Origin: a virus
DNA: 64,000 bases
IMG/VR virus record: IMGVR_UViG_3300030098_004404
Coordinates: 50,601-114,600 of that record
Reading direction: 5' to 3' (one strand)
Under the pieces are notes generated by a model. The model searched no databases and was not told where the DNA came from. It saw only the letters and a program-made list of their open reading frames with translations. Within the stretch, counting starts at the first letter, position 1. Every line of letters starts with the position of its first letter. Of the stretch, positions 1-64,000 are shown piece after piece. The translations under genes were made by a program, and so were the position numbers.

Positions 1-173
1 CCGTTCTTGATCGCCAGTGACTGAGATTCAGATCTGCTTCTTAAAGCGTGACCATTTTTCTTTAGTATTCTCTCTATCTTTTTGGGATAGGTATTAAGTT
101 CTTTTGCTAAAGAGATAGTACTCTGTCCCTCGGCGTATTTTTTTACTACATATGATTCATCTATGTTTTTCAT
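1..173 (-). CDS. Partial helix-turn-helix-like protein (C-terminus off window)
   Basis: An open frame starts with ATG at 173 and runs off the left edge, giving 57 codons without a stop. The visible residues include a stretch reading roughly YAEGQSTISLAKEL, then a second helix and KKNGHALRSRSES. This resembles the short helix-turn-helix segments of phage DNA-binding or homing-endonuclease-associated proteins that end in a 'NG..IRSRSE' pattern. It overlaps the upstream gene by 17 bases, the arrangement seen throughout this strand. The function cannot be assigned because most of the protein is outside the window. Confidence 0.55.
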   Translation of the reverse strand, partial: MKNIDESYVVKKYAEGQSTISLAKELNTYPKKIERILKKNGHALRSRSESQSLAIKN

Positions 174-636
174 GTTTGTCCCCTATTAGTTTCTGTATTT
201 CTCGCATGTCCCAATCAGATACAATTCCTACGGTCTTCTTGTTGCAAAACTCTTCTATAAGCTGTGCGTGCGAACTACTTCTTGCTATTATTTTTAATCT
301 TTCGTCCCTTAAGATACGCATCGCCGCATCAAAATACATGGGAGTTTCTAGCCATTCTAAGTCCCACATATATAAGTATCTTGAGCTTGAATTAGATGCT
401 TTGAGTGCCTGATCTGCCGCCTCAAGAGATGTAGCTATAACAACACCCTGATAGGACGACAGAAAAGATACACTTTTGCAGGCGAAACACGTTTGTATTG
501 GCGGTATTGCCGGTCTTTCAAAAAAAACCGACATTGATAGATCCGTATTGCTAAGGCACTTGTTAAATTCTTTTATTAGATAAAAAGAACTTTGAGATAC
601 CGATAGATCTTTGACCGAAGCCGCTATGTTCATCAT
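157..636 (-). CDS. Hypothetical protein at end of the glycan island
   Basis: 159 aa, starting at an ATG that overlaps the stop of the preceding glycosyltransferase by 4 bases (ATGA), so it is translationally coupled to it. I do not recognise the family. The sequence alternates hydrophobic strands with helices, for example GVVIATSLEAADQALKAS and LKIIARSSSHAQLIEEF, and looks like a Rossmann-type alpha/beta protein. A Cys pair (CFACKS) sits near residue 50. Position suggests a role with the glycosyltransferases, but nothing catalytic is visible. Confidence 0.6.
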   Translation of the reverse strand: MMNIAASVKDLSVSQSSFYLIKEFNKCLSNTDLSMSVFFERPAIPPIQTCFACKSVSFLSSYQGVVIATSLEAADQALKASNSSSRYLYMWDLEWLETPMYFDAAMRILRDERLKIIARSSSHAQLIEEFCNKKTVGIVSDWDMREIQKLIGDKHEKHR

Positions 637-1397
637 TCTGTTTTTCCTTGATAGAAATTGTTTAGTGTCTGTTTGTGTCTTTCTTTTGCTCTAGCCACTT
701 CGAGTTTTCTCTCTCTTAGTTTACGTTTTCCCGTAGATATCCCCTCTGGATTATTGTAATATATTCCCCTGATGTCATGAACCTTCTTAAACACAGCACC
801 CCCGATAGCACACTTTACCCAGAAGTTCCAGTCAGCTACGGTTATGGTATTCGTATCAAAGACCCCAAATTTATCATGCAAAGACTTTCTCCATACTGGA
901 TCATTGTGTGGCAGATTACTCAGACATATACTTTCTATTGAAAACTCAGGATGCTCCATTAATTCGTGTTTTGTTTGTCGTATGTTCTCTTGTGATGCGT
1001 TCGGAGCCTCGTGCCAGTAATGATCATTATAAAGTAGATCTACGTCAGGCTCGTTGTCTAAGATATCTATTTGCTTTGCGAAAGAGTCCTTATATCTTCT
1101 ATCGTCACAGTTCCAGTTGGTTATATACTCTTTTTGGGCCATGCTTTTTATTGCAAGGTTCCAGACACCGTATACGCCGCCCTTGGGATCAAACCTTAAC
1201 TTAAAGTATTTTATATTGAAATGTTTTTCTGCCGCTTGCTGTACTCTTTTTCCTTCATATGTTTCCTCGGAAGGGTTAACGTCTATCACTATCCACTCAC
1301 AGTCATCGAATCTTTGCATCTCGGTTACATTTTGGATTAGTCCGTCGATAAAAGTCTCAGAACGTAACATCGAGGTTATTATAGAGATTCCAGACAT
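633..1397 (-). CDS. Family 2-like glycosyltransferase
   Basis: 254 aa GT-A type glycosyltransferase, predicted to transfer a sugar from a nucleotide-sugar donor. The N-terminus (SGISIITSMLRSETFIDGLI) is the typical first beta strand and helix of family 2 enzymes. An acidic cluster NCDDRRY near residue 97 sits where the metal-binding DXD motif is expected. A later segment, NLPHNDPVWRKSLHDKFG, resembles the acceptor-side region of phage and capsule family 2 enzymes. A ribosome-binding site GGAGATCC precedes the ATG. It overlaps the upstream aminotransferase gene by 19 bases. Donor and acceptor are unknown. Confidence 0.85.
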   Translation of the reverse strand: MSGISIITSMLRSETFIDGLIQNVTEMQRFDDCEWIVIDVNPSEETYEGKRVQQAAEKHFNIKYFKLRFDPKGGVYGVWNLAIKSMAQKEYITNWNCDDRRYKDSFAKQIDILDNEPDVDLLYNDHYWHEAPNASQENIRQTKHELMEHPEFSIESICLSNLPHNDPVWRKSLHDKFGVFDTNTITVADWNFWVKCAIGGAVFKKVHDIRGIYYNNPEGISTGKRKLRERKLEVARAKERHKQTLNNFYQGKTE

Positions 1398-2488
1398 TTT
1401 GGATCTCCTATATCCTTTATGCTATTGGCGACATACAGCACCTCATCATCTGTCATTTCTGGGTAGCTTGGTACATTGAATCCCTTTCTGTGTATCTCCT
1501 CAGATACTCTATGCATCTCGTATTTTCCAGAATACATGGGCATCGTGTGAACAGGATAAAACAACGGACGAGTCTCTACTCCTTTGTTATGTAGATGCTG
1601 TCTTACCAAATCTCTCTGCTTTTCGTTTATGTCCATAATCACACTAAACATCCAATAGCTATGATAGACATTGGTTTTCTCCTTATGATACGATATATTT
1701 GTACCCTTGAGACTGTCGATGTATATCTCTGCTATCCGCCTCTTTCTAGATAGCGTTTCTTGCATCCGCTGTAGCTGGCCATAACCAATAGCGGCACAAA
1801 CGTTTGTCATCCTGTAGTTATATCCAACAACATCATGCCAGTACTGTCTATGCGTGGCCAAACCTTGGCACTTGATACTTTTGCACCTATCGTAGAGTGT
1901 TTCGTTGTTTGTCACAACCATACCCCCTTCGCCGCACGTTATTGTTTTATTGCCAAAGAAACTGTAGGTTGCAATGTCGCCAAATCCCCCAACATGCTTA
2001 CCTTCGTATAAAGAACCAAATGCTTCCGCACAATCCTCAACAACAAATATATCATTTTCCCTTGCTAGTGAAGCTATATCTTTCATCTCGGCTGGATGTC
2101 CGTATAGATGTACTGCAATTATGGCTTTTGTCTTAGGGGTTATTTTTCTCTTAACGTCCTCTGGATCTAGCTGCCAAGTATCTTCTAGGCAGTCTACAAA
2201 GACAGGAGTTGCTCCGACATACTTAATACAGTTGACCGAGGCTATGTAGGTGAAAGTTGGAACAATAACCTCATCGCCCTCTCCTACGCCTAGTGCTAGT
2301 AGTGCTAAATGTAATGCCACAGTGCCATTGCAAACGCTAGTCGCATATGAAACTTCCGTTGCCTCACTAAATGCGTTCTCAAAAAGCTTAACGTATTTAC
2401 CCTTAGATGAAATCCAAGAGCTATCTAGACAATCATTAACATACTCTTTTTCGAGAGTGCCTATTGTTGGCTTATAAACAGGTATCAT
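1379..2488 (-). CDS. DegT/DnrJ/EryC1/StrS sugar aminotransferase
   Basis: 369 aa, full length for the PLP-dependent DegT/DnrJ/EryC1 family, which converts 4-keto or 3-keto nucleotide sugars to amino sugars (perosamine synthetase-like). The PLP lysine is visible in YSFFGNKTITCGEGGM around residues 175-190. The start MIPVYKPTIGTLEKEYV and the SSKGKYVKLFE segment are typical of the family, as is the VETRPLFYPVHTMP stretch near residue 305. A downstream formyltransferase gene lies only 320 bases upstream in transcription order, so an N-formylated amino sugar is a plausible product. The exact sugar cannot be determined from sequence. Confidence 0.93.
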   Translation of the reverse strand: MIPVYKPTIGTLEKEYVNDCLDSSWISSKGKYVKLFENAFSEATEVSYATSVCNGTVALHLALLALGVGEGDEVIVPTFTYIASVNCIKYVGATPVFVDCLEDTWQLDPEDVKRKITPKTKAIIAVHLYGHPAEMKDIASLARENDIFVVEDCAEAFGSLYEGKHVGGFGDIATYSFFGNKTITCGEGGMVVTNNETLYDRCKSIKCQGLATHRQYWHDVVGYNYRMTNVCAAIGYGQLQRMQETLSRKRRIAEIYIDSLKGTNISYHKEKTNVYHSYWMFSVIMDINEKQRDLVRQHLHNKGVETRPLFYPVHTMPMYSGKYEMHRVSEEIHRKGFNVPSYPEMTDDEVLYVANSIKDIGDPKCLESL

Positions 2489-2490
2489 CT

Positions 2491-2799
2491 CTAATATGTC
2501 TTATGTTTTCTCTGAATAAATTTTCCGCTATCTAGTTCTTCTCCGCTGGTTGCCGCCTCAACTATCTCAACGATTTTTTCATCAACCTCATCAATCAATA
2601 CGTTTCGTTGATAGTTTAAGTCGCAGCACTTCTTGACAGAATCGAATAGATCCCTTTGTTGTTGTTCTGTGGCAATGAATCTTTCTTTAAACTCCTCAAA
2701 TGATATTCGTCGAACCTCGTAGAGAAATTCTTGGTTTGTCCACATCTTCATGTCGATGGTGATCAGCTTGTCTATCAAGCCACCCAACGTATCAGCCAT
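2491..2799 (-). CDS. Small helical protein, DUF4254-like
   Basis: 102 aa and predicted almost entirely helical. The N-terminus TLGGLIDKLITIDMKMW resembles the DUF4254 family, small helical proteins of unknown function commonly encoded beside surface-polysaccharide glycosyltransferases. Here it sits between the formyltransferase and aminotransferase genes with gaps of 2-10 bases, consistent with one operon. No catalytic residues are apparent. The family assignment rests on recall of a short motif and is moderate. Confidence 0.6.
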   Translation of the reverse strand: MADTLGGLIDKLITIDMKMWTNQEFLYEVRRISFEEFKERFIATEQQQRDLFDSVKKCCDLNYQRNVLIDEVDEKIVEIVEAATSGEELDSGKFIQRKHKTY

Positions 2800-2809
2800 A
2801 TCTAGCTCC

Positions 2810-3460
2810 TTATAACTGTTTTATAACTTCTTTGTTTACCAGTGTTAAAATCTGTCCATTCTTGACAATAAACGCACCGTCATGAGGAGGATTCCAAAAG
2901 GCACGTATTTTTTTATTGACAGTACTTGGATCGTCTTCGTCTCTTACTCGCCTAGCCATGTCCATCATATACTTAGAGTAATATCCGCCCTGTCCTTTTT
3001 GGGGCTTTCTTGCCAAATAAAGATCTTTGAAGTCTTTTATTACTTTAGACATCATTTTTAGCATACATATATGACTCTTGTCTCTAAGCGACTTAGCTGT
3101 TTCTTTTGTTTTATCTATATGGAAAGTATCGGAGGCTAGTATATCTCCCGTGTCAATCGTATCTTCAAGGCAGTGTACGGTTACTCCCCACTTTTCTTCT
3201 TCGTTGAGTATTCCAAAGTTATAAACAGCAAAGCCCCTGTATTTAGGTAGTGGTGCCGGATGGAAGTTTATTCCACCGTACTTAGGTTTAGAAAATACAG
3301 ATACGTCTATTTTAGACCGATAACAATATGATACCAAAAGATCCATTTCCGACAAATCTATCCTTTTGTCGTATTTATTTGTTACTACCACTTTGGGTTG
3401 TATTATTTCAGCGGCTATGTGAGCCTCTTGACTCTTGTTTGTAAAAAGAGCTATTTTCAT
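2810..3460 (-). CDS. Formyltransferase-like protein (methionyl-tRNA/sugar N-formyltransferase fold)
   Basis: 216 aa. The motif GINFHPAPLPKYRG (about residues 82-95) carries the formyltransferase HP.PLP.YRG signature, and WGVTVHCLEDTIDTGDIL follows at about 112-129, the segment with the family's catalytic aspartate. These enzymes use N10-formyltetrahydrofolate to formylate amino groups. It lacks the C-terminal tRNA-binding domain of methionyl-tRNA formyltransferase, so with the neighbouring aminotransferase a sugar N-formyltransferase is more likely. ATG at 3460 is preferred because it has GGAAGGTG upstream and a 4-base overlap with the preceding stop. A longer start at 3475 has no such support. 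Confidence 0.88.
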   Translation of the reverse strand: MKIALFTNKSQEAHIAAEIIQPKVVVTNKYDKRIDLSEMDLLVSYCYRSKIDVSVFSKPKYGGINFHPAPLPKYRGFAVYNFGILNEEEKWGVTVHCLEDTIDTGDILASDTFHIDKTKETAKSLRDKSHICMLKMMSKVIKDFKDLYLARKPQKGQGGYYSKYMMDMARRVRDEDDPSTVNKKIRAFWNPPHDGAFIVKNGQILTLVNKEVIKQL

Positions 3461-4197
3461 CTTAGCACCTTCCAATTATCCGCACCCATATATCCATTAC
3501 CAAGGAAAACCTTTCTTACGTTCCAGTGTAAGAATTTATTTATTTGATTTAGATTGGTTTCTAACAGTGGAGACGCAGCCATGCAGTCTATTAGGCAAAA
3601 CATGCTACTGGACATACAATGTATCTCCTCGGCGTTTTCAAATACTTTTGTCATGTGAAAAACATTTTCAGACATATCATTTCTGATTATCTTATAATCC
3701 GTTTCAACATCTACTGAAAATCCACGAGAAACATCATCATGAACAAAGATATACTTGTCTCCGTTTGGATTAAGCTTTTCATAGACTCTATCTTCCTCTC
3801 TGCGTTCTCTTTGGAAGTAAAATTTTTCAAACTTAAACTCATACGGCACTCCAATTATTTCATAAAAGGCTGGTGCTGCCGCCACCTGTCTTCTGTTGAA
3901 GTCTTGTATGTTGTTAAAATAGTTCTCATGACCCGGAGTCAGAACTGTTCCGTCAAAGCTAGAAAAGTTGGATCTTACCCAAAGCCTCTCGTCCCCATAC
4001 TCGTTTGATCTGCTAGGAGGAATAACATGAACTTTTACGGTAGAATCGTCCCTATATATGTATCTGACAGTGTCTGCGTGCTGAGACTTTGATAGTATGT
4101 GAACCTCGTCAAATATATCTGCTATGTGACGTATCATACCAACGCACTCAATTTGATCGCCAAGACCCTGATGCGTGTACACTAGTGCCTTATTCAT
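3457..4197 (-). CDS. Glycosyltransferase, family 9-like
   Basis: 246 aa. The N-terminal segment ALVYTHQGLGDQIECVGMIRHIA matches the start of family 9 (heptosyltransferase-like) GT-B enzymes, where a glycine-rich loop LGD follows the first strand. The C-terminal half (NAEEIHCMSSSMFCLIDCM) resembles the donor-site region of that family. It is shorter than classical heptosyltransferases (about 350 aa), so the N-terminal domain may be reduced. It abuts the cupin gene with a 1-base overlap. Donor sugar is unknown. Confidence 0.72.
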   Translation of the reverse strand: MNKALVYTHQGLGDQIECVGMIRHIADIFDEVHILSKSQHADTVRYIYRDDSTVKVHVIPPSRSNEYGDERLWVRSNFSSFDGTVLTPGHENYFNNIQDFNRRQVAAAPAFYEIIGVPYEFKFEKFYFQRERREEDRVYEKLNPNGDKYIFVHDDVSRGFSVDVETDYKIIRNDMSENVFHMTKVFENAEEIHCMSSSMFCLIDCMAASPLLETNLNQINKFLHWNVRKVFLGNGYMGADNWKVLR

Positions 4198-4619
4198 TAT
4201 CCCTCATAAACCCTGTGTGAGTCTGAATCCTCATGAAAAGTGGATATTTCAACAAAGTCGCATGGCTCTGAAGTTGCGGTCGTGAAGCTGTGTAGCACAT
4301 AGGGCTCTATGGTCAAACAGTCGCCCTTACTTAAGGTTATTGTCTTAAACTTGTAGTAGAGATCGCTTTTTTCTGGAAAAGAGTTCTGCCAATCCCACCT
4401 TGGATTATTAGATTCCTTTACAGCCTTAGCCAAGTCTTCACTATACTTCGCGTGGATAAGCAGCAATTCGCCGCCTATTACGTAAAATGTTTCTTTCTTG
4501 TTTTTGTGATAGTGAAATGAACACCAGTGGTCAGGAACAACATGCAGATGCTTTCCACAGTAATCTCTATTGTTCTCTATCCATAGTTCATAGCCCCATC
4601 GCTTTGGTACAAATTTCAT
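4197..4619 (-). CDS. Cupin protein, D-lyxose/sugar isomerase-like
   Basis: 140 aa single-domain cupin. The first motif contains SFHYHKNKKETFYVIGGELLL (His-X-His, then Glu) and the second contains LTIEPYVLHSF with the third histidine, together the usual metal ligands. The opening KRWGYELWIENNRDYCGK resembles sugar-isomerase cupins acting on D-lyxose or mannose-type sugars. It is the first gene after a 71-base non-coding gap with possible promoter elements, so it may head a transcription unit. Function as sugar isomerase or epimerase is inferred from fold and context. Confidence 0.78.
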   Translation of the reverse strand: MKFVPKRWGYELWIENNRDYCGKHLHVVPDHWCSFHYHKNKKETFYVIGGELLLIHAKYSEDLAKAVKESNNPRWDWQNSFPEKSDLYYKFKTITLSKGDCLTIEPYVLHSFTTATSEPCDFVEISTFHEDSDSHRVYEG

Positions 4620-4690
4620 GATGTCTCCATTCTCAATGTCTTAGCTAAACACTACCATATTATCATCACATTTGTGACTGGCAACATTTT
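4620..4690 (-). promoter_or_regulatory. Intergenic gap with possible promoter and palindrome
   Basis: This 71-base gap separates the methyltransferase and cupin genes. On the minus strand TTGCCA is followed 16 bases later by TAATAT, a fair sigma70-like pair. Between them lies a perfect inverted repeat TCACA-AA-TGTGA, which could be an operator. The evidence is pattern only; spacing and match quality are much weaker than the exact promoters found further right. Confidence 0.35.
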
Positions 4691-5923
4691 TTATTTACTT
4701 TTTTTTGCGAATATCCATTGTCTACCAGACGGATAAGAATCAGCTATCTCTTGTATATGAAATCCTAGATCTTCTAATGAAGACACAACTTGATCTAAAG
4801 TAAACCAGTCTGCTACGCTCCTGTTTCTAGACTCGTCAGTATGGGGTATAAATTCTATAGCGGCATACTTTGTACTAAAACCGCATATAAGTTCCACGCA
4901 CTTTTTGATATCTTTTCCGGATTGATCAAATATGTGATGTAGTATAGCCGGAGCAATCACCATTTCGCTACGATATCTTTCTTGTATCGACTCTCTATTT
5001 TCACTACTGTTCCTACTCTTGAAGATGTCAACATAGGAGAACGAACATGATAAATCTAGACTAGCAGCAACGGAGTTCGCATCGTCTATTGTTTTTGCGG
5101 CGTAGTCAAAGCCAATACAGTTGACCCCTTGTATAGCGGCATAGAACGAATGCTTTCCAGAATTGCATCCAACGTCAGTAAGGGTTTTGGGGGCATGTTT
5201 TTTCACATAGTCACAAACTGGGCCATCTTTGGCGTTATCGACCGACTCTAGTATTTCCTTGCGGCAGGTATAATGAGTCTTATTGTAGTTGTCCCAATAG
5301 TTTTTTTGTTGAACGGTCTGCGAAGACGCCAATATGTTTTTGGCTTTTTTAATATATTTGGTGCCATCCAGCCTTAGATCAATAGACAGTATTTCCGACA
5401 AAACACTTTCACCATCAACAAGCCAATCGCTCATGGGTATAGGGGCGTGTGGGCTAGCCTCCTGTCTCAGCATAGATACAAGGCTGTCTCTTTGAAGAAC
5501 GGGATCGTATATATTGAAATCACCGATATCCAGCAAAAACGGTTTTCCATTTCTGAGCACCACGTTCCAAAGGTGTGTCTGTAGGGTCCATCCAAACGAG
5601 TTAAGATACTCTAGCACATCACATAAAAATAACATACACTGCTTAATTTGCTTGTTTGTCATCTCCGTCCAATAGACAACGTGGTCTATATATTCAATCT
5701 CGTATAACCCAGTCTCTATCTTCTTTATCTCTGGCCAGAAAACATTCTGTCGAAGCTCGTAGATTGTGGAGTCTAGGACTTGTGAGTTTTCCTCTGTGGA
5801 TGTTCTTACACACATCCTCTGTTCTTTATTCACAAATAACTTACCCCTTAACTCAGCCAGTGAAGAGGTGTGTCGATATAGCTCTACTCCATTGTGTTTT
5901 ATTATATCTCCTTGTATTGCCAC
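4691..5923 (-). CDS. SAM methyltransferase with N-terminal kinase-like domain
   Basis: 410 aa, two domains. The first ~200 residues resemble an aminoglycoside-phosphotransferase/protein-kinase fold: THLWNVVLRNGKPFLLDIGDF near 140-160 has the order of a catalytic loop plus DFG-like Asp, though not a canonical HxD motif. The C-terminal ~200 residues are a class I methyltransferase with the SAM-binding loop TDVGCNSGKHSFYA at about 247-260 and a post-motif FDYA acid. It is predicted to methylate a glycan or protein acceptor. The start is GTG at 5923 with AAGGAG upstream. The kinase-like part may bind a ligand or be inactive. Confidence 0.8.
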   Translation of the reverse strand: MAIQGDIIKHNGVELYRHTSSLAELRGKLFVNKEQRMCVRTSTEENSQVLDSTIYELRQNVFWPEIKKIETGLYEIEYIDHVVYWTEMTNKQIKQCMLFLCDVLEYLNSFGWTLQTHLWNVVLRNGKPFLLDIGDFNIYDPVLQRDSLVSMLRQEASPHAPIPMSDWLVDGESVLSEILSIDLRLDGTKYIKKAKNILASSQTVQQKNYWDNYNKTHYTCRKEILESVDNAKDGPVCDYVKKHAPKTLTDVGCNSGKHSFYAAIQGVNCIGFDYAAKTIDDANSVAASLDLSCSFSYVDIFKSRNSSENRESIQERYRSEMVIAPAILHHIFDQSGKDIKKCVELICGFSTKYAAIEFIPHTDESRNRSVADWFTLDQVVSSLEDLGFHIQEIADSYPSGRQWIFAKKSK

Positions 5924-6657
5924 TCTCTTTTCTCCTTACCGTTTTCATCAAAAATAAACACTTCACCAACAAAGTTTCTTTGTTCGTTTCTTTTAGTGGG
6001 GAAGTCTTCTGCCCAAGGCTCATTGCACCATTTTACCTTATGCATATAATCTCGTGCCGCATGTACCTTAGAGTCGTATTCGTTACCGTATGAGGCGTAT
6101 ATTGCATCCCTTAAGAACCACATGTCAGTCCAGAACCATTTATTTCTGTCTTTTGAAAAAACCTCATCTCCTTGGTGATCCAATATTATCGAATACATCG
6201 TATAGTCTGCCAGTGCTGGGGAACCATTTGGTCTGTATACCTTCATTCCCCACATACCGCCAAGAATAGGCTTTCCGTGCATAGGACTTCCATGATGTGG
6301 ATGGTCACGCATTATGTGTATCTGTTTATCACTGTCCTCCCACTCCTTGACTGCAACGGCCTCCCTTTGGCTAAGTCTTGAGTCTGCGTCACGACAAATA
6401 AAACGCTCTACATCCGGCTCATCATAAGCCAAGAATCTCCAGCTAGCTGGAAGCACTCCAAACCCTGTAACGTTTTTTAGTGTGGCTCCTTTTCTCTCCA
6501 AGGCACCTAGAATTACATCTGGAACACTGTCGTCGTGGTATATCATTATCTCCCAATCGGGGAAGAACTGTTGCTTCAGCTCCATGTTAGTGAGCATACC
6601 TTGACAGTATTTCGCCCCACCACCAAATAAACTAAACGATATAACTTTTCTAGCCAT
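5902..6657 (-). CDS. Probable glycosyltransferase with DAD motif
   Basis: 251 aa. It begins VISFSLFGGGAKYCQGMLTN, a start often seen in glycosyltransferase-like proteins of metagenomic and giant-virus contigs. RFICRDADSRLSQRE near residue 88 contains a DXD-type metal site, and HIMRDHPHHGSPMHGKPILGG follows as a likely active-site loop. It overlaps both neighbours (8 bases upstream, 22 downstream). Sugar and acceptor are unknown. Fold is probably GT-A. Confidence 0.78.
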   Translation of the reverse strand: MARKVISFSLFGGGAKYCQGMLTNMELKQQFFPDWEIMIYHDDSVPDVILGALERKGATLKNVTGFGVLPASWRFLAYDEPDVERFICRDADSRLSQREAVAVKEWEDSDKQIHIMRDHPHHGSPMHGKPILGGMWGMKVYRPNGSPALADYTMYSIILDHQGDEVFSKDRNKWFWTDMWFLRDAIYASYGNEYDSKVHAARDYMHKVKWCNEPWAEDFPTKRNEQRNFVGEVFIFDENGKEKREWQYKEI

Positions 6658-7426
6658 CTAGATATTCTCCCGGAAAAGAAAAAGACAGATTCGCTCCATT
6701 CTGAACGTTGTCTCTGAGAAATGTGCAGTCCGCATAATATTGGTTTATATCAGATTGTATCATTATTGCCCTTTTTTCTGCGGGCAAGACGCAAACCTTT
6801 ATGTTGAGTAGAGTCTTGAACTTGACACCCTGATAGTATGATCTCATTGCCATTTCTCCATCCGCACAGTAGTACTGATAGGCGGGACTATAAAGACCGT
6901 ATTCCATAAAAACGGAACGTTTATATATTCCGTAGTTCATAACTATCTCACCCCTCTGCTCGCCTTTGGACTGAGGGTAATCAAACTCAGCATTATTAAT
7001 TATTATCCACCCATTGTCTCTAATGTGCCGACAGCTAAGCCAGCCCTCGTTAGACATATCTTCGACATTGCCTTCTTTCCAGTTAAAAAGATAGGCCGAA
7101 TGCTCATCGTCTATTTCCGCCAACACATCATCCCAAGATGCCGCTAATAAAACGTCATCATTCCACTGACATATTAGATCATGCGATGCCGCCTTTACTC
7201 CTAGATTCATGTAATGGGGATAAGGACTTCTCTGTCCATGATTGATTAGTTTAATTTTAGGATGGTTCAATTCTTCTATGAACTGTATTGTACCGTCCGT
7301 ACTTCCACCATCAACCAATATAAGCTCAATCTCGACATCGCTACCGCTGTTGACTGTGTTTTCTATTAAAGACGGAAGGTACTCTTTTCTATTAAGTGTC
7401 CCCGTTACTATACTAATTCCTTGCAT
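6650..7426 (-). CDS. Glycosyltransferase family 2
   Basis: 258 aa. The N-terminus GISIVTGTLNRKEYLPSLIENT and ELILVDGGSTDGT are diagnostic of family 2 enzymes. The metal-binding region is QWNDDVLLA at about residue 97. A MNLG.....H.LI segment precedes it as usual. ATG at 7426 is chosen because it has GGGGAG upstream and overlaps the previous gene by only 14 bases; a start at 7483 would lack this and extend deep into the FkbM gene. Donor and acceptor are unknown. Confidence 0.9.
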   Translation of the reverse strand: MQGISIVTGTLNRKEYLPSLIENTVNSGSDVEIELILVDGGSTDGTIQFIEELNHPKIKLINHGQRSPYPHYMNLGVKAASHDLICQWNDDVLLAASWDDVLAEIDDEHSAYLFNWKEGNVEDMSNEGWLSCRHIRDNGWIIINNAEFDYPQSKGEQRGEIVMNYGIYKRSVFMEYGLYSPAYQYYCADGEMAMRSYYQGVKFKTLLNIKVCVLPAEKRAIMIQSDINQYYADCTFLRDNVQNGANLSFSFPGEYLDG

Positions 7427-8030
7427 ATAAAGCGTCTCCCCAGCTTTTAGATTGCCAGACTTCTGCCACTCGGACAAATCCAAAATCTTTTAAAAAGTTA
7501 TCTATGTCTTCTATCATGGGACAATTTTCATACACCTCGTCTCTGTTTACTTCGACTATCATGGCGTCAATGTTTTCTAGTGTTTTTGTGCCACCCTTTA
7601 AAACTTCCAGCTCATATCCTTGAACATCAATATTCAAAAAATTGTATTGCGGATCATAGTAATCGTCGAGCGTATGAACCTCCACGGTTTTTGTTTCCGG
7701 AAAGGTTACTTCTGGATGTTCTTCAAGGTGTACTTTAGGTTTCAGCAAAGAGCTTGAAGCACCCGAACCATGAGATACACCACCCTCTTTGAAGGATATG
7801 TACATCTCTTTCGATCCTCTTTCAGAACCTAGTGCCACATTATGTATCTGCTCATCAATAATACATCTACTTTTAATGTCGTTATATAGATGTTCTTGTG
7901 GCTCAAACATAATAGTATTAGAAAGGCCTATTGATCTATATTGCCTAAGCTCCTCTCCGGCAAACGCACCTATATGCATAACGCCCTTGATAGGAAATGT
8001 TTCGTGTATCTTGTTTAGGTCAAATATCAT
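7413..8030 (-). CDS. FkbM family methyltransferase
   Basis: 205 aa. GVMHIGAFAGEELRQYRS is the SAM-binding motif, followed by IMFEPQEHLYNDI, and the FkbM signature NFLNIDVQGYELEVLKGG appears at about residues 140-157. Family members O-methylate hydroxyls, commonly on glycans. It is embedded among glycosyltransferases with short overlaps on both sides, so capping or decorating a glycan is the likely job. Confidence 0.92.
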   Translation of the reverse strand: MIFDLNKIHETFPIKGVMHIGAFAGEELRQYRSIGLSNTIMFEPQEHLYNDIKSRCIIDEQIHNVALGSERGSKEMYISFKEGGVSHGSGASSSLLKPKVHLEEHPEVTFPETKTVEVHTLDDYYDPQYNFLNIDVQGYELEVLKGGTKTLENIDAMIVEVNRDEVYENCPMIEDIDNFLKDFGFVRVAEVWQSKSWGDALYARN

Positions 8031-8875
8031 GGAAGTCCTTTTATCAAATCTATTTCAGTATGAGGACAATTTATATCTCGTATATTCAGTTTTTCTAGTT
8101 CGATTCTTGAGCCATTCATAAAATCATCCAAGAACTCATCCTCATTAAAACTGAAGCTTTCTGCGGCCATGTTCATCTCATAACCTTTTGCGTTGCTTAC
8201 TCGGTTGTTGGGGCTATTAAAAAGTACGCTTTGACGAGGAGCACACATGTAGTTTGGCGTCACTGCCCAAAACCGCTGGAGTGCCTGTTCAAATGCATTT
8301 GGGTTCTGTTCCCATTTGTACTTGTCATTTAAGAAACATAGCTCGTCCACCATATTTAGAATATCTTCTTTACGAAAGACATGTCCGTCTAAAGATAGGG
8401 AATAAGACCAATATGATCCATAGTTATGAAAACTTTTAGGCCAGCATATACAGCCGTTGCTAGCCTCTAAAACAACGTTTGGCTCGTCTGGTCCTTCTTG
8501 CCCATTGTGTCTTCTTCGTGTAATGTTTAGCCCCATCCTTAATGACACACAGCATACTTCAGGGTTTCCAAAAAGATTTTCGTCTATAACTGGGGCGAGT
8601 GCATATATAACGTCGTCATCGGTCAGAAAACATATATAGTCATCTTCTGACGACACTATTGCATTTAATATATCAATGAACAGACAGTCTGATTCTGGCC
8701 ACCACTCGACATTTGGGTGCATGGTTTTTAGCTTCTCATAGGCTCCAAGGAACTTGTGTGAAGCTTGGTACAAAACTATAACCCTACGAGAATCTGGGAA
8801 GTTCTGCTGAACGCTACTAAGGCAAAGATCTAGCTGTAGCGGTCTATCTTTACTGAATATGATCGAAGTAATCAC
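8027..8875 (-). CDS. GT-A type glycosyltransferase
   Basis: 282 aa. ITSIIFSKDRPLQLDLCLSSV is a family 2-like first strand and helix. YICFLTDDDVIYALAP near residue 86 supplies a DDD metal-binding motif. The following long segment with several Tyr and Trp residues is a probable acceptor-binding part. It overlaps the FkbM gene by 4 bases and the epimerase gene by 26. Donor specificity is unknown. Confidence 0.85.
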   Translation of the reverse strand: MITSIIFSKDRPLQLDLCLSSVQQNFPDSRRVIVLYQASHKFLGAYEKLKTMHPNVEWWPESDCLFIDILNAIVSSEDDYICFLTDDDVIYALAPVIDENLFGNPEVCCVSLRMGLNITRRRHNGQEGPDEPNVVLEASNGCICWPKSFHNYGSYWSYSLSLDGHVFRKEDILNMVDELCFLNDKYKWEQNPNAFEQALQRFWAVTPNYMCAPRQSVLFNSPNNRVSNAKGYEMNMAAESFSFNEDEFLDDFMNGSRIELEKLNIRDINCPHTEIDLIKGLP

Positions 8876-9821
8876 AATAACCCATCTCCTCTCTGTGTCT
8901 GTAGTACCAGCTAACAGTCTCTTTTAATCCGGAATATAAATCTATCTGTGACTCAAAACCCATTACCCTATATGCCGCACTTGTATCTAAACATCGTCTT
9001 GGTTGTCCATCGGGATGCTCTGGGTTAAAAATTATCTGGCCTTCGTATCCCATAATGCCCTTGAGAGTAATTGCCAGATCTTTAATTGTTATTTCTTGCC
9101 CTGTCCCAATGTTTATGGGGTGTGGTGTAGTTTGTATTTCTAGGGATCTAGTAATTGCAGTAGCACAATCTTCTACGTACAAAAACTCTCTACTGGCTTT
9201 TCCTGTTCCCCACAGCTCTACTGACTCGTGACCATTCTTTATGGCTTTATCTATTTTGAGTATTAATGCCGGAATCACATGACTACTAGAGGGATCAAAG
9301 TTGTCATAAGGGCCATACATGTTAACCGGAATAAGATTGGTAGAATTAAATCCGTATTGTTTATTGTAGGATATCAAAAGCTCCATAAGCGTCTTCTTCG
9401 CTATTCCATATGGTGCATTTGTTTCCTCTGGATATCCATTCCATATATCCTCTTCTTTGAATGGAACAGGGGTAAATTTAGGATAGGCACAAACAGTCCC
9501 TACCATTACGAACTTCTTAAGCCTGTCATATTTTCTACAGGACTCTATTAGGTTCATTCCCATCGCAAGATTGTCGTACATGAATTGACCGGGTTTTTCT
9601 CTATTTATACCGATCCCACCACAGGCCGCAGCCAAGTGTACAATCATATCGGGCTTGTGTTGTTGCAGTGCGTAATCAACATACTTCTGATTAGTAAGAT
9701 CGTATTGTGCTCTTCCGCTTAGTGGTATTAGCGTGTACTCATTATTCTTTTTTATAGAGCTACAAACGGCTCTGCCCAAGAAGCCGTTGGCACCAGTTAC
9801 CATTACTTTAGTCTTAGGCAT
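8850..9821 (-). CDS. fcl: GDP-L-fucose synthase-like NAD(P)-dependent epimerase/reductase
   Basis: 323 aa, the usual length of GDP-L-fucose synthase, which converts GDP-4-keto-6-deoxymannose to GDP-fucose. The Rossmann motif VTGANGFLGRAV is at residues 8-19, and the catalytic Tyr and Lys lie in APYGIAKKTLMELL at about 135-148. NMYGPYDNFDPSSSHVIPALI is strongly conserved in this subfamily. GDP-mannose dehydratase is not seen in the window, so the substrate may come from the host or from elsewhere in the genome. A colitose synthase-type role is an alternative. Confidence 0.88.
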   Translation of the reverse strand: MPKTKVMVTGANGFLGRAVCSSIKKNNEYTLIPLSGRAQYDLTNQKYVDYALQQHKPDMIVHLAAACGGIGINREKPGQFMYDNLAMGMNLIESCRKYDRLKKFVMVGTVCAYPKFTPVPFKEEDIWNGYPEETNAPYGIAKKTLMELLISYNKQYGFNSTNLIPVNMYGPYDNFDPSSSHVIPALILKIDKAIKNGHESVELWGTGKASREFLYVEDCATAITRSLEIQTTPHPINIGTGQEITIKDLAITLKGIMGYEGQIIFNPEHPDGQPRRCLDTSAAYRVMGFESQIDLYSGLKETVSWYYRHREEMGYCDYFDHIQ

Positions 9822-10851
9822 GTACAGCCTCCTTGTATTGTTTCAATAAATCCATAGAAGTTTCGCTGTGACCAAACTCGTTTAGTATTTGTGCGACCCT
9901 ATGAAAGCCTGTATGATTCTCTATGACAAACTCTTGCCCCTTCTTAGCGATGGCTATGCGTTCGTCCTCGTTTTTAAGGTAGTAATCGACCTTGTCCTGA
10001 AAGTCTTTAGGCGAGTCGGCAATAACAATTCCATCGCCAAACATTTTATATCCTTCTACATTGTCGCTGATACAAAAGCCTCCAGCACAAAGTACTTTGA
10101 AAATCCTCTCATTTATATCGAATCCAAATTCTTGAGCGTGTGGCTCACTTAGATTGGGACATATTTTTGATGAGGCGAATAAATCCTTGACTCTAGAGTC
10201 AGCTATTACCCCGCAGTATTGATTTACTTGCCAAGGCTGATTACCAAATATCTTTACTCTATATTTTCCAATCGGATCCAGTAGTGGGAATAGATACCTA
10301 CTTATTATTTGACCTTTGTATGGCCAGAAACCTCCTACAAAACCAATGTCACAGGAAAGCTCCTCATCATATTTTGAATCTTCGTATGTCATCATATCCG
10401 CACACATCATAAGAGATACCGGCTTTATGCCAATTTCCTCAAACTTGTTGTGTGTTTCTTTTATGGCGTTTTCGTTATAGTGGATGTGAACAAAATCCGG
10501 CTTTCCCGTCTCCTGCTTCAGCTTCTCTAGTGCCTTGATTTCTTTTGGTGAGCAGTATAGTATATTGAATCTATTCTTGTCAACAAACAGTTCGTGATCG
10601 CCCCAGTCACCAGCACGTAGGCCAACCTTTAAGTGTGGCCTTTCATAGATGCACTTTATAACATCTTCTGTAAGGTTATAAGACTGCCCCAAGAACATGT
10701 CTGGCTCAAAGCTGTCAAACACATCGAAGGCCGGAACGTTCTTGCAGTCCCAAAACGCAGTCTGGATGCCACACGCATGAAAAGCGTTAGCCCACGCCAT
10801 TCTCTGATAGTAGTGTGCGTGCGTTCCATCATTAGAAATAAGTACTCTCAT
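9814..10851 (-). CDS. Glycosyltransferase, GT-B (CgeB/family 1-like)
   Basis: 345 aa. The C-terminal half has LSEPHAQEFGFDINERIFKV and LCAGGFCISDNVEGYKMFGDG, typical of the C-terminal donor-binding domain of CgeB-like family 1 enzymes. The N-terminal half carries ISNDGTHAHYYQRMAWANAF, a GT-B first domain. It overlaps the epimerase gene by 8 bases and the nucleotidyltransferase gene by 4. Substrates are unknown. Confidence 0.83.
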   Translation of the reverse strand: MRVLISNDGTHAHYYQRMAWANAFHACGIQTAFWDCKNVPAFDVFDSFEPDMFLGQSYNLTEDVIKCIYERPHLKVGLRAGDWGDHELFVDKNRFNILYCSPKEIKALEKLKQETGKPDFVHIHYNENAIKETHNKFEEIGIKPVSLMMCADMMTYEDSKYDEELSCDIGFVGGFWPYKGQIISRYLFPLLDPIGKYRVKIFGNQPWQVNQYCGVIADSRVKDLFASSKICPNLSEPHAQEFGFDINERIFKVLCAGGFCISDNVEGYKMFGDGIVIADSPKDFQDKVDYYLKNEDERIAIAKKGQEFVIENHTGFHRVAQILNEFGHSETSMDLLKQYKEAVHA

Positions 10852-11558
10852 TTAATATCCTTTATTCTATCTATTTCCACAATAGACATTTTATCGGGCT
10901 CATAACATTGGAAGTTCCCACCAGAAGCCAGTATCATGTTTATAATTTCAAACGATAATTTTTTCTTATCTTGGTTTTCATACTTGTGAAAGATCCCTTT
11001 TAGTATTTTATACTCTCTGCCGGTAACATAGGCTATTTGTGCCCATTTTGTAGGTAGGCCATAAGACATAATAGAAAGTTTGCCGTCACACGTTGTAAGC
11101 CCAACCTCGGTGTCTTTTATTTGTTCGTTGTTGTCTACGATAACAAAAGACTTATCATAGTTAACCTTTAATGTCGATTCGTTGAAATAAAGATCCCCAT
11201 GCATAAACAAGATGTTTTCATTTATTGTATTGTTAAACGCTAGCCTCAAACTTTCAGAAGAATTACTGTCCTTATATAGTTGGTTTTCTACTATTCTTGT
11301 TTTTCCTCTTGTCTTTTTTACGATCTTATTTGCATGGCAACCGACGACATTTATTATTTCTGGCGACTCAAAACACTGGTTGATAGTATTTATCTGGTGC
11401 TCTATTAGTAATTTACTTCCTATCTTCAATAAGCTACGTGGCTCGTATGACTTTATTCTACTACCTATTCCGGCAGAAAGAATAGCAACAGAAACCTTCC
11501 TATCAGTTCTTGTTTTTCTTTTTGGGTCGTTTGTTATTTTTGTTGTAAATCTAGTCAT
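10848..11558 (-). CDS. Sugar-phosphate nucleotidyltransferase-like protein
   Basis: 236 aa. VAILSAGIGSRIKSYEPRSLLKIG is a variant of the nucleotidyltransferase signature (G-X-G-X-R...PK.L), with Arg in place of the usual Lys after proline. LFMHGDLYF near residue 120 supplies the metal-binding Asp. Such enzymes activate sugar-1-phosphates or phosphocholine with NTP. The replaced Lys may change or reduce activity. It lies between two glycosyltransferases with 1-4 base overlaps. Confidence 0.75.
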   Translation of the reverse strand: MTRFTTKITNDPKRKTRTDRKVSVAILSAGIGSRIKSYEPRSLLKIGSKLLIEHQINTINQCFESPEIINVVGCHANKIVKKTRGKTRIVENQLYKDSNSSESLRLAFNNTINENILFMHGDLYFNESTLKVNYDKSFVIVDNNEQIKDTEVGLTTCDGKLSIMSYGLPTKWAQIAYVTGREYKILKGIFHKYENQDKKKLSFEIINMILASGGNFQCYEPDKMSIVEIDRIKDIK

Positions 11559-12286
11559 TATCTAGAACCTAAAATCCTTGCCTGCTCTCTAAATATCTCT
11601 GGAGTCATTTTCATTGACTGGTTGTTTCCGTGTTGATTTGCAATACCTAGACACTCTGGTACGTGTGTCATAATGCAGTGATTAGCAAGTCTTATCCAGA
11701 GATCGTAATCTTCCGTACAACCTATAAAGCCCTGACTGGCTGGGCCATGAAGCCTGCTGTCAAAAAACTCTCCGTTAGGAAGCCGGATCTTTTCTAAATA
11801 TTTCTTTTTAATTAACGAGTTGCTATGAACAATGCACTTATTAAGTAGCTTCACTTTATTGTAAGAAGGTTTGAATTCCGTCTTTGAATATTCTGGAAAC
11901 ACATTTTTGTAGTCCGCGTATGCCACTCCTACTTCTTCGTATTCGACAAGCTTTTCGACAAGCTTTTCTACTTTTTCGGGAAGATAGGCATCGTCAGCGT
12001 CCAGTACTCCAAATATGTCTGCCCATTCCCAAGCCTCATTAATCGCCACGTTTCTGGCCACCGATGCTCCGGAGTTTTTGATTCTCATAAAGCAATACTT
12101 ATCTTTGTCTTCTTTTGACTCTTTGTATTCCTTTAGCTTTTTCCAAGAGTTATCAGAAGATCCGTCATCGACCAAAAATATTCTAATAGGCCCAGCGTAT
12201 GTCTGGTTGTCAATGCTTTTCACGGCATCTATAACATATTCACCATAGTTGTAGTTCGCACATATTATTGCTACTTTAGGAAGCAT
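11558..12286 (-). CDS. Glycosyltransferase family 2
   Basis: 242 aa, a clear family 2 enzyme. VAIICANYNYGEYVIDAVKSI and IFLVDDGSSDNSWKKL form the nucleotide-binding half, and FGVLDADDAYLPEKVEKL near residue 92 is the DXD metal site. TEDYDLWIRLANH at about 205-217 contains the ED catalytic-base motif. All key residues are present, so it should be active. Donor and acceptor are unknown. Confidence 0.95.
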   Translation of the reverse strand: MLPKVAIICANYNYGEYVIDAVKSIDNQTYAGPIRIFLVDDGSSDNSWKKLKEYKESKEDKDKYCFMRIKNSGASVARNVAINEAWEWADIFGVLDADDAYLPEKVEKLVEKLVEYEEVGVAYADYKNVFPEYSKTEFKPSYNKVKLLNKCIVHSNSLIKKKYLEKIRLPNGEFFDSRLHGPASQGFIGCTEDYDLWIRLANHCIMTHVPECLGIANQHGNNQSMKMTPEIFREQARILGSR

Positions 12287-13088
12287 TTAGTTCCTCCCAG
12301 CTATATATTGTTTTTGTTCCCGATTTTTTCTCTGCTGATTTCAATTTGTCTACAAACGTGCCAGTGATCGAGCTGGTATCTTCAAAAACTTTTGGTTTAT
12401 TGCCGTTTAAAAACTTAAACAGAAACGAAGGAAATGTCAGACCAGAAAAGAAGTTATCTGCATCTATCATCAGCAGTTGCAACATATCTTCGTTAACGGC
12501 CTTATGAATCACACTAAGTATATTTTTAGGAATAGTGTCGCCGCTTTCAACTGAGCGTATCCAGCCATTTTGTGCATGTTGGAATGAAGCGTCCATCAAT
12601 AGCTCCATATCTTCAGGAGTAAAACTCATCTGTACAACGTGATATTTTGTATCTGACTCTCCGAGTCTTTTGTGTAGGGCGTCCCATATTTGTTCGTTAT
12701 ACTCTACCTTGTCTGTGATCACGGCTACCGAGGCTATATTCGGATCGTCAATCTCTAATAGACTATCTAGGGTCACTTCTAAAGACTGTATCGACTCGTT
12801 TCTTCCCTTGTCTATTTCTGTTTTTAGTCTTATAAATAGGCAGAGACGGGGATAGACCTCATCCAATACCGTCAATTCTGGATTCATGGATTCTTCTAAA
12901 TCCAAATCGTTAAACCACTCTTCAGGACGATATGTATTACAGAAACGACTGGTGATAAAGTTTTTTTCTTCAAGCTTGTCAACACCAAGCTTTTCGTGCC
13001 TCCCGAGACTGCATCCCATCTGGGTTTTCTCTTTATTTGTTTGAGCAAAAACACAGCCCTTGCAATTTGTTTTCAGCGTCTGACTCAT
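12276..13088 (-). CDS. Cys-cluster protein with glycosyltransferase-like DAD region
   Basis: 270 aa. The N-terminus carries four cysteines (C9, C12, C26, C50), a likely zinc or Fe-S site. The rest looks like a GT-A domain: SVAVITDKVEYNEQI, then LLMIDADNFFSG with a DXD-like motif. A related arrangement, a Cys-rich N-terminus followed by a glycosyltransferase domain, occurs in the gene at 61598-62980. ATG at 13088 is preferred because AAGGAGAAACAA lies directly upstream and it overlaps the preceding stop by 4 bases. Function is inferred. Confidence 0.7.
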   Translation of the reverse strand: MSQTLKTNCKGCVFAQTNKEKTQMGCSLGRHEKLGVDKLEEKNFITSRFCNTYRPEEWFNDLDLEESMNPELTVLDEVYPRLCLFIRLKTEIDKGRNESIQSLEVTLDSLLEIDDPNIASVAVITDKVEYNEQIWDALHKRLGESDTKYHVVQMSFTPEDMELLMDASFQHAQNGWIRSVESGDTIPKNILSVIHKAVNEDMLQLLMIDADNFFSGLTFPSFLFKFLNGNKPKVFEDTSSITGTFVDKLKSAEKKSGTKTIYSWEELNAS

Positions 13089-13507
13089 TTGTTTCTCCTT
13101 ATTTTTATTATGGAGACACATGACTGTTCGTCAAAATGTTTTTCGATCACGTCTAAAGCGGGGTTTATCATTCCCGCTATTTTATCCATTGTCAGCATAC
13201 ATTTTATAACATTGTCCTTAAAAACAATTCCGTTAATAATATCTATATGCACGCTGTCTTTGAAAAGATGTTTTGATATCAAATAGAAGTCTGGCTCAAT
13301 TATGGTTAACTGACAGCCTGTCCTCATCTTCTTAAATATAATCTCTAGAAGCTTCTCGGTTTCAGAATATGAAAACGACGACAAAAATCTATCGCATACA
13401 ATTTCCTGTGCCTCACTATCAAGGACTCCTCTAGAGAATGATGCTATGTTACTAAAATGCTTAAACGAATCATCTCCGGTCTGGCTCTGACTAAGATAGG
13501 CTTTCAT
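13085..13507 (-). CDS. Small methyltransferase-like protein
   Basis: 140 aa. The order of elements (RGVLDSEAQEIVCDRFLSSF, KKMRTGCQLTIIEPDFYLIS, then a C-terminal strand) matches the second half of a class I methyltransferase fold, as seen in small phage methyltransferase-like proteins. The glycine-rich SAM-binding loop is missing, so it may be non-catalytic or a truncated form. It has a strong ribosome-binding site GGAGGTCT before ATG. It lies between glycosyltransferase genes. Confidence 0.5.
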   Translation of the reverse strand: MKAYLSQSQTGDDSFKHFSNIASFSRGVLDSEAQEIVCDRFLSSFSYSETEKLLEIIFKKMRTGCQLTIIEPDFYLISKHLFKDSVHIDIINGIVFKDNVIKCMLTMDKIAGMINPALDVIEKHFDEQSCVSIIKIRRNK

Positions 13508-14549
13508 TAGAGACCTCCATTGTGTCTGTATAATTTTCCACTGTATTGTATAATAGATCGTTCCACTTCTCTATAAACGGATCTAAACCGTATCTCTCGC
13601 ATATAGTTTTTCTTGCTTCGGCTCCTAGTTTCTTGGCTAGATCCTCGTCTTTTAGTAATAGCTCTAGAAACGATCTAAGTTCGTTCTTGTTGTTTGATAT
13701 GAATCCATTTTTGCCGTGCTCTATAATCTCTGGAATCATGCATGTTTCTGTGGAAACAACCGCACACCCACAGGCCATAGCTTCCAGCAACACAGTGGGA
13801 ACGGGCGAGTGTATTGATGTGTTATAAAAAATTCTTGAGTTTTGATATATTTGTCTAAGATGACTTGCGTCTCTGGCAGGCTCAGAGAAGCCCTCGTTTC
13901 TGCCGGTACATTTCCCAACGACTGTAACAGGAAGTCTCCCACTGGTCTCTCTCCAAAGATTAAAACCGCAGCACCAGTCTCTGCTTGGCCATTCGTTGAC
14001 TACAGATAGACAGGTGTTTTTTCTTTCAGCTTCCTTGTCGTAGTTCCAAAATTCTGTGTCTATTCCGTGCTCTATTACGATCCCCTTATCGCATCCCCAC
14101 GCCTTCTTATTAAAGTCTGATATGAAGGAGTTTTGATCTACCGGTATAGATTGAAAAGCGTTTATTTCTTGCTTTGTGTCAAAACGGATATCGGGTAAAA
14201 CATGGCAATGCCTAAGAATTGGTATCGAAATTCTGTTTGTTTGAGATCCATATGTTCCAGAGAGTAGATCGTGTACAACCTCAATCCTATTGCAGCTTGT
14301 ATGACTCAAGACCAGATCAAAATCAACATAATCAGGAAGCGTGTCAATGATGTGATAGTTCTGCGGAACTTCAGCATACGATGTGTCCCATTCTTTTCCG
14401 TATCGGAGAGAATAAAACTCATGACCCGTTTTGCATAGGTTTTCTTCATATCTCTCGTGGGTCGCAAATGTAAGAATGTTCAGCTTGTCTCCACGCCGAA
14501 CTTTTCGCATTAAAGACCTTATAGATCTTCTGTTGGCATTAGCTGTCAC
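13491..14549 (-). CDS. Glycosyltransferase family 4 (GT-B)
   Basis: 352 aa. The C-terminal domain has SIHSPVPTVLLEAMACGCAVVSTETCMIPEII at about 255-285, which includes the family 4 EX7E-type donor motif, followed by GKNGFIS. The start is GTG at 14549 with AAGGAG seven bases upstream, overlapping the preceding gene by 11 bases. It is predicted to be a retaining glycosyltransferase acting in glycan assembly. Donor is unknown. Confidence 0.9.
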   Translation of the reverse strand: MTANANRRSIRSLMRKVRRGDKLNILTFATHERYEENLCKTGHEFYSLRYGKEWDTSYAEVPQNYHIIDTLPDYVDFDLVLSHTSCNRIEVVHDLLSGTYGSQTNRISIPILRHCHVLPDIRFDTKQEINAFQSIPVDQNSFISDFNKKAWGCDKGIVIEHGIDTEFWNYDKEAERKNTCLSVVNEWPSRDWCCGFNLWRETSGRLPVTVVGKCTGRNEGFSEPARDASHLRQIYQNSRIFYNTSIHSPVPTVLLEAMACGCAVVSTETCMIPEIIEHGKNGFISNNKNELRSFLELLLKDEDLAKKLGAEARKTICERYGLDPFIEKWNDLLYNTVENYTDTMEVSNESLS

Positions 14550-15648
14550 TCAATAACTCCTTCATTATTTTTCCCACTGATTGGTGATCAAAATTTTTGG
14601 CCGTAGACAGGCACTCCTGCCTTCGTTCTTTTTCGTCATTAGTATGATACTTATTATATGCATCACGCATAGCTTTTGACAACTCTAAAATATCTATTTC
14701 TGACCATAATGTCTCGGCAGTATCTATGTCTGGAAGCGTATCAACGGCACCAAAACATGGCGTAAGTCTAGACTTTACAGGCGTTCCAACACAGAAGTCC
14801 ATTCCGATACCATCTGTATATATGGCCGGAATACCTAGTGCCATAGCCTCTAACGCTGGAATGCAGAACGCCTCTCCCCTGCTAGGCATAACAAAAGAGT
14901 TTATCTGACCCATGACTGAGATGTAATCATCTTTTGGCAGGATTCCAGCTAGTACAATTTCTTCCTTGTATTTACTTCTTATCTTAAGGCCGTCCTTTAC
15001 GGCTGTGCAATATCCCTGTACTGTATCCAAGTCTGCCCTAGATGTTTTTATAAAAAGATTAACAGGCTCTCTTGGGTCAAACTCTATGTGAAAAGCCTGA
15101 ACTAAAGCTTTTAGATTCTTTCTTTCTATAAACTCGCCAACAAACCCAAAAGTAAACGAGTCCTCCATCTGTTGAATTTTTCTTCCTCTGCTTTTAGTGA
15201 AGAATCCATTTGAATAACTGTCGATGTCTATAGAGTGCGGCACGATCTTTATAGGAACCTTGACACCGCTTCTTCGTGCGGCTTCTAGATTCTGTTGACT
15301 AGGAACCCATATCTCATCCATCATGTTAGCATAATAGTGCCATGCAGTCATAGAAAAGTCGTGAGACTCGCTATCAAAAAATCCTATGTTCTTGTACGCT
15401 GAATTGTAGCAGTACAAATGCGGCAAGGTGTGCTGTATAACAGTATCGCAGTCATTGTTACTGCTTCTAGAGCTATATTTTGCCTCCAGCTCTTTGATTC
15501 TTTGTGGATACTCTGTGTCCTGAGAATTAAAGCTTATAGCCCTCGGAACAACCTCTACTCCCGCAGCATCTAGTGCTAATATGTTACCGGCACAGGCGTT
15601 CGCCCATCCCGTACCGTCTCGGTAGTTTCCTATATATAGTACTTTCAT
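14539..15648 (-). CDS. Glycosyltransferase family 4 (GT-B)
   Basis: 369 aa. VLYIGNYRDGTGWANACAGNI is a GT-B N-terminal loop. FGFVGEFIERKNLKALVQAF and VMPSRGEAFCIPALEAMALG are classic family 4 C-terminal motifs, the latter containing the EX7E motif. It overlaps genes on both sides by 4-11 bases. Acceptor and sugar are not predictable. Confidence 0.92.
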   Translation of the reverse strand: MKVLYIGNYRDGTGWANACAGNILALDAAGVEVVPRAISFNSQDTEYPQRIKELEAKYSSRSSNNDCDTVIQHTLPHLYCYNSAYKNIGFFDSESHDFSMTAWHYYANMMDEIWVPSQQNLEAARRSGVKVPIKIVPHSIDIDSYSNGFFTKSRGRKIQQMEDSFTFGFVGEFIERKNLKALVQAFHIEFDPREPVNLFIKTSRADLDTVQGYCTAVKDGLKIRSKYKEEIVLAGILPKDDYISVMGQINSFVMPSRGEAFCIPALEAMALGIPAIYTDGIGMDFCVGTPVKSRLTPCFGAVDTLPDIDTAETLWSEIDILELSKAMRDAYNKYHTNDEKERRQECLSTAKNFDHQSVGKIMKELLSDS

Positions 15649-16334
15649 GCCCTAAGTATTTTCCCTATAATCTGGTCTCTGGTTAGGTTTTCAGAAGAAA
15701 TCTTCTCATATTTGTCAAATGTTTCTTGATCAACATACCAGTCTTCTACTGGCTGATTCGGATGAAGACCAACGTTGCCAAAAAGTATTTTATACCCTGA
15801 AGAAATAAATTTGTCTCTAGAGTCTCTGTGCACTTTCTTCCAGTTGTCATCCTGAAAACTTAGGTGCAGGTTGTGCTCAAAAGTTATTGCTCGAAAGCTA
15901 TATGTAGATAAATCCAAGTCTTCCAATACCTTCTCTTGTGCTGCGTCAACGTCAAAAGAAAGATAGTCCATTTTTTGTGGGGCGTCGTGCTGTTTTAGTA
16001 TCTCGTTTATATTTGTTTTCATGAGATCCTCGCAGACGAGCGTACATGAACGAAATTTGTTTGCTTCCCTTATGTATACATCGTCATAATCTATTGCTAT
16101 TCCGTTCCAGTCTCTAAACCTTTCTAGACCATAGGTGTTGCTCATGCAGCTAATGATAACTTCTTCGGCATTTAAGTCGCTGACACCAGCACCTATGTCC
16201 AAAAAGAATCCTTCATCAATATCAAGTATTCTATTTATAACCCAGTCCTGACTAAACTGAGAAAAATCAAAGCTATATTTTATGTCATCTTTGTCGTAGG
16301 TGTCGGCCCAAATGACCCTCTTTTCTTTTTGCAT
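15645..16334 (-). CDS. FkbM-like methyltransferase
   Basis: 229 aa. FFLDIGAGVSDLNAEEVI is a SAM-binding loop, followed by WNGIAIDYDD (acidic end of strand 2) and MDYLSFDVDAAQEKVLEDLDL, which aligns with the FkbM 'LKIDVEGYE..VL.G' motif with Asp-Ala in place of Glu-Gly. It is probably an O-methyltransferase or a near relative. One-base overlap with the following methyltransferase gene. Confidence 0.78.
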   Translation of the reverse strand: MQKEKRVIWADTYDKDDIKYSFDFSQFSQDWVINRILDIDEGFFLDIGAGVSDLNAEEVIISCMSNTYGLERFRDWNGIAIDYDDVYIREANKFRSCTLVCEDLMKTNINEILKQHDAPQKMDYLSFDVDAAQEKVLEDLDLSTYSFRAITFEHNLHLSFQDDNWKKVHRDSRDKFISSGYKILFGNVGLHPNQPVEDWYVDQETFDKYEKISSENLTRDQIIGKILRA

Positions 16335-16912
16335 TAATGTTCCCTCATATCTACTGTAATCATTCCGCCGTTTCCGATATCATGGAAAGTAAAGTTTATT
16401 TCGTTTGCCTTGAGATACTGCTGTAAAAGTCGTGCCTTGGTTTCAACATCATCAACGATCACCAGCGATTTGGTTGTTTCTATTCTTTGAAACTGTTCTA
16501 GGGTTTGTTGGTGTCCTAGTGGCTCATCCGCTCCGTCTAGATAATAGATATCGTACCCCGATTTTATATGGTTGATAGCGTCCCCAAGCTTTAATTGCAG
16601 GTCATATCCTCTGCTCCTTGCAACTAAAAATGAGTGTGCTAAATGATCTAGATTTATGTCGGCAATCGTTAGGGAGCCTCCATTCTTCAGTATATAATCA
16701 CCAAAAAAGGTGTCACTCCAACCAGAGCCCACTCTAAACCTTCCGTCGAGAGACTCTATAGCACCCACTTGAAATACTTTTATAGGGCCACTAAAGGTGG
16801 ATAATAGATCCTGAAATAATGAGTCCCTTACCTTGACATCCCCCACAAATTCAAACTCGCCTTCCTTATGCTGCAACAATGCTTCAGCGTAACTAAAATC
16901 AAGTTCACTCAT
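16334..16912 (-). CDS. Class I methyltransferase-like protein
   Basis: 192 aa. The segments IKVFQVGAIESLDGRFRVGSGWSD (SAM loop region), LTIADINLDHLAHS, YDIYYLDGADEPLGHQQTL and SLVIVDDVETKARLL follow the order of a Methyltransf_24-type fold, where YLDGAD is the conserved post-motif acid. ATG at 16912 has a 4-base overlap with the upstream stop and TTGGAGC nearby; an upstream ATG at 16951 would extend 43 bases into the preceding gene. The acceptor is unknown. Confidence 0.75.
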   Translation of the reverse strand: MSELDFSYAEALLQHKEGEFEFVGDVKVRDSLFQDLLSTFSGPIKVFQVGAIESLDGRFRVGSGWSDTFFGDYILKNGGSLTIADINLDHLAHSFLVARSRGYDLQLKLGDAINHIKSGYDIYYLDGADEPLGHQQTLEQFQRIETTKSLVIVDDVETKARLLQQYLKANEINFTFHDIGNGGMITVDMREH

Positions 16913-18549
16913 ACCATTGCTCCAATCATTTGTCCCCTTAGCTGCTCCCATTCATTGATCTGATTCCTGAAGTTTATCATCTCATTACACGCTGCCTCAA
17001 AAGAGAAACTTTCATACTTATCCATCGAGCCTAGATGTGACTCGTTGAAGTAAAAGTTGTCATCTAGATTACGAACTCTATATTTGTAGGTACAGTCTCT
17101 AAGTATTTTAGACCACAGATATCCACCTATCCATTCCGGTTTATATAGTATGTTGTTGAATATAAAGTTCACCTTGTCTGTCATGTCTATAATGTCAGAA
17201 GGTATACCAGTTGCTGGTGTACGAATATCTGGAGCAGACAGCCAAGTGTCTTTTGGGTCTCTAAGCTCAATCGACTCTATATGCTTCAGCCAAACATCTG
17301 CCGTCTTATCCCAGCTATACTTCTGCCTTGCTGTTTTTGCTATCTGTAGACCTTTCGGCCTTAAGGCGTCTTTGTTTTTTATCAATGTTTTCAGTAGTTC
17401 CACGAAGTGATCATTATCTGGGATTGCTCTGTAGCACCCTGTTTCACATTCCATAGAATAAGAAAGGGGTGGAACTTTATATCCATCTATATTGTCCACT
17501 ACGGATTCCATAGCGGAGTAGTATGTAGACACCACAGGAACTCCAGCATAAGCCGCTTCAAGCTGAGGCATCCCAAATCCCTCGCTGTTTGCATACTGAA
17601 CATACAAGTCAAATACGTTGTATATACTATTAAGCTCTTGATCGTTTACTGGATTTTCTAGTCCAGCCAGAGTCCGATTAAGTGTCCCACAATTACTACA
17701 GTAGCCAACACAGTCTTGAAAAAAGTCCATATGCAAGTGTCCGCATTTGGTACATTTGTAAGTAAACAATACTCTGTTGTTTAATCCAAATTCATCAAGA
17801 AGCTTGGGGGTTTCCCATCCGATATCTGGATAGTATTTATGGCAGTATAGGAATGTGTCTGGATCTTTGGTCTGATCGAGATATTTTCTAAAGGCCTTGA
17901 ATAAATCGGGATAGAGTTTTCTTCTTTGGTTTCTCATTACCGTACCCACGATATTGCAGGTAGGGTCGATTCCCATTTTGTCTTTGTGTGCAGCCTTGTC
18001 TTCTGCTGGAAAAAAGTCCTGACTAGCCGCCGGAGACGCAATGTTGATGAAGTTGATATCATTACATTGCTCAAGCATTGTATCTCTACCAAACTCCGAG
18101 TATGCAAAAACCGAATCCGCCGACCGGAAGGTGTTTATCCATTGTGGATTCTGGGGTGCAGCATCTACGGTAGGCATGATCGCCCAGTGAAACATATCTC
18201 TAAATGGCGACCTCTGCTGATATTCAAACATCCACCAGTCACGGATATCCATCACGACATCCGGCATAAAGTCTAGCACCACAGAGTTAAACGTCTGTTC
18301 ACCAAATACAGCCGTAGGTCTTCCGTAATACGAAGCAAACTCTGGAGAGTCTTTTAGCGGCTTGTTGGGATAAACTTTCCAAGGCCTATTGTAAACTTCT
18401 GGGTCAGCAGAAGAAGCATAGCAGGCCAGTTCTGCCACCTCAAGAGAATCTACTTGGCTTAGTCTAGTAAGAATTTCTCTTGTGTACGTAGAGTATCCCG
18501 TTTTTTTCCAAGATGCCTCGGAAACAAAAAGAACTTTCTTCTTTCTCAT
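16909..18549 (-). CDS. Glycosyltransferase family 4 with embedded zinc ribbon
   Basis: 546 aa. KKVLFVSEASWKKTGYSTYTRE is a GT-B N-terminus, and EGFGMPQLEAAYAGVPVVSTYYSA is the family 4 donor motif. Between the two, residues 266-287 contain C266-X2-C269 and C284-X2-C287, a zinc-ribbon insertion in the C-terminal domain just after strand LFTYK. After the GT core there is a ~130-residue C-terminal extension of unknown role. It is among the longest proteins in the glycan island. The zinc ribbon may help bind a nucleic acid or protein partner, or simply stabilise the fold. Confidence 0.88.
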   Translation of the reverse strand: MRKKKVLFVSEASWKKTGYSTYTREILTRLSQVDSLEVAELACYASSADPEVYNRPWKVYPNKPLKDSPEFASYYGRPTAVFGEQTFNSVVLDFMPDVVMDIRDWWMFEYQQRSPFRDMFHWAIMPTVDAAPQNPQWINTFRSADSVFAYSEFGRDTMLEQCNDINFINIASPAASQDFFPAEDKAAHKDKMGIDPTCNIVGTVMRNQRRKLYPDLFKAFRKYLDQTKDPDTFLYCHKYYPDIGWETPKLLDEFGLNNRVLFTYKCTKCGHLHMDFFQDCVGYCSNCGTLNRTLAGLENPVNDQELNSIYNVFDLYVQYANSEGFGMPQLEAAYAGVPVVSTYYSAMESVVDNIDGYKVPPLSYSMECETGCYRAIPDNDHFVELLKTLIKNKDALRPKGLQIAKTARQKYSWDKTADVWLKHIESIELRDPKDTWLSAPDIRTPATGIPSDIIDMTDKVNFIFNNILYKPEWIGGYLWSKILRDCTYKYRVRNLDDNFYFNESHLGSMDKYESFSFEAACNEMINFRNQINEWEQLRGQMIGAMV

Positions 18550-18560
18550 TTAATTACCAA

Positions 18561-18866
18561 TCAACCGTGCAAAATTTTAAAACTTGTTACTCTAAAAACT
18601 ATGTCCATATCGTTTTCTGACGAGTCGTCATTTCTTGCAATTGCCTCTACAGCAATCATACAGTCGGGATATGCGTATTTTTTTATAGCTTTAGCTGCGG
18701 TATCCCAAGCTTCAAACTCTAAATAGGTGAAGGATCTTATTTTTTCTCCGTCTCGCCCCTTCCTATACTCTTCTACTTCCAATGTAAATCTTATTACTGA
18801 CACGCCCTTTTCGATGTATACATCCGGTTCTCCATCAAGCTTCCCTAAAAAATGACATTTATTCAC
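18561..18866 (-). CDS. Single-stranded DNA-binding protein-like OB-fold protein
   Basis: 101 aa. HFLGKLDGEPDVYIEKGVSVIRFTLEVEEYR followed by RSFTYLEFEAWDTAAKAIKKY matches the core OB-fold of bacterial SSB (strand order and the F-W-aliphatic pattern). There is no acidic C-terminal tail, unlike typical SSB. It follows the polymerase C-terminal half by 10 bases, supporting a replication role. A second SSB-like gene is at 58294-58641. Confidence 0.85.
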   Translation of the reverse strand: MNKCHFLGKLDGEPDVYIEKGVSVIRFTLEVEEYRKGRDGEKIRSFTYLEFEAWDTAAKAIKKYAYPDCMIAVEAIARNDDSSENDMDIVFRVTSFKILHG

Positions 18867-18876
18867 TTTATTCCTT

Positions 18877-20454
18877 TCAAATTTGTGATACCTGATTGAC
18901 TATTAACGATGTTTTATCTTTCTTAGATGTTTCGCCAATCATTAGTACCGTATTGCCTTCTATCAATAAATCCCTGTGTTTTTCATAACACTCTGGGAAA
19001 ACAGTAATCGAATCAACTGAGCCGCTTCCATCCTCAGCACACAAAAAGGCCATCAATTGGCCGGGGTTTTTACCACGTTTAGTTTTATAAGTTCTAACAG
19101 ATACAATCTGTGCAGCGAGATTCGCTTTACCTGTTATCGTGCCATTTGCTATGTCTTTGCACATATTAGTAGCAACATTTAGTTGTATTCCATCAATTTT
19201 ATCGCAAGTTAATGAACAACTCATATATTTTTCTTCGTCGGTGGCTATTGTAGCGGCTGTATCGTTTAAATCGTAAAACGGATTTTCCAAAGAGTTTTTG
19301 ATATCTAGCACGGTCGGGGTTCTTCTGGAGTTCACCTTTATTGTTTTTAACATATGTGATATTGCATCCGCAAGTCCTTCTGCGTACAGTGCGGGATCTT
19401 GACTGTTATGATTATCCGCTATCGCCTGTTGCTCTCTAGCTGAAAGCTGCTTCCAACTATCGAACTCATACAGCATCTTCTGTCTGCTCTCGGTGTTGGA
19501 CTTCCCATTAAATGCCCCAACAGATATGAGAGATATGACAGAACGCTTATTAAGATTTAATTTGTAAATTATATTTACCAGCGAATCCATCCAGCTATAA
19601 TTTGACACGTCTGTCTCAGACAGCATGTTCTCGATTTTTTCACACTCTTTAATGCCAACGTTCTTGATGTGTCTCATACCAAAGTAGATAACATCCTTAT
19701 CGTTGCTTCTTGTAAAGTTGGTGTGTAGATGCTGTAACCTTGGAGGAAGAATATCTATATCCGATCTTCTGGCATCCATTATAAGTTGCTTCTTCTCGAT
19801 GTCTGGCTTTGGCTTTCTATCTGCACGATTTAGGTATTTCTCATAAAACTTTTTGAGTCTATAGGTTTTACAATAGGCGGACCAGTAGGCGTTGATGGCA
19901 TATGAAACAGCATGAGATTTATTGAACGCATATCTATTGGACTTTTCAATCCAAGAGAAAAGCTCCTCGGCCACCTCTTGTGTTACAATACCCATCTTTT
20001 CCGTTCCCTTTAGAAAGGTCTCCTTAACCGCCTCCATGAGATCCGCTTTCTTTTTACCAATGGCTTTACGCAAGGCGTCCGCCTCTTTAAGATCGAATCC
20101 AGCCAGAACCTGAGCTATCTTCATAGATTGTTCCTGATAAACAAGAACGCCATATGTCTCTTTCAAAATAGGTTCCAAAGACTCATGTAGATACTCCACA
20201 GGACTATTAGGCTTACCAGCCTTTCTATCAGCGTATACCTGCGTCATACTCTTTCCGTCAGCGTCTTTTGCCTTTAGACAACCGGGGCGAATTAGGCTAA
20301 TTAAAGCCGCTAGCTCCTTTACGTTTCTAGGCCTGACTTCTTTAGCCCAATGTTTACCTAGACTAGACTCTAACTGAAAAACACCCTTTGTGTTTCCGTC
20401 ACAGATTAAGTCCCAAACTTTCTCGTCTTCAAAGTTGTTAATATTAAACGACAT
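18877..20454 (-). CDS. dnaE: DNA polymerase III alpha, C-terminal half (split gene)
   Basis: 525 aa. It begins near the DnaE region KGVFQLES and continues through ISLIRPGCL, YGVLVYQEQSMKIAQVLAGF, RKAIGKKK and YAFNKSHAVSYA, all hallmarks of the fingers/thumb part of bacterial C-family polymerases. The C-terminal ~90 residues form an OB-fold. The N-terminal PHP and catalytic palm lie in a separate gene at 22031-23626. ATG at 20454 is chosen over a TTG at 20484; it overlaps the exonuclease gene by 11 bases. No intein residues are seen at its N-terminus. Confidence 0.93.
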   Translation of the reverse strand: MSFNINNFEDEKVWDLICDGNTKGVFQLESSLGKHWAKEVRPRNVKELAALISLIRPGCLKAKDADGKSMTQVYADRKAGKPNSPVEYLHESLEPILKETYGVLVYQEQSMKIAQVLAGFDLKEADALRKAIGKKKADLMEAVKETFLKGTEKMGIVTQEVAEELFSWIEKSNRYAFNKSHAVSYAINAYWSAYCKTYRLKKFYEKYLNRADRKPKPDIEKKQLIMDARRSDIDILPPRLQHLHTNFTRSNDKDVIYFGMRHIKNVGIKECEKIENMLSETDVSNYSWMDSLVNIIYKLNLNKRSVISLISVGAFNGKSNTESRQKMLYEFDSWKQLSAREQQAIADNHNSQDPALYAEGLADAISHMLKTIKVNSRRTPTVLDIKNSLENPFYDLNDTAATIATDEEKYMSCSLTCDKIDGIQLNVATNMCKDIANGTITGKANLAAQIVSVRTYKTKRGKNPGQLMAFLCAEDGSGSVDSITVFPECYEKHRDLLIEGNTVLMIGETSKKDKTSLIVNQVSQI

Positions 20455-21130
20455 ACATATCACCATTAGCGAACGTTTTTTCAAACTTAATTTTTTTAGA
20501 TAGGTTTCTCTGCATCTTTAGGAACTTGATTAAGATGTTCGCCGTATCTTTTACGTCCTGTAGTGCATCGTGAGCATTGTCTTTAGGCATACCAAAATAG
20601 TCTCTCATATAGTCCATGCTATACCCCTTAACATCTGAGTTGTTTTCAAACCAGCAGTAGATATGCTGCATTAGATCCATAGTGAAGATCGGATTGAAAA
20701 TTTTCTGGCGTCCTTTTTTCTCATCGACTGGGCCATACATTTGACACATACGCTCAACAATGGGCATGTCATAACCGTTGATGTTGTATCCAGCAGCAAT
20801 AGGTGCGGAGAAGCTTGTCTTCTTAAAGTTGTACTTGTCACAGAACTGGGCAAACTTCTTCCATACTGTTTTTGGTAGGGGTGCTTTGGCTAAAGCCCCT
20901 CTGGTTTTCCTAGTAATTTCTAGTGCCTCGTCTTCAAGCGGGTCGAATCCAGCAGCGACAGCCTTTTCGTCGTCAATGATCGGCCTGATCTCACTATTGA
21001 AAGTTCCTCCCGGTTGTAAGGTAAGCTTCCGAGCATGAATCGCCACCGCAGCAATTTGTGTTGGTTGACACTTGTGAGGATTTCTGCCTCCGGTCTCAAA
21101 GTCAAATACAATAATGTCTCTATAGTTCAT
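20444..21130 (-). CDS. DnaQ-like 3'-5' exonuclease
   Basis: 228 aa DEDDh exonuclease. Motif I is VFDFETGG (residues 9-16), motif II includes YNINGYDMPIVERM, and motif III is HDALQDVKDTANILIKF. These four acidic residues and His bind the two catalytic metals. It sits between the two halves of the split polymerase and overlaps the C-terminal half, so it is very likely the proofreading subunit. This fits the degenerate PHP domain in the polymerase N-terminal half. Confidence 0.92.
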   Translation of the reverse strand: MNYRDIIVFDFETGGRNPHKCQPTQIAAVAIHARKLTLQPGGTFNSEIRPIIDDEKAVAAGFDPLEDEALEITRKTRGALAKAPLPKTVWKKFAQFCDKYNFKKTSFSAPIAAGYNINGYDMPIVERMCQMYGPVDEKKGRQKIFNPIFTMDLMQHIYCWFENNSDVKGYSMDYMRDYFGMPKDNAHDALQDVKDTANILIKFLKMQRNLSKKIKFEKTFANGDMYVV

Positions 21131-21166
21131 GGGTGTCTCCTAAAGGTTTTGTTGTTTGTAGTATTT

Positions 21167-21811
21167 TTAGATATGTCGTTCCGCAGACGGATAGTAGAGT
21201 GTTAGCTCTTGCGGAGTGTGAAATATTTTATAGTCTGGATGGTCGCAAATTCTTCCGCAAAATTCTGAATCCTGCCCTGTTCTCTGGTGCTCTTTGTATC
21301 GCATTTTACCAATGGAAAACATATCTGTCCTGCATGTGAGATGTCCATGATGAACACGCTCTCCATTCGGGGGTTTGAGGCATTTATCATGTTCTTTAAC
21401 TTCCACTGGAAGATTTTCAAACTCAAGGTTAAGATCTTTCCAGCTTTTAAACTCTTCGGCAAAATAATATCTGCCAACCAACGCTGATATCTGTGGGTTC
21501 CGGAAAACATTTTTTATGTATTCGCATCTTTGGGGATGCATCTTGTCATCAACATCACAAAACGTTATGATGTCTCCGGTACTTATGTCTGCTCCGCTGT
21601 TTCTTGCCCATCCCGCAAACTTTCTAGATGGTGAATTGTGAACAACATAGTCTAGCCTTTTAGAGCTTCCTATTTTCTTATTCCAATCGAACCCGCTAGA
21701 GACGACTATGACTTCATCTGGCTTGACGGTTTGTTGAGACATGGAGTCTAAACACGCATCCAAAAGATGCACGTCCTCATCATAGCACGTTATACAAAGC
21801 GAAATCTTCAA
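21167..21811 (-). CDS. Glycosyltransferase family 2 (inside split polymerase locus)
   Basis: 214 aa. ISLCITCYDEDVHLLDACLDSM, DEVIVVSSGFDW and ITFCDVDDKMHPQRCEY (DXDD metal site near residue 91) are family 2 features. The segment RTGQDSEFCGRI near 185 is a possible catalytic-base region. It lies between the DnaE N-terminal half and the DnaQ-like gene, an odd place for a glycosyltransferase. Acceptor is unknown. Confidence 0.92.
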   Translation of the reverse strand: MKISLCITCYDEDVHLLDACLDSMSQQTVKPDEVIVVSSGFDWNKKIGSSKRLDYVVHNSPSRKFAGWARNSGADISTGDIITFCDVDDKMHPQRCEYIKNVFRNPQISALVGRYYFAEEFKSWKDLNLEFENLPVEVKEHDKCLKPPNGERVHHGHLTCRTDMFSIGKMRYKEHQRTGQDSEFCGRICDHPDYKIFHTPQELTLYYPSAERHI

Positions 21812-21813
21812 AA

Positions 21814-22041
21814 TTATCTTTTTGTTTTTAGTTCAATGAATTTGTCAATGGCCTCGTCTAGAGTGTGAAAAAGTCCATGAAATCTGTCTCTGTCCGAGAC
21901 TACTTGGTATTTAGCTCTAGGTACTCCTATTCTGTTTTTTAAGAAATCTTCTAGGTTACACAATGAAACACCTTTAGACTCTATATAGCAGCCAGAATAA
22001 ACCACTGACCTGTATTCTTGTTTAGTGGCCTTAATCAGCAT
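21814..22041 (-). CDS. Hypothetical protein between polymerase halves
   Basis: 75 aa, basic, with one likely beta sheet (SVVYSGCYIESKG) and a C-terminal helix (LDEAIDKFIELKTKR). It overlaps the stop of the polymerase N-terminal half by 11 bases, so it is translated from the same mRNA. I do not recognise the family; similar short basic proteins are common in phage genomes. Confidence 0.6.
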   Translation of the reverse strand: MLIKATKQEYRSVVYSGCYIESKGVSLCNLEDFLKNRIGVPRAKYQVVSDRDRFHGLFHTLDEAIDKFIELKTKR

Positions 22042-23626
22042 TTGAAATCTCCATTATCTTAGATAGTAAATCAATTCCCAACACGTCAAACTTGACATGT
22101 CCCTGAACCTCTAGGTCGCCCATATCAAAGGCGGCAACAGTATCTCCTGACTTATCTTCAGTCATTGGACATACGTGAGCGAGTTTATGTTCCGATATAA
22201 TCACGCCCGCTGGGTGTTTGCCTTGCGACTTATTGGTTCCTTCTATTTTTATAGCCTGCTCAAACAGGTGCGACAGCGGGCCTTCTAGTTCGCCGTCCTC
22301 ATTCATCATGCACCAGTTTTTGAGATTCTCTGGCTCGTTTTCTAGTGTCCATTTTATAATAGACTTGTCTTCCATTAATTCTAGTTGGTCAGATATCTTT
22401 GCTTCGTCTGGGATACTATCTGTTATAGCATTCATTTCTGCAAATGACACAGCATCATTGATTCTTAGTACCTCTTTTACGGCTGCTCTTCCCTGAAGGC
22501 GACCAAATGTGATCATCTGAGCTACATTCTCTTCTCCGTATTTATATTTTATATAGTCAATAACTTCGTCCCTGTGTTCGGCAGGAACATCCATATCAAT
22601 ATCTGGTAGGGAAACGTAGTTTTCTGTGTTTCTTCCCTCATTGTAGAACCTCTCAAAAATCAAATCATACTCAATAGGGTCAACGTCTGTTATACTAAGC
22701 AGGTATGACACCAAGCATCCAGCAGCAGAGCCTCGTCCCGGACCAGCTAACCAACCCTGCTTCTTGACAAAGTTAACTATATCCTGAACTATCAAAAAAT
22801 AACCAGATAGTTCAGCCTTGATAATAACCTTTAGCTCCTGCTTGATTCTCTCGGCGTAAATGTCTTTATCCTGCTCGCTAGAAACTTTATTTTGAGCCTG
22901 TAGCCTGTCTCTCCATCCGTCTCTACAAAGTTGTGTGAGATATTGATCTTCGTCTACTCCTTCTGGACAGTCAAACGCTGGAAGCATCGGCTTTCCAGCA
23001 ACCTCGTAGTCTTCGCACATGCTCGCTATTTTGTTAAGCATATCTATGTCGTTCGTTTTGTTGTTTGGCTCATGTAGATAGAAGCTGTCATTCTCAAAAA
23101 AGTGCTGATTAGCAACCTCTTGATTGTTTTTTAGTAATGAGTTTACCTTCTTCATTGTTGTCTTCATACCTGAGCACAGCATGATCCTATGACAATCCGC
23201 ATCGCTTTTGTCTACATAGTAAACAGCATCATCATTCATAGCCCCATATTCAAAGTGATTGCTTTTAAACAATTTTCTTAGACCGTTTGAGTCAGGCGAC
23301 ACACAAATCAGATTACCCCTTTTGGAAACTTCCTTTAAGACATCCAAGTTCTGATTTGAAACATACTTAATAAGGTCAAACCAGCCATCTTTATTCTTTG
23401 CATATAAAATGTATCCGTCAAAATCACAACCAATGATTGGTTTGACATCATTTTTTCTACACTGCTGATGGAAGTCTACAGCTCCAGCTAGCGTTCCAAG
23501 ATCTGCTATGCCGCAAGCACTATACTCATACTCTTTACATCTTTCCGAAAGCAGGCTGTTTTTGCAAAAACCCTTTTGCAGACTGTAGTGTGTTTTACAA
23601 TTTAGTGGTATCCAATTTGAATTCAT
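22031..23626 (-). CDS. dnaE: DNA polymerase III alpha, N-terminal half (split gene)
   Basis: 531 aa. It contains the PHP domain (residues ~1-210) and the C-family catalytic palm. LAGPGRGSAAGCLVSYLLSI (293-312) and PDIDMD (341-346) hold two of the catalytic aspartates; the third is in VKFDVLGIDL near 514. The protein stops 17 residues later, exactly where the fingers begin in the intact enzyme. The PHP metal ligands look lost: HxH has become KTH (residues 11-13) and the TDHG motif has become ADLG. The remaining polymerase is encoded at 18877-20454. Confidence 0.94.
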   Translation of the reverse strand: MNSNWIPLNCKTHYSLQKGFCKNSLLSERCKEYEYSACGIADLGTLAGAVDFHQQCRKNDVKPIIGCDFDGYILYAKNKDGWFDLIKYVSNQNLDVLKEVSKRGNLICVSPDSNGLRKLFKSNHFEYGAMNDDAVYYVDKSDADCHRIMLCSGMKTTMKKVNSLLKNNQEVANQHFFENDSFYLHEPNNKTNDIDMLNKIASMCEDYEVAGKPMLPAFDCPEGVDEDQYLTQLCRDGWRDRLQAQNKVSSEQDKDIYAERIKQELKVIIKAELSGYFLIVQDIVNFVKKQGWLAGPGRGSAAGCLVSYLLSITDVDPIEYDLIFERFYNEGRNTENYVSLPDIDMDVPAEHRDEVIDYIKYKYGEENVAQMITFGRLQGRAAVKEVLRINDAVSFAEMNAITDSIPDEAKISDQLELMEDKSIIKWTLENEPENLKNWCMMNEDGELEGPLSHLFEQAIKIEGTNKSQGKHPAGVIISEHKLAHVCPMTEDKSGDTVAAFDMGDLEVQGHVKFDVLGIDLLSKIMEISNAD

Positions 23627-23639
23627 TTGCTGTGCGGTC

Positions 23640-24233
23640 CTATCCTTCTGGTCTGTGGTAATTCGAGTGCGGCTCTGGCCATAAATCCATCATGTGATGA
23701 AAACTTCTTTCTCGAATACTCCACTCAATATTATCTTCCCAATATAGCTCTAATGCCATACTGGGTCTAAAAAATTCTTCAAGCACTGTTAGCTCGACAG
23801 GCGTAATTCTAGCCTGTATTGCTACCCCCTTGGGTTCGGCTGTTAGTTTCATATTTACGTCATCAAAATTCATCCACCAAACGTGCTCCTCTCTGTTCCC
23901 ATATGTAAGGTTATCGAACAAGGGAAGAGGAACCTCTATGTAGCCACGCTTTGCAATCCTAGACAGCTCTGTTAAAAATTTATCTAGATCATGCATGTGT
24001 TCGGCTATATGACTAGCTATGACAAAATCGAACTGCTTATCATCAAAAGGGGTATTAGCCGCGTCCGACTGAACAAAACGTTTTTCTGGATATAGATCCG
24101 TGTGATCGACTATATCAGAAAGAGTTTGTGCCTCTTCCCAAGCAAACCGACCACATCCCAAATCTAATATTTGCCATGTGCTGTTGTCTCTCAGCACTTG
24201 AAGTATATGGCTCTTGTGAGTTCTTTTAATCAT
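23640..24233 (-). CDS. SAM-dependent methyltransferase
   Basis: 197 aa. WQILDLGCGRFAWEEAQTL is the SAM-binding loop, with VDHTDLYPEKRF as the strand-2 acid region, AANTPFDDKQFDFVIASHIAEH as motif II-III, and RGYIEVP after it: a Methyltransf_11-type enzyme. It lies between a nuclease-like gene and the polymerase N-terminal half. Substrate is unknown; there is no sign of a DNA methylase NPPY-type motif. Confidence 0.88.
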   Translation of the reverse strand: MIKRTHKSHILQVLRDNSTWQILDLGCGRFAWEEAQTLSDIVDHTDLYPEKRFVQSDAANTPFDDKQFDFVIASHIAEHMHDLDKFLTELSRIAKRGYIEVPLPLFDNLTYGNREEHVWWMNFDDVNMKLTAEPKGVAIQARITPVELTVLEEFFRPSMALELYWEDNIEWSIRERSFHHMMDLWPEPHSNYHRPEG

Positions 24234-24709
24234 ATCTTCTTTAAGTCACTGATAGCGATATTGTAACAGTCCGCTTTAACTCTAAAGTTATTATCGCCGT
24301 CAATCTGCCCCTTCTTCAGAAACTTAGCATCTTCAAAATATTTGTGCTTATAGTATTGTCCAAGCACCCAAGCCCTTTTCCAGCGACCGTTGATATTTTC
24401 TAGTCTGACAAATACATATATATCACAGTCCTGCTTTTTTTGTAAAGAGGCGATGGAACACTCGTAATAATCTTTTGGTTTGCTAGTGCATCTCTTGGTT
24501 TTGACATCGTACCTAATTCCATCTTTTACTATATCATAGCTGTAAGTGTTGGTTATGTCACCTTTTATTATTTCATTAGCAACTTGTTCACCCAAAAAAC
24601 CCGCAATGTTCCCCTCGCCCTTTGTTATTGAGTTGTTTATCTCTCCCATTTCACGAGCCTTTCTCCAAGCTCGCTGTTTCATGTCTTGTGTTATTTCTAC
24701 TTCAATCAT
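24230..24709 (-). CDS. PD-(D/E)XK nuclease-like protein
   Basis: 159 aa. A possible active-site glutamate (E41) lies in GFLGEQVANE, followed by YDIVKDGIRYDVKTKR where D68-X-K70 forms the DxK part of a PD-(D/E)XK core. The order E, D, X-K and the strand predictions match restriction-endonuclease-fold proteins. It overlaps both neighbours by 4-8 bases. It could be a nuclease in DNA processing or host DNA degradation. Confidence 0.68.
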   Translation of the reverse strand: MIEVEITQDMKQRAWRKAREMGEINNSITKGEGNIAGFLGEQVANEIIKGDITNTYSYDIVKDGIRYDVKTKRCTSKPKDYYECSIASLQKKQDCDIYVFVRLENINGRWKRAWVLGQYYKHKYFEDAKFLKKGQIDGDNNFRVKADCYNIAISDLKKI

Positions 24710-25400
24710 CTCTGCTCCACAGTATAATTCTTCCTTTTTTATCCTTCTTTGCCTTCTCAGTAATAGTAATAGGTATCAATGATCCTGTTTGATTATGCTG
24801 TTTCCAATGTGACACATCTAAATCTAAATCTTCTGAGAAAAAGTCTTTAATTTTAGTAGCATCATCTTCTTCTATGTTGAAGACAAGTAAATCATTCGGC
24901 CTGTCCTTAAAGTATTCTAGCACATTACTGATATGAGCATTCCACTGATTTTCCCATAAAGTCAATACTTCTTCTTCGGTCATTTTCATATGATGCATGT
25001 ATGAACCGAGATAGGTTCTTCCACTACCAAACACATGGCTTTGCCTACTTTTAATCCATTTAATTAGATTTCTACGATTTAATATGAACTTGGAATTTGG
25101 ATATTGTTTGTCAAGTTCTGTGAAGTAATTTATATACGCATGAACACAGGGAAAGTAATCGTCCGAGTCGTCATCAAATCCGTCTAAATGAGACTCCATA
25201 TCTGAATAGAAATCAAAGTTTTCCATACCCTCAAGAAGAGGGCGGTCATTTTCATAGTTTCTTTTCATTTCAAGTGCGACATACTTGTGGGCACTTTCAT
25301 GCCACCATCTCCAATGAACAGATGCAATGCCATTACCTTTGAAGAAATGGTATAAGCTTGATGTACCACACTTGTTGAATCCTATTTGAAAAATCTTCAT
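24702..25400 (-). CDS. Sulfotransferase family protein
   Basis: 232 aa. IFQIGFNKCGTSSLYHFFKG at residues 3-22 is the PAPS 5'-phosphosulfate-binding loop (GFxKCGTTSL type). SKFILNRRNLIKWIKSR at about 120-136 is the 3'-phosphate-binding segment with Arg and a following Ser. Members transfer sulfate from PAPS to glycans or proteins. It lies among replication genes but presumably acts with the glycan enzymes. No PAPS synthesis gene is seen in the window. Confidence 0.87.
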   Translation of the reverse strand: MKIFQIGFNKCGTSSLYHFFKGNGIASVHWRWWHESAHKYVALEMKRNYENDRPLLEGMENFDFYSDMESHLDGFDDDSDDYFPCVHAYINYFTELDKQYPNSKFILNRRNLIKWIKSRQSHVFGSGRTYLGSYMHHMKMTEEEVLTLWENQWNAHISNVLEYFKDRPNDLLVFNIEEDDATKIKDFFSEDLDLDVSHWKQHNQTGSLIPITITEKAKKDKKGRIILWSRDD

Positions 25401-25552
25401 TGCTGCGTTCCTGCCGCTCGCTTTATGTCGCTGCCTATGGCACTAAGACCTAAAAACAATCCAGCCACTAAGAACCAAGTCCAAGCGTCTTTATCTTCTA
25501 AAGCTAACCATGTAGAAGACGCTATACATAGTGAACATATAATGTAACCCAT
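25397..25552 (-). CDS. Small membrane protein
   Basis: 51 aa with two hydrophobic segments, GYIICSLCIASSTWLAL and WTWFLVAGLFLGLSAIG, separated by a charged turn LEDKDA. ATG at 25552 is preferred; a longer start at 25585 would overlap the nuclease gene by 26 bases. Function unknown; the hairpin layout could suit a holin, anti-holin or small membrane regulator. Confidence 0.6.
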   Translation of the reverse strand: MGYIICSLCIASSTWLALEDKDAWTWFLVAGLFLGLSAIGSDIKRAAGTQQ

Positions 25553-25559
25553 ATTAAAA

Positions 25560-26582
25560 TTATCCCGGAGCTTCGTAGTATCCAATGTTATGTCCTTCTC
25601 TTGTACAGTTATCTATAGTTTCCTGCTCTCCAAATGCCTTAAGATGTTCCTCTACGTGCTCACACATAGAAATATTAGTTCCCGGCCAGTTGTTCTTGTA
25701 GAAATGGCAGAGCTTAGTGCATTTGAAGCTGGTTCTGTTTCTAGAACAGGGTTGTGGAAAATCGTTTCTCTGTATCTGCTTAAATCTTTTTTCAAGCATA
25801 CCCAGAAACTTCTCCTGATCAGACTTGTCAAAACACATGCTAAAAGGTCCACCGTCTCTTATATAAAATATCGTCATTATCGCCTGAGTATATTCAGGGT
25901 AAAGTTGCGATATAGCATAATTATACAGTAACAATTGCGGATCGTCAAGTAGTTTCTCGTAAGTTTTTTCTTCCCCAGTGGCCCAGTTCAGTCTTCTTCC
26001 GGTTTTCCAGTCAACAACCTCAATCGTATCATCCGCAACCTTAGTAACAAGGTCAATAGTTCCCTTGATCGCAAGTTGCCCTTCTACCTCTTCACCGTTA
26101 GGCATCTTGTACTTAAACTTTGCCCAAGGCTCGTCGATAGCTATGTCGAACTGTGGCTCAGCGTCTACGATGTCCCTTTTTCTTGGATCAAACTGGCCAT
26201 CATTGTAAGTTAAGGCTGTTTCAACCTGTGTTCTACAAAACTTTACATCCGCACCAGTATATTTATGAACACACGTAGATGTATAGTGCTCATAGCTTTT
26301 GTCTAGTATCCTAGAGACAAACGTTTTTGTGAACAGGCTTCTAGGAGTAAAGTTGACTTTGCCAATCGCATCGTCTTTTATATATAGACTTTTTTTGTCT
26401 GGGCTTTCTTGTAGTTTCTTTTTACATGAAGACAGAACTTCCATAACTTTATGTACTATAGTACCAAGCTGTGCCTTCTTGCCAGATGTCGATCTGTGCC
26501 CTAAAACATAAGTTATGAAATATTGCATTTGACAATAGTCATAGTTATTATATGATGAGCTTCTTATGTAGGTTACAATCAT
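25560..26582 (-). CDS. RecB/Cas4-like PD-(D/E)XK nuclease with Cys cluster
   Basis: 340 aa. An early motif QLGTIVHKVME has the conserved His44; IKGTIDLV (D177) and VVDWKTGRRLNW (D191, K193) form the nuclease core, followed by DDPQLLLYNYAIS, the QLxLY motif. Cys17 near the N-terminus plus several C-terminal Cys (CSRNRTSFKCTKLC and SMCEH) suggest a [4Fe-4S] cluster as in Cas4 and AddB-type nucleases. Likely used in phage recombination or end processing. No CRISPR array or other cas gene is seen. Confidence 0.9.
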   Translation of the reverse strand: MIVTYIRSSSYNNYDYCQMQYFITYVLGHRSTSGKKAQLGTIVHKVMEVLSSCKKKLQESPDKKSLYIKDDAIGKVNFTPRSLFTKTFVSRILDKSYEHYTSTCVHKYTGADVKFCRTQVETALTYNDGQFDPRKRDIVDAEPQFDIAIDEPWAKFKYKMPNGEEVEGQLAIKGTIDLVTKVADDTIEVVDWKTGRRLNWATGEEKTYEKLLDDPQLLLYNYAISQLYPEYTQAIMTIFYIRDGGPFSMCFDKSDQEKFLGMLEKRFKQIQRNDFPQPCSRNRTSFKCTKLCHFYKNNWPGTNISMCEHVEEHLKAFGEQETIDNCTREGHNIGYYEAPG

Positions 26583-27466
26583 TCTCCAGTAACCTCTTTG
26601 ATGGTATGAATACCCCCAACAAGCTGTGGCTCTGGTTCAGAAACAGGTTCTCCGCTTTGAACGTGTTTAGCAAGTTTCTCATTTGGCTGTTGCAGTGTTG
26701 TTTCTTTGCCTAGCCATCCCCAGTCGCCTAGAACTCGTATTAACTCTTTGCACGACTCATGTATTGTCATGCCTTCGTTGTCTATTACGGCATCAAAATT
26801 ATCCCACTCGGACAATGCCGACTCGCTTGCGTGGCTGTCTTGGTGTGGAGACCTAGTAAGTCTGATGACTTTTCCGCCTGCTCTTTGTATAGCGTCGGCC
26901 TCGTTCGGGAATCGGCAGTCATCCACAATAGATAATAGAGGATTTTCAAATTTTATATCTGCTATACATCTATCAACCCAGATGTTGTCATATATCTTTC
27001 TACAAACATCTGTGCCAAAGTACTGAAGAAACTCCCTTGCTGTCATTTTCTTGTTTCTTTTCTTTTTATTATTGATCTTTAGAGGCAAGTCTCCCCATTT
27101 AATGTTGGTAAGAGTGTTCTTTTGGCTGTCTGTTCCATAGCACTGCTCATGAGAAAGACCAAATAGACCGGTGGCTATCTCCTTTAGTGGTGCAGCAAAG
27201 GAGTACTTTTTGACATATGGCCACATACTATATATTGCCCACTCTGAAAATTGCAGATCAGTTCTAGATACGTCTAGTACAGCGTTGCCCTTTTCTTCTC
27301 TTCCTTGTTCGTCGATTATGTTTGTTGTTACAACCAAGTCGCCGTCAGCAATCTGGAAATCTTCCACGATTCCGTGGCAAGCCATTTGATAACCATGAAG
27401 AAAATTAGAACAGGTTGTTTTTCCAGACTGCTTAGTTCCAGAAAAAGCCAGAATTCTACCTTGCAT
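26579..27466 (-). CDS. Deoxynucleoside monophosphate kinase
   Basis: 295 aa. ILAFSGTKQSGKTTCSNFLHG (residues 4-24) is a P-loop. LQYFGTDVCRKIYDNIWVDRCI and IVDDCRFPNEADAI are hallmarks of phage dNMP kinases (T4 gp1-like), which phosphorylate dNMPs to dNDPs. It overlaps the primase gene by 11 bases. It fits with the window's ThyX, NrdAB and dCMP deaminase in supplying dNTPs. Confidence 0.88.
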   Translation of the reverse strand: MQGRILAFSGTKQSGKTTCSNFLHGYQMACHGIVEDFQIADGDLVVTTNIIDEQGREEKGNAVLDVSRTDLQFSEWAIYSMWPYVKKYSFAAPLKEIATGLFGLSHEQCYGTDSQKNTLTNIKWGDLPLKINNKKKRNKKMTAREFLQYFGTDVCRKIYDNIWVDRCIADIKFENPLLSIVDDCRFPNEADAIQRAGGKVIRLTRSPHQDSHASESALSEWDNFDAVIDNEGMTIHESCKELIRVLGDWGWLGKETTLQQPNEKLAKHVQSGEPVSEPEPQLVGGIHTIKEVTGE

Positions 27467-28499
27467 TATTTGTTCCTTTCAACTGGGGATATAATTGTTC
27501 TTTTATTTGTTCGATTGTCATGTCGCCAACATCCTTTTCGGATATGCTGGGACGGTAATAATTAAATCTTCTTCCGCACTTTTTAAGTATCTGCGAATAG
27601 GCCTTGTCTCCGGCCTCATCTGAATCCGTGAGTATCACTAAATTTAATGCACCACTAGATTCAAGCAATATCAGTTGGTCTTCATTTATACTAGATCCAA
27701 AAATTCCAACTGCATTTTTAAGACCGGCCTCATGTAGCCTCCAAACATCTCCCTGCCCCTCAACAAGAATGGCAGTGCGTGTTTTCAATATTTCTTCTTT
27801 TGCTATGTTTAAACCATATAGGACTGACTTTCTAAAGCCCTTGCTGTGCAGCCACTTTGGCTTCATGTCGTCATTGGTGGATCTACCCACGCATCCTATA
27901 TAATTATAGCCCTCATCGTAGATTGGGACAACAACTCTTCCCGACATTGGCTGATTTTTTGCCGAGCATAATCCAACATCGAAGGAATCTAGGGTTTCTG
28001 GGCTGTAGCCTCTACCTATATAGTATTGTGCTGGTATTTGAATTTTCGATCTTATTTCTTCTCTACTTATTACGGGATCGTTTCTCTGTATCTTTCTATT
28101 GAATACATCAATAACCTTGAATGTATTTTTTTGAGTGCTTTCTAAATCTAGATCGTCTATATCTTTCTTTAAGAAATTAGCACAGAAAGATGCTGTTTCA
28201 TTCATGGAGACAGACTTGTTTCTTTTCTGAGAAAGACACCCCCTAACAAACCCAAAAAGATTATTTGCATACTCTTCTTCGCAGTGCTGTGTCCAACATG
28301 CCCAGTTTCCCTTTTGCGTCATGCCGTCTGTGAAGATACAGCACCCTTCTGGGTTGTCACCGCCATGAACAGGACAAGCAAACGCTACTCTGTTGGGATA
28401 CTCTACATATTCTATGTCGAAATAGGTCAATAAAGCATCAAGCCTCAGAAACATTTCGTTAGAAAGTGCTGATATCTGATTGTTCGTTAATGTCCTCAT
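27456..28499 (-). CDS. DNA primase, DnaG type
   Basis: About 347 aa. The zinc-binding domain is CPVHGGDNPEGCC...CWTQHC, and the TOPRIM domain includes AILVEGQGDVWRLHEAG and LVILTDSDEAGDKA with the expected Glu and DxD. It synthesises RNA primers with the DnaB helicase encoded just upstream (41-base overlap). The start is uncertain: ATG at 28499 is reported, ATG at 28454 is possible, and a longer frame to 28586 lies inside the helicase gene. No C-terminal helicase-interaction domain is evident. Confidence 0.88.
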   Translation of the reverse strand: MRTLTNNQISALSNEMFLRLDALLTYFDIEYVEYPNRVAFACPVHGGDNPEGCCIFTDGMTQKGNWACWTQHCEEEYANNLFGFVRGCLSQKRNKSVSMNETASFCANFLKKDIDDLDLESTQKNTFKVIDVFNRKIQRNDPVISREEIRSKIQIPAQYYIGRGYSPETLDSFDVGLCSAKNQPMSGRVVVPIYDEGYNYIGCVGRSTNDDMKPKWLHSKGFRKSVLYGLNIAKEEILKTRTAILVEGQGDVWRLHEAGLKNAVGIFGSSINEDQLILLESSGALNLVILTDSDEAGDKAYSQILKKCGRRFNYYRPSISEKDVGDMTIEQIKEQLYPQLKGTNNAR

Positions 28500-29934
28500 C
28501 CGTCTCGAATCCCTCTTCTCTGGTTCTTGAGTTCTCATGTATCTCGTTTCTAGTATCACCCTCTTCAATTCTACCAAATCTCCCATGCATCTTCATAGAC
28601 ACATAGTCTCCGTCGTCTAGACCTTCTCCATGTCTAGCAACGACTGGAACAAGTTTTCTGTTGCCATTGTCTATTCCGTCTGTGGCCACCTCCTCGTCAG
28701 ATTTCAGCTTAAATATAGAGAAGCTAGTACATAACCAGATTAGCCTGTCAGAACCAGAAACAACATCTGTAGATTCTTTTGTTATACCGTCCCTATTTAA
28801 CTGCACAAAGGCTAAGCATGGCACATCATACTTCACCACAAAGTTGTGTAGCTTCGTGATCTGAAAACCTAAAACCTGATACTCCTGCATCGAGGCACTA
28901 ATTCCCTCTGAGCCCATCAGCTTAAGATAGTCATAGACCACTAGGCAGTCCTTTGTTTGTCCGTTTTCATCAAATCCAACATGCTGATAGATCCACTTTC
29001 TCATCTGGCTGAGTATGTTCTCAAAAGACTCGCCAGCAATGCTGATATAGTGATATGGAATATCTTTTAACTTTTCGGCAGCGGCGAATACCTTTTCTTT
29101 TTCTATTTCGTTTTCAGAAAACCTACCTGTAGATATCTTATTAATTTCTACTCCTGACATATTTGCCAAGATTCGATTGTAGTGATCTTCTTTAGACATT
29201 TCTGTATCTAGCATCAATACGGGAATATCTAGTTCGCCCGCCACATGCATTGCTACGGCATCGCCAAACATAGACTTACCAACCTTTGGTCTAGCGGCCA
29301 CTAGGTCAACACACTTTCTCCGTAGTCCACCACCAATGGCCACGTCAAACCTTGAGAACCCACTTGGTATACCCACAAAATCAGACACGTTTTCGCTAAG
29401 ATATTCTACGTAGTCTTCTACGCCCTCTCCTAGTATCTCTGTCTTTTTTCTAGATGATTGGTATATGTCGCCCGTCGCTTCTAGTAGCGGCTCTTCTATT
29501 TTAGCCACGAGATCCATTACGTCTTCATCGCCCGTAATTGAATCTAGGTCGCTTTCACACGCCTTTAGTGTCTTCTTAAGATCTCTGGCTAGTTTAAGCT
29601 TTGCTATTTTGGCGGCATGACTAGCAACATTCTCTTTATGTATTGGAAAGTTAAAAAGAGATCGTATAAAACCAATCTCGTCTTTGTTGTTTATTTGATC
29701 ATGCACACCAAGATCATTCGCAGAAGACAATATAGAGGAAAGCTCTACTTGCGTGTTCTCCGATATAGATCTATATATACAGTCAAATATCAACTGATTC
29801 ATTGGATCAGTAAAAGACTGCGAGCTTATAAAATCAACTTCTAGATACGCATCTAGTCCATATTGACATAGTGCTGCCAAAACGGCTCTTTCTGCGGCTA
29901 GATCTTCTAGTTTTCTGGTTATCTTCTTAGGCAT
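28459..29934 (-). CDS. Replicative DNA helicase, DnaB type
   Basis: 491 aa with N-terminal DnaB domain (AAERAVLAALCQYGLDAYLE) and RecA-like motor. Walker A is ARPKVGKSMFG near residue 210, and LVVYDYLKLM near 315 is Walker B. VLMLDTEMSKEDHYNR is the motif 1a region. ATG at 29934 is preferred over the TTG at 29943. It overlaps the upstream zinc-ribbon gene by 16 bases. No DnaC-type loader is recognised nearby. Confidence 0.92.
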   Translation of the reverse strand: MPKKITRKLEDLAAERAVLAALCQYGLDAYLEVDFISSQSFTDPMNQLIFDCIYRSISENTQVELSSILSSANDLGVHDQINNKDEIGFIRSLFNFPIHKENVASHAAKIAKLKLARDLKKTLKACESDLDSITGDEDVMDLVAKIEEPLLEATGDIYQSSRKKTEILGEGVEDYVEYLSENVSDFVGIPSGFSRFDVAIGGGLRRKCVDLVAARPKVGKSMFGDAVAMHVAGELDIPVLMLDTEMSKEDHYNRILANMSGVEINKISTGRFSENEIEKEKVFAAAEKLKDIPYHYISIAGESFENILSQMRKWIYQHVGFDENGQTKDCLVVYDYLKLMGSEGISASMQEYQVLGFQITKLHNFVVKYDVPCLAFVQLNRDGITKESTDVVSGSDRLIWLCTSFSIFKLKSDEEVATDGIDNGNRKLVPVVARHGEGLDDGDYVSMKMHGRFGRIEEGDTRNEIHENSRTREEGFETDEDINEQSDISTF

Positions 29935-30329
29935 TTGTCGCAAACGTAAAATTCTCTTTGATGCTGAGGATGTGTTGAAAAAGTCTTATTGCATCTAGTG
30001 CAAAGCTGTTCAATCTTTTGAAACGGTCTTCTTTTTCTTTCGGTTAGCTGAACCTCTGGTGTAACATCGTCAGTGTGTTCAGAACCGTCATCCTTAAACT
30101 TGTTAAATCTAGGCATGTCCGTTACCGGCACGCCTGTAATCTGTCCTTGTGTCTTTCTTTTCTTGATCTCTGTCATGCCTTCGGGTAGGCTAGACGCCCT
30201 AGTCGCTGGCTTTTCTTCTGGCGACGGAGGATCAGACTTGACGTTGGAGTTCAGTATTTGTTGAATAAGCTCTTGCTTCTGTTCTTGCGAAAGAGAATCA
30301 AGAAGTTTTTTCACAACTTCGTCACTCAT
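29919..30329 (-). CDS. Zinc-ribbon protein next to helicase
   Basis: 136 aa. The N-terminal ~30 residues are a helix (EEVVKKLLDSLSQEQKQELI-like), the centre is Pro, Lys and Thr rich and probably disordered, and the C-terminus has CTRCNKTF...CDKC, a four-Cys zinc ribbon. A good ribosome-binding site AAGGAGATAGC precedes the ATG. Its place just upstream of DnaB suggests an accessory replication role, such as loading, but this is inference. Confidence 0.65.
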   Translation of the reverse strand: MSDEVVKKLLDSLSQEQKQELIQQILNSNVKSDPPSPEEKPATRASSLPEGMTEIKKRKTQGQITGVPVTDMPRFNKFKDDGSEHTDDVTPEVQLTERKRRPFQKIEQLCTRCNKTFSTHPQHQREFYVCDKCLRR

Positions 30330-30330
30330 G

Positions 30331-30792
30331 CTATCTCCTTTTTGATAAATTGTTTAATATTTGGGCCATACTCTGTATTCTATCTGCCTTGCCACTTAGC
30401 ATCTTTACCCTTGCGTCGGCGTGGTTTTTTACTTTTAGTATTTGCGATGCTAGCGGGTTTTCTTTAATTGCCGAATAGTATTTTTCTTGCCACTTAGTAT
30501 ATTGTGTCCCATAGTTCTGCATCACTGTAGATATTATATACCAAATACTGGAATCTGCCCATTCTAAAATTGCATTTTCTTTTGTTCTTAGCGTCTCTAT
30601 ATACTCAGCGTAAGCGTATAGCTCATAAGCATAAAACGCACAGTCACTGTTTGATAAGGAGCTAAGGTCTTGTCTTCTGAAATTTAACGCTTCTGGAACC
30701 TCTTTTCTAGGCTCACTGCTATGTACATATTTAGAGTTAACCCAAGAGTCTATAGCCTCTACAAACTCAACTAACTTTTCTTCTCCAGTCAT
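30331..30792 (-). CDS. Helical protein in replication block
   Basis: 153 aa, predicted all-helical, with Tyr-rich helices (CAFYAYELYAYAEYIETLR) and a basic C-terminus (ILNNLSKRR). ATG at 30792 has GAGG seven bases upstream and is preferred to ATG at 30804. The position between recombination nuclease and helicase genes would suit a recombination mediator or helicase loader, but I cannot recognise a family. Confidence 0.6.
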   Translation of the reverse strand: MTGEEKLVEFVEAIDSWVNSKYVHSSEPRKEVPEALNFRRQDLSSLSNSDCAFYAYELYAYAEYIETLRTKENAILEWADSSIWYIISTVMQNYGTQYTKWQEKYYSAIKENPLASQILKVKNHADARVKMLSGKADRIQSMAQILNNLSKRR

Positions 30793-31174
30793 CCCAGTCC
30801 TCATCGTAATTGAATTCTACTAATTTTATATCGTTTAACTCGCACCATTCTTTTTTATCTCGATCTCTAGCTTGAGCCTTAAAAAATGACAACTTGTCTT
30901 TGAAGAAAAACTTATTAAATTTAAAGTGCTGCTCGCCATGAACTTCAACCATTAGGTTTCTATTCGGTATAAAAAAATCAGCACGAAGAGTGCCTTTTCT
31001 GATACCGTTGTTAGTTCCTACTAGCGAAACTTCTTCTAGTATTCTATCATACGGAAAGAGAATGTCAAGTAGCTCCTTCGCATTTTTATGTAAATTTGAT
31101 CTTTTAGAAGATGAAGACTCTTTGCTAGAGGGGTTCCATTTGTATTCTTTTCCATCAAGGCCTGTTATTTTCAT
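30767..31174 (-). CDS. Small PD-(D/E)XK endonuclease (Vsr/DUF559-like)
   Basis: 135 aa. LRADFFIPNRNLMVEVHGEQHFKF holds D66 and E77-X-H79 plus Q82-H83, the arrangement of small restriction-fold nucleases such as Vsr and DUF559 proteins. A region of conserved basic residues follows. It is likely a nicking or repair endonuclease acting on phage DNA. It overlaps genes on both sides. Confidence 0.78.
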   Translation of the reverse strand: MKITGLDGKEYKWNPSSKESSSSKRSNLHKNAKELLDILFPYDRILEEVSLVGTNNGIRKGTLRADFFIPNRNLMVEVHGEQHFKFNKFFFKDKLSFFKAQARDRDKKEWCELNDIKLVEFNYDEDWDDWRRKVS

Positions 31175-31437
31175 TTTCTAATGTTCCACTTTTTCTTAGC
31201 CTGTGTCCAGTCTTCAGCGTGACCAGAAGACGCACCACAATCTTCACATTCGTACCAGCACATACTTACGGTTTTTAGCTCTTCCTGCATCGCCTCTCCT
31301 CCGCAGAACGGACAGGGGAGCATCGTGTCTTCTGTGTACTCCACGACCTGTATGTCGTGTTCTCCACACTTTATGCACCATATAGGCTTGTTATCTACAT
31401 CGACAACCCTATTACAGCACTTTATTAAATACTTCAA
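31171..31437 (-). CDS. Lar-like zinc-ribbon protein
   Basis: 88 aa. The segment LPCPFCGGEAMQEE... followed by CWYECEDCGASSGHAED and then W..KKKWN matches the Lar restriction-alleviation family, small zinc-ribbon proteins that relieve type I restriction in the Rac prophage. An extra N-terminal ~35 residues carry a second pair, CIKCGEHD. The anti-restriction role is known for Lar itself; here it is only suggested. Confidence 0.75.
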   Translation of the reverse strand: MKYLIKCCNRVVDVDNKPIWCIKCGEHDIQVVEYTEDTMLPCPFCGGEAMQEELKTVSMCWYECEDCGASSGHAEDWTQAKKKWNIRK

Positions 31438-31438
31438 G

Positions 31439-32521
31439 TTAAAGCATTTCCTTTATTGATAATTCTAAAAACTCTACTAGATTTGGGTTCTCGGATAAAA
31501 ACGCATAAAGATTATCTTGGCCCTGAAATTTAAATGCTTTATTTAGAGCCTCTTCATCCTCTACATTTAGTTCAGGCTTTATTTTTTTCGCCTCTTCTTT
31601 GCACAGGCTCATAAACGAGCAACTGAACCAAGCACCCGACTTGTCTATAAGACCAAGATCGCACGACAACATTAGCACCTCTTGGGTCTTGTCTATCCCG
31701 TGTCCATACCTAATGTAACTTTGAACCTGTCCTCCCGGTGCTCCCATAGAAGAGCAAATAATTTTCCAATTAACAACCTGACCAATTCTGTCGCCTCCAG
31801 TGCTAGTCCAAGGCGATACAGCAGAGACCTTCTCTCCTCCTCCGGCTATCTCCATTCTTGTATCCGCTTGATACTGGATCTTATTACCGCCGTCTGCCAG
31901 CTTCGCTTTACCAAACCCTCCTGTGTTTGCAATGTAGTGCGTTATGGCAATAATTAATCCGTGTTGGCGAGGTAGTAGCTGTCCTATCTTCTTTGTAAAA
32001 ATAGACAGTATCTTAGGAAGGCCAGCTCTTCCGGGACTAAAGTCTCCGTCTAGTTCTTTTTTAGGCATCAAAGATGATATCGAGTCGATAATTAGAACCG
32101 CACCGTAATAGTCAGGGTGGCTCATCATTTTGTATGCAACATCTAAGAAGTCTTCTGCCGGTATAGGTTTATCTTCTGGTGCAACGATGGTCATCTTGCT
32201 AGGATCTAGATCCGATACCTCAAAGTTCATGTCTTTTAGTCGGCCCTCGGCGTCCAAGTAGATAATTGGTCTGCCTTCTTTTTGACAGTTGGATGCTATC
32301 TGCATGGCCGTTGTTGTTTTACCCGACTTAGGGTCGCCTGTTAGTGTAAGCCAGCTACCTTCTCTGATCCCGCCGCCCAGTGCGATGTCTATGGCTGGGC
32401 TAACAGATATTGTTTTGAAGTTCTTCTTTTGCTCAAGAACATCTGTTCCACTACGGATAATCTCCCCGTAGTCTTTGATGATTTTTTTCAGGTATTCAGG
32501 AGTCTTTGTTTTTGTTGCCAT
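31439..32521 (-). CDS. uvsX: RecA/UvsX-type recombinase
   Basis: 360 aa. Walker A is GDPKSGKTT (residues 62-70), Walker B includes AVLIIDSISSL near 140, and HGLIIAITHYIANTGGFGKAKLADGG covers the DNA-binding L2 and adjacent region. It catalyses strand exchange and repair in phage replication. The protein is a little longer than bacterial RecA and lacks the typical C-terminal acidic tail. Overlaps the next gene upstream by 26 bases. Confidence 0.9.
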   Translation of the reverse strand: MATKTKTPEYLKKIIKDYGEIIRSGTDVLEQKKNFKTISVSPAIDIALGGGIREGSWLTLTGDPKSGKTTTAMQIASNCQKEGRPIIYLDAEGRLKDMNFEVSDLDPSKMTIVAPEDKPIPAEDFLDVAYKMMSHPDYYGAVLIIDSISSLMPKKELDGDFSPGRAGLPKILSIFTKKIGQLLPRQHGLIIAITHYIANTGGFGKAKLADGGNKIQYQADTRMEIAGGGEKVSAVSPWTSTGGDRIGQVVNWKIICSSMGAPGGQVQSYIRYGHGIDKTQEVLMLSCDLGLIDKSGAWFSCSFMSLCKEEAKKIKPELNVEDEEALNKAFKFQGQDNLYAFLSENPNLVEFLELSIKEML

Positions 32522-32981
32522 CTGCTTTCCTCAATTTCGACATTAAGCTATTGTTTGATTTCTTTTTTCTTGGTTTGTATTCGCCGTCCGGTATGTCTAT
32601 AACATTTCTTTCTTTGCTGTTTTTTTCATCAACTATTTTCTTTGATTCCTTTATCCCATCTTCTACAAAGTTTAGGGCGAGTACAAACTTCTTAGACTTA
32701 TGCAAAAAACCAAGAGAATATATATTTCTACCTCTTGAGCTGTTTAGATAATGTAGTACGGCCTGCTCGCCATATTTCTTAATAAGCTTTGATGCCACTC
32801 TAACTTGTGTCTGATATTGTTCGTTCTTAGAGTTGTTCCAAAATTTATACTCAAGACTGCCGTTGTTTTCTCTCTCGCTTTTTCGTATACATACCATCTC
32901 TGCAATGTACTGTGCGGCACTACACGGTTTTGAGGTTGAGATACTTTTGTACTTTGGGGTTTTTGAGTTTTTCTGATTCAT
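32496..32981 (-). CDS. Conserved phage hypothetical protein
   Basis: 161 aa, Lys-rich. AAQYIAEMVCIRKSE and LEYKFWNNSKNEQYQTQVRVASKLIKKYG resemble a protein found near recombination genes in many metagenomic phages, where the YKFWN motif recurs. The C-terminus is a basic, probably disordered tail. It overlaps the upstream gene by 62 bases; the conserved-looking N-terminus supports the long start at 32981. Function unknown. Confidence 0.6.
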   Translation of the reverse strand: MNQKNSKTPKYKSISTSKPCSAAQYIAEMVCIRKSERENNGSLEYKFWNNSKNEQYQTQVRVASKLIKKYGEQAVLHYLNSSRGRNIYSLGFLHKSKKFVLALNFVEDGIKESKKIVDEKNSKERNVIDIPDGEYKPRKKKSNNSLMSKLRKADGNKNKDS

Positions 32982-33435
32982 TTTTAAAAATCATATTGTC
33001 CAAATTTACTTGGGACAATCCTCTTCTTGATGACTTCTGTTCAAATTCATTATTTGGCCAAGTGTATTTAGCGACATCTATATAGTCACACGATTCATGC
33101 AGTAACGACACTGTTAAAGTTTGAAAAGATTGAGAGTGTGAGCCGTCCATCATTTGGTTCTTTGCGATGCCCCTCATTATAGAGATGCCATCTAGTCCCG
33201 TGCTATCTTCAAAAAAGACCTTGTGCTGAGCACCAAACATATAAAGCTCTACCTTGGCTGGCACAACGTCGTTTTTGCGACAATGCTCCTTTAATCTCTC
33301 TATGGGGTTTGGATAATTAGGTCTCTCATAATCCCCATAGACTTTGACTCCATCTGTCAAGGTTATCTGCCAGCTTATCATCAGCTCCTGATGACAGAGC
33401 CTTTCCATATGTCCATCAAAATTTGTACAAATCAT
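32920..33435 (-). CDS. Hypothetical protein
   Basis: 171 aa. Predicted mixed alpha/beta with VPAKVELYMFGAQHKVFFED as a strand pair. It starts at an ATG overlapping the preceding stop by 4 bases. I recognise no family or catalytic motif. It belongs to a run of small coupled genes upstream of the recombinase. Confidence 0.6.
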   Translation of the reverse strand: MICTNFDGHMERLCHQELMISWQITLTDGVKVYGDYERPNYPNPIERLKEHCRKNDVVPAKVELYMFGAQHKVFFEDSTGLDGISIMRGIAKNQMMDGSHSQSFQTLTVSLLHESCDYIDVAKYTWPNNEFEQKSSRRGLSQVNLDNMIFKNESEKLKNPKVQKYLNLKTV

Positions 33436-33638
33436 TTTGCTTCCTCTGTGTGTCTATTATATAGCTCATGATCAACGTAATATTCTCTTACGAGCATATC
33501 GACCAATATACTGAATAATTCAGGATCTTCAATACAAGACAATTTTTTTTCAGCCGCTCTTATGGCCGCCTCACGAAGAACCGTGGTTCCTCTGTGGGCA
33601 TCGCCATATTGTCTTTTAGTGTAGTCTCGGCTTCTCAA
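33432..33638 (-). CDS. Small hypothetical protein
   Basis: 68 aa. The N-terminus is basic (RSRDYTKRQYGDAHRG) and the rest is two helices (AAIRAAEKKL and ELFSILVDMLVREYYVDHEL). It overlaps neighbours by 4 bases on each side, so it is coupled in translation. Function unknown. Confidence 0.55.
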   Translation of the reverse strand: MRSRDYTKRQYGDAHRGTTVLREAAIRAAEKKLSCIEDPELFSILVDMLVREYYVDHELYNRHTEEAK

Positions 33639-33970
33639 TCTTTGATCTTATGAATGAACTGTCTATATCTAGCGGGCGTCTGCGGCTCTCTACCTTGCTT
33701 AGATTCATCAGACGCCATTGAGGCTGACTCGGTCATAACCGTAACTCCCCTCTCTTCGTTTCTAGCGAATAGGTCTCCAGCCTTGTGTTCTGCTGGCTCC
33801 TGTGTGGCCTGCTCTTCTTTGTTTTCAGCAGCTAGGCTGTCGGCAAACTTTTTAACAATCGGCTTGGATCTGTCCATTTTTTCTGCTAGGGACGATAGGT
33901 CGCCATCAAATCTAGACAGATTTTTAGTTATATATTCTTTTTCTTTGTTTGAAAGTGGTCCTTTTTTCAT
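33635..33970 (-). CDS. Hypothetical protein with HTH-like N-terminus
   Basis: 111 aa. LSNKEKEYITKNLSRFDGDLSSLAEKMDRSKPIVKKF reads like a short helix-turn-helix (helix, turn, helix with 'RS...IVKKF' recognition helix). The remainder is Ala, Glu and Gln rich and likely disordered. It may bind DNA as a regulator, but this is a fold-level guess. Confidence 0.55.
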   Translation of the reverse strand: MKKGPLSNKEKEYITKNLSRFDGDLSSLAEKMDRSKPIVKKFADSLAAENKEEQATQEPAEHKAGDLFARNEERGVTVMTESASMASDESKQGREPQTPARYRQFIHKIKD

Positions 33971-33973
33971 TTT

Positions 33974-34315
33974 CTACTCCGTGATAGATCTTCTAGCTCT
34001 AGTGAAATACATTCTGTTTTTTGTCTTTAGATACTTTATATAGTTATTGAAAGACGACTCAGGTATCTTTTTGTATTTATAAAAAGACCTGTTCGCTCTC
34101 GTATCAACCCCGTGAGGATCTAATATCTCTCCTCGTCCATAAAGAACAAATCTTTGAATAGACACCGTTTCATAATCAAGATTCGTGGCCACCACCTTGG
34201 CTACCGCGTTTTTCTCTTTGGTCTCGTTGCCTCTTGTGTCGTAAAATTTTATATCTACCTTTGCTGGCTTTGGTATATCCAAGCCGGAAAGATCTTCTTT
34301 ATCACCCCTTGTCAT
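33974..34315 (-). CDS. Hypothetical protein
   Basis: 113 aa. Beta-rich start (KVDIKFYDTRGNETKEKNAVAKVVATN) followed by YETVSIQRFVLYGRGEI and a basic C-terminal helix. No recognised family. It is coupled to the following gene by a 14-base overlap. Possibly a small structural or DNA-binding protein. Confidence 0.55.
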   Translation of the reverse strand: MTRGDKEDLSGLDIPKPAKVDIKFYDTRGNETKEKNAVAKVVATNLDYETVSIQRFVLYGRGEILDPHGVDTRANRSFYKYKKIPESSFNNYIKYLKTKNRMYFTRARRSITE

Positions 34316-34598
34316 TTATTCTCTCCAAAATTTCTTTTAGTTTTCTAATACAATCGGCCTCGTCTACGCCTCTTACGTGGAACTGGCCCTTTCTAGTTAG
34401 TCCATATTTTTTTAACGCTCCGTTACCCATTACCGAATGATCTAAGGTTTCATCTACATTCATTGCCCTCACATCTACTTTCAATGTCACTATAGCCAGA
34501 TGTGGCTTTTGACTTCTAGGTATCTTTGGATAGTGATTACCTAATATCTCGGAACCAGAGGGCAGATCTTTTGGTTCCGGACTGTCTTTTGGTATCAT
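34302..34598 (-). CDS. Hypothetical protein
   Basis: 98 aa. ATG at 34598 shares one base with the upstream stop (TGATG) and has GGAGG seven bases before it, so it is preferred over the start at 34619. The protein is mixed alpha/beta with KPHLAIVTLKVDVRAMNVDET; no family is recognised. Confidence 0.55.
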   Translation of the reverse strand: MIPKDSPEPKDLPSGSEILGNHYPKIPRSQKPHLAIVTLKVDVRAMNVDETLDHSVMGNGALKKYGLTRKGQFHVRGVDEADCIRKLKEILERINDKG

Positions 34599-34945
34599 CA
34601 GTCGCCCTCCTTGATCCACTTTAGCTTTTGTTCTGGCGTCATGGATGTTATTTTTTGATGTAGTTTTCTCTTTTCGTTCTTCTCGTTATTGAGGGCCTGA
34701 TTGACGCCATCCTTTATCGCCCTATCCTGCTTCTCATAAAACCCCATGTTTCTAGCATTTTTGTCGGCAAGCTGCCCTATACTCTTGGCTTCTCCTCGAA
34801 CAAACATTGCTGGGGGATTTATGTATACTTTTCTTAGTGTCTGCTCGTCGCAAACTGGGCACTTTAGCACTGATGGTTCGTGTACGGACTGTGATATCTC
34901 TGCGTAGTACGCACACTCTTCGCACTCAAAGTCATAGGTAGGCAT
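34598..34945 (-). CDS. FmdB-type zinc-ribbon protein
   Basis: 115 aa. It starts MPTYDFECEECAYYAEISQS and continues VLKCPVCDEQTLRKVY, the CxxC...CxxC zinc ribbon of the FmdB/PutativeRegulatory family. The C-terminal half is a Lys-rich helix (NEKNEKRKLHQKITSMTPEQ). It is preceded by a 62-base gap, then PhoH upstream in transcription. Such proteins are common in phages with unknown roles. Confidence 0.72.
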   Translation of the reverse strand: MPTYDFECEECAYYAEISQSVHEPSVLKCPVCDEQTLRKVYINPPAMFVRGEAKSIGQLADKNARNMGFYEKQDRAIKDGVNQALNNEKNEKRKLHQKITSMTPEQKLKWIKEGD

Positions 34946-35007
34946 ATTGATTACTCTCCTTAATTCAATTTCTATATTATGGTCAACAGATTCAGATAAT
35001 GCACTAT
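34946..35007 (-). other. Intergenic gap between PhoH and FmdB-like genes
   Basis: 62 bases with no open frame. On the minus strand TTGACC and several A/T stretches occur but no pair has promoter-like spacing. AAGGAGAG just before the FmdB-like start is a strong ribosome-binding site. Nothing else is visible. Confidence 0.4.
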
Positions 35008-35676
35008 TTATTTTAGTCTATTTAGAATATCTGAGATGATACTATTTCTAACAATGTCAGAAGAATCTAACTCGCAGATGGCCACGCCATCAAGATTATC
35101 TAGCTTAGATATACAGGTGTGTAAACCTCCATATTCGTTACCCCTAAGATCAGTTTGATCTAGGTCGCCGTTTATAACGGCCTTAGACCCAAGCCCTATT
35201 CTAGTCAAAAACATTTTTATTTGCTCAAATGTAGCGTTCTGTGCTTCGTCTAAAATCATAAATGTATCATGAAAATTTCTACCACGCATATACTCAAGGG
35301 GACATATTTCAATTGTATTTGTTGCCCTCATGGAGTTGTATGTCTCTCTTCCTAGAAAAAGTTTCATCTCTTCTGTAATCGGAACCAGATACGGTTGGAC
35401 TTTATCGGTCAGTGTTCCCGGTAAAAAACCCAGCCCTCTTCCCGATTCAACTACAGGCCTGCTTATCACGATCTTTTGAACTCTATCTTGAAGCAAGTAC
35501 TGACAAGCCAAGCCCACAGCGACCGCTGTTTTTCCCGTTCCCGCCGGTCCACAGCAAAATGTAACATCCGCTTCTGACATTGATCTGATATAGTCAGACT
35601 GATTGTCTGTCTTTGCTCTAAGCTTTTTTCTGGCTGGTCTTGTTGGTTGATTTTTTGTTTTTTTATTTCTTGGCAT
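35008..35676 (-). CDS. PhoH-like ATPase
   Basis: 222 aa. CGPAGTGKTAVAVGLACQYL is Walker A, FMILDEAQNATFEQIKMFLTRIG is Walker B and the following sensor region, and INGDLDQTDL is also typical of PhoH. The N-terminus is basic. PhoH-like genes are frequent in tailed phages; the biochemical role in infection is not settled. It ends the run that contains the tail-tube-like protein. Confidence 0.9.
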   Translation of the reverse strand: MPRNKKTKNQPTRPARKKLRAKTDNQSDYIRSMSEADVTFCCGPAGTGKTAVAVGLACQYLLQDRVQKIVISRPVVESGRGLGFLPGTLTDKVQPYLVPITEEMKLFLGRETYNSMRATNTIEICPLEYMRGRNFHDTFMILDEAQNATFEQIKMFLTRIGLGSKAVINGDLDQTDLRGNEYGGLHTCISKLDNLDGVAICELDSSDIVRNSIISDILNRLK

Positions 35677-35686
35677 CTGCTATTTT

Positions 35687-37099
35687 CTAATAAATGTCTG
35701 GTGCTGTTGGGTTATCTATCTTTGCCGTGTGCGTTTTTGGTGCAAAGTCTCCCATTGCATTTTGATAAACTAGTGTACATTCCATGTTTCCTCCACCGGT
35801 GTCTCCTCCCGAAAGACCAAAATCAACTAAATAATTTTTCTTGCCCATCAAAAGATTATACCAATAGCTTGTTCCGCCGCTAGTGGCCTTGTTTCCTTTT
35901 AGATATATTGCTATTTCTTCGCCAGCCTTATACTTGTCAATTCCCAATCCTTCGTCACCATCTGCCTTACTGAAGTTTGTGTCGGTAGCCTGCCAATCAA
36001 TACCGTTGTCGGTTAGCTGTGCAAGATTTCCGTAATAAAGATCTGATATAATTCCAGTGTAACTTGTGCTAACGTTAATGGGTAAAGCAACCTGTTTCAT
36101 AAGGTTTGTTCTTGCACGAGCCCCTCTAGCACCTCCAAACTCCCCTAGATCAAATAGCTCGTTATAGTCTATAGAAACGTCAATAGTAACGCTTTGTAAA
36201 CCCAGCAGAGGAACGCTGGATCTGTCTTTGTGCCCATCTAAAGACGCATCTCTGGTTCTATTTGTCCATCTAAAGGCTCTCTCTACTTCTTTTGGGTATT
36301 TCCAGTCCTCGGTTATTACGTTTCTCCTACGTAGCGTACCCGCACCATCTACAGTCGAATGAAACTCCGGATAGGAATTTATGTTTGACCCGCCTTCATT
36401 TTTGGTCATTATAGAGGTGGTGAAGGTTAAAGATTCGGTCATTGCACCTTCTACCGATAGGTTGTAACTAACGCTTCTCAACACGCAGCATCTGTAGGTT
36501 ACATCGTGACAGGTGGATACGGTTTCATTGTTTGGCATCGTAGACCATACGCTGTAACTATTTAAACTATCTACCTTTGACGGAGCAGGTCCACCAACGG
36601 TTGGAGAGGTATTTAGGCTTGTTCCTGCGTCATCAAACATATCCCTAACAGAATCGGCTGGATTATCATCAGAAACGCCTAGATAGGCTTGGTTAGCACC
36701 CATTACCAAAGTTATATCATAATTTTTCAAAGCGTCTTGAAAACCATCCGCACCCAAGTTGTCTTGGTTAAGAAGATGCATTGCCTGATAACCAGATGTC
36801 GCTGTCGGCTGGTAGAAAAAAGTAGCACCATTTTTGCCGTCTATTACTCTTTCTATTGTTATCTCAAACTCTGGCTTAGTATACGAGCCATATTCTTTTT
36901 GAAACCTACCGTAATCAGGGTATTCTGATCTACTTACAGAAGTATTTACTCCAACAGACTGAACCCCATGTAGCACCGTAAAGGTATTTGGATTTTCAGT
37001 TCCTCCGCTTTTTGTGGTGTTTCTCTCAAAAAAAAGAACACCAAGCATAGCGTAGAATATTCTACCGTTGCCAGCTAATAAACTTGGATAAGTTGTCAT
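35687..37099 (-). CDS. Tail-tube-like virion structural protein
   Basis: 470 aa, beta-rich and Gly/Thr/Asn rich, with repeated pairs such as KPEFEITIERVIDG, VTIDVSIDYNELFDLGEF and LPINVSTSYTGI that resemble phage tail-tube and tube-initiator proteins. The end segment NMECTLVYQNAMGDF is also virion-like. TGCGTATATA at 37132-37141 on the minus strand, 33 bases before the ATG, is identical to the 10-mer upstream of the virion protein at 43546-44253. Assignment as tube is moderate; virion structural is more secure. Confidence 0.6.
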   Translation of the reverse strand: MTTYPSLLAGNGRIFYAMLGVLFFERNTTKSGGTENPNTFTVLHGVQSVGVNTSVSRSEYPDYGRFQKEYGSYTKPEFEITIERVIDGKNGATFFYQPTATSGYQAMHLLNQDNLGADGFQDALKNYDITLVMGANQAYLGVSDDNPADSVRDMFDDAGTSLNTSPTVGGPAPSKVDSLNSYSVWSTMPNNETVSTCHDVTYRCCVLRSVSYNLSVEGAMTESLTFTTSIMTKNEGGSNINSYPEFHSTVDGAGTLRRRNVITEDWKYPKEVERAFRWTNRTRDASLDGHKDRSSVPLLGLQSVTIDVSIDYNELFDLGEFGGARGARARTNLMKQVALPINVSTSYTGIISDLYYGNLAQLTDNGIDWQATDTNFSKADGDEGLGIDKYKAGEEIAIYLKGNKATSGGTSYWYNLLMGKKNYLVDFGLSGGDTGGGNMECTLVYQNAMGDFAPKTHTAKIDNPTAPDIY

Positions 37100-37142
37100 A
37101 TATTTTTTCCGTCTAGATTGTCAATTTATACTATATACGCAC
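37100..37142 (-). promoter_or_regulatory. Candidate late promoter (TGCGTATATA)
   Basis: The minus-strand 10-mer TGCGTATATA occupies 37132-37141, two bases past the MazG-like stop codon and 33 bases before the tail-tube-like start. The identical 10-mer is at 44331-44340 before another structural gene. No TTGACA element is correctly placed upstream, unlike the sigma70 sites. It may be recognised by the phage sigma-like factor. Evidence is one exact repeat plus location. Confidence 0.45.
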
Positions 37143-37541
37143 TTAATCTTCCTCTTTTACAAAAATTCCATCTACCATTTTTCCCTTGCGGTCTTTGATA
37201 TCGTTATAAGCGGCTCTTAAGCAGGAAGAAAGGCTTATTTTGTTTCTTTCGCAGATATTGATCATAACAACCAACATGTCTCCAATATCATCTTTAATAT
37301 CCTTTTCTTTGCATACAGAATCAGATAGCTCGCCAAGCTCTTGTAGTAGCTTTAGAACCTGATCTTTATCTGAACTGCCGTCAATCAAGTTTCTATCGTG
37401 GTGCCACTTTTTAGTTTTTCTTATAAGTTCTTCCATACCATGACTGGGATCTATATAATGATCGTTCCTCATCAACATTTGCATCCTAGCCTTTTGATCA
37501 GGATTCATAGGCTCTCTGTCGTCGTAAGTAATTTTGTCCAT
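37143..37541 (-). CDS. MazG-like nucleotide pyrophosphohydrolase
   Basis: 132 aa. The motif LKLLQELGELSDSVCKE then DIKDDIGDMLVVMINICERN matches the MazG EXXE...EXXD metal-binding arrangement, with the first acidic motif as QELGEL. MazG-type proteins hydrolyse NTPs or ppGpp analogues and are common in marine phages. ATG at 37541 has GAGGTGA six bases upstream; GTG at 37550 overlaps that ribosome-binding site. Confidence 0.82.
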   Translation of the reverse strand: MDKITYDDREPMNPDQKARMQMLMRNDHYIDPSHGMEELIRKTKKWHHDRNLIDGSSDKDQVLKLLQELGELSDSVCKEKDIKDDIGDMLVVMINICERNKISLSSCLRAAYNDIKDRKGKMVDGIFVKEED

Positions 37542-37546
37542 TAAAT

Positions 37547-37729
37547 TCACCTCTTGAATTTTAAGTTTATGTCGTTTAAATGTATCGTTATAAAAGTCTC
37601 ATCTCCGACTTCTTGGACTGAGACATTCTTAACTACCCCGTCAACAATCGAGGTAATCTTTTTAATCATCTCCTCAGAAACCCCGTACCTTTCTAATATG
37701 TCGTCTACGATAGAATCTACGATACCCAT
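37547..37729 (-). CDS. Small hypothetical protein
   Basis: 60 aa, acidic, amphipathic helix followed by a beta hairpin (ETFITIHLNDINLKFKR). It overlaps ThyX by one base and stops 6 bases before the MazG-like start. Function unknown. Confidence 0.5.
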   Translation of the reverse strand: MGIVDSIVDDILERYGVSEEMIKKITSIVDGVVKNVSVQEVGDETFITIHLNDINLKFKR

Positions 37730-38355
37730 CAGTCTCTCCCGTTACAGATTGCTTGTAAAGTAAACTTAAATGGTTCGCCCTCAATAGTGGCAACCAAGTC
37801 CCACATCTGTTGTGCGATTTCACGAATTTCTTTCTGTGCGTGCTCGCTGTTTCTTAGATTGATAAAATTAGCGAAGCTACGTATGTTAAACATTATGTCA
37901 GCTTGAATCTGACTGTTGTAAGTCTTAAAGAATCGTGCTGACTCTTTTGCTCGCTTGCGTCCCAGAACTGGTTCAAGTTCAGTTAAGCATTCATGATATA
38001 GTTCATTGCCAGCCTCGGTGTATTCTATTAGTTTGTTTTGCCATTTACGAACCCAGTCATCTGGAACGTAATACTTATCTTCTTTTAATTCTTTATACCT
38101 AGCAGACTCAGCGTTAAGAGAACTAATCCGGTGCTTAAGTAGATGAATATGACTGGCAATATCAGTATCAACAAGGAAATGCACCACTCCTTTCTCGAAT
38201 GGGGTTTCATGTCCGTTGACCCAGAGCATTTCGATAAGTCTTTGTATTCGTCCTCTTTTTTCATCTGTAAGTTCTCTCGATGTAGAAGTCCATGCTGAAC
38301 AGGCGATAATCTCATCGCTTCCGTAATATCCTAAAAGCTCTACTTTATTCTTCAT
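37729..38355 (-). CDS. thyX: Flavin-dependent thymidylate synthase
   Basis: 208 aa. The ThyX signature R-H-R-X7-S-X-R is present as KHRISSLNAESARY at about residues 74-87, with Lys at the first position. HETPFEKGVVHFLVDTDIASHIHLLK precedes it and QADIMFNIRSFANFINLRNSEHAQ follows, both typical. It makes dTMP from dUMP using FAD and methylene-tetrahydrofolate. It overlaps the epimerase gene by 11 bases. Confidence 0.93.
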   Translation of the reverse strand: MKNKVELLGYYGSDEIIACSAWTSTSRELTDEKRGRIQRLIEMLWVNGHETPFEKGVVHFLVDTDIASHIHLLKHRISSLNAESARYKELKEDKYYVPDDWVRKWQNKLIEYTEAGNELYHECLTELEPVLGRKRAKESARFFKTYNSQIQADIMFNIRSFANFINLRNSEHAQKEIREIAQQMWDLVATIEGEPFKFTLQAICNGRD

Positions 38356-39262
38356 TAGTCTCCCTTAGCCAGTCTTGAAGTTTAACTTTTGGCTCCCATC
38401 CAAAGGACTTAATTTTGTCTATGTTTGCCTGTGTGAACCTAGCCTCTCCCGGTCTTTCTGGTATGAATGTATAATAAGGATCTTCTCCACCAATAATGTT
38501 GACTAGATCTAGGATAGCATAGCTCACCCCAGAACCAACATTAAAAAGCTCTCCACAAACAGCTTTGTCTTTACATAGTGCCATTGTTATATTGGCGTTG
38601 ACAACATCTGATACATGTGTAAAGTCTCTTGTTTGCAGCCCATCACCAACAACGGTCATGGGATTACCTTCTCTGTTTTGCTTTTGGAACAGCCCTATTA
38701 CTGGTGCATACTGACCCCTTGTTGGCTGTCGTTCACCATAGACGTTAAAGTATCTAAACGAAACGGTCTCTAGCCCATAGAGGGTATAGTACATTTTGCA
38801 CAAATCTTCTCCAGCACGCTTGGCGACCGAATACGGATTCAGGCAGTCGGGCATCATTGTTTCGATCATTGGGGGTTTGTTTTTTAGTCCATATGCCGCC
38901 GATGTTGAAGAGTATACAACCCTACTAACCGCATGAAGACGAGAGGCCTCTAGCACATTAAGGGTTCCGACAGTATTAGTCTGGAGTGCTAGGGCTGGAT
39001 CTTCTATAGTCGGTTGTATTCTAGACTCTGCTGCCAAATGAAAAACATAATCAACACCCATAAACAGGTTGTGAATATCATCATAGTTGTTTATATCTAG
39101 CTCATAATATGAAGCGTTTTTTGACGGATTGTAGTAAAAGCTTTCGTGACAGTCTGCGGAGAGGTTGTCAATGACCGCAACTTCATGCCCCTGATATATG
39201 AGTGAATCAACCAAATTAGATCCGATGAATCCACATCCGCCAGTGACAATACATTTACTCAT
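38345..39262 (-). CDS. NAD-dependent sugar epimerase/dehydratase
   Basis: 305 aa. The Rossmann motif is VTGGCGFIGSNLVDSLI, and the catalytic Tyr and Lys are in NPYSVAKRAGEDLC near residue 144. VFHLAAESRIQPTIEDP and SFRYFNVYGERQP are typical of UDP-glucose 4-epimerase-like enzymes. ATG at 39262 has AAGG upstream and is preferred to TTG at 39268. It is remote from the main glycan island but beside the cytidylyltransferase. Confidence 0.9.
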   Translation of the reverse strand: MSKCIVTGGCGFIGSNLVDSLIYQGHEVAVIDNLSADCHESFYYNPSKNASYYELDINNYDDIHNLFMGVDYVFHLAAESRIQPTIEDPALALQTNTVGTLNVLEASRLHAVSRVVYSSTSAAYGLKNKPPMIETMMPDCLNPYSVAKRAGEDLCKMYYTLYGLETVSFRYFNVYGERQPTRGQYAPVIGLFQKQNREGNPMTVVGDGLQTRDFTHVSDVVNANITMALCKDKAVCGELFNVGSGVSYAILDLVNIIGGEDPYYTFIPERPGEARFTQANIDKIKSFGWEPKVKLQDWLRETNEE

Positions 39263-39698
39263 TATCAATTACCTTTTCTATTAATCCGCTTGAAGACTGA
39301 GTTTTTCCTCCTCCAACATTGAAAGCCATCTTTATGCCTCTCTTCTCACAAAGCTCATATTCAGGTATATTGTCTGACTTCCTATCCCCGCCATTCGCAA
39401 AGATCATCTCGTCAAAATCCCATTCAAGAGAGTATCTGGTATGCAGTATATTCAGCGTTGTAACTACTGATCCATCTTCGTCAACCGATTCAACAGCACT
39501 GTTAACACACTGAAGTGCTTCAACTATCCTCATCCTTTCTTGACAATCCATAAAGGGCTTGCTCCCTTTTATCTGTACTTGATTGTCATTATTGACTATT
39601 ACTATTAAGTAGTCACCCAACTTTTTGGCACCTTCTAGGTAGTCTAAATGACCTCCATGTATAGGATTAAAGTAACCAGAAACCACAACTACTCTCAT
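39255..39698 (-). CDS. Cytidylyltransferase-like protein
   Basis: 147 aa. VVVSGYFNPIHGGHLDYLEGAKKLGDYLIVI has the HXGH nucleotide-binding motif, and the later CQERMRIVEAL matches the ISxxxRI-type region. The family includes glycerol-3-phosphate cytidylyltransferase and the RfaE C-terminal domain for ADP-heptose. It overlaps NrdB by 4 bases and the epimerase by 8. Confidence 0.85.
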   Translation of the reverse strand: MRVVVVSGYFNPIHGGHLDYLEGAKKLGDYLIVIVNNDNQVQIKGSKPFMDCQERMRIVEALQCVNSAVESVDEDGSVVTTLNILHTRYSLEWDFDEMIFANGGDRKSDNIPEYELCEKRGIKMAFNVGGGKTQSSSGLIEKVIDNE

Positions 39699-40768
39699 AA
39701 ACTCATGTCTCCAAAATCCATGTCTTCTAAATCGTTTTTGCTAGCACCAATTTTGTAACTTGTTATTTCATGCTCTTGTGGTGCAACCTGAACACTTTCG
39801 CTTTGCATCCAAGCCTGAGTCCATCCGGCTATGGGGTTTTTGCCAACGTTGTCGTATGGTAGTCCAATGCTTTTTCTCCTAGACATGCAGAGCCAGTCGA
39901 TATATTGGTGAAGCACTGTCTCGTTAAGGCCAATAATTGACCCGTCCTTAAACAGATACGACGCCCATTCTTTCTCTTCTTTTGCTGCGTTCTCAAACAT
40001 CTTGACGGCATCTTCTTCGCATTGCTTGGCCACCTTAACAAAACCCTCGGAATCCTCTTTATGTAGAATCTTCAAGATGGCCTGAGTATTTGCTAAGTGT
40101 AGTGCTTCGTCACGCTTGATTAACTTGATAATATCGGCATTGCCTACCATCTTTTTGTTCTCTGCAAACGCAAAGCTACAAACAAAGCTGACGTAAAATC
40201 TTATCGCCTCTAAAATGTTGATACTAACTACGGTCATATATATCTGTTTTTTAATATCCGTTGGCTTGTTCTTGTCGCAAGCCATGCCCATCAGATTATT
40301 GTAGTCAGTTATAGCAACATCTGCACGCTTCATTATCTCCTTGTCTTCATAAATTCCCTCAAACACCTCTGAGCTATCGGCGTAGACATTTTGTATGATA
40401 TATGAGTATGATTGACTGTGAATTTTTTCAAAGAACTGCCAAGTCATAAGACACGCTTCAAGCTCTGTGTTTGTAACAAACTCTAGCAAGGTTGGAACAC
40501 CCCTACAGATAACGCTGTCCAGCATCGTTTGATATTTTAGGTTGGAGGTAAAAATAAATTTTTCGTTATCTGAAAGCGTCTGAAAATCAGCACGATCCTT
40601 TTTAAGTTCAATCTCTTCCGGTCTCCAGAAATTCATCATCTGCTTACTGTCAAGATCCTTGAATATAGGATACTTGACGACATCATATCTTTGAACCCCC
40701 AAATCTTTACCCAGAAAAAGAGGCTGAGACATAGGATCAACATTCTTGGTATTAAAAATAGTTTTCAT
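39695..40768 (-). CDS. nrdB: Ribonucleotide reductase class I small subunit
   Basis: 357 aa. Radical-site residues are conserved: DRADFQTL (Asp ligand), WQFFEKIHSQSYSYII (Glu, His and radical Tyr), and LIKRDEALHLANTQ (Glu, His). The C-terminus YKIGASKNDLEDMDFGDMSL should dock to NrdA. ATG at 40768 overlaps the NrdA stop by 4 bases, ensuring coupled expression. Confidence 0.95.
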   Translation of the reverse strand: MKTIFNTKNVDPMSQPLFLGKDLGVQRYDVVKYPIFKDLDSKQMMNFWRPEEIELKKDRADFQTLSDNEKFIFTSNLKYQTMLDSVICRGVPTLLEFVTNTELEACLMTWQFFEKIHSQSYSYIIQNVYADSSEVFEGIYEDKEIMKRADVAITDYNNLMGMACDKNKPTDIKKQIYMTVVSINILEAIRFYVSFVCSFAFAENKKMVGNADIIKLIKRDEALHLANTQAILKILHKEDSEGFVKVAKQCEEDAVKMFENAAKEEKEWASYLFKDGSIIGLNETVLHQYIDWLCMSRRKSIGLPYDNVGKNPIAGWTQAWMQSESVQVAPQEHEITSYKIGASKNDLEDMDFGDMSL

Positions 40769-42993
40769 ATTGCACATGCTCCGGATTCGCAGTTCATACC
40801 CTTCTCGGTGTCGCCATCTCCATCGGGAGTATTGGCGTAATAGAAATTTTTAAGTCCGTACTTATATCCGTAGATTTGGTCTTTTATTATCACGCTAAGC
40901 GGAACATTTCCGTCTGCATAGTGAGAATAGTTATAGTATAGATTCGTACTCATGCTCATGTCTACAAACTTCTGAATAACCGCTGCTATATTTAGCATCG
41001 CCTTATTGTCTTCCATTTCCCAAGCTAAAGTATAGTAGTTTTTTCTTCTTCTGTAGTTAGGAACTATTTGTTTAAGTACTCCGTTTTTAGCCTTCTTATA
41101 GAGAAGCAAACTTCTGACAGGCTCAATACCGTTAGTACTGTTTTGTATTACACTACTAGACTCACAAGGCATGATAGCAGATAAAGTGGAATGACGCAGC
41201 CCATGTTCTTTAACACGTTCACGTAGGCTCTCCCAGTCCATGTTGTATTTAGGCCAAACTAATTCGTCTACCTCTTTTTTATACCAGTCTATAGGAAGAA
41301 GGCCTTGAGCGTATTTAGTTTCGCTAAACTTTTCGCATGGCCCTATTTCTTCTGCAAGCTCACAGCTAGCACTTATTAGATTCCATTGTATCTTCTCCAT
41401 CATTTCATGAACAAGCTCTAGCGACCCGTTATCCTCGTATTTGAGTTTATTCTTAGCCAAGAATCCAGCTAGATTTGTTATACCTATACCCAAAGACCTT
41501 CTGTTTTTAGTGAAGTTTTCTCCAGCCAAAACAGGATAATCCTGATAGTCTATAACCGACTCAAGAGTTCTAACGGCCATTCGGCAAGCGTCTTCGATGT
41601 CTTTATCCGAGTTTAGCTCTAGCAGATTAATAGCAGACAGTATGCATATACCTATTTCACCGTCCGGATCATCTATCGAGTTGATCGGTTTAGTTGGATG
41701 AATAATTTCTTGGCACAAGTTACTCATGTAAACAGGCACAGACCAAGAGCCGTGTTCGTTGGCGTTGTCTATATTCATGCTATAGATTCGACCCGTCTCT
41801 AGACGTTCTCTTGCGAAAATTTCAGCCAGTTTTCGGGCTGGTACTTTCTTTTTGAATTTCAGAGATCTAGCGTTTTCATATTTGAGGTATAGCTGCTCAA
41901 ACTTTTCATTGTCTCCAAATGCTTCATACAGCCCTTTAGCCTCGTCAGGACTGAATAGAGTCACATCTTCATTGGCTATCAGGCGGTCATAGAACAGCTT
42001 ACAGAACTGGATACTGTAGTCCAGCTTACGGACACGATTGTCGTCTGTTCCTGCGTTGTTTTTTAGAACCATTACGTCTTCGATCTCGTAATGCCAGAAG
42101 GGTATGTGTACCGTAGCAGAGCCGCCACGCAATCCATTCTGTGATGTTGACTTAACAGCCGACTCAAAGTTCTTTAGGTAAGGGATCAATCCTGTGTGGA
42201 TGACCTCTCCACCTCGAATGGGAGAGTTAATTGGACGCATCCTGCCGATGTTGAGCCCGATCCCCGCTCTTCTCGCCGTGTATTTGCCCACTGCATGAAT
42301 ACTTGAAAATATAGCGTCAAGGTTATCGTCAACATCAACCAAAACACAACTTGCGAATTGACGAATGTTAGTGCGAACACCAGCCATAATAGGAGTGGGT
42401 AGATTAATTTTGAACGTTGAGTAGCAGTCATAAGCTTTTTTAACCTCATCTACTGAATCAAATAGACACATAGCTATTGCCATGTATGCGAATTGTGGTG
42501 TTTCGTATATAACTCCAGTACTTCGATTTTTAACTAGATACTTGTCTATCATTTGCTGTAGACCGGCATATGTAAACAGGTCGTCTCTACTGTGGTTTAT
42601 ATACCTTCCAAAACGATCTACATCTTTATCGCTCCATTTTTTAAGGATGTGCGGATCATATATACCATTATCTTCGTTTCTTTGCAGGAACAGCAGAAAA
42701 TCGGTAGGCTCGTCTCCACAGCCCCACACCTCTTTTCTGAGCTGCATGTTTAACAACCTAGAGGCTACGTATTGATAATTAGGCTCTGATGTAGATATTA
42801 AGTCGTTTGCGGATTTTATTAAAATCTGGTGGATCTTAGAGGTCTCTATGCCGTCATGAATCGACAGGTTGGCGTTCATCTCTATGTCTGAAAAGGATAC
42901 TCCATTAATTCCTTTTGTTGCCCACTCTACTACCTTGTGAATTTTTTCTACGGAGAACGATTCCTTGTTTCCGTTTCTTTTTGTTACTTCCAT
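40765..42993 (-). CDS. nrdA: Ribonucleotide reductase class I large subunit
   Basis: 742 aa. An N-terminal ATP cone (MEVTKRNGNKESFSVEKIH) is followed by catalytic cysteines in FASCVLVDVDDNLDAIF, NLCQEIIHPTKP and GICILSAINL, and a C-terminal pair CESGAC that regenerates the active site. MPCESSSVIQNSTNGIEP is the phosphate-binding loop. An exact consensus sigma70 promoter lies upstream (43036-43064). It reduces ribonucleotides to deoxyribonucleotides with NrdB. Confidence 0.96.
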   Translation of the reverse strand: MEVTKRNGNKESFSVEKIHKVVEWATKGINGVSFSDIEMNANLSIHDGIETSKIHQILIKSANDLISTSEPNYQYVASRLLNMQLRKEVWGCGDEPTDFLLFLQRNEDNGIYDPHILKKWSDKDVDRFGRYINHSRDDLFTYAGLQQMIDKYLVKNRSTGVIYETPQFAYMAIAMCLFDSVDEVKKAYDCYSTFKINLPTPIMAGVRTNIRQFASCVLVDVDDNLDAIFSSIHAVGKYTARRAGIGLNIGRMRPINSPIRGGEVIHTGLIPYLKNFESAVKSTSQNGLRGGSATVHIPFWHYEIEDVMVLKNNAGTDDNRVRKLDYSIQFCKLFYDRLIANEDVTLFSPDEAKGLYEAFGDNEKFEQLYLKYENARSLKFKKKVPARKLAEIFARERLETGRIYSMNIDNANEHGSWSVPVYMSNLCQEIIHPTKPINSIDDPDGEIGICILSAINLLELNSDKDIEDACRMAVRTLESVIDYQDYPVLAGENFTKNRRSLGIGITNLAGFLAKNKLKYEDNGSLELVHEMMEKIQWNLISASCELAEEIGPCEKFSETKYAQGLLPIDWYKKEVDELVWPKYNMDWESLRERVKEHGLRHSTLSAIMPCESSSVIQNSTNGIEPVRSLLLYKKAKNGVLKQIVPNYRRRKNYYTLAWEMEDNKAMLNIAAVIQKFVDMSMSTNLYYNYSHYADGNVPLSVIIKDQIYGYKYGLKNFYYANTPDGDGDTEKGMNCESGACAI

Positions 42994-43035
42994 TTATATT
43001 TTTCTTCCATCTTCGATGTTATAATCATGTAGATT

Positions 43036-43064
43036 ATTATACACCATAAATGTCCTTTTGTCAA
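43036..43064 (-). promoter_or_regulatory. Exact consensus sigma70 promoter for nrdAB
   Basis: On the minus strand TTGACA (43059-43064), a 17-base spacer and TATAAT (43036-43041) match the bacterial consensus exactly. It lies 42 bases from the NrdA start, just after a terminator hairpin for the upstream unit. The host RNA polymerase should read it directly. Same layout occurs at 47896, 58033, 59339 and 60303. Confidence 0.88.
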
Positions 43065-43080
43065 CCGAATAAAACCCAAA

Positions 43081-43120
43081 AAATAGAAAAACCGCCAGCA
43101 AATAAAAATTCACCGGCGGT
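43081..43120 (-). terminator. Rho-independent terminator
   Basis: Minus-strand ACCGCCGG, a 14-base loop, and CTGGCGGT form an 8-bp stem with one G-T pair (43091-43120), followed by TTTTTCTATTTTTT. It ends the unit with the 106-aa membrane/coiled-coil protein, just before the nrdA promoter. Confidence 0.8.
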
Positions 43121-43149
43121 CAAAATTTAAACGATTTTATTAAGCTAAA

Positions 43150-43470
43150 TTACTCTTTCATTCCGTCTACTTTAGACATCAGAGATCCTAGCTGTTGACT
43201 TATCTGGTTGTGTAGATTTTTATTATCCTGAACAACCATTTTACACTCAGTAACGTTTTCGCTCATTTGATCTATCTTATCCTCTATGCCGCCGACACGC
43301 TTTTCTATACGTCCCATACGTTGATTCAAAGATTCATTTACCTTTTGTTCTAACACGATAATTTGCTTTCCATGTTGAACCATAGTGTACAGCACCCAGC
43401 CCAGAACGGGAATAAAAAACATTCCTATTACTTCAGTCACGTTTCTGATTAAGTCCCAAGTCTCGTTCAT
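43150..43470 (-). CDS. Membrane-anchored coiled-coil protein
   Basis: 106 aa. One transmembrane helix (VIGMFFIPVLGWVLYTMV, residues ~13-31) is followed by a long heptad-like coiled coil (RMGRIEKRVGGIEDKIDQMSENV...). No catalytic motif. The layout resembles phage haemolysin-XhlA-type or anchor proteins, sometimes linked to lysis. It sits between two terminators. Confidence 0.6.
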   Translation of the reverse strand: MNETWDLIRNVTEVIGMFFIPVLGWVLYTMVQHGKQIIVLEQKVNESLNQRMGRIEKRVGGIEDKIDQMSENVTECKMVVQDNKNLHNQISQQLGSLMSKVDGMKE

Positions 43471-43498
43471 GACATCTCCTATGGTTATATTAAATCCA

Positions 43499-43528
43499 AA
43501 AAAAACTACTCACCGCCGAAGCGGTGAG
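43499..43528 (-). terminator. Rho-independent terminator after virion protein
   Basis: Minus-strand CTCACCGC-TTCG-GCGGTGAG is an 8-bp stem with a UUCG loop (43509-43528), a very stable tetraloop, followed by TAGTTTTTTTT. It lies 17 bases past the virion-protein stop at 43546 and probably limits readthrough. Confidence 0.85.
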
Positions 43529-43545
43529 CAGCAAGAAAATATGGA

Positions 43546-44253
43546 TTACATACCAGTGATAGGCTTGTAGTCGAAGAAGTTTCCGCTAGTACTGATATTA
43601 GCGTCAACAAAGTCAACCATCATCACAAGTTCACCCGGTACCGCACGAGTTGGGTTAGCGGCACTGTCGCTATTAGCCGAGGTTGAGCCAGCGGCTGGAT
43701 CCCAGTAATTCTCGTTGAGAGCATCTGGAGCAGAAGCACTGTCAGCACCACCTGTTGCAGCAGCAACCCAGTTGATTCTACTACCCAAAGCAGCACCAGC
43801 ATCATTTCGAGATTTAGTGCTTGTCCAACTGAATCTGTTAGCTCGGAAAGCAGTAACGGTCTTAGCACCATACTGATTACGAGCACGCATAACGGCGTCG
43901 TTGGATGAGAACGATTTGCTTCTGGACGAAGACTGAATAGTGGTGTTTGCGTAGTTACCAAGACTGGTACTGACTCCCATCATTGGGAATCTAGAACCTG
44001 CTGCGGTTCCTCCATCCCAAGCAAAAGTACCATTCGCACCTTGTGCTTTGATGTTTCTTACCAGACCATTTTCTACATTAGCTGGGCCAGTCGGAACGCC
44101 TTTTTCTACGGCACTGTCGGCCAAAGAAAGTGCCTTGGTAATTACGTCACCAGTGCTAGAGTTTCCTAAAATTGTACCGCCTTCTTTAGCGGCTGTAAAC
44201 GTACCATTAGAGGTGTTCTTCAAATAGTTTGAAGTGTTACCCGGAACTGCCAT
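43546..44253 (-). CDS. Probable abundant virion protein
   Basis: 235 aa, rich in Ser, Ala, Gly, Asn and Thr with no predicted membrane segment. It is monocistronic in effect: a candidate late promoter (44331-44340) precedes it and a strong terminator follows. AAGGAG precedes the ATG. The composition and isolation suggest a highly expressed capsid, decoration or tail component. I do not recognise a capsid fold in it, so the exact role is open. Confidence 0.6.
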   Translation of the reverse strand: MAVPGNTSNYLKNTSNGTFTAAKEGGTILGNSSTGDVITKALSLADSAVEKGVPTGPANVENGLVRNIKAQGANGTFAWDGGTAAGSRFPMMGVSTSLGNYANTTIQSSSRSKSFSSNDAVMRARNQYGAKTVTAFRANRFSWTSTKSRNDAGAALGSRINWVAAATGGADSASAPDALNENYWDPAAGSTSANSDSAANPTRAVPGELVMMVDFVDANISTSGNFFDYKPITGM

Positions 44254-44330
44254 AATAATCTCCTTGTTGATTAAAAAACAAAATTAAACGATATTTCCAA
44301 TATTCCACAAAAAGATCCAGTTCCTAGCTA

Positions 44331-44340
44331 TATATACGCA
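44331..44340 (-). promoter_or_regulatory. Candidate late promoter (TGCGTATATA)
   Basis: The minus-strand 10-mer TGCGTATATA is identical to that at 37132-37141 before the tail-tube-like gene. Here it lies 78 bases before the virion-protein ATG and directly after the sigma-like factor's stop codon. Looser TGTGTATA matches lie before the genes ending at 60806 and 55820. Confidence 0.45.
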
Positions 44341-44345
44341 ACTAT

Positions 44346-44819
44346 TTAATCTAAGCAATTTTTTTGGCAAACTTTTATGGCTTTTTTTAGTCTTCTACGT
44401 GCAGTCTCTCTGCTATACCCATTAGACTTGCCAATTTCCACCATTGTCATGTTATGATAAAACCTTTTATCAATCACATCTTTTAGCTCTGGATCTAGGC
44501 CGGTAAGTATGTCAAACACTTCCATGCGTCCACGGGTACTGATGTCAGTCTTGTCGAAATTTTCATCTCGATTGAATTCCATTCTTTTCTTCTTGAGTTT
44601 ATTTTTAAAAGCAAAGCTAATCTGCTGATAGAGATATGAAGTGAACTTGGTGCCTCTATCGGCATCATATTTATCCATACATCTCCAAAGTGTTTGCATC
44701 TTAATTGACTCTATGTCGTCTGGGTCGATAGAGTTTTTGTATCTGTTCGCAACCTTGTTCATAATATTTTGAACGTCAGAGCTTTTCCAATAGTCTTCGT
44801 AAGTAGTGCAATTATCCAT
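44346..44819 (-). CDS. Sigma-70-family-like factor
   Basis: 157 aa. DPDDIESIKMQTLWRCMDKYDADRGTKFTSYLYQQI resembles sigma region 2 (core binding and -10 recognition). TMVEIGKSNGYSRETARRRLKKA is a helix-turn-helix like region 4. This size and order match phage late sigma factors and ECF sigma factors. ATG at 44819 has AGAGGTGATC upstream. It could direct transcription from TGCGTATATA sites. Confidence 0.8.
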   Translation of the reverse strand: MDNCTTYEDYWKSSDVQNIMNKVANRYKNSIDPDDIESIKMQTLWRCMDKYDADRGTKFTSYLYQQISFAFKNKLKKKRMEFNRDENFDKTDISTRGRMEVFDILTGLDPELKDVIDKRFYHNMTMVEIGKSNGYSRETARRRLKKAIKVCQKNCLD

Positions 44820-45468
44820 GATCACCTCTCAAAATGATTCCGCCTAGTTTCTGTTTAGTTTCCAATAATTCATTCAATCCGTCTAGATAGGCTTGGTCTA
44901 GATGGTCTGAAACAATATAGTCAACCTTGCCAGTAGGAGCAACTAGTATAGACCAGTATTTCGTACTCTCAAGCTGTTCCTTAATTAAGTTTACTGTCGC
45001 TTGTGTTTGTTCGTCTGACAGTAATTCCTTTTCTGTATATCCGCATAACTTCTTTTCTATGTCTAGTCTAACCTCTTTAAAGCTAAAGAGCCTAGCTATT
45101 CCAATGAAGAAGCTGTATCTTCCTAATATCTTTAGTGCCTCAACACCCTTTACTTTAGATAACGTCTCTTTAACCCCATGCGTAACATCAAAATTAGTGC
45201 TGCCAAGCCAACAGTCCCATCTATCGGACGGTTTGAATGGCGAGTCTAGGTGGTACATACCCATCGGCGTGTGTAGTATTTTGGGTTGTTGATCAATGAG
45301 TCCCGCAAATGGGAGTATTTGCATTTCGCCAGTTTCCTGCATTTCGCCAAGCTCGTTCTGTAGCTCTTCTAAAAGCAGTTCTTCTGTGCCTATTTGTTCA
45401 TCTACAATAGCATTCCAGCTTTTCCAGCAAATCTTCTTACGTGATTTGAGATTGTATTCATCGAACAT
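44812..45468 (-). CDS. Hypothetical protein upstream of sigma-like gene
   Basis: 218 aa. A segment LGSTNFDVTHGVKETLSKVKGVEALKILGRYSFFIGIARLFSF recalls a protein family seen in other large phages, but I cannot name a function. The C-terminus ILVAPTGKVDYIVSDHLDQAYLD is alpha/beta. It overlaps the sigma-like gene by 8 bases and may be co-regulated with it. Confidence 0.6.
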   Translation of the reverse strand: MFDEYNLKSRKKICWKSWNAIVDEQIGTEELLLEELQNELGEMQETGEMQILPFAGLIDQQPKILHTPMGMYHLDSPFKPSDRWDCWLGSTNFDVTHGVKETLSKVKGVEALKILGRYSFFIGIARLFSFKEVRLDIEKKLCGYTEKELLSDEQTQATVNLIKEQLESTKYWSILVAPTGKVDYIVSDHLDQAYLDGLNELLETKQKLGGIILRGDHG

Positions 45469-45479
45469 ATATTCCTCCC

Positions 45480-45827
45480 TTAAATGCTGGTTATTTTATC
45501 AGGAGGCACGACCACTGAATCACCTTTACTGTCAATCGACGCATACTTGTATATTATATTCTCTATTGCCATAAAGTCGGTCTCCGCATTATTTAATACG
45601 CATTGGTTCTTAATTTCTTCAAATATTTTATTGCCCAAATCATCAATAAGCAGCTTGTAAAATATAGAAGCAACACCCAACAATCCGTCGTCTGTTGGCT
45701 CCCAGTCACAATTATATACTATCTCTCCCTCTTTGTCAACCAGTATAGTCAATTTTGCTGAGAAATCTTGTTCGCTAGAACTGTTGTTGCTGGAGACATC
45801 TTGGTCTTTGTGAGAGTCCTCTGTCAT
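45480..45827 (-). CDS. Hypothetical acidic protein
   Basis: 115 aa. The N-terminal ~25 residues are Ser and Asp rich and likely disordered; the rest is a small domain (AKLTILVDKEGEIVYNCDWEPTDDG then helices). It overlaps the upstream gene by 53 bases in another frame, supported by GGAAGA before its ATG. Function unknown. Confidence 0.55.
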   Translation of the reverse strand: MTEDSHKDQDVSSNNSSSEQDFSAKLTILVDKEGEIVYNCDWEPTDDGLLGVASIFYKLLIDDLGNKIFEEIKNQCVLNNAETDFMAIENIIYKYASIDSKGDSVVVPPDKITSI

Positions 45828-46164
45828 AAAATTCTTCCAAGTCCTGTAAAAGGTAAGGTTTAGTTAGTCTGTATCCTTCTTTAACGCCTAGAGTGCCCTC
45901 TGGTACTAATACTGAGTATAAAGCTTCGCACTCGGTAGAACCACGTTCATGTCTAATGTCAGACAAGAGCGGGGATGCCCAGTCACAATTCAGACTACAA
46001 CAAGACTCATAAAGCTCTTGTATGGTTTCTGGTATTGTTTTGGTAGACACATATTTACTAGGAAACCCCCCATCGTCACGCACGACGATATCTAAAAAGT
46101 CAGGTGCTAATGGACTAAAACTAGAATCTGCCTGCATCATTAGTAGCGTTATCTTAAACTTCAT
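45775..46164 (-). CDS. Hypothetical protein (possible Nudix-like core)
   Basis: 129 aa. FLDIVVRDDGGFPSKYVSTKTIPETIQELYESCCSL has the strand-then-helix feel of a Nudix domain but lacks a clear Nudix box, so that idea is weak. C-terminal residues are encoded in the same DNA as the start of the next gene. Function unknown. Confidence 0.5.
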   Translation of the reverse strand: MKFKITLLMMQADSSFSPLAPDFLDIVVRDDGGFPSKYVSTKTIPETIQELYESCCSLNCDWASPLLSDIRHERGSTECEALYSVLVPEGTLGVKEGYRLTKPYLLQDLEEFYDRGLSQRPRCLQQQQF

Positions 46165-46171
46165 AGATTAT

Positions 46172-46411
46172 CTAGTTGCCTTCCTGTGACTCGTCTTGGC
46201 TAACTTGTTCTTTTTGATTGGCCTGAACTTGACTCTGAAGCCTGTTCAATGTTTCTACTTCTGCAATTTTCCTAGTGTACGTTGCAACGGCCACAGCCAG
46301 TCTATCGACGGAACCTTTTTTTGTTGGTTCTGCTAGTACCGAATTTATCTCAAACGCAGCCACATCAATTTCTGATCTTAGTTCGCTTTTTAAAACGTTA
46401 ATAATATCCAT
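46172..46411 (-). CDS. Small helical protein
   Basis: 79 aa, predicted two helices with a Gln and Glu rich C-terminus (QANQKEQVSQDESQEGN). It may form a coiled coil. An imperfect hairpin (46426-46452) lies in its leader. Function unknown. Confidence 0.55.
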   Translation of the reverse strand: MDIINVLKSELRSEIDVAAFEINSVLAEPTKKGSVDRLAVAVATYTRKIAEVETLNRLQSQVQANQKEQVSQDESQEGN

Positions 46412-46425
46412 CTTTTTTCCTTAAA

Positions 46426-46452
46426 GGAGGGGCGTCTCAGGGACACCCCTTA
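46426..46452 (-). other. Leader hairpin
   Basis: The minus-strand AGGGGTGTC and GACGCCCCT can pair as a 9-bp stem with one G-T pair and a short loop. It lies between the 46-aa membrane peptide and the 79-aa protein. No U-tract follows directly, so it is more likely a processing or translation-control element than a full terminator. Confidence 0.4.
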
Positions 46453-46466
46453 TTTAAAACATTCTC

Positions 46467-46607
46467 TTAGAATAAAAATCTTGACCACCAGCCCTGAGCG
46501 GCACCCAAGAAATAAAGACCTACAAGCACTCCTCCCACTACCGCAGCACGTCTAATAAGCTTGTGCTTTCTTATAAAAGTACCGATTGGCCCCTTAAAAA
46601 GTGGCAT
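46467..46607 (-). CDS. 46-aa membrane peptide
   Basis: ATG at 46607 with AAGGGGG upstream gives MPLFKGPIGTFIRKHKLIRR, a basic N-terminus, then a hydrophobic helix (AAVVGGVLVGLYFLGAAQGWW) and a stop at 46467. One transmembrane segment with positive-inside charge. It belongs to the cluster of small membrane proteins at 46-51 kb. Confidence 0.65.
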   Translation of the reverse strand: MPLFKGPIGTFIRKHKLIRRAAVVGGVLVGLYFLGAAQGWWSRFLF

Positions 46608-46628
46608 AAAACCCCCTTATGGTTATTG

Positions 46629-47078
46629 TTACCTAAAACACCAAGACAGGCCATCGAAATGGCTTGCCAACTTTTCTTTTTCTTCCTTTGTTATAGTATG
46701 GTTTTCTGTTCCGATTATGCCAGACATTAATCCAACTAAACCGCTAGAAAGACCTTCGTATTTGCCCCTTAGTCTTCCTTTGAAAAACGTTTTACCAGCC
46801 TCAGTATAGATGTCATTTATCTGTTGAGCATCAACCGAGTAATCCTTAAGCCTCTCCGAAAAAACCTTATTGAAAGCAAACATATCCGCCCTGTCTTTAC
46901 TATCGGTAACTTTGTCGGCTATACTTGAGACTCTCTCTAAAATTTCTTCGCTTGGTTCAACAACATTGTTGTCGTCAGGTTTAGGAGTAAAATCAGGAAT
47001 CCTTTCCTGAATTACAGGCAAAAAAACTGCCGCAAGAATGAGAACCGCACCCAAGATTAATCTTGTTTTATTCGACAT
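46629..47078 (-). CDS. Membrane-anchored hypothetical protein
   Basis: 149 aa. An N-terminal hydrophobic helix (LILGAVLILAAVFLPVI) is followed by a soluble helical domain. It is probably anchored in the inner membrane with its domain outside. It belongs to the cluster of small membrane proteins between the holin-like gene and the sigma-like gene. No family recognised. Confidence 0.6.
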   Translation of the reverse strand: MSNKTRLILGAVLILAAVFLPVIQERIPDFTPKPDDNNVVEPSEEILERVSSIADKVTDSKDRADMFAFNKVFSERLKDYSVDAQQINDIYTEAGKTFFKGRLRGKYEGLSSGLVGLMSGIIGTENHTITKEEKEKLASHFDGLSWCFR

Positions 47079-47086
47079 AATTGCTC

Positions 47087-47383
47087 CTAATCGGTTTCGT
47101 TGCTTGCTAATTTCTCAGTTTTCTTCTTTTTGCATAGAAGAGGAAAAACCTCTTCAAGTTTTAATGATGCCTGTTCTAGACCTAAGTCCTCGCACGCATC
47201 ACACAGATTCTCCCACTTGAGAACTATGTCTGTTATAGTATTATCGGGTATAGAGCCGATATCCTTTACTTTGTTTTCCTCTTTATTTGAGAAAAGCTCC
47301 ATAACGACTGGGGCCACCAATAGGAGACCCATGCCCATCAATACTAACTGTAGTGGATTTAAGTCACTCAGAAATTGAAGCAT
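47087..47383 (-). CDS. Single-pass membrane protein
   Basis: 98 aa. LVLMGMGLLLVAPVVMELF near the N-terminus is a transmembrane helix, then a charged soluble part with one Cys pair (LCDACEDLG). It ends in basic residues. Adjacent to the holin-like gene with a 12-base gap; a lysis accessory is possible. Confidence 0.6.
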   Translation of the reverse strand: MLQFLSDLNPLQLVLMGMGLLLVAPVVMELFSNKEENKVKDIGSIPDNTITDIVLKWENLCDACEDLGLEQASLKLEEVFPLLCKKKKTEKLASNETD

Positions 47384-47395
47384 TTTAAATCCTTA

Positions 47396-47572
47396 TTATT
47401 TTGTTTCTCGAACGGTGTCACCGATAACCCAAGCTACAACGATGGTTACAACACCAACGATTTGCTCCGTGTCAAGAGTGAGCCCGAAAAGTTCAGACGA
47501 TACGACACCAGCCAAACCAACAGCCGACACCCAGAATCTACGTGATTTAAGTAAAGATTTTACCTTATCCAT
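47396..47572 (-). CDS. Holin-like protein
   Basis: 58 aa. SRRFWVSAVGLAGVVSSELFG and IVGVVTIVVAWVIGDTVRETK form two transmembrane helices in the pattern of a common small holin-like phage family (SRRFW...GLxxxV...VVTIVVAWIIGD). ATG at 47572 is preceded by TTGGAGAG and preferred over the TTG at 47584. An exact sigma70 promoter lies 324 bases upstream inside the previous gene. Confidence 0.75.
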   Translation of the reverse strand: MDKVKSLLKSRRFWVSAVGLAGVVSSELFGLTLDTEQIVGVVTIVVAWVIGDTVRETK

Positions 47573-47606
47573 TTTACTCTCCAATTAAAAGTTTAACAAA
47601 ACATAA

Positions 47607-48014
47607 TTATCTAAAAATAGGGAATAATAACCCCCTACTCCTAGTTACTTCTTTATTTTTACATTGACACGAGCACCCCTTTTTATTGCATCCACAGTCA
47701 CAAGCTTCATTGTTGTTTTTTGCTGAGTGATATGGACACGGGGTAACGTGACCGTCTCCTTGTATTATTTTTCCAGTGCCCTTACATACGCACTTTTCAG
47801 GATCCGGATCTGGCCCCAAAGGCGTATCATCTGGAACCGGAGTCTTTCCAAGTACCTTTGCCTCTGCTAAAGCAAATGACTTGTTAGCCTCTATCATTAT
47901 ACTCTCTATGTCGTAATTTGTCAAGTCTTTTTTTGAATTTTCTGGGTTAATATTGAAGTAAAAGAGTGCAACTACAACAACAAGCCCTACAATCGCCCTT
48001 TGTTTGAAATTCAT
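47607..48014 (-). CDS. Membrane-anchored Cys-rich protein
   Basis: 135 aa. N-terminal transmembrane helix (AIVGLVVVVALFYF). The C-terminal part holds ten cysteines in CVCKG, CPYH, CDCGC and CSCQC groups, resembling a metal-binding or disulfide-rich domain. The C-terminal nine residues are basic. An exact consensus promoter (47896-47924) lies inside this gene. Related Cys-rich peptide at 50455-50649. Confidence 0.68.
   Translation of the reverse strand: MNFKQRAIVGLVVVVALFYFNINPENSKKDLTNYDIESIMIEANKSFALAEAKVLGKTPVPDDTPLGPDPDPEKCVCKGTGKIIQGDGHVTPCPYHSAKNNNEACDCGCNKKGCSCQCKNKEVTRSRGLLFPIFR
47896..47924 (-). promoter_or_regulatory. Exact consensus sigma70 promoter inside a gene
   Basis: Minus-strand TTGACA (47919-47924), 17-base spacer and TATAAT (47896-47901). 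It lies inside the coding region of the Cys-rich protein and would transcribe the holin-like and small membrane protein genes separately. The Leu-Thr and Met-Ile codons that make the motif are ordinary, so chance must be considered, but all twelve bases match. Confidence 0.7.
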
Positions 48015-48934
48015 TAGAATACCTCGTCTATTGTCCAGTCTATTTTTCTAGCGGGGAATCCATCTACGTTGCTGAATACCCAAGCACCTCCGCCAGACAA
48101 CATGCCTCTTGCATCCTTTTCTCGTATCCAAAAGCTGCCCTCTGGCTGATCGTGTTTCTTGGGGCCGGAGTTCCAAATTCCCCAACTATTTTGAACTAGA
48201 AAAAGTGTTTCGTTTAGAGTTTTGCGAGAATCATCGCAAGCGATCCAAGCCATAGCATGACTCCACCTGCCAGAACGTTTGGCGATGCCGTTAGCATCCC
48301 TACGAGAACTGAAGCCATACCCACTACATACACTAAGTGCATAGCCATTAGCAAGGGCGTCTCTAGCTTCTTCAACTGTTCTGACGTTAGATATTGTTTT
48401 GACCTGATGCTTTTTAGCTTCCGTAGTATATACATCTTTTGGTATTCTCTTTTTTGCACCTAGTGACGAGTTGTAAACTGAAAGATCAACATCTCCGTAG
48501 TCTTTTCTTAGGAGTATGCCTCCCGTTTGATGAACATATCTAGCCGCACCACTACATGTCATTCCTTGTCCGTTGTGACTTCTGGATTGATATATAGCTT
48601 CTGTAGCACCACGAGCGACAAAATCTTCTCTTTCTGACTTAACATCTATTTCCACAGATCTGGTTATATCTACAGCGTTTCTTGTGGAGTGGGATACGCA
48701 GTCTCCCGTCGTCTGTCTCTCCGATGGCCCAAAAGACGGATCGAACTTTAATAGGCTTTTGAAGGGGAGACTTAGTTTGCCTTCACCAGAACCACATAGA
48801 TCGTAGGCGGCTGCACCAAAAACAGGCATGGGAAGCTCTCCCATAAGTTTTTTCACATCTTCTTCGTCGCAGACCGCACCAATAAACCCGTCGCGATACT
48901 TATTTAGTATTCTTCTTGGTGTACTAAAGTCCAT
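48014..48934 (-). CDS. Papain-like cysteine peptidase
   Basis: 306 aa. Catalytic residues fit a C1-type peptidase: Gln74 and Cys79 in RQTTGDCVSHSTRN, His226 in WSHAMAWIACDD, and Asn249-Ser-Trp251 in VQNSWGIWN. It lacks a signal peptide, so export would need a holin or it acts in the cell. Options are host-cell lysis, cleavage of crosslinked surface protein, or virion maturation. It overlaps the Cys-rich gene downstream by one base. Confidence 0.85.
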   Translation of the reverse strand: MDFSTPRRILNKYRDGFIGAVCDEEDVKKLMGELPMPVFGAAAYDLCGSGEGKLSLPFKSLLKFDPSFGPSERQTTGDCVSHSTRNAVDITRSVEIDVKSEREDFVARGATEAIYQSRSHNGQGMTCSGAARYVHQTGGILLRKDYGDVDLSVYNSSLGAKKRIPKDVYTTEAKKHQVKTISNVRTVEEARDALANGYALSVCSGYGFSSRRDANGIAKRSGRWSHAMAWIACDDSRKTLNETLFLVQNSWGIWNSGPKKHDQPEGSFWIREKDARGMLSGGGAWVFSNVDGFPARKIDWTIDEVF

Positions 48935-49994
48935 TTACTAGCTCCTTAGTTGAGTTTTGCCAACTAAATTTTTTGGCAGTTTCTATACCATCAGGATTAT
49001 AAAGCGAACCAGTCTCTTGTTTTTCTCTATGTACAGATCTCATGTGCTGTACTAGCTGTTCTTTAGGGGACTCTGATAACTCTGCCCATCTTCCATATTC
49101 ACCAGAAAAGAAAATTCCGTCTTGTGCCTGTTCTAGGTTATCTACATTTATTAATAGAGAGTTGTCTTGGTTGCAGAACTCGGTATGTGCCGAGTAATTT
49201 GTAGTAATAACCTTTTTACCACAGGCCATCATTTCTAGCAGCTCTAGGTTCCAGCCTTCAGCTCTCGCCGGAAAAACACCACAGTCGCTTTGACGCATAA
49301 TAGTATACACATCTTTATGGGATGCTTGTCTAGGAATTATCCTTATCTTACTGCCTAAAGGGGAATTTTTGTAAAGATCTGCCCACGCTTGGTTTTGATT
49401 GCCTATAAAGGGGTTTTCACACATCATCCACAATTCTACATCGTCATTGTGCTCAAATGCCAGATTAAAACACTCTAAAAGTATGTCGTGCCCTTTTCTC
49501 TTTTCCCATTTGCCGCAGTTAAAGAATATGGTCTTCGGGCGATTAGATATAAATGGCTGAAACACATCCGTGTCTACGCCAAGTGGAACCACATGGACAC
49601 GCCCATCGTCAAAGAAGTGTCCGATCATCTGGTCTAAGATTATACTTTTTGCCCACTCAGAACAGACAAAAATCTTATCACAATGACTAAGGCTTAGCTT
49701 TTCTTCCTCGCTGAATTCGTCCAGCTCAAATATGGGAAACCCTATATGTTCCCCATGTCCCACAAATTGAAATAGGTCATTTTGATGCCATATTTTAACA
49801 CATGGCTTTATGGTCATGTCGTCTCGGTTCTTTAGTCCGGTCTCGATATCTGAATCAATAAACTCTGGTTTTCCGATTGGGTACAGGGCAGTGGTGCGGT
49901 ATTCCGCTAATAAGTTTTTAAATAAATTATATCCCGCTACCCCGTAGCCCAAACTGTTTATGGGTGTAATCAGATTTATCAATTTTGTTTCCAA
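48924..49994 (-). CDS. Glycosyltransferase family 4 (GT-B)
   Basis: 356 aa. ITPINSLGYGVAGYNLF is a GT-B N-terminal loop, and IFFNCGKWEKRKGHDILLECF plus GVFPARAEGWNLELLEMMACG are family 4 donor-site motifs. It is well away from the main glycan island, between the papain-like peptidase and the exported proteins. Overlaps the peptidase gene by 11 bases. Confidence 0.9.
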   Translation of the reverse strand: METKLINLITPINSLGYGVAGYNLFKNLLAEYRTTALYPIGKPEFIDSDIETGLKNRDDMTIKPCVKIWHQNDLFQFVGHGEHIGFPIFELDEFSEEEKLSLSHCDKIFVCSEWAKSIILDQMIGHFFDDGRVHVVPLGVDTDVFQPFISNRPKTIFFNCGKWEKRKGHDILLECFNLAFEHNDDVELWMMCENPFIGNQNQAWADLYKNSPLGSKIRIIPRQASHKDVYTIMRQSDCGVFPARAEGWNLELLEMMACGKKVITTNYSAHTEFCNQDNSLLINVDNLEQAQDGIFFSGEYGRWAELSESPKEQLVQHMRSVHREKQETGSLYNPDGIETAKKFSWQNSTKELVNGL

Positions 49995-50009
49995 TCTAGA
50001 ATATGTAAT

Positions 50010-50035
50010 CCGCTTTTTTTATATCAGAAAAGCGG
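50010..50035 (-). other. Intergenic hairpin
   Basis: In the 92-base gap (49995-50086) CCGCTTTT and AAAAGCGG pair perfectly around a 10-base loop. Neither strand has a U-tract directly after the stem, so it is not a standard terminator. It could be an mRNA processing or stability element between the secreted protein and the glycosyltransferase. Confidence 0.4.
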
Positions 50036-50086
50036 CTTATAAAAACTGATTAATATATAGTCTATCGTCACTCAGACTTCTGCACA

Positions 50087-50455
50087 TTAAAACCTAAAAT
50101 GAAAGAAAAAACCTTGAAAGGGTGCTGGGTAAACTGGCACCGGCTGAGGTTGAATAATCACCGGAGGATAATAAGACGGAACTCTATAGTATCTAAAGTA
50201 TGGATTTACAGGTCTGTAGTAATAGTCATAGAAACCAAAACCATGTTTAGTTTCGATCCTTGGTTGCTGTGGCTGAGTCTGGGGTCTCTGCCACTGTTGC
50301 TTTCCGGGAATCTGTGGTCTTGTTACGGGTGGTCGTGTAAAATCTCTAGGTACGCTCTTTACAGTCGGAGGCTTGATAACCTTGCGTTCGGGCTGCTCTG
50401 CTTCGGCTGACAAAGGAACAAACAAGAGACATAGTATTGATGCTAAATATTTCAT
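50087..50455 (-). CDS. Secreted Pro/Tyr-rich protein
   Basis: 122 aa. ATG at 50455 (MKYLASILCLLFVPLSAEAE) gives a classic signal peptide ending at AEA. The mature part is rich in Pro, Arg, Gln and Tyr, with aromatic patches (YDYYYRPVNPYFRYYR) at the end. ATG is preferred over the start at 50479 because GAGGTG lies upstream and it shares a base with the preceding stop (TAATG). Likely periplasmic or surface-located; role unknown. Confidence 0.7.
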   Translation of the reverse strand: MKYLASILCLLFVPLSAEAEQPERKVIKPPTVKSVPRDFTRPPVTRPQIPGKQQWQRPQTQPQQPRIETKHGFGFYDYYYRPVNPYFRYYRVPSYYPPVIIQPQPVPVYPAPFQGFFFHFRF

Positions 50456-50649
50456 TATGACACCTCGCAGTCTGGACACTCACAAGCGTCTTGACATATA
50501 CACTCTTGAACTGGGCATGGGCATTCGTTTTCGCATATATCACAAATCACAGGATTCTCCTTTGTAAACATGTTTTTTACTTCGTCTTTATTGATAAATA
50601 GGATTGCACCCACAATCAATACAGCTAAAAAGGGTATTTTAAACTTCAT
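50455..50649 (-). CDS. Membrane-anchored Cys-rich peptide
   Basis: 64 aa. An N-terminal helix (IPFLAVLIVGAILFI) is followed by a short acidic linker and ten cysteines in pairs such as CDIC, CPC, CIC, CEC and CPDC. This recalls metallothionein-like metal binding or dense disulfides. AAGGAT precedes ATG. It resembles the C-terminal part of the protein at 47607-48014. Confidence 0.68.
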   Translation of the reverse strand: MKFKIPFLAVLIVGAILFINKDEVKNMFTKENPVICDICENECPCPVQECICQDACECPDCEVS

Positions 50650-50660
50650 GATAGTTATCC

Positions 50661-51917
50661 TTATATAATAATGTCTGTTAAAACTTTGCCGCCGTCTACG
50701 ATTTCGATAGGTCTTTCGCCCGGAGCCATTAGCTCTTTATCGGCAACTATTCCCAATCTATTGTAGATGGTAGCGGCCCAGTCCTCTATGTTGACTGGAT
50801 TTTGGTCTGGCTCACTAGCAGTGGCGTTTGAGGTTCCATATGTCATTCCTCCCTTGATTCCACCACCAGCAAGCACCGTACTAAATACCTTTGGCCAGTG
50901 GTCTCTTCCTGCACGATTATTAATTTTCGGCGTTCTTCCAAATTCAGAAACAACACAAACCAAGGTGGAATCCAGTAGGCCACGCTGGTCTAGGTCTTCG
51001 ATAAGACTTGCAAACCCCTGATCGAAAGCTGGTAGCTGGCTATTCATACCATTGGCTATGTTGTCGTGCATGTCCCATCCGCCATAGGTAAGAGTAACAA
51101 AACGTGTTCCAAACTCAACCAGTCTTCGGGCAAGAAGCATTCTGGCACCCGCAGTATTTCTGCCGTACTTGTCTCTTGTCTGTGCCGATTCTTTCTCTAT
51201 ATCAAAAGCGTCCTTTGCATTTTGATCTCCTATCAAGCTATATGCACGCTCATAAAAAGAGTTCATCGCCTTTACAGAGTCGGCGTTCTGCTTTTTGTTA
51301 AAGTTGGTATTTACTACATTAAGTACACGCTGTCTTCTTGCAAACCTTTCATCTGGAACCGGAAGTTTCAGATCTCTAACTTGGAAGTCGTTACTGGCAG
51401 GATCAGACCCTAAACCAAACCCAGAATATGAGCTACTTAAATATCCAGTACCTGCAAATTCGTTAGGCTGGTTGGGGATACAGACATACGGAGGAAGGTT
51501 TTTGCGAGGCCCAAACTCATGTGCAACCACTGAACCCATTGATGGGTATTGAAGGGCTGGGCTAGGTCTATAACCAGTAAACATATTGTGTGTGCCACGC
51601 TCATGAGCAGCTTCTCCGTGGGTTAGACTTTTTATAATCGTTAACTTGTCTGTAATCTTAGCGGTTTTCTTCAAAAGCTCGCCCACACGGATACCCGGAG
51701 CGACCGTGTCTATGCTGCCCAACGGGCCACGATACTCAAGAGGAGCGAATGGCTTAGGATCCCATGTTTCCTGATGAGCCATTCCTCCCGGTAAGTATAT
51801 AAAAATTATGCTTTTTGCTGGGCCTTCCACGCTTTCGTAGTGCTTCTGATCGGCCATAGCCAGTGAAGCACCAAAGCTACCTAAAATACCAGCGTGTAAA
51901 AAAGATCTTCTATCCAT
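50661..51917 (-). CDS. DUF1501 family protein, Tat-exported (copy 1)
   Basis: 418 aa. It begins MDRRSFLHAGILGSFGASLA, a twin-arginine (Tat) signal. YGGWDMHDNI and VSEFGRTPKINNRAGRDHWP are DUF1501 signatures; the family has an alkaline-phosphatase-like fold and is often called a sulfatase-like protein in planctomycetes. ATG at 51917 has AAGGAAA upstream; a longer start at 52058 overlaps the next gene by over 100 bases. Probably periplasmic or cell-surface. The biochemical role of DUF1501 is not established. Confidence 0.93.
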   Translation of the reverse strand: MDRRSFLHAGILGSFGASLAMADQKHYESVEGPAKSIIFIYLPGGMAHQETWDPKPFAPLEYRGPLGSIDTVAPGIRVGELLKKTAKITDKLTIIKSLTHGEAAHERGTHNMFTGYRPSPALQYPSMGSVVAHEFGPRKNLPPYVCIPNQPNEFAGTGYLSSSYSGFGLGSDPASNDFQVRDLKLPVPDERFARRQRVLNVVNTNFNKKQNADSVKAMNSFYERAYSLIGDQNAKDAFDIEKESAQTRDKYGRNTAGARMLLARRLVEFGTRFVTLTYGGWDMHDNIANGMNSQLPAFDQGFASLIEDLDQRGLLDSTLVCVVSEFGRTPKINNRAGRDHWPKVFSTVLAGGGIKGGMTYGTSNATASEPDQNPVNIEDWAATIYNRLGIVADKELMAPGERPIEIVDGGKVLTDIII

Positions 51918-51927
51918 TACTATTTCC

Positions 51928-53130
51928 TTACCACATTCTACAAGACCAGTATCGTGCTTTCCATTTAGGCCCCGGGGCCGTGTCGCACTTATGTCTTGCC
52001 CTAAAACTTTTTCTTCTTTCGGGATTGTCTCTTTTGATCTCCATATTAGGATCACCAAAACGAACTATAACAACTTTTCCAGAACCGTTTTTGGTATAGA
52101 CAGCAAACTTCTTTGGGCCATCTGGAGTTCTGAATGGTTTATTTAATGTGACCTTCCTGCCTTGATACTCTGCGGATTTACCTTTGTATAAAAGCGGAGT
52201 GCCGTCCTTTTTGTAGTTACCTTTTCTATTATAGCTAAATCTTTCACCCGTTTTTGGATTTTCATATACATAAGCCGCCTTGGATTTTTTAGGATGTCCC
52301 TTTGGCAGGAGGTCATTGTCCTGTGTATAGGCCGAGTTTGAGGGCTTGCCAGTTCTGAGCAAAGTAAGAAAAGCGTTTACTCTAGCCATAGCCCATCCAT
52401 CTCTAGACATTTTTGGTGCGTGGCTTGTTGAGTAGGCTCCGGCACCCCTACGATACACAGCCTTAAGCATACCAAGAGTAGCCTTTGATCCTTTGCCTTT
52501 GGCGTTATGCTCTTTTACTTTTTTAGAAAGTCTTTCAGTAGTCTTCTTGCTGAACGTAATCTTGCCACTAGGGTTCTTGGCACTGTCTGGCTTGTTTTTC
52601 TTAGATCCCCTTTTCTGATCTTTTTTGGGGGCTGGTGTTCTACGTGGGTCTCCCTTTGGCGGCTTGTCAGCGTTCGCCTCTTCAGCATAAGATGGAGGGC
52701 CAAGTTTCTTTTGTTTCTTCGGCCCCTGTGCTTTCTTTAATTCTTCTGGGCTTGGTCTACCCTCTTTTTCGGTTTTGGCTGGCCTGTAGTCGTCGCCTTC
52801 TCTCTGCTTCTTTTTACGAATGTTTTCCCATAGCCCCGGTTTAGCCACGGAAATATCCCACTCTTCAGTGCTTTCCTGAAAGTCTACATAATCAGCCTCT
52901 GCGGGTACGTAGAAGTTGTCTTCATTTATATCTTCTGTATATCCAAATGTTTCTATGTTGTATTGCATATCGACAGAAGCCGATGTTGACAGCCCTTCAA
53001 GAGCCTTAGACATACAGACCGCTGTTCTTTGTTTTCCGTCTGGAAACTCTTTTGACACCTTGTTGTCTGACATACATCTAGACATAAAGTTTTCTCTAGA
53101 CTCGTCTTCTCTTCTGGAAGGCAGTGGCAT
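51928..53130 (-). CDS. Head-associated virion protein (conserved C-terminal domain)
   Basis: 400 aa. RREDESRENFMSRCMSDNKV near the N-terminus and its matching FPDGKQRTAVCMSK resemble segments found in phage prohead and portal-associated proteins. The middle is Lys and Pro rich. The C-terminus contains DGWAMARVNAFL and VRFGDPNMEIKRDNPERRKS...SCRMW, a recurrent domain in large phage and viral proteins. Likely part of the capsid or a maturation protein. It sits between DUF1501 copies 1 and 2. Confidence 0.68.
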   Translation of the reverse strand: MPLPSRREDESRENFMSRCMSDNKVSKEFPDGKQRTAVCMSKALEGLSTSASVDMQYNIETFGYTEDINEDNFYVPAEADYVDFQESTEEWDISVAKPGLWENIRKKKQREGDDYRPAKTEKEGRPSPEELKKAQGPKKQKKLGPPSYAEEANADKPPKGDPRRTPAPKKDQKRGSKKNKPDSAKNPSGKITFSKKTTERLSKKVKEHNAKGKGSKATLGMLKAVYRRGAGAYSTSHAPKMSRDGWAMARVNAFLTLLRTGKPSNSAYTQDNDLLPKGHPKKSKAAYVYENPKTGERFSYNRKGNYKKDGTPLLYKGKSAEYQGRKVTLNKPFRTPDGPKKFAVYTKNGSGKVVIVRFGDPNMEIKRDNPERRKSFRARHKCDTAPGPKWKARYWSCRMW

Positions 53131-53148
53131 TTTAATCTCCTGTTTTTT

Positions 53149-54360
53149 TTAAAATAGTTCTTTTATTATTTTTCCGGAATTAGCTATCTTCATAGGTCTT
53201 CCGCTTTTACTTGTATAAGTTGTTTGCAACGAAATACCAAGTGCCTTGCAAACGGAAGCCATGACATCCTGAGATGTATATGGTTCGGTTTCAACACGAG
53301 TACCGTCTGAGTTGGTTTCCCCAACAGCTATGCCGCCCTTCATGCCAGCACCACCAACAACGACACTCCAGCTTCGTGCCCAGTGGTCACGGCCAGCGTT
53401 TTGGTTGATACGTGGAGTTCTACTAAATTCGCCCATCCATATGATAGCCGTATCCTCTAGTAGTCCTCTTTGCTCTAAGTCCTCTACTAAGGCACTCATG
53501 CCCTGATCGAGCATAGGTAACTTTGTATCTCTTAATGTTGGGAAGATGTTTTGATGGTTGTCCCATCCTCCTAAGCCCACTTCAATAAAAGGCACACCAA
53601 CTTCTACTAGCCTTCTGGCCATCAGACACCCCTTACCGAAACTATTGTCTCCATATCTTTCTTTGACGTTTTCTGGCTCACCTTCAACTTTCATAGCATC
53701 CATCTCTGAGCTTGTCAAAACATTAAATGTTTTACGTAGAACCTTTTGGTGATCCTTTGCTAAAGCTCCTCTGCTACTATTGATAAAGTTAGTTTCTATT
53801 ATGTCTAGTGCCTGTGCCCTCTGATAAAATCTTTGATCTATTTTCATATTTAGATTTCTGATTCTACCATCGCTGTTTACAACGAACGGCGAATATTCCG
53901 CACCTAAGAATCCAGCACCAGCACTTGGGCCATTTACAGAGACAAACTGAGGTATCATAAGTTCTGGTTTTTCAAGCTCTTTAGATAACACAGCACCGTA
54001 ACTAGGATGAACCATGTTCGGGTTTGGGACATAGCCTGTGTGCATGTAGTATCTGCCACGCATATGATCAGCTTCACGAGTACTCATACTACGAACAATC
54101 GCCATGTTATGCATTTGCTTTGCCATCAGAGGCATGTGTTCACTTATTTGAACATCACCACTGGTTGCGATTGGCTTAAACGGGCCTCCCGTTGGTGCAT
54201 CTGGTTTTAGATCCCAAATATCCATAGTAGAAGGGCCACCTCCCATCCATAAGAGAATGGCCGATTTACCGTTTTTCTTTAGCTGTTCTTCATTGGCCTT
54301 TAAGGTGCTAGTAAGACCCAACACGCTGGCCGTAGTAGCTAAAAAATCTCGTCTTCTCAT
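53149..54360 (-). CDS. DUF1501 family protein, Tat-exported (copy 2)
   Basis: 403 aa. MRRRDFLATTASVLGLTSTL is a twin-arginine signal with RRRDFL. LLWMGGGPSTMDIWDLKPDA, VGLGGWDNHQNIFP and GEFSRTPRINQNAGRDHWAR are the DUF1501 family motifs. It overlaps copy 3 by 4 bases. Sequence differs from copies 1 and 3 across most of its length, so these are diverged paralogues rather than recent duplicates. Confidence 0.93.
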   Translation of the reverse strand: MRRRDFLATTASVLGLTSTLKANEEQLKKNGKSAILLWMGGGPSTMDIWDLKPDAPTGGPFKPIATSGDVQISEHMPLMAKQMHNMAIVRSMSTREADHMRGRYYMHTGYVPNPNMVHPSYGAVLSKELEKPELMIPQFVSVNGPSAGAGFLGAEYSPFVVNSDGRIRNLNMKIDQRFYQRAQALDIIETNFINSSRGALAKDHQKVLRKTFNVLTSSEMDAMKVEGEPENVKERYGDNSFGKGCLMARRLVEVGVPFIEVGLGGWDNHQNIFPTLRDTKLPMLDQGMSALVEDLEQRGLLEDTAIIWMGEFSRTPRINQNAGRDHWARSWSVVVGGAGMKGGIAVGETNSDGTRVETEPYTSQDVMASVCKALGISLQTTYTSKSGRPMKIANSGKIIKELF

Positions 54361-55604
54361 AGTATTGCCTTTGCTTCTCCCTCTAGTAAATATCTCGGCC
54401 TTCCTCCATTATCTATTCTTTGTATAGACTTATCTATACCAAAGTGGTCAAACAGAGTCGCCTGAAGATCTAATGGCCCTACAGGTTTTTGTGTTGGACT
54501 GTATGACCTATCGGACTCTCCAATAGTTCTACCGGACGCATAGTTTCCACCAGCCATGAGCATTGGAGTAATAGATGGCCAATGATCCCTTCCGGAATTT
54601 GCATTTATTTTCGTTCTGCCAAATTCCCCCGTGACAACTAGCAGTATCTTTTTATTGAGACCACGAGACCATACGTCTTCAAGGAATCCAGATATAGCCT
54701 TGTCGATTGGTGCGACTCTGGTTTTGAGAGAGTTAGATATGTTGCTATGCATATCCCATCCACCATAATGAACTGTTATGAATCTCGTCCCATGTTCTAC
54801 TAGCCTTCTAGCAAGAATCATTTGCTCGCCAATATCGTTAGCTTTGGTAGATCCATACATCGCCCTAGTTTTATCGGACTCTTTGTCTGTTGCGAAAGCT
54901 TCTTTTGCGGATCCTAAGATTACATCGTAAGCCTGCCCCTTGTAAAAATCAACAGAGTCCGCACTTGAGCCAGCCACACTTCTGGCGTCTAGCCCTCTGA
55001 GTAGGTTCTTTCTGGTGGAAAATCTGTCTAGCTCAACTCTTGGTGTAAGGTTATCTTTGTTAGAGGGGTCAAATGGCTTATATGCTCCACCAAGCCAAGC
55101 ACCTTCGTCTCCTTCGATTTTGCCCTGTTTAACATAAGAGGGAACTCCGTTCTCTGGATGGTTTGCTCCGTACACAGCAGAAACCACTGAGCCAAAGGAT
55201 GGATACTTTGCTATGGAGGTCGTGGTTCTCTCTGGGTTATAGTGACCGGTCATCATGTAATGAGTGCCCTGTCTATGCGAAGAATCTCTATGAGAGAACG
55301 AGTTTACTACATTTAGTTTTTGAGTATGCTTGGAAAGCTCAGACCAATCGGCACCTAGATTTATGTTAGTCTTAGGGTCGTAGATAGATCCATTTACAGG
55401 TCTCCATTCTACCGGCACATCTTCTGTTGGTGCGTGAAAAGTTTCAAACTGAGTCGGCCCTCCTCCTAGCCAAACCCAAACAACAGACACGTCTTCACTG
55501 GCTTCCTGTGCTATTGCCGCTTCTGAAAGACCAGCCGCACTCATGGCCGTACCTATTCCACCTATCCTTAAAAAATCTCTCCTGTTAAAAGTGAAGTCTA
55601 TCAT
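54357..55604 (-). CDS. DUF1501 family protein, Tat-exported (copy 3)
   Basis: 415 aa. FNRRDFLRIGGIGTAMSAAG is a Tat signal (RRDFL). WVWLGGGPTQFETFHAPTED, YGGWDMHSNISNSL and GEFGRTKINANSGRDHWPS are DUF1501 features. ATG at 55604 with AGAGGG seven bases upstream is preferred over a TTG at 55622. With copies 1 and 2 it forms a tandem set broken only by the head-associated gene. Confidence 0.93.
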   Translation of the reverse strand: MIDFTFNRRDFLRIGGIGTAMSAAGLSEAAIAQEASEDVSVVWVWLGGGPTQFETFHAPTEDVPVEWRPVNGSIYDPKTNINLGADWSELSKHTQKLNVVNSFSHRDSSHRQGTHYMMTGHYNPERTTTSIAKYPSFGSVVSAVYGANHPENGVPSYVKQGKIEGDEGAWLGGAYKPFDPSNKDNLTPRVELDRFSTRKNLLRGLDARSVAGSSADSVDFYKGQAYDVILGSAKEAFATDKESDKTRAMYGSTKANDIGEQMILARRLVEHGTRFITVHYGGWDMHSNISNSLKTRVAPIDKAISGFLEDVWSRGLNKKILLVVTGEFGRTKINANSGRDHWPSITPMLMAGGNYASGRTIGESDRSYSPTQKPVGPLDLQATLFDHFGIDKSIQRIDNGGRPRYLLEGEAKAIL

Positions 55605-55626
55605 AATAAACCCTCTCTGCAAAAAA

Positions 55627-55818
55627 TTATTCTTCAGCTACTCGTAATGCGTTTGTATTGGGTACAGGCTCTGGGAGTATTTCCGAGTCTCTAGACATGG
55701 GCACAGGCATAGGAACCTGCTGTATTACTACCGGAACGTGTCTTATGTGTTCCCAGACAATATATGTTGTAAGACATATGGAAACACTAACAAAAAAACC
55801 AAACCAGAAATTTTTCAT
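55627..55818 (-). CDS. Small membrane protein
   Basis: 63 aa. One N-terminal hydrophobic helix (FWFGFFVSVSICLTTYIVW) followed by a Pro and Val rich outer part (VPVVIQQVPMPVPMS). Likely single-pass with its tail outside. It overlaps nothing and lies between the PAP2 phosphatase and DUF1501 copy 3. Role unknown. Confidence 0.58.
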   Translation of the reverse strand: MKNFWFGFFVSVSICLTTYIVWEHIRHVPVVIQQVPMPVPMSRDSEILPEPVPNTNALRVAEE

Positions 55819-55819
55819 T

Positions 55820-56494
55820 TTAACCTACCTTCTCCGGAAATAAGTCCGGAAACAAATTATACTTTACATTTTCCCAAAGTGCCCCAGAAATCACCATCGA
55901 CGCATCATTGTCTGAGGGGTAGTGTACACCCTGTAGACACCTAGCGTAGCCAGCCAGCCCTATCCTCCGAAAGAAGTAAGAACTATACTGTGGATACATC
56001 GCTGCCATTTGATAGGCCGCAAACGCAGCATAGGCAGTGTGCCCAGAAGGATATGCTGGTGTATGATGCGAGTCTGTTTCTAGTATGTTTATTTTTATGC
56101 CAAAGTGAGGTGCAAGCTGCTCTGGTCTAGGTCTATTGTAGATACCTTTTAAATTGGTGATTACCGGATCAAAGGTTTTATAGAAAAGATCTCTAAATTC
56201 CTGCCTATCAAAGCTGAGGTTTTTCTCCTCTAGGAAGGGCATAAAAAGATCTAGCGGATCTTTGTCAACAAGCATAACCAAAGAAACCTGTTCCTCTGTT
56301 AGTCTCTGGGTTATTTGAGACAAAAACTTTAGTTCCTTGAGGGTTATGGCAGAGGTATTCTTAGGTGGTTCCGGTAAAACGGTTTTCCATCCTATTGTTA
56401 TCTCGTCGCTTACCTCCAAAGATTTTGGTGATTCGGTGTATTTTATTGAATCAATCTTTTTGGAGACTTCTGAAACTATGTTGTTGGGATCCAT
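55820..56494 (-). CDS. PAP2-type phosphatase
   Basis: 224 aa. The three phosphatase motifs are present: KGIYNRPRP (K116, R121, P124), YPSGH (H152), and R185 with GVHYPSDNDAS (H191, D195). The family hydrolyses phosphate monoesters or lipid phosphates. No clear signal peptide, although N-terminal residues are hydrophilic. It may act on a lipid-linked sugar phosphate. A loose TGTGTATA motif precedes it. Confidence 0.9.
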   Translation of the reverse strand: MDPNNIVSEVSKKIDSIKYTESPKSLEVSDEITIGWKTVLPEPPKNTSAITLKELKFLSQITQRLTEEQVSLVMLVDKDPLDLFMPFLEEKNLSFDRQEFRDLFYKTFDPVITNLKGIYNRPRPEQLAPHFGIKINILETDSHHTPAYPSGHTAYAAFAAYQMAAMYPQYSSYFFRRIGLAGYARCLQGVHYPSDNDASMVISGALWENVKYNLFPDLFPEKVG

Positions 56495-56553
56495 TTTTTT
56501 ATTTTCCGTTTAGGTTGTGATGCACAAGATTATACACACAAACACGGGGTTTT

Positions 56554-56961
56554 TTAGAAACAATCCCTCAATACATCCTGAACGGTTGCGTGTCGGTCTT
56601 TTGACCCACAGCTATTAACAAGGTTTTTTGCATCTTTTGCGGTGTGTCCCAGAGAACGCAGTGCGGCTACAGCATCCGATCCTATTGATGTATCAGAAAA
56701 TAGCTCAACTTTCTGCTTCTTCTGGGGGGTCTTCTTGCCCTTCTTCTCGGCCCGCTCAACGGTTTTTGGTCGCGTTTTGTAAACACTCCGATAGACAACC
56801 CTGTCAACCTCAACGGGAACGTACTGCACCATCGGCTTCTGCGGCCAGATCTCAATTATGTACGATAACATTCTGCAAAAAAACGCCAAGGTTATTGGTA
56901 GCGTAAAGCATAGTATTACCCAAAAGGCGATGTCTCCATTAAATGTTCCTGTGTTTTGCAT
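56554..56961 (-). CDS. Membrane protein with RuvA C-terminal-like domain
   Basis: 135 aa. A transmembrane helix (AFWVILCFTLPITLAFFCRML) is followed by a basic linker. SIGSDAVAALRSLGHTAKDAKNLVNSC resembles the RuvA domain III / UBA-like helical motif (AVxALxxLGYxxxxA). The combination of a membrane anchor and such a domain is uncommon. The domain assignment is motif-based. Confidence 0.6.
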   Translation of the reverse strand: MQNTGTFNGDIAFWVILCFTLPITLAFFCRMLSYIIEIWPQKPMVQYVPVEVDRVVYRSVYKTRPKTVERAEKKGKKTPQKKQKVELFSDTSIGSDAVAALRSLGHTAKDAKNLVNSCGSKDRHATVQDVLRDCF

Positions 56962-56962
56962 T

Positions 56963-57193
56963 TTATACTTCCTCTTCTTTTGGCTTCCTGTATGTATTAC
57001 CTTTGTTCTGTAGCTTTTTAACTTCTTGCTCCAGCTTGAAGGTCTCTCTTTTTGCTTTTCTCTCTTTTATATTTTCGGCAAGTCTCGCATCTTTCTTTAG
57101 CTTGCCTCGTCTTTTTTTGGCCAGTTCTTTAGCTGCCTTCTTTTTTCCTCTCGCCAAGTCCTTCTGTTGTTTCTTTCTGTCTGGTTTCTTCAT
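56963..57193 (-). CDS. Highly basic coiled-coil protein
   Basis: 76 aa, Lys/Arg rich throughout (KKPDRKKQQKDLARGKKKAAKE...). Predicted one long helix with a basic surface. ATG at 57193 overlaps the preceding stop by 4 bases and is preferred over a start at 57265. It could bind nucleic acid or a membrane surface. Confidence 0.55.
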   Translation of the reverse strand: MKKPDRKKQQKDLARGKKKAAKELAKKRRGKLKKDARLAENIKERKAKRETFKLEQEVKKLQNKGNTYRKPKEEEV

Positions 57194-57363
57194 TGGGTGT
57201 CTCTCAATCCTATTAGTACGAGTCCGACATTTGCTAGGGCGTATGACATCCAAACCAGTGCCCAAGCAAAATCCTTCTTAAACATATAGCACACTGCGAC
57301 TATAAAATATAACGCCCCCACTAAGGAGGGCATTATAAAAATCAGCGAGTCCAGAGTTTTCAT
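57190..57363 (-). CDS. 57-aa two-helix membrane protein
   Basis: The start ATG at 57363 shares one base with the Hsp20 stop (TAATG). Residues include two hydrophobic helices (LIFIMPSLVGALYFIVAVC and WALVWMSYALANVGLVLIG) joined by FKKDF. Stop at 57190 overlaps the next gene's start by 4 bases, so all three are translationally coupled. Confidence 0.65.
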   Translation of the reverse strand: MKTLDSLIFIMPSLVGALYFIVAVCYMFKKDFAWALVWMSYALANVGLVLIGLRDTQ

Positions 57364-57776
57364 TACTTTATTTCAATCACTTTAGGTTGTTTTTCCGGAG
57401 GAAGAACTTCTTCCAGTGATACCTTAAGTAGGCCGTCTTCTAGTTCCGCAGATTTTACCTCGATGTGCTCGCCAAGGCTAAAGGTTCTTTTGAATCTCTT
57501 AGTAGAGATCCCTTTGTGTAAGTGTTTTGTTTCTCCCGAAGGATCGTTGTATCCCTCTATAGACAGAACGCCATCCTCCACAACAACGCTAACGTTTTCT
57601 TTCTTGTAACCAGCTATCGCTAGCTCCACAAGGATCTCGTTTTCGTTTTGTATGATATTGAACGGAGGGAAATTGGTGCGTTCTACGTTAGACAGTCGGT
57701 CAAATATCCGACTCATTCCGATGGAATTAGAGAAGAGTTCTCTAAAGAGTTGTTCGTTTTTTGATAGTGCATTCAT
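57363..57776 (-). CDS. Small heat-shock protein Hsp20
   Basis: 137 aa. The alpha-crystallin domain runs from FPPFNIIQNENEILVELAIAGYKKENV through VLSIEGYNDPSG to ELEDGLLKVSLEEVLPP. The C-terminus has an IEI-type tail for oligomerisation. Small heat-shock proteins occur in several marine phages and may protect virion assembly. An exact promoter and a structured leader lie upstream. Confidence 0.92.
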   Translation of the reverse strand: MNALSKNEQLFRELFSNSIGMSRIFDRLSNVERTNFPPFNIIQNENEILVELAIAGYKKENVSVVVEDGVLSIEGYNDPSGETKHLHKGISTKRFKRTFSLGEHIEVKSAELEDGLLKVSLEEVLPPEKQPKVIEIK

Positions 57777-58026
57777 ATTTTTTCTCCTAATTAAAGCGAG
57801 GTGTTTGACTGCCCAACATTAGGCACAGTCTGTATAAAAATGGAAGGGTGGGATTTACATTTTACCCACAAATTTCGGAGCCAGTTATGGCATTGTTCCT
57901 ACTTTAACCACTATCTTAACCATGTATAGCACTTGCCCGTCCGGTTAAGCCTCGTGTGCTGTTACCATCACTGGCTTACTCTCGTATTTTCAGCCACCTT
58001 CCTTAGACTAGGAAGCTATCCCAGTC
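57777..58026 (-). ncRNA. Structured leader or small RNA upstream of Hsp20
   Basis: About 250 bases without a good open frame, transcribed from the exact promoter at 58033-58061. On the DNA, AGCCAGTTATGG (57879-57890) pairs with CCATCACTGGCT (57965-57976) with one mismatch. CTTAACC (57915-57921) pairs with GGTTAAG (57943-57949), and AGCAC (57928-57932) with GTGCT (57956-57960), which would cross as a pseudoknot. CTTCCT/AGGAAG form another hairpin (57998-58015). No tRNA or known riboswitch is recognised. Confidence 0.55.
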
Positions 58027-58032
58027 TAATAT

Positions 58033-58061
58033 ATTATAGCATATTCAATGATCTTTGTCAA
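58033..58061 (-). promoter_or_regulatory. Exact consensus sigma70 promoter, extended -10
   Basis: Minus-strand TTGACA (58056-58061), 17 bases and TATAAT (58033-58038). TGC directly before TATAAT also gives an extended -10. It sits upstream of the structured leader and Hsp20. Confidence 0.88.
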
Positions 58062-58227
58062 GTCTTTTTTCAATTTTTTCTTTGGTTTTTAGTAGCTTCT
58101 TTTTTCTTCTGTTTATTTTTTTGGCTTCAGAGGTTGTTATGTCTGGGTTATAAAGACGATCCGAAAGTATGTGGATTCTGTCCTCTATGCTCTTTATCTG
58201 TCTGTTTGTCTTGTTTATTTTATTCAT
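58045..58227 (-). CDS. Small basic coiled-coil protein
   Basis: 60 aa (ATG at 58227), Lys and Ile rich, helical (NKINKTNRQIKSIEDRIHILSD...INRRKKKLLKTKEKIEKRL). The 3' end overlaps the -35 element of the downstream promoter. A GTG at 58254 would add nine residues but lies inside an inverted repeat. Function unknown. Confidence 0.55.
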   Translation of the reverse strand: MNKINKTNRQIKSIEDRIHILSDRLYNPDITTSEAKKINRRKKKLLKTKEKIEKRLDKDH

Positions 58228-58243
58228 TTTTATAAACCTAGAA

Positions 58244-58279
58244 CGTAGCGGCACCGCCGCAAGAACGAATGCCGCTACG
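58244..58279 (-). other. 9-bp perfect inverted repeat
   Basis: CGTAGCGGC (58244-58252) and GCCGCTACG (58271-58279) form a perfect stem around an 18-base loop. It lies in the gap after the SSB gene. Neither side shows a U-rich run of the usual strength, so it may be a weak terminator, an mRNA processing site, or a protein binding site. Confidence 0.45.
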
Positions 58280-58293
58280 AACAGGATTGCAGC

Positions 58294-58641
58294 TTACGAC
58301 TGTTCCGTAGACGCTAGTTCACGACTAGGTTTTACAACTTTGGAGAAAGTGCTAGGAAGGATACTGTAAGAGGTGCGAGACACCCCGTTTTTGTCTTCCC
58401 AATTTCTTTGACGCAATCTTCCGTCAATGATTACACGATCACCTTTGCTTAGTTGCACGTTTTGTGCGTAGGCTGCGTGACTACCCCATCCATCCACGTC
58501 AAGATACACGGTCTCTTCCCGACCGTTGCCAACAGATTCGTTGACTGCAATTCTGAACGTGACAAGATCCTTTTCAGAGATCTCTTTGTATTCCGGATCT
58601 TTGGTGAGGTTTCCCTTGAAAACTACTCTGTTATTAAACAT
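58294..58641 (-). CDS. Single-stranded DNA-binding protein
   Basis: 115 aa. NRVVFKGNLTKDPEYKEISEKDLVTFRIAVNES and VYLDVDGWGSHAAYAQNVQLSKGDRVIIDGRLRQRNWEDKNG are the SSB OB-fold segments with W and the 'GDRV.V.GRL' motif. It lacks the acidic DDDIPF-type tail of bacterial SSB. A second, more divergent SSB-like protein is at 18561-18866. Confidence 0.92.
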   Translation of the reverse strand: MFNNRVVFKGNLTKDPEYKEISEKDLVTFRIAVNESVGNGREETVYLDVDGWGSHAAYAQNVQLSKGDRVIIDGRLRQRNWEDKNGVSRTSYSILPSTFSKVVKPSRELASTEQS

Positions 58642-58666
58642 AAAATTAAACTCCCTAAAATTAGAA

Positions 58667-58885
58667 TTAAGCGTTTGAAGATGCTCTACGGTAGAGTGCC
58701 TTCTTAGCTAGGTTACGACTTTTATCTACTCCGTGATTCTTAAGTAGCGATCTTGCGATGCTAGAGTTTGACGTTCCGGCGAAAGAGGAAACAAATTCCT
58801 TTCCCGTCATATCGCCTTTTGCAAAGTTAGAAACAGTACTTACATTACGCTTCGTATTAAGAAGCGAGTTCCAATTTGTAGTCAT
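58667..58885 (-). CDS. Small hypothetical protein
   Basis: 72 aa, Ser and basic rich, mostly helical (KEFVSSFAGTSNSSIARSLLKNHG). Its start codon shares one base with the preceding stop. A function is not apparent; it is co-transcribed with SSB. Confidence 0.55.
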   Translation of the reverse strand: MTTNWNSLLNTKRNVSTVSNFAKGDMTGKEFVSSFAGTSNSSIARSLLKNHGVDKSRNLAKKALYRRASSNA

Positions 58886-59301
58886 TAAGACTCTCCTTTT
58901 CTTTTCTTTAAAGAAACACTAATTAATTTATGTGGACTATTATACATTCTGTCCAACATAGATGATTTTACTTCCTTACCCATGTATAGGAATTCGTATC
59001 CACTTGCATGTCTACCCTTACCTACAACAACTAAGCCGTTTTCCTTTACGTGTTTTATTTGGTAAACTCCGGGATTTGTGAAATATAGCCTCTCACCGCT
59101 TTCCTTTAGATAGTAAGTGCCAGATCTACCAACAACCCTGACATGATCTCCGGGGTTTAGTTCTTCTTTCCAATTCTCAACAAATCTTTTCTTCTTCTTA
59201 TAAAAAACGTAGCCGCACTTTTTACATGTCGCTAGTCTTGCGTGACACTCTGTATTACAATCTGGGCACGCCTTTACCGGTTGTTTTCTTTTCTTCGCCA
59301 T
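58885..59301 (-). CDS. Zinc-ribbon protein
   Basis: 138 aa. ACPDCNTECHARLATCKKCGYVF holds four cysteines in a ribbon. The remainder is a beta-rich domain with HVRVVGRSGTYYLKESGERLYF. ATG at 59301 has GAGGAAA upstream; the longer ATG at 59331 would be only about 8 bases from the -10 element and cannot be transcribed from that promoter with a normal leader. Confidence 0.72.
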   Translation of the reverse strand: MAKKRKQPVKACPDCNTECHARLATCKKCGYVFYKKKKRFVENWKEELNPGDHVRVVGRSGTYYLKESGERLYFTNPGVYQIKHVKENGLVVVGKGRHASGYEFLYMGKEVKSSMLDRMYNSPHKLISVSLKKRKGES

Positions 59302-59338
59302 CTTTGTTTCCTCGCTTGGTCGGTTGGTCATTACTATT

Positions 59339-59367
59339 ATTATATATCAACTATCGTCGTTTGTCAA
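59339..59367 (-). promoter_or_regulatory. Exact consensus sigma70 promoter
   Basis: Minus-strand TTGACA (59362-59367), 17 bases and TATAAT (59339-59344). Its transcript would begin near 59332 and include the zinc-ribbon protein, the 72-aa protein and SSB. Confidence 0.88.
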
Positions 59368-59371
59368 TCGG

Positions 59372-59890
59372 TTATTTAGATTTTTTCTGAATTTTTTCTG
59401 AGGCTTCTATCAAGTGTTTCGCAGATAGGTCGTCTTTTGAGATGAATATAAGGTCAATCTTTTCTTCAATCATCTTATATATATTCACGTAGTTTGGGGA
59501 GCTACTGCACATCTTTGGGTTGGAAATGTCTGAAAAATATATCTTTTCTATTCCACACTGGTAAAGCATCTGTAGGCAAGATAGGCATGGAATGGCCGTT
59601 ATGTATGCCGAGGCACCTAATGTAGATCTACCAATCCTTACTGAATTATATATGGCGTTTGCTTCGGCGTGTATCATGAAGGGATATTTTTCGGGTCTGG
59701 TGTTTGGCAAGCAGTCGTCGTCTATATCTCTTATAAAGCCATTATAACCAGACGATATTACCGTTCTGTCTTTTACTAGAACACACCCGCATTGCGTTTG
59801 TGTATCGTGGCTTCTTCTAGACCATAGAGTAGCCTCTTCAAAAAATATGTTGTCCCAATCGCTTGGTTTCTTTTTATTTAATATTACCAT
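59372..59890 (-). CDS. dCMP/cytidine deaminase
   Basis: 172 aa. HAEANAIYNSVR contains the catalytic Glu and zinc His, and IPCLSCLQMLYQCG supplies the two zinc Cys. CVLVKDRTVISSGYNG is the typical N-terminal strand pair. It deaminates dCMP to dUMP, which ThyX then methylates. ATG at 59890 is used: further in-frame codons upstream fall inside the tmRNA gene and are not protein-coding. Confidence 0.92.
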   Translation of the reverse strand: MVILNKKKPSDWDNIFFEEATLWSRRSHDTQTQCGCVLVKDRTVISSGYNGFIRDIDDDCLPNTRPEKYPFMIHAEANAIYNSVRIGRSTLGASAYITAIPCLSCLQMLYQCGIEKIYFSDISNPKMCSSSPNYVNIYKMIEEKIDLIFISKDDLSAKHLIEASEKIQKKSK

Positions 59891-59901
59891 AATCCTAGCA
59901 G

Positions 59902-60242
59902 TGGAGGCGGCGGGAATCGAACCCGCGTCCTGCATTGATTCCATAAAAACATCTACATTGTTAGCCTGCTGTAATCGCACAACAAACAAAGCTATCCGAT
60001 TATCGGAGTCAGATGGATTACCATCATCTCACGATTAATTCAAGTAGTGAGTCCTCTATCTAGGAACGGCCTAGCCCGTTCATGATTGGGCATGAAGGCT
60101 CATGAAGCCCCCTGCTGCTACGCAGCGAGTGCGAAATTCTCTTCGACACTTAAAAAAATATAATCGGTTTTTATACTGGCCAACCGATCAACCAGTCAAT
60201 GCAGTCTTTACTTCCACAATCAGTCGAAGCCTAATCGCCCCC
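59902..60242 (-). ncRNA. ssrA: tmRNA (transfer-messenger RNA)
   Basis: A 341-base gene. Its 5' GGGGGCG pairs with 3' CGCCTCC to form the acceptor stem (one G-U), and GGTTCGATTCC near the 3' end is the T-arm. The tag reading frame resumes at a GUC and reads V-E-E-N-F-A-L-A-A then UAG. The ending ALAA is the proteolysis signal. CCA is not encoded. It frees stalled ribosomes and tags proteins. The ENFALAA end recalls planctomycete tags as I remember them. Confidence 0.93.
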
Positions 60243-60244
60243 CC

Positions 60245-60799
60245 TTATCTTACTTGTATTTCCATGTCCAGTAATCTTTCTATTTCCTTTGGTATTTTCT
60301 TTATTATAGTATGTCTATCGGGCTTTGTCAACTCCTTTCTTGAAGAAATTTCCACAATTCTTGCGTTTAGTACTTCTGGATCGTACATTGTTTGTGTTCT
60401 CTTTATCTGTTTAGAGATCACAACCCTTTCACATTTATCTGACTGGTCATAGTAATGAGTATACCATTTGTCTTTATAAAGATACGGAGAGATGCCGCTT
60501 GTTTTATTGAGTCCATAATTATTATTATGAAGAGTAAAATAGTCTATAACTACATAGTCAGAGCCTTGATACCAATTTCCGGTAAGCTCACCTTCTTTTA
60601 TCTCTGGTAGTAATACATTCTTGCGATACTCCCAGAATATAACTTGGGTGAATTGCTTTTTAATCTCTCCGCTGTCACTATCTCTAAAATACTTATGATT
60701 AATCTCTATCATATCTACGTAGTCAACGACAAAAGTTTTTTCTTTTGTCCCAGCGTCCAAGAAGACAATCAGTGTCAATATTTTGACTACGTTGAGCAT
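60245..60799 (-). CDS. Hypothetical protein with signal-like N-terminus
   Basis: 184 aa. The N-terminus MLNVVKILTLIVFLDAG looks like an uncleaved signal or membrane anchor. The rest is alpha/beta with many Tyr and Lys residues. The exact promoter for the tmRNA (60303-60331) lies inside its 3' end. I do not recognise the family. Confidence 0.6.
   Translation of the reverse strand: MLNVVKILTLIVFLDAGTKEKTFVVDYVDMIEINHKYFRDSDSGEIKKQFTQVIFWEYRKNVLLPEIKEGELTGNWYQGSDYVVIDYFTLHNNNYGLNKTSGISPYLYKDKWYTHYYDQSDKCERVVISKQIKRTQTMYDPEVLNARIVEISSRKELTKPDRHTIIKKIPKEIERLLDMEIQVR
60303..60331 (-). promoter_or_regulatory. Exact consensus sigma70 promoter for tmRNA
   Basis: Minus-strand TTGACA (60326-60331), 17-base spacer and TATAAT (60303-60308). 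It lies inside the 3' coding end of the preceding gene, about 60 bases before the mature tmRNA 5' end, leaving a leader that RNase P would remove. Confidence 0.88.
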
Positions 60800-60805
60800 C
60801 AGACA

Positions 60806-61534
60806 CTATCCAACACCCAAGAGCATCATACTGCGTCCACCTCCGCCACCGGCAGTACCTTCTCTGAGAGCAATATTAGCAAATGCAATGGCATCAACCT
60901 CACCGCCAACCACGCTAATTGTGTCTATCTGTAAGGCACCTACGGTCTCCGCTGAGACGGAGTTTTTCTGTATGCTAATCATTCCAACTTCTGAGCCTGT
61001 CAGTATTGCTCGTCTAGTATGACCCGTGAATGATTGTGCGTTGTCGAGCGTTCCCTCGTCACCGTTGTCGTTACACGCAGCAATTCTGAACAACTCATCA
61101 TCAAATGAGTCTGTAGTACAGGACGCTATATTGAAATACGGAGGAAAACCGGGGGTTTGATATTTTTTAACGTTGTCTTGGCCAGACCCTCTTAGCACAA
61201 GCGGCTGTCCTGTATTACATCCAGAAAATCTATGAACAATAAATCTCTTGTCAGAAGCGTTATCAGTACTACTTGTAACTGGATTTGATTCAGAGGAAGT
61301 GGCTATCTTGTAAAAAACAAAGAAACGACAAAGGTTTGTTCCAAAGTAAGCGTCTGTGGCCTGCTCATCGACAAGTTGTGTATAGCCAGTCGGGGTACTG
61401 AGTGCGAAGGCACCCTCGTGTACACCAGCAATAAGTATCAAATCGTTTTCTACCACTCCCGCAGGTAGGGCTATTGTTAAGCTAGTCCCCGATGTAAACG
61501 AGGTAGTTTGTGTGCCTTCTAATACTACTGCCAC
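60806..61534 (-). CDS. Probable tail-fibre or virion decoration protein
   Basis: 242 aa with a GTG start. TGYTQLVDEQ, VVENDLILIAGV, FVFYKIATSSESNP and VHRFSGCNTGQPL resemble beta-sandwich domains seen in tail fibre and virion proteins. The C-terminus is Gly-rich. No signal peptide or membrane segment. A TGTGTATA motif lies 47 bases upstream (61581-61588). Assignment is by composition and motif resemblance. Confidence 0.6.
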   Translation of the reverse strand: MAVVLEGTQTTSFTSGTSLTIALPAGVVENDLILIAGVHEGAFALSTPTGYTQLVDEQATDAYFGTNLCRFFVFYKIATSSESNPVTSSTDNASDKRFIVHRFSGCNTGQPLVLRGSGQDNVKKYQTPGFPPYFNIASCTTDSFDDELFRIAACNDNGDEGTLDNAQSFTGHTRRAILTGSEVGMISIQKNSVSAETVGALQIDTISVVGGEVDAIAFANIALREGTAGGGGGRSMMLLGVG

Positions 61535-61597
61535 TTTACTGCTCCAATTTTATTTTATGAAAACTTTTAAGCCACAATAGTATACACAATTTATCTT

Positions 61598-62980
61598 TTA
61601 ACCGGCATTTGGATTATATAGATTTATCTCATCGTATTCATATCTATATAGCCGTTTACCGTTATTTTGTCGGGGTATTTGTTCTAATAGAGACTCAGAC
61701 CATGTGGCACAACGTCCACAGTTTCTTCTGCCCTTATTTCCACCGTGTGAAATTGCTGAATATTCAGCTATGTGCTGCACGGGAGAGGGGTCACAAAACC
61801 ACATTGTTCTTCCCATTATGTTCATTATCTTTCCTATTGCTGTATCGCTGTTCTGCACCCTCCAAGGTTCTGCCCTTCTCTTCTCTTGCATTGACTCCCA
61901 AGCGGATTTTGTTCTTAGTCTTGCTCCTAGCCAGTTTTTAGTAAAGTCTAGCTCAACCACCTGCTCCAGTATTTTTCTAGGCCAAACTAGGGCACAGGCA
62001 CCCCACATGCTCTTTGTTATTACTCTATTTACTCCACGATCCCTTTGCTCTGTCTTTTTGTGTGGCTTAAGACTATAGTGCTTGGGGGTGTAAAGTGAGA
62101 CAAAACCAACCTCTGTATCTGGCCACAGGATGTTTTGCTCTAAAAAGGTCTTTGAATCGGGATGAAACAGTGAATCGTCCTGTACCGTAAGAATAGTATT
62201 TGCATCGCTATTTTCTAAAGCATATCTACAGGAGTCTAGCCAGTTATGCCAAACTCCTCTCTTTGTCTCATTGTTAATGGTAAATTCTTCGTATTGCTTC
62301 CCAAGGCCACGAACATTTGGTTCCGCAAATATAAAGGGAGTAAATCCCGCTATCTGTAGTGACTCAACACAGTTCTGTAGAGTTGAAACTTTTCTAGGTG
62401 CTGTAGTCACTGCACAGAACCACTTTGTCTTGGGATTATCGGCTTCTTCTTTTTCTCGTACCTTGTTAATAGCAGACTCCACCAGTCTTTTGGCTACAAC
62501 TTTAGTAGCTGACGAAGGAACCCAACTAAACAAAACCCTTTTATTAGACTCTGCTACTAGGTGATCAATTATTGCCTGTTTGTTGTTGGTGCATCCTTCT
62601 ACTCCCCATATGTTCATCTTCTTGGCCCAGCTTTTACAAGAACAACCGGGCCTTTCTAAAAACTTTGGTATCATTTTGTGTAGCTCTGTACCAACTCCTT
62701 CTCCTATCTTCTCTGAGACAGAACGAAGAAGGTTTTCTCCTGATTCTTCTGCGGCCTTCAGTGCTAACTTTTGAACCGTCTTACAGGCCGCCGTTTTTCC
62801 ATCCTTATGCCAGTTACAGATTTCACATCTGTAGGGATTTGGTATTTTTGCCGGAACCCCAGCCATATCAGATGCGAGTTTGCATATTTTATCTTCACCA
62901 AAATCTGCCAGATGATGACAGTCAATGTCTTCCCAAGTTGCGTCTGGGTTCCCTATTATCATGTGAAATTCTTTAGCCAT
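61598..62980 (-). CDS. Glycosyltransferase with Cys-rich N-terminal domain
   Basis: 460 aa. The first ~120 residues hold cysteines at 21, 33, 52, 55 and 66 and later CSCKSW, likely zinc or Fe-S binding. From about residue 190 a GT-A domain appears: VTTAPRKVSTLQNCVESLQIAG, TILTVQDDSLFHPDSKTFLEQNI and GACALVWPRKILEQV. It ends with TYR rich segments. A similar Cys-plus-glycosyltransferase layout is at 12276-13088. Acceptor is unknown. Confidence 0.8.
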   Translation of the reverse strand: MAKEFHMIIGNPDATWEDIDCHHLADFGEDKICKLASDMAGVPAKIPNPYRCEICNWHKDGKTAACKTVQKLALKAAEESGENLLRSVSEKIGEGVGTELHKMIPKFLERPGCSCKSWAKKMNIWGVEGCTNNKQAIIDHLVAESNKRVLFSWVPSSATKVVAKRLVESAINKVREKEEADNPKTKWFCAVTTAPRKVSTLQNCVESLQIAGFTPFIFAEPNVRGLGKQYEEFTINNETKRGVWHNWLDSCRYALENSDANTILTVQDDSLFHPDSKTFLEQNILWPDTEVGFVSLYTPKHYSLKPHKKTEQRDRGVNRVITKSMWGACALVWPRKILEQVVELDFTKNWLGARLRTKSAWESMQEKRRAEPWRVQNSDTAIGKIMNIMGRTMWFCDPSPVQHIAEYSAISHGGNKGRRNCGRCATWSESLLEQIPRQNNGKRLYRYEYDEINLYNPNAG

Positions 62981-62998
62981 TTGTACTTTCCGTTTGGT

Positions 62999-63244
62999 TT
63001 ATATAATATAAATAGGAGTGTTATTACCGACATAGGCTCCAAAAGTATTGTACTCAAGCCACTCTAGAGCCTCGTCTTGATCTATACTAAGATTATTTGC
63101 TGCTATCTCTACCATTTTCGGAATATAATAAGCAACCCTTCCTGAATCGTGGCCACCACAAACGCCAATAATAGCGTCGTCATAACCATTGGCAAACAGA
63201 AGATCATCGCCAAAATATTCGCACAACTTTTCACGAATTCCCAT
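62999..63244 (-). CDS. Hypothetical protein
   Basis: 81 aa. VCGGHDSGRVAYYIPKMVEIAANN is the most conserved-looking stretch; it has no recognised active site. It overlaps the basic protein gene by 14 bases. Function unknown. Confidence 0.55.
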   Translation of the reverse strand: MGIREKLCEYFGDDLLFANGYDDAIIGVCGGHDSGRVAYYIPKMVEIAANNLSIDQDEALEWLEYNTFGAYVGNNTPIYII

Positions 63245-63410
63245 GTCCCTTGAATCCTTTTTTCCATGTTTTCTTGTCCTTGTCCCACCATTGTCGATAC
63301 TTTTCTACTATCGTCTTGGACTTTTCGTTAATCAATTTTATATGCTCCCGAAACGCCTGAAGCTCTGCTTCATCTGTTTTGCGGGGTTTATATTTTTTCT
63401 TTTTTGCCAT
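63231..63410 (-). CDS. Small basic helical protein
   Basis: 59 aa (ATG at 63410), Lys rich, with a Trp-rich end (YRQWWDKDKKTWKKGFKGHG). It lies just after the poly-Ser protein. Function unknown. Confidence 0.5.
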   Translation of the reverse strand: MAKKKKYKPRKTDEAELQAFREHIKLINEKSKTIVEKYRQWWDKDKKTWKKGFKGHGNS

Positions 63411-63411
63411 A

Positions 63412-63972
63412 TTAAGTTCTCTCAACGCAAACAACGGCGATCTGACGACCTAACACAGAGCAGGGCTGTGAAACTTGGGCACACTGACAGTTTAGCGATC
63501 CTGTCGAGCTATCACATTCATCAACTATTATGTCATACGCCCAGTGATCAAAACACTTCCATATACAGTAACCGTCTTGGAGGCAGTCTTCTCCGGGTGG
63601 CCCCAGACTTGAGAGCGAAAGAGACTCAGAAACCGTGGAAACCGACACGGAACTAGAGCCTAACGACGACGAAGCAGACGACGAAACCGAAAAAGAGGAA
63701 CTGCTACCCGACGAGGACGATCTAGATGAAGAAGACGATGAAGAAGATAAAGACCTAGAGGAAGACAAGGATGACGAAGACGACAAAGATGACGAAGACG
63801 ACGAAGCAGACGACGAAGCAGACGAAGAACTAGACGACGAAGACGATGAAGCAGACGACGAGGAAGAGCTAGACGATGACGACGACTGGGAGGAACTGCT
63901 GCCACTACTGCTACTTGATGAGCTTGAGCTACTACTAGGATCGTCTTTGCAGCACTTGCACGGCCTTCCCAT
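63412..63972 (-). CDS. Poly-serine protein with Cys-rich ends
   Basis: 186 aa. The N-terminus MGRPCKCCKDD holds a CKCC cluster, then ~95 residues of nearly pure Ser with Ala, Gly and Leu breaks, then a C-terminal region (CLQDGYCIWKCFDHWAYDI...CDSSTGSLNCQC) with at least eight cysteines. GGAGAAG precedes the ATG. A flexible linker between two small Cys modules is likely; it may be a virion or surface protein. A simple (GAC/GAA/GAT)n repeat in DNA underlies it. Confidence 0.65.
   Translation of the reverse strand: MGRPCKCCKDDPSSSSSSSSSSSGSSSSQSSSSSSSSSSSASSSSSSSSSSASSSASSSSSSLSSSSSLSSSRSLSSSSSSSSRSSSSGSSSSFSVSSSASSSLGSSSVSVSTVSESLSLSSLGPPGEDCLQDGYCIWKCFDHWAYDIIVDECDSSTGSLNCQCAQVSQPCSVLGRQIAVVCVERT
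63650..63930. repeat. Low-complexity trinucleotide tract
   Basis: On the plus strand the DNA is an irregular GAC/GAA/GAG/GAT trinucleotide array; on the minus strand it encodes serine codons (TCG, TCT, TCC, TCA, AGC). Codons vary within the tract, so it is under selection for serine rather than simple slippage alone. Likely length-variable between relatives. Confidence 0.75.
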
Positions 63973-64000
63973 TTCTTCTCCAGATACTAACTTTTACTAT

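Follow-up and report, generated by a model that had tools for sequence, protein, structure and literature searches.

A phage tmRNA gene with a VEENFALAA tag and a valine resume codon, and its circularly permuted relatives

What is a tmRNA gene whose tag frame opens on a valine codon doing in a phage genome, to which host does it point, and how is it related to viral genes that have the same tag and the opposite order of parts? Neither phage tmRNAs nor valine resume codons are new. A 2022 survey found tmRNA in 402 of 18,146 phage genomes, with 53 of the 133 unique ones called two-piece (PMC9004378); the resume codon of Helicobacter pylori tmRNA is GUA, for valine, and E. coli tmRNA in which the resume codon has been replaced by GUA or GUC works, the resulting tags being less effective (PMC2862035). 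Permuted tmRNA genes are known from three main bacterial clades, the Alphaproteobacteria, Betaproteobacteria and Cyanobacteria, and from mitochondria (PMC11915505). The locus considered here lies in a stretch of 64,000 nucleotides, referred to below as the window, which is positions 50,601 to 114,600 of the 138,542-bp IMG/VR virus record IMGVR_UViG_3300030098_004404.

ARAGORN places a one-piece tmRNA, the sole one that it finds in the window, at 59901-60242 on the minus strand, with the tag VEENFALAA* and a coding part at gene positions 96-125. The Rfam tmRNA model RF00023 matches 59899-60242 of the same strand over its full length (model positions 1-374; 107.7 bits, the gathering score being 47; E 4.2e-41), and this is the only match above the cut-off in the whole record. 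The original prediction of a phage-borne tmRNA with both ends of the tRNA-like domain is thus borne out by both programs, with coordinates correct to within 1 nt. Both ends are present and the gene is co-linear with the model, i.e. not permuted. Two weak RF00023 matches elsewhere, at record positions 126,866 and 127,095 (14-16 bits), correspond to tRNA-Met and tRNA-Glu genes in a tRNA cluster. That cluster, Arg(tct)-Met(cat)-Ile(tat)-Glu(ttc) at 126.8-127.2 kb of the record (L002, L003), matches one in a related contig, L019, that holds a permuted tmRNA. The features of the locus and its surroundings, in window coordinates, are as follows.

59902..60242, minus strand: one-piece tmRNA (ssrA) gene, to discriminator A73 (ARAGORN, RF00023)
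60236..60242, minus strand: acceptor stem, 5′ strand GGGGGCG (sequence, RF00023 alignment)
59903..59909, minus strand: acceptor stem, 3′ strand CGCCUCC (with G3-U70), then A73 and encoded CUG (sequence, RF00023 alignment)
59910..59926, minus strand: T arm, GCGGGUUCGAUUCCCGC (RF00023 alignment)
60161..60196, minus strand: pseudoknot 1, stems ACUGG/CCAGU and UGAUCGGU/ACCGAUUA (stem 1 by covariation, stem 2 from the sequence)
60118..60147, minus strand: tag frame VEENFALAA and UAG (ARAGORN, sequence)
60145-60147, minus strand: resume codon GUC (sequence)
59372..59890, minus strand: dCMP deaminase gene, 11 nt downstream of the tmRNA (PF00383, phrog_174)
60245..60799, minus strand: 184-aa ORF with no family match, its stop TAA (60245-60247) 2 nt upstream of the tmRNA
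50661-52058, 53149-54360 and 54357-55622, minus strand: three tandem DUF1501 (PF07394) genes (profile match)
55820-56494, minus strand: PAP2-family gene

Read directly from 60147 to 60118, the tag frame is GUC GAA GAG AAU UUC GCA CUC GCU GCG UAG, preceded by UUAAGU and ending in a hydrophobic ALAA followed by the stop, so that the tag and the GUC resume codon are both as had been predicted. The acceptor stem has the G3-U70 pair by which alanyl-tRNA synthetase identifies its substrate, and the discriminator A73 is at 59902. The encoded 3′ end reads CUG, so that CCA, which the gene does not encode, must be added post-transcriptionally. The tmRNA strand folds better than dinucleotide-preserving shuffles of it (z -4.4). 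In pseudoknot 1, all 12 sequences compared can form the 5-bp first stem, with changes on both sides in three of the five pairs; all 60 cells are paired and 11 are double-changed, versus 2.8 in shuffles. Such covariation is the mark of selection at the RNA level. The gene is a complete one-piece phage tmRNA, and probably a functional one.

The gene ends 11 nt before the dCMP deaminase start codon at 59890, and its embedding in a string of genes makes it probable that the RNA is cut from a longer transcript. In addition to the deaminase, the window has phage-type replication genes for a DNA polymerase, a DnaB-like helicase, a primase, a UvsX-like recombinase and ribonucleotide reductase. The polymerase is in two ORFs, 18877-20484 and 22031-23626 on the minus strand, which correspond to consecutive portions of phrog_405 and are separated by other ORFs, possibly due to an insertion or to a split gene. 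Homologues of the DUF1501 genes occur near the tmRNA in three related contigs (L064, L087, L036), and a PAP2 homologue is upstream of it in five others (L257, L258, L262, L265, L266), at a distance of 8 nt in four cases.

DNA encoding the VEENFALAA tag is present in 16 viral contigs besides the window's own record. By RF00023, 12 of the 16 are one-piece (two of these being cut by contig ends), one of which, L093, is a near-copy of the window (99.7%). The remaining four, L019, L046, L096 and L263, are permuted two-piece genes in which 131-133 nt separate the tag from the 3′ tRNA-like end upstream of it; their scores with the permuted model RF04321 are 85.6-91.7 bits. A wider scan for the junction added at least two further permuted relatives, L361 with the tag AEENFALVA (94.4 bits) and L378 with GVENYAMAA (82.6 bits). 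The range for the six is accordingly 82.6-94.4 bits, above the gathering score of 47, and in all of them the 3′ tRNA-like end is upstream of the 5′ end. Over the region read, L096 and L263 do not differ, which leaves five distinct permuted sequences among the matches listed. Tag DNA and the layout of pseudoknot 1 are common to one-piece and permuted genes, the 5′ halves and tags of which align readily. Resume codons differ among these related genes, being Val in VEENFALAA, Ala in AEENFALVA and Gly in GVENYAMAA. Permuted tmRNAs of other types are also frequent in IMG/VR viral contigs, with at least 100 stretches showing a permuted-junction pattern (e.g. L286, L289, L299, L287, L294 and L301).

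The structure proposed for the permuted RNAs comprises the acceptor stem, T stem, a helix joining the two pieces, pseudoknot 1, a tag hairpin, a further hairpin and a second pseudoknot. Under it, 93.9% of cells are paired in the five permuted genes versus only 34-51% for slid versions, a comparison that is tilted toward the structure by its having been drawn from L019, itself among the five. Both-side changes number 11 pairs versus 6.7 in shuffles, in a count for which pseudoknot 2 and the hairpin of the acceptor piece are partly misaligned. The covariation of the helices supports a permuted RNA. The two pieces are separated by a spacer of 11-13 nt that contains CCRAACUA.

The genomic settings are pertinent to how the two gene orders are related. 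The phage of L019 and that of the window have 78 reciprocal best hits with a mean amino-acid identity of 51.5%, in long collinear blocks. Directly 3′ of the permuted tmRNA in L046, L096 and L263 is a dCMP deaminase gene (58-61% identity by tblastn), an arrangement also seen in the window and the one-piece contig L037; the permuted genes of L019, L361 and L378 are among tRNA genes, and the neighbours in one-piece relatives vary between PAP2, DUF1501 and tRNA genes. Hits to the query RFEGIG, for an ORF upstream of the permuted genes, mark position only, as the frame contains stops.

Trees were built from the 5′ half and the tRNA-like 3′ end, 160 columns in all from which the tag except for its resume codon was left out, the host sequences being confined to planctomycetes. 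In these the permuted relatives and the one-piece phage genes form one clade, with support of 100/93 in the first tree and 100/99 in the second, apart from other permuted viral tmRNAs, several of which match the beta model and one, weakly, the alpha model. Forcing all permuted genes into one clade costs 24 and 19 log-likelihood units in the two trees. A permutation that arose separately from the known permuted lineages is what these comparisons favour, short of proof. On the account that we consider reasonably probable, a one-piece tmRNA was permuted in place within one phage family, independently of the three bacterial lineages, giving orthologous loci with both gene orders and with the same tag and neighbour. 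The alternative, that the permuted relatives took their gene order by recombination from known permuted tmRNAs of alpha, beta or cyanobacterial type, is possible and in our judgement rather doubtful. The joint permuted clade that it would predict is not rejected by the AU test (p-AU 0.094 and 0.277) on 160 columns, for which reason a new phage-borne permutation is favoured, not established, and three of the five distinct permuted copies do match alpha_tmRNA weakly, at 53-63 bits; however, it is with the one-piece phage genes that the 5′ half, including pseudoknot 1, and the tRNA-like 3′ end, taken together, group (100/99), and the 11-13 nt CCRAACUA spacer differs from those of the other permuted viral genes that were read.

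Which host such phages infect is suggested by several features together. Among 84,980 species, VEENFALAA tag DNA occurs in one, the Planctomycetaceae MAG SKZY01000144.1 (L123), in a chromosomal setting. Resume codons in 121 planctomycete tmRNAs are Ala in 108, Gly in 8, Val in 4 and Asp in one, in keeping with the expectation that Ala or Gly is usual and Val unusual, for which H. pylori is the precedent. Genes of the DUF1501 family are present in 72 of 99 planctomycete genomes versus 2 of 14 controls, and the third of the window's copies has no match among 50,697 phage records. Taken together, the tag match, the valine resume codons and the DUF1501 genes give indirect support for a planctomycete, or one of its near relatives, as the most likely host, to which the window tmRNA thereby offers a clue. 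The original prediction had come to the same host by a different route, the likeness of the tag to AEENFALAA, taken to be a planctomycete tag; that tag is in none of 392 planctomycete genomes, nor was it found as a planctomycete tag in the literature searched, so the conclusion is supported, though not by the reason given for it.

Whether the permuted form might itself be a feature of planctomycete hosts was also considered, and the idea was rejected. Among 22 planctomycete genomes with a weak or no RF00023 match, none has a permuted tmRNA, and a wider search encountered one in a single genome of 384, G190 (L305, C27:8814-9015; 87.2 bits). As G190 carries a standard tmRNA as well, tagged ANSNFALAA, and its permuted gene is without the VEENFALAA tag, the latter is likely to be on a viral or contaminant contig. 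No literature naming both permuted tmRNA and planctomycetes was found among what were mostly openly readable papers.

The other requirement for activity is SmpB. As had been stated earlier for the window, no SmpB gene is seen: PF01668 has no match in the 138.5-kb record, which may be incomplete, or in 17 related viral records, several of these records being fragments, and the same profile matches 10 of 14 control genomes. With no viral SmpB, that of the host is required if the RNA works. The phage thus appears to bring its own ribosome-rescue RNA and to rely on host SmpB, the compatibility of which with the phage RNA is assumed here.

The reading that we prefer, at a probability of about 0.85 for the whole, is of a functional tmRNA of a tailed phage with a planctomycete-type host, which acts with host SmpB and is permuted in related phages. 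Counting against it are the poor effectiveness of tags begun with valine resume codons in E. coli (PMC2862035), the lack of a viral SmpB, the unrejected joint clade of permuted genes and the position of L123 outside the phage clade. The RNA would be transcribed within the gene string, trimmed by host tRNA-processing enzymes, supplied with CCA by host enzymes and charged with alanine. Together with host SmpB it would then free ribosomes stalled during infection and add (A)VEENFALAA to their products for proteolysis. Relatives of the phage have this tmRNA in circularly permuted form, in several of them at the corresponding genomic place, and would read it out as a two-piece RNA.

An unlikely alternative is that the gene is a passenger acquired from a host, e.g. 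by way of an attachment site, and has no role in infection. The preference of genomic islands for ssrA as an integration site (PMC4131195) and the tag match to a planctomycete chromosome would suit a passenger; a gene that is complete, not an attachment-site fragment, that shows covariation and tag conservation over many phages, and that has been kept through permutation and beside neighbours as varied as PAP2, DUF1501, tRNA and dCMP deaminase genes, would not. Very unlikely, too, is a decoy that titrates SmpB and so inhibits host trans-translation, as has been suggested for the tRNA-like domain of mycobacteriophage DS6A, a phage whose tag-less tmRNA-like RNA reportedly inhibits tmRNA (PMC4131195, PMC11915505); the present gene has an intact tag frame, resume region and pseudoknot 1, all of them conserved. 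That the permuted copies are artefacts of assembly is scarcely credible, for, even though they come from metagenome contigs only and L046 has a scaffold gap directly after the tag, the six contigs give five distinct sequences, in which the helices covary, one short spacer recurs and the neighbouring genes are intact.

If the preferred reading holds, permutation, known from few bacterial groups, seems to have occurred inside a phage family too. A phage lineage in which both gene orders occur, tag and downstream gene being shared, would allow stepwise comparison and a laboratory test of permutation, and its closely related genes show drift of the resume codon between Val, Ala and Gly.

Comparison with known systems shows the particular mix of features involved. 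One-piece tmRNAs of the mycobacteriophage Bxz1 group, Bacillus phage G and Streptomyces phages such as Annadreamy and Jay2Jay are likewise in large phage genomes, but differ from the window gene with its VEENFALAA and GUC. The tRNA-like 3′ end of the Streptomyces phage copies is ~91% identical to that of the window over ~33 nt, and among 50,697 phage records there is no similarity beyond the tRNA-like end. As candidates for the closest cultured phage, the matches, mostly to Streptomyces phages, were set aside, being to the tRNA-like domain only, with the DNA polymerase at ~30% identity. H. pylori tmRNA also has a valine resume codon, but its tag is different and it is bacterial, not phage. SKZY01000144.1 has the same tag, GUC codon, one-piece form and pseudoknot-1 layout as the window gene; it differs in being chromosomal, beside a gene that is RluA-like by sequence, and in falling, despite its identical tag, outside the phage clade in the first tree. 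With the two-piece tmRNAs of Alphaproteobacteria, Betaproteobacteria and Cyanobacteria, and that of phage Melnitz, which is of the alpha type, the order of 3′ piece, spacer and 5′ piece is common to the permuted relatives only, in both of which a hairpin starts the acceptor piece and a pseudoknot ends the coding piece. What sets the permuted relatives apart from the known two-piece tmRNAs is what they have in common with the one-piece phage genes, namely the tag, pseudoknot 1 and the neighbours.
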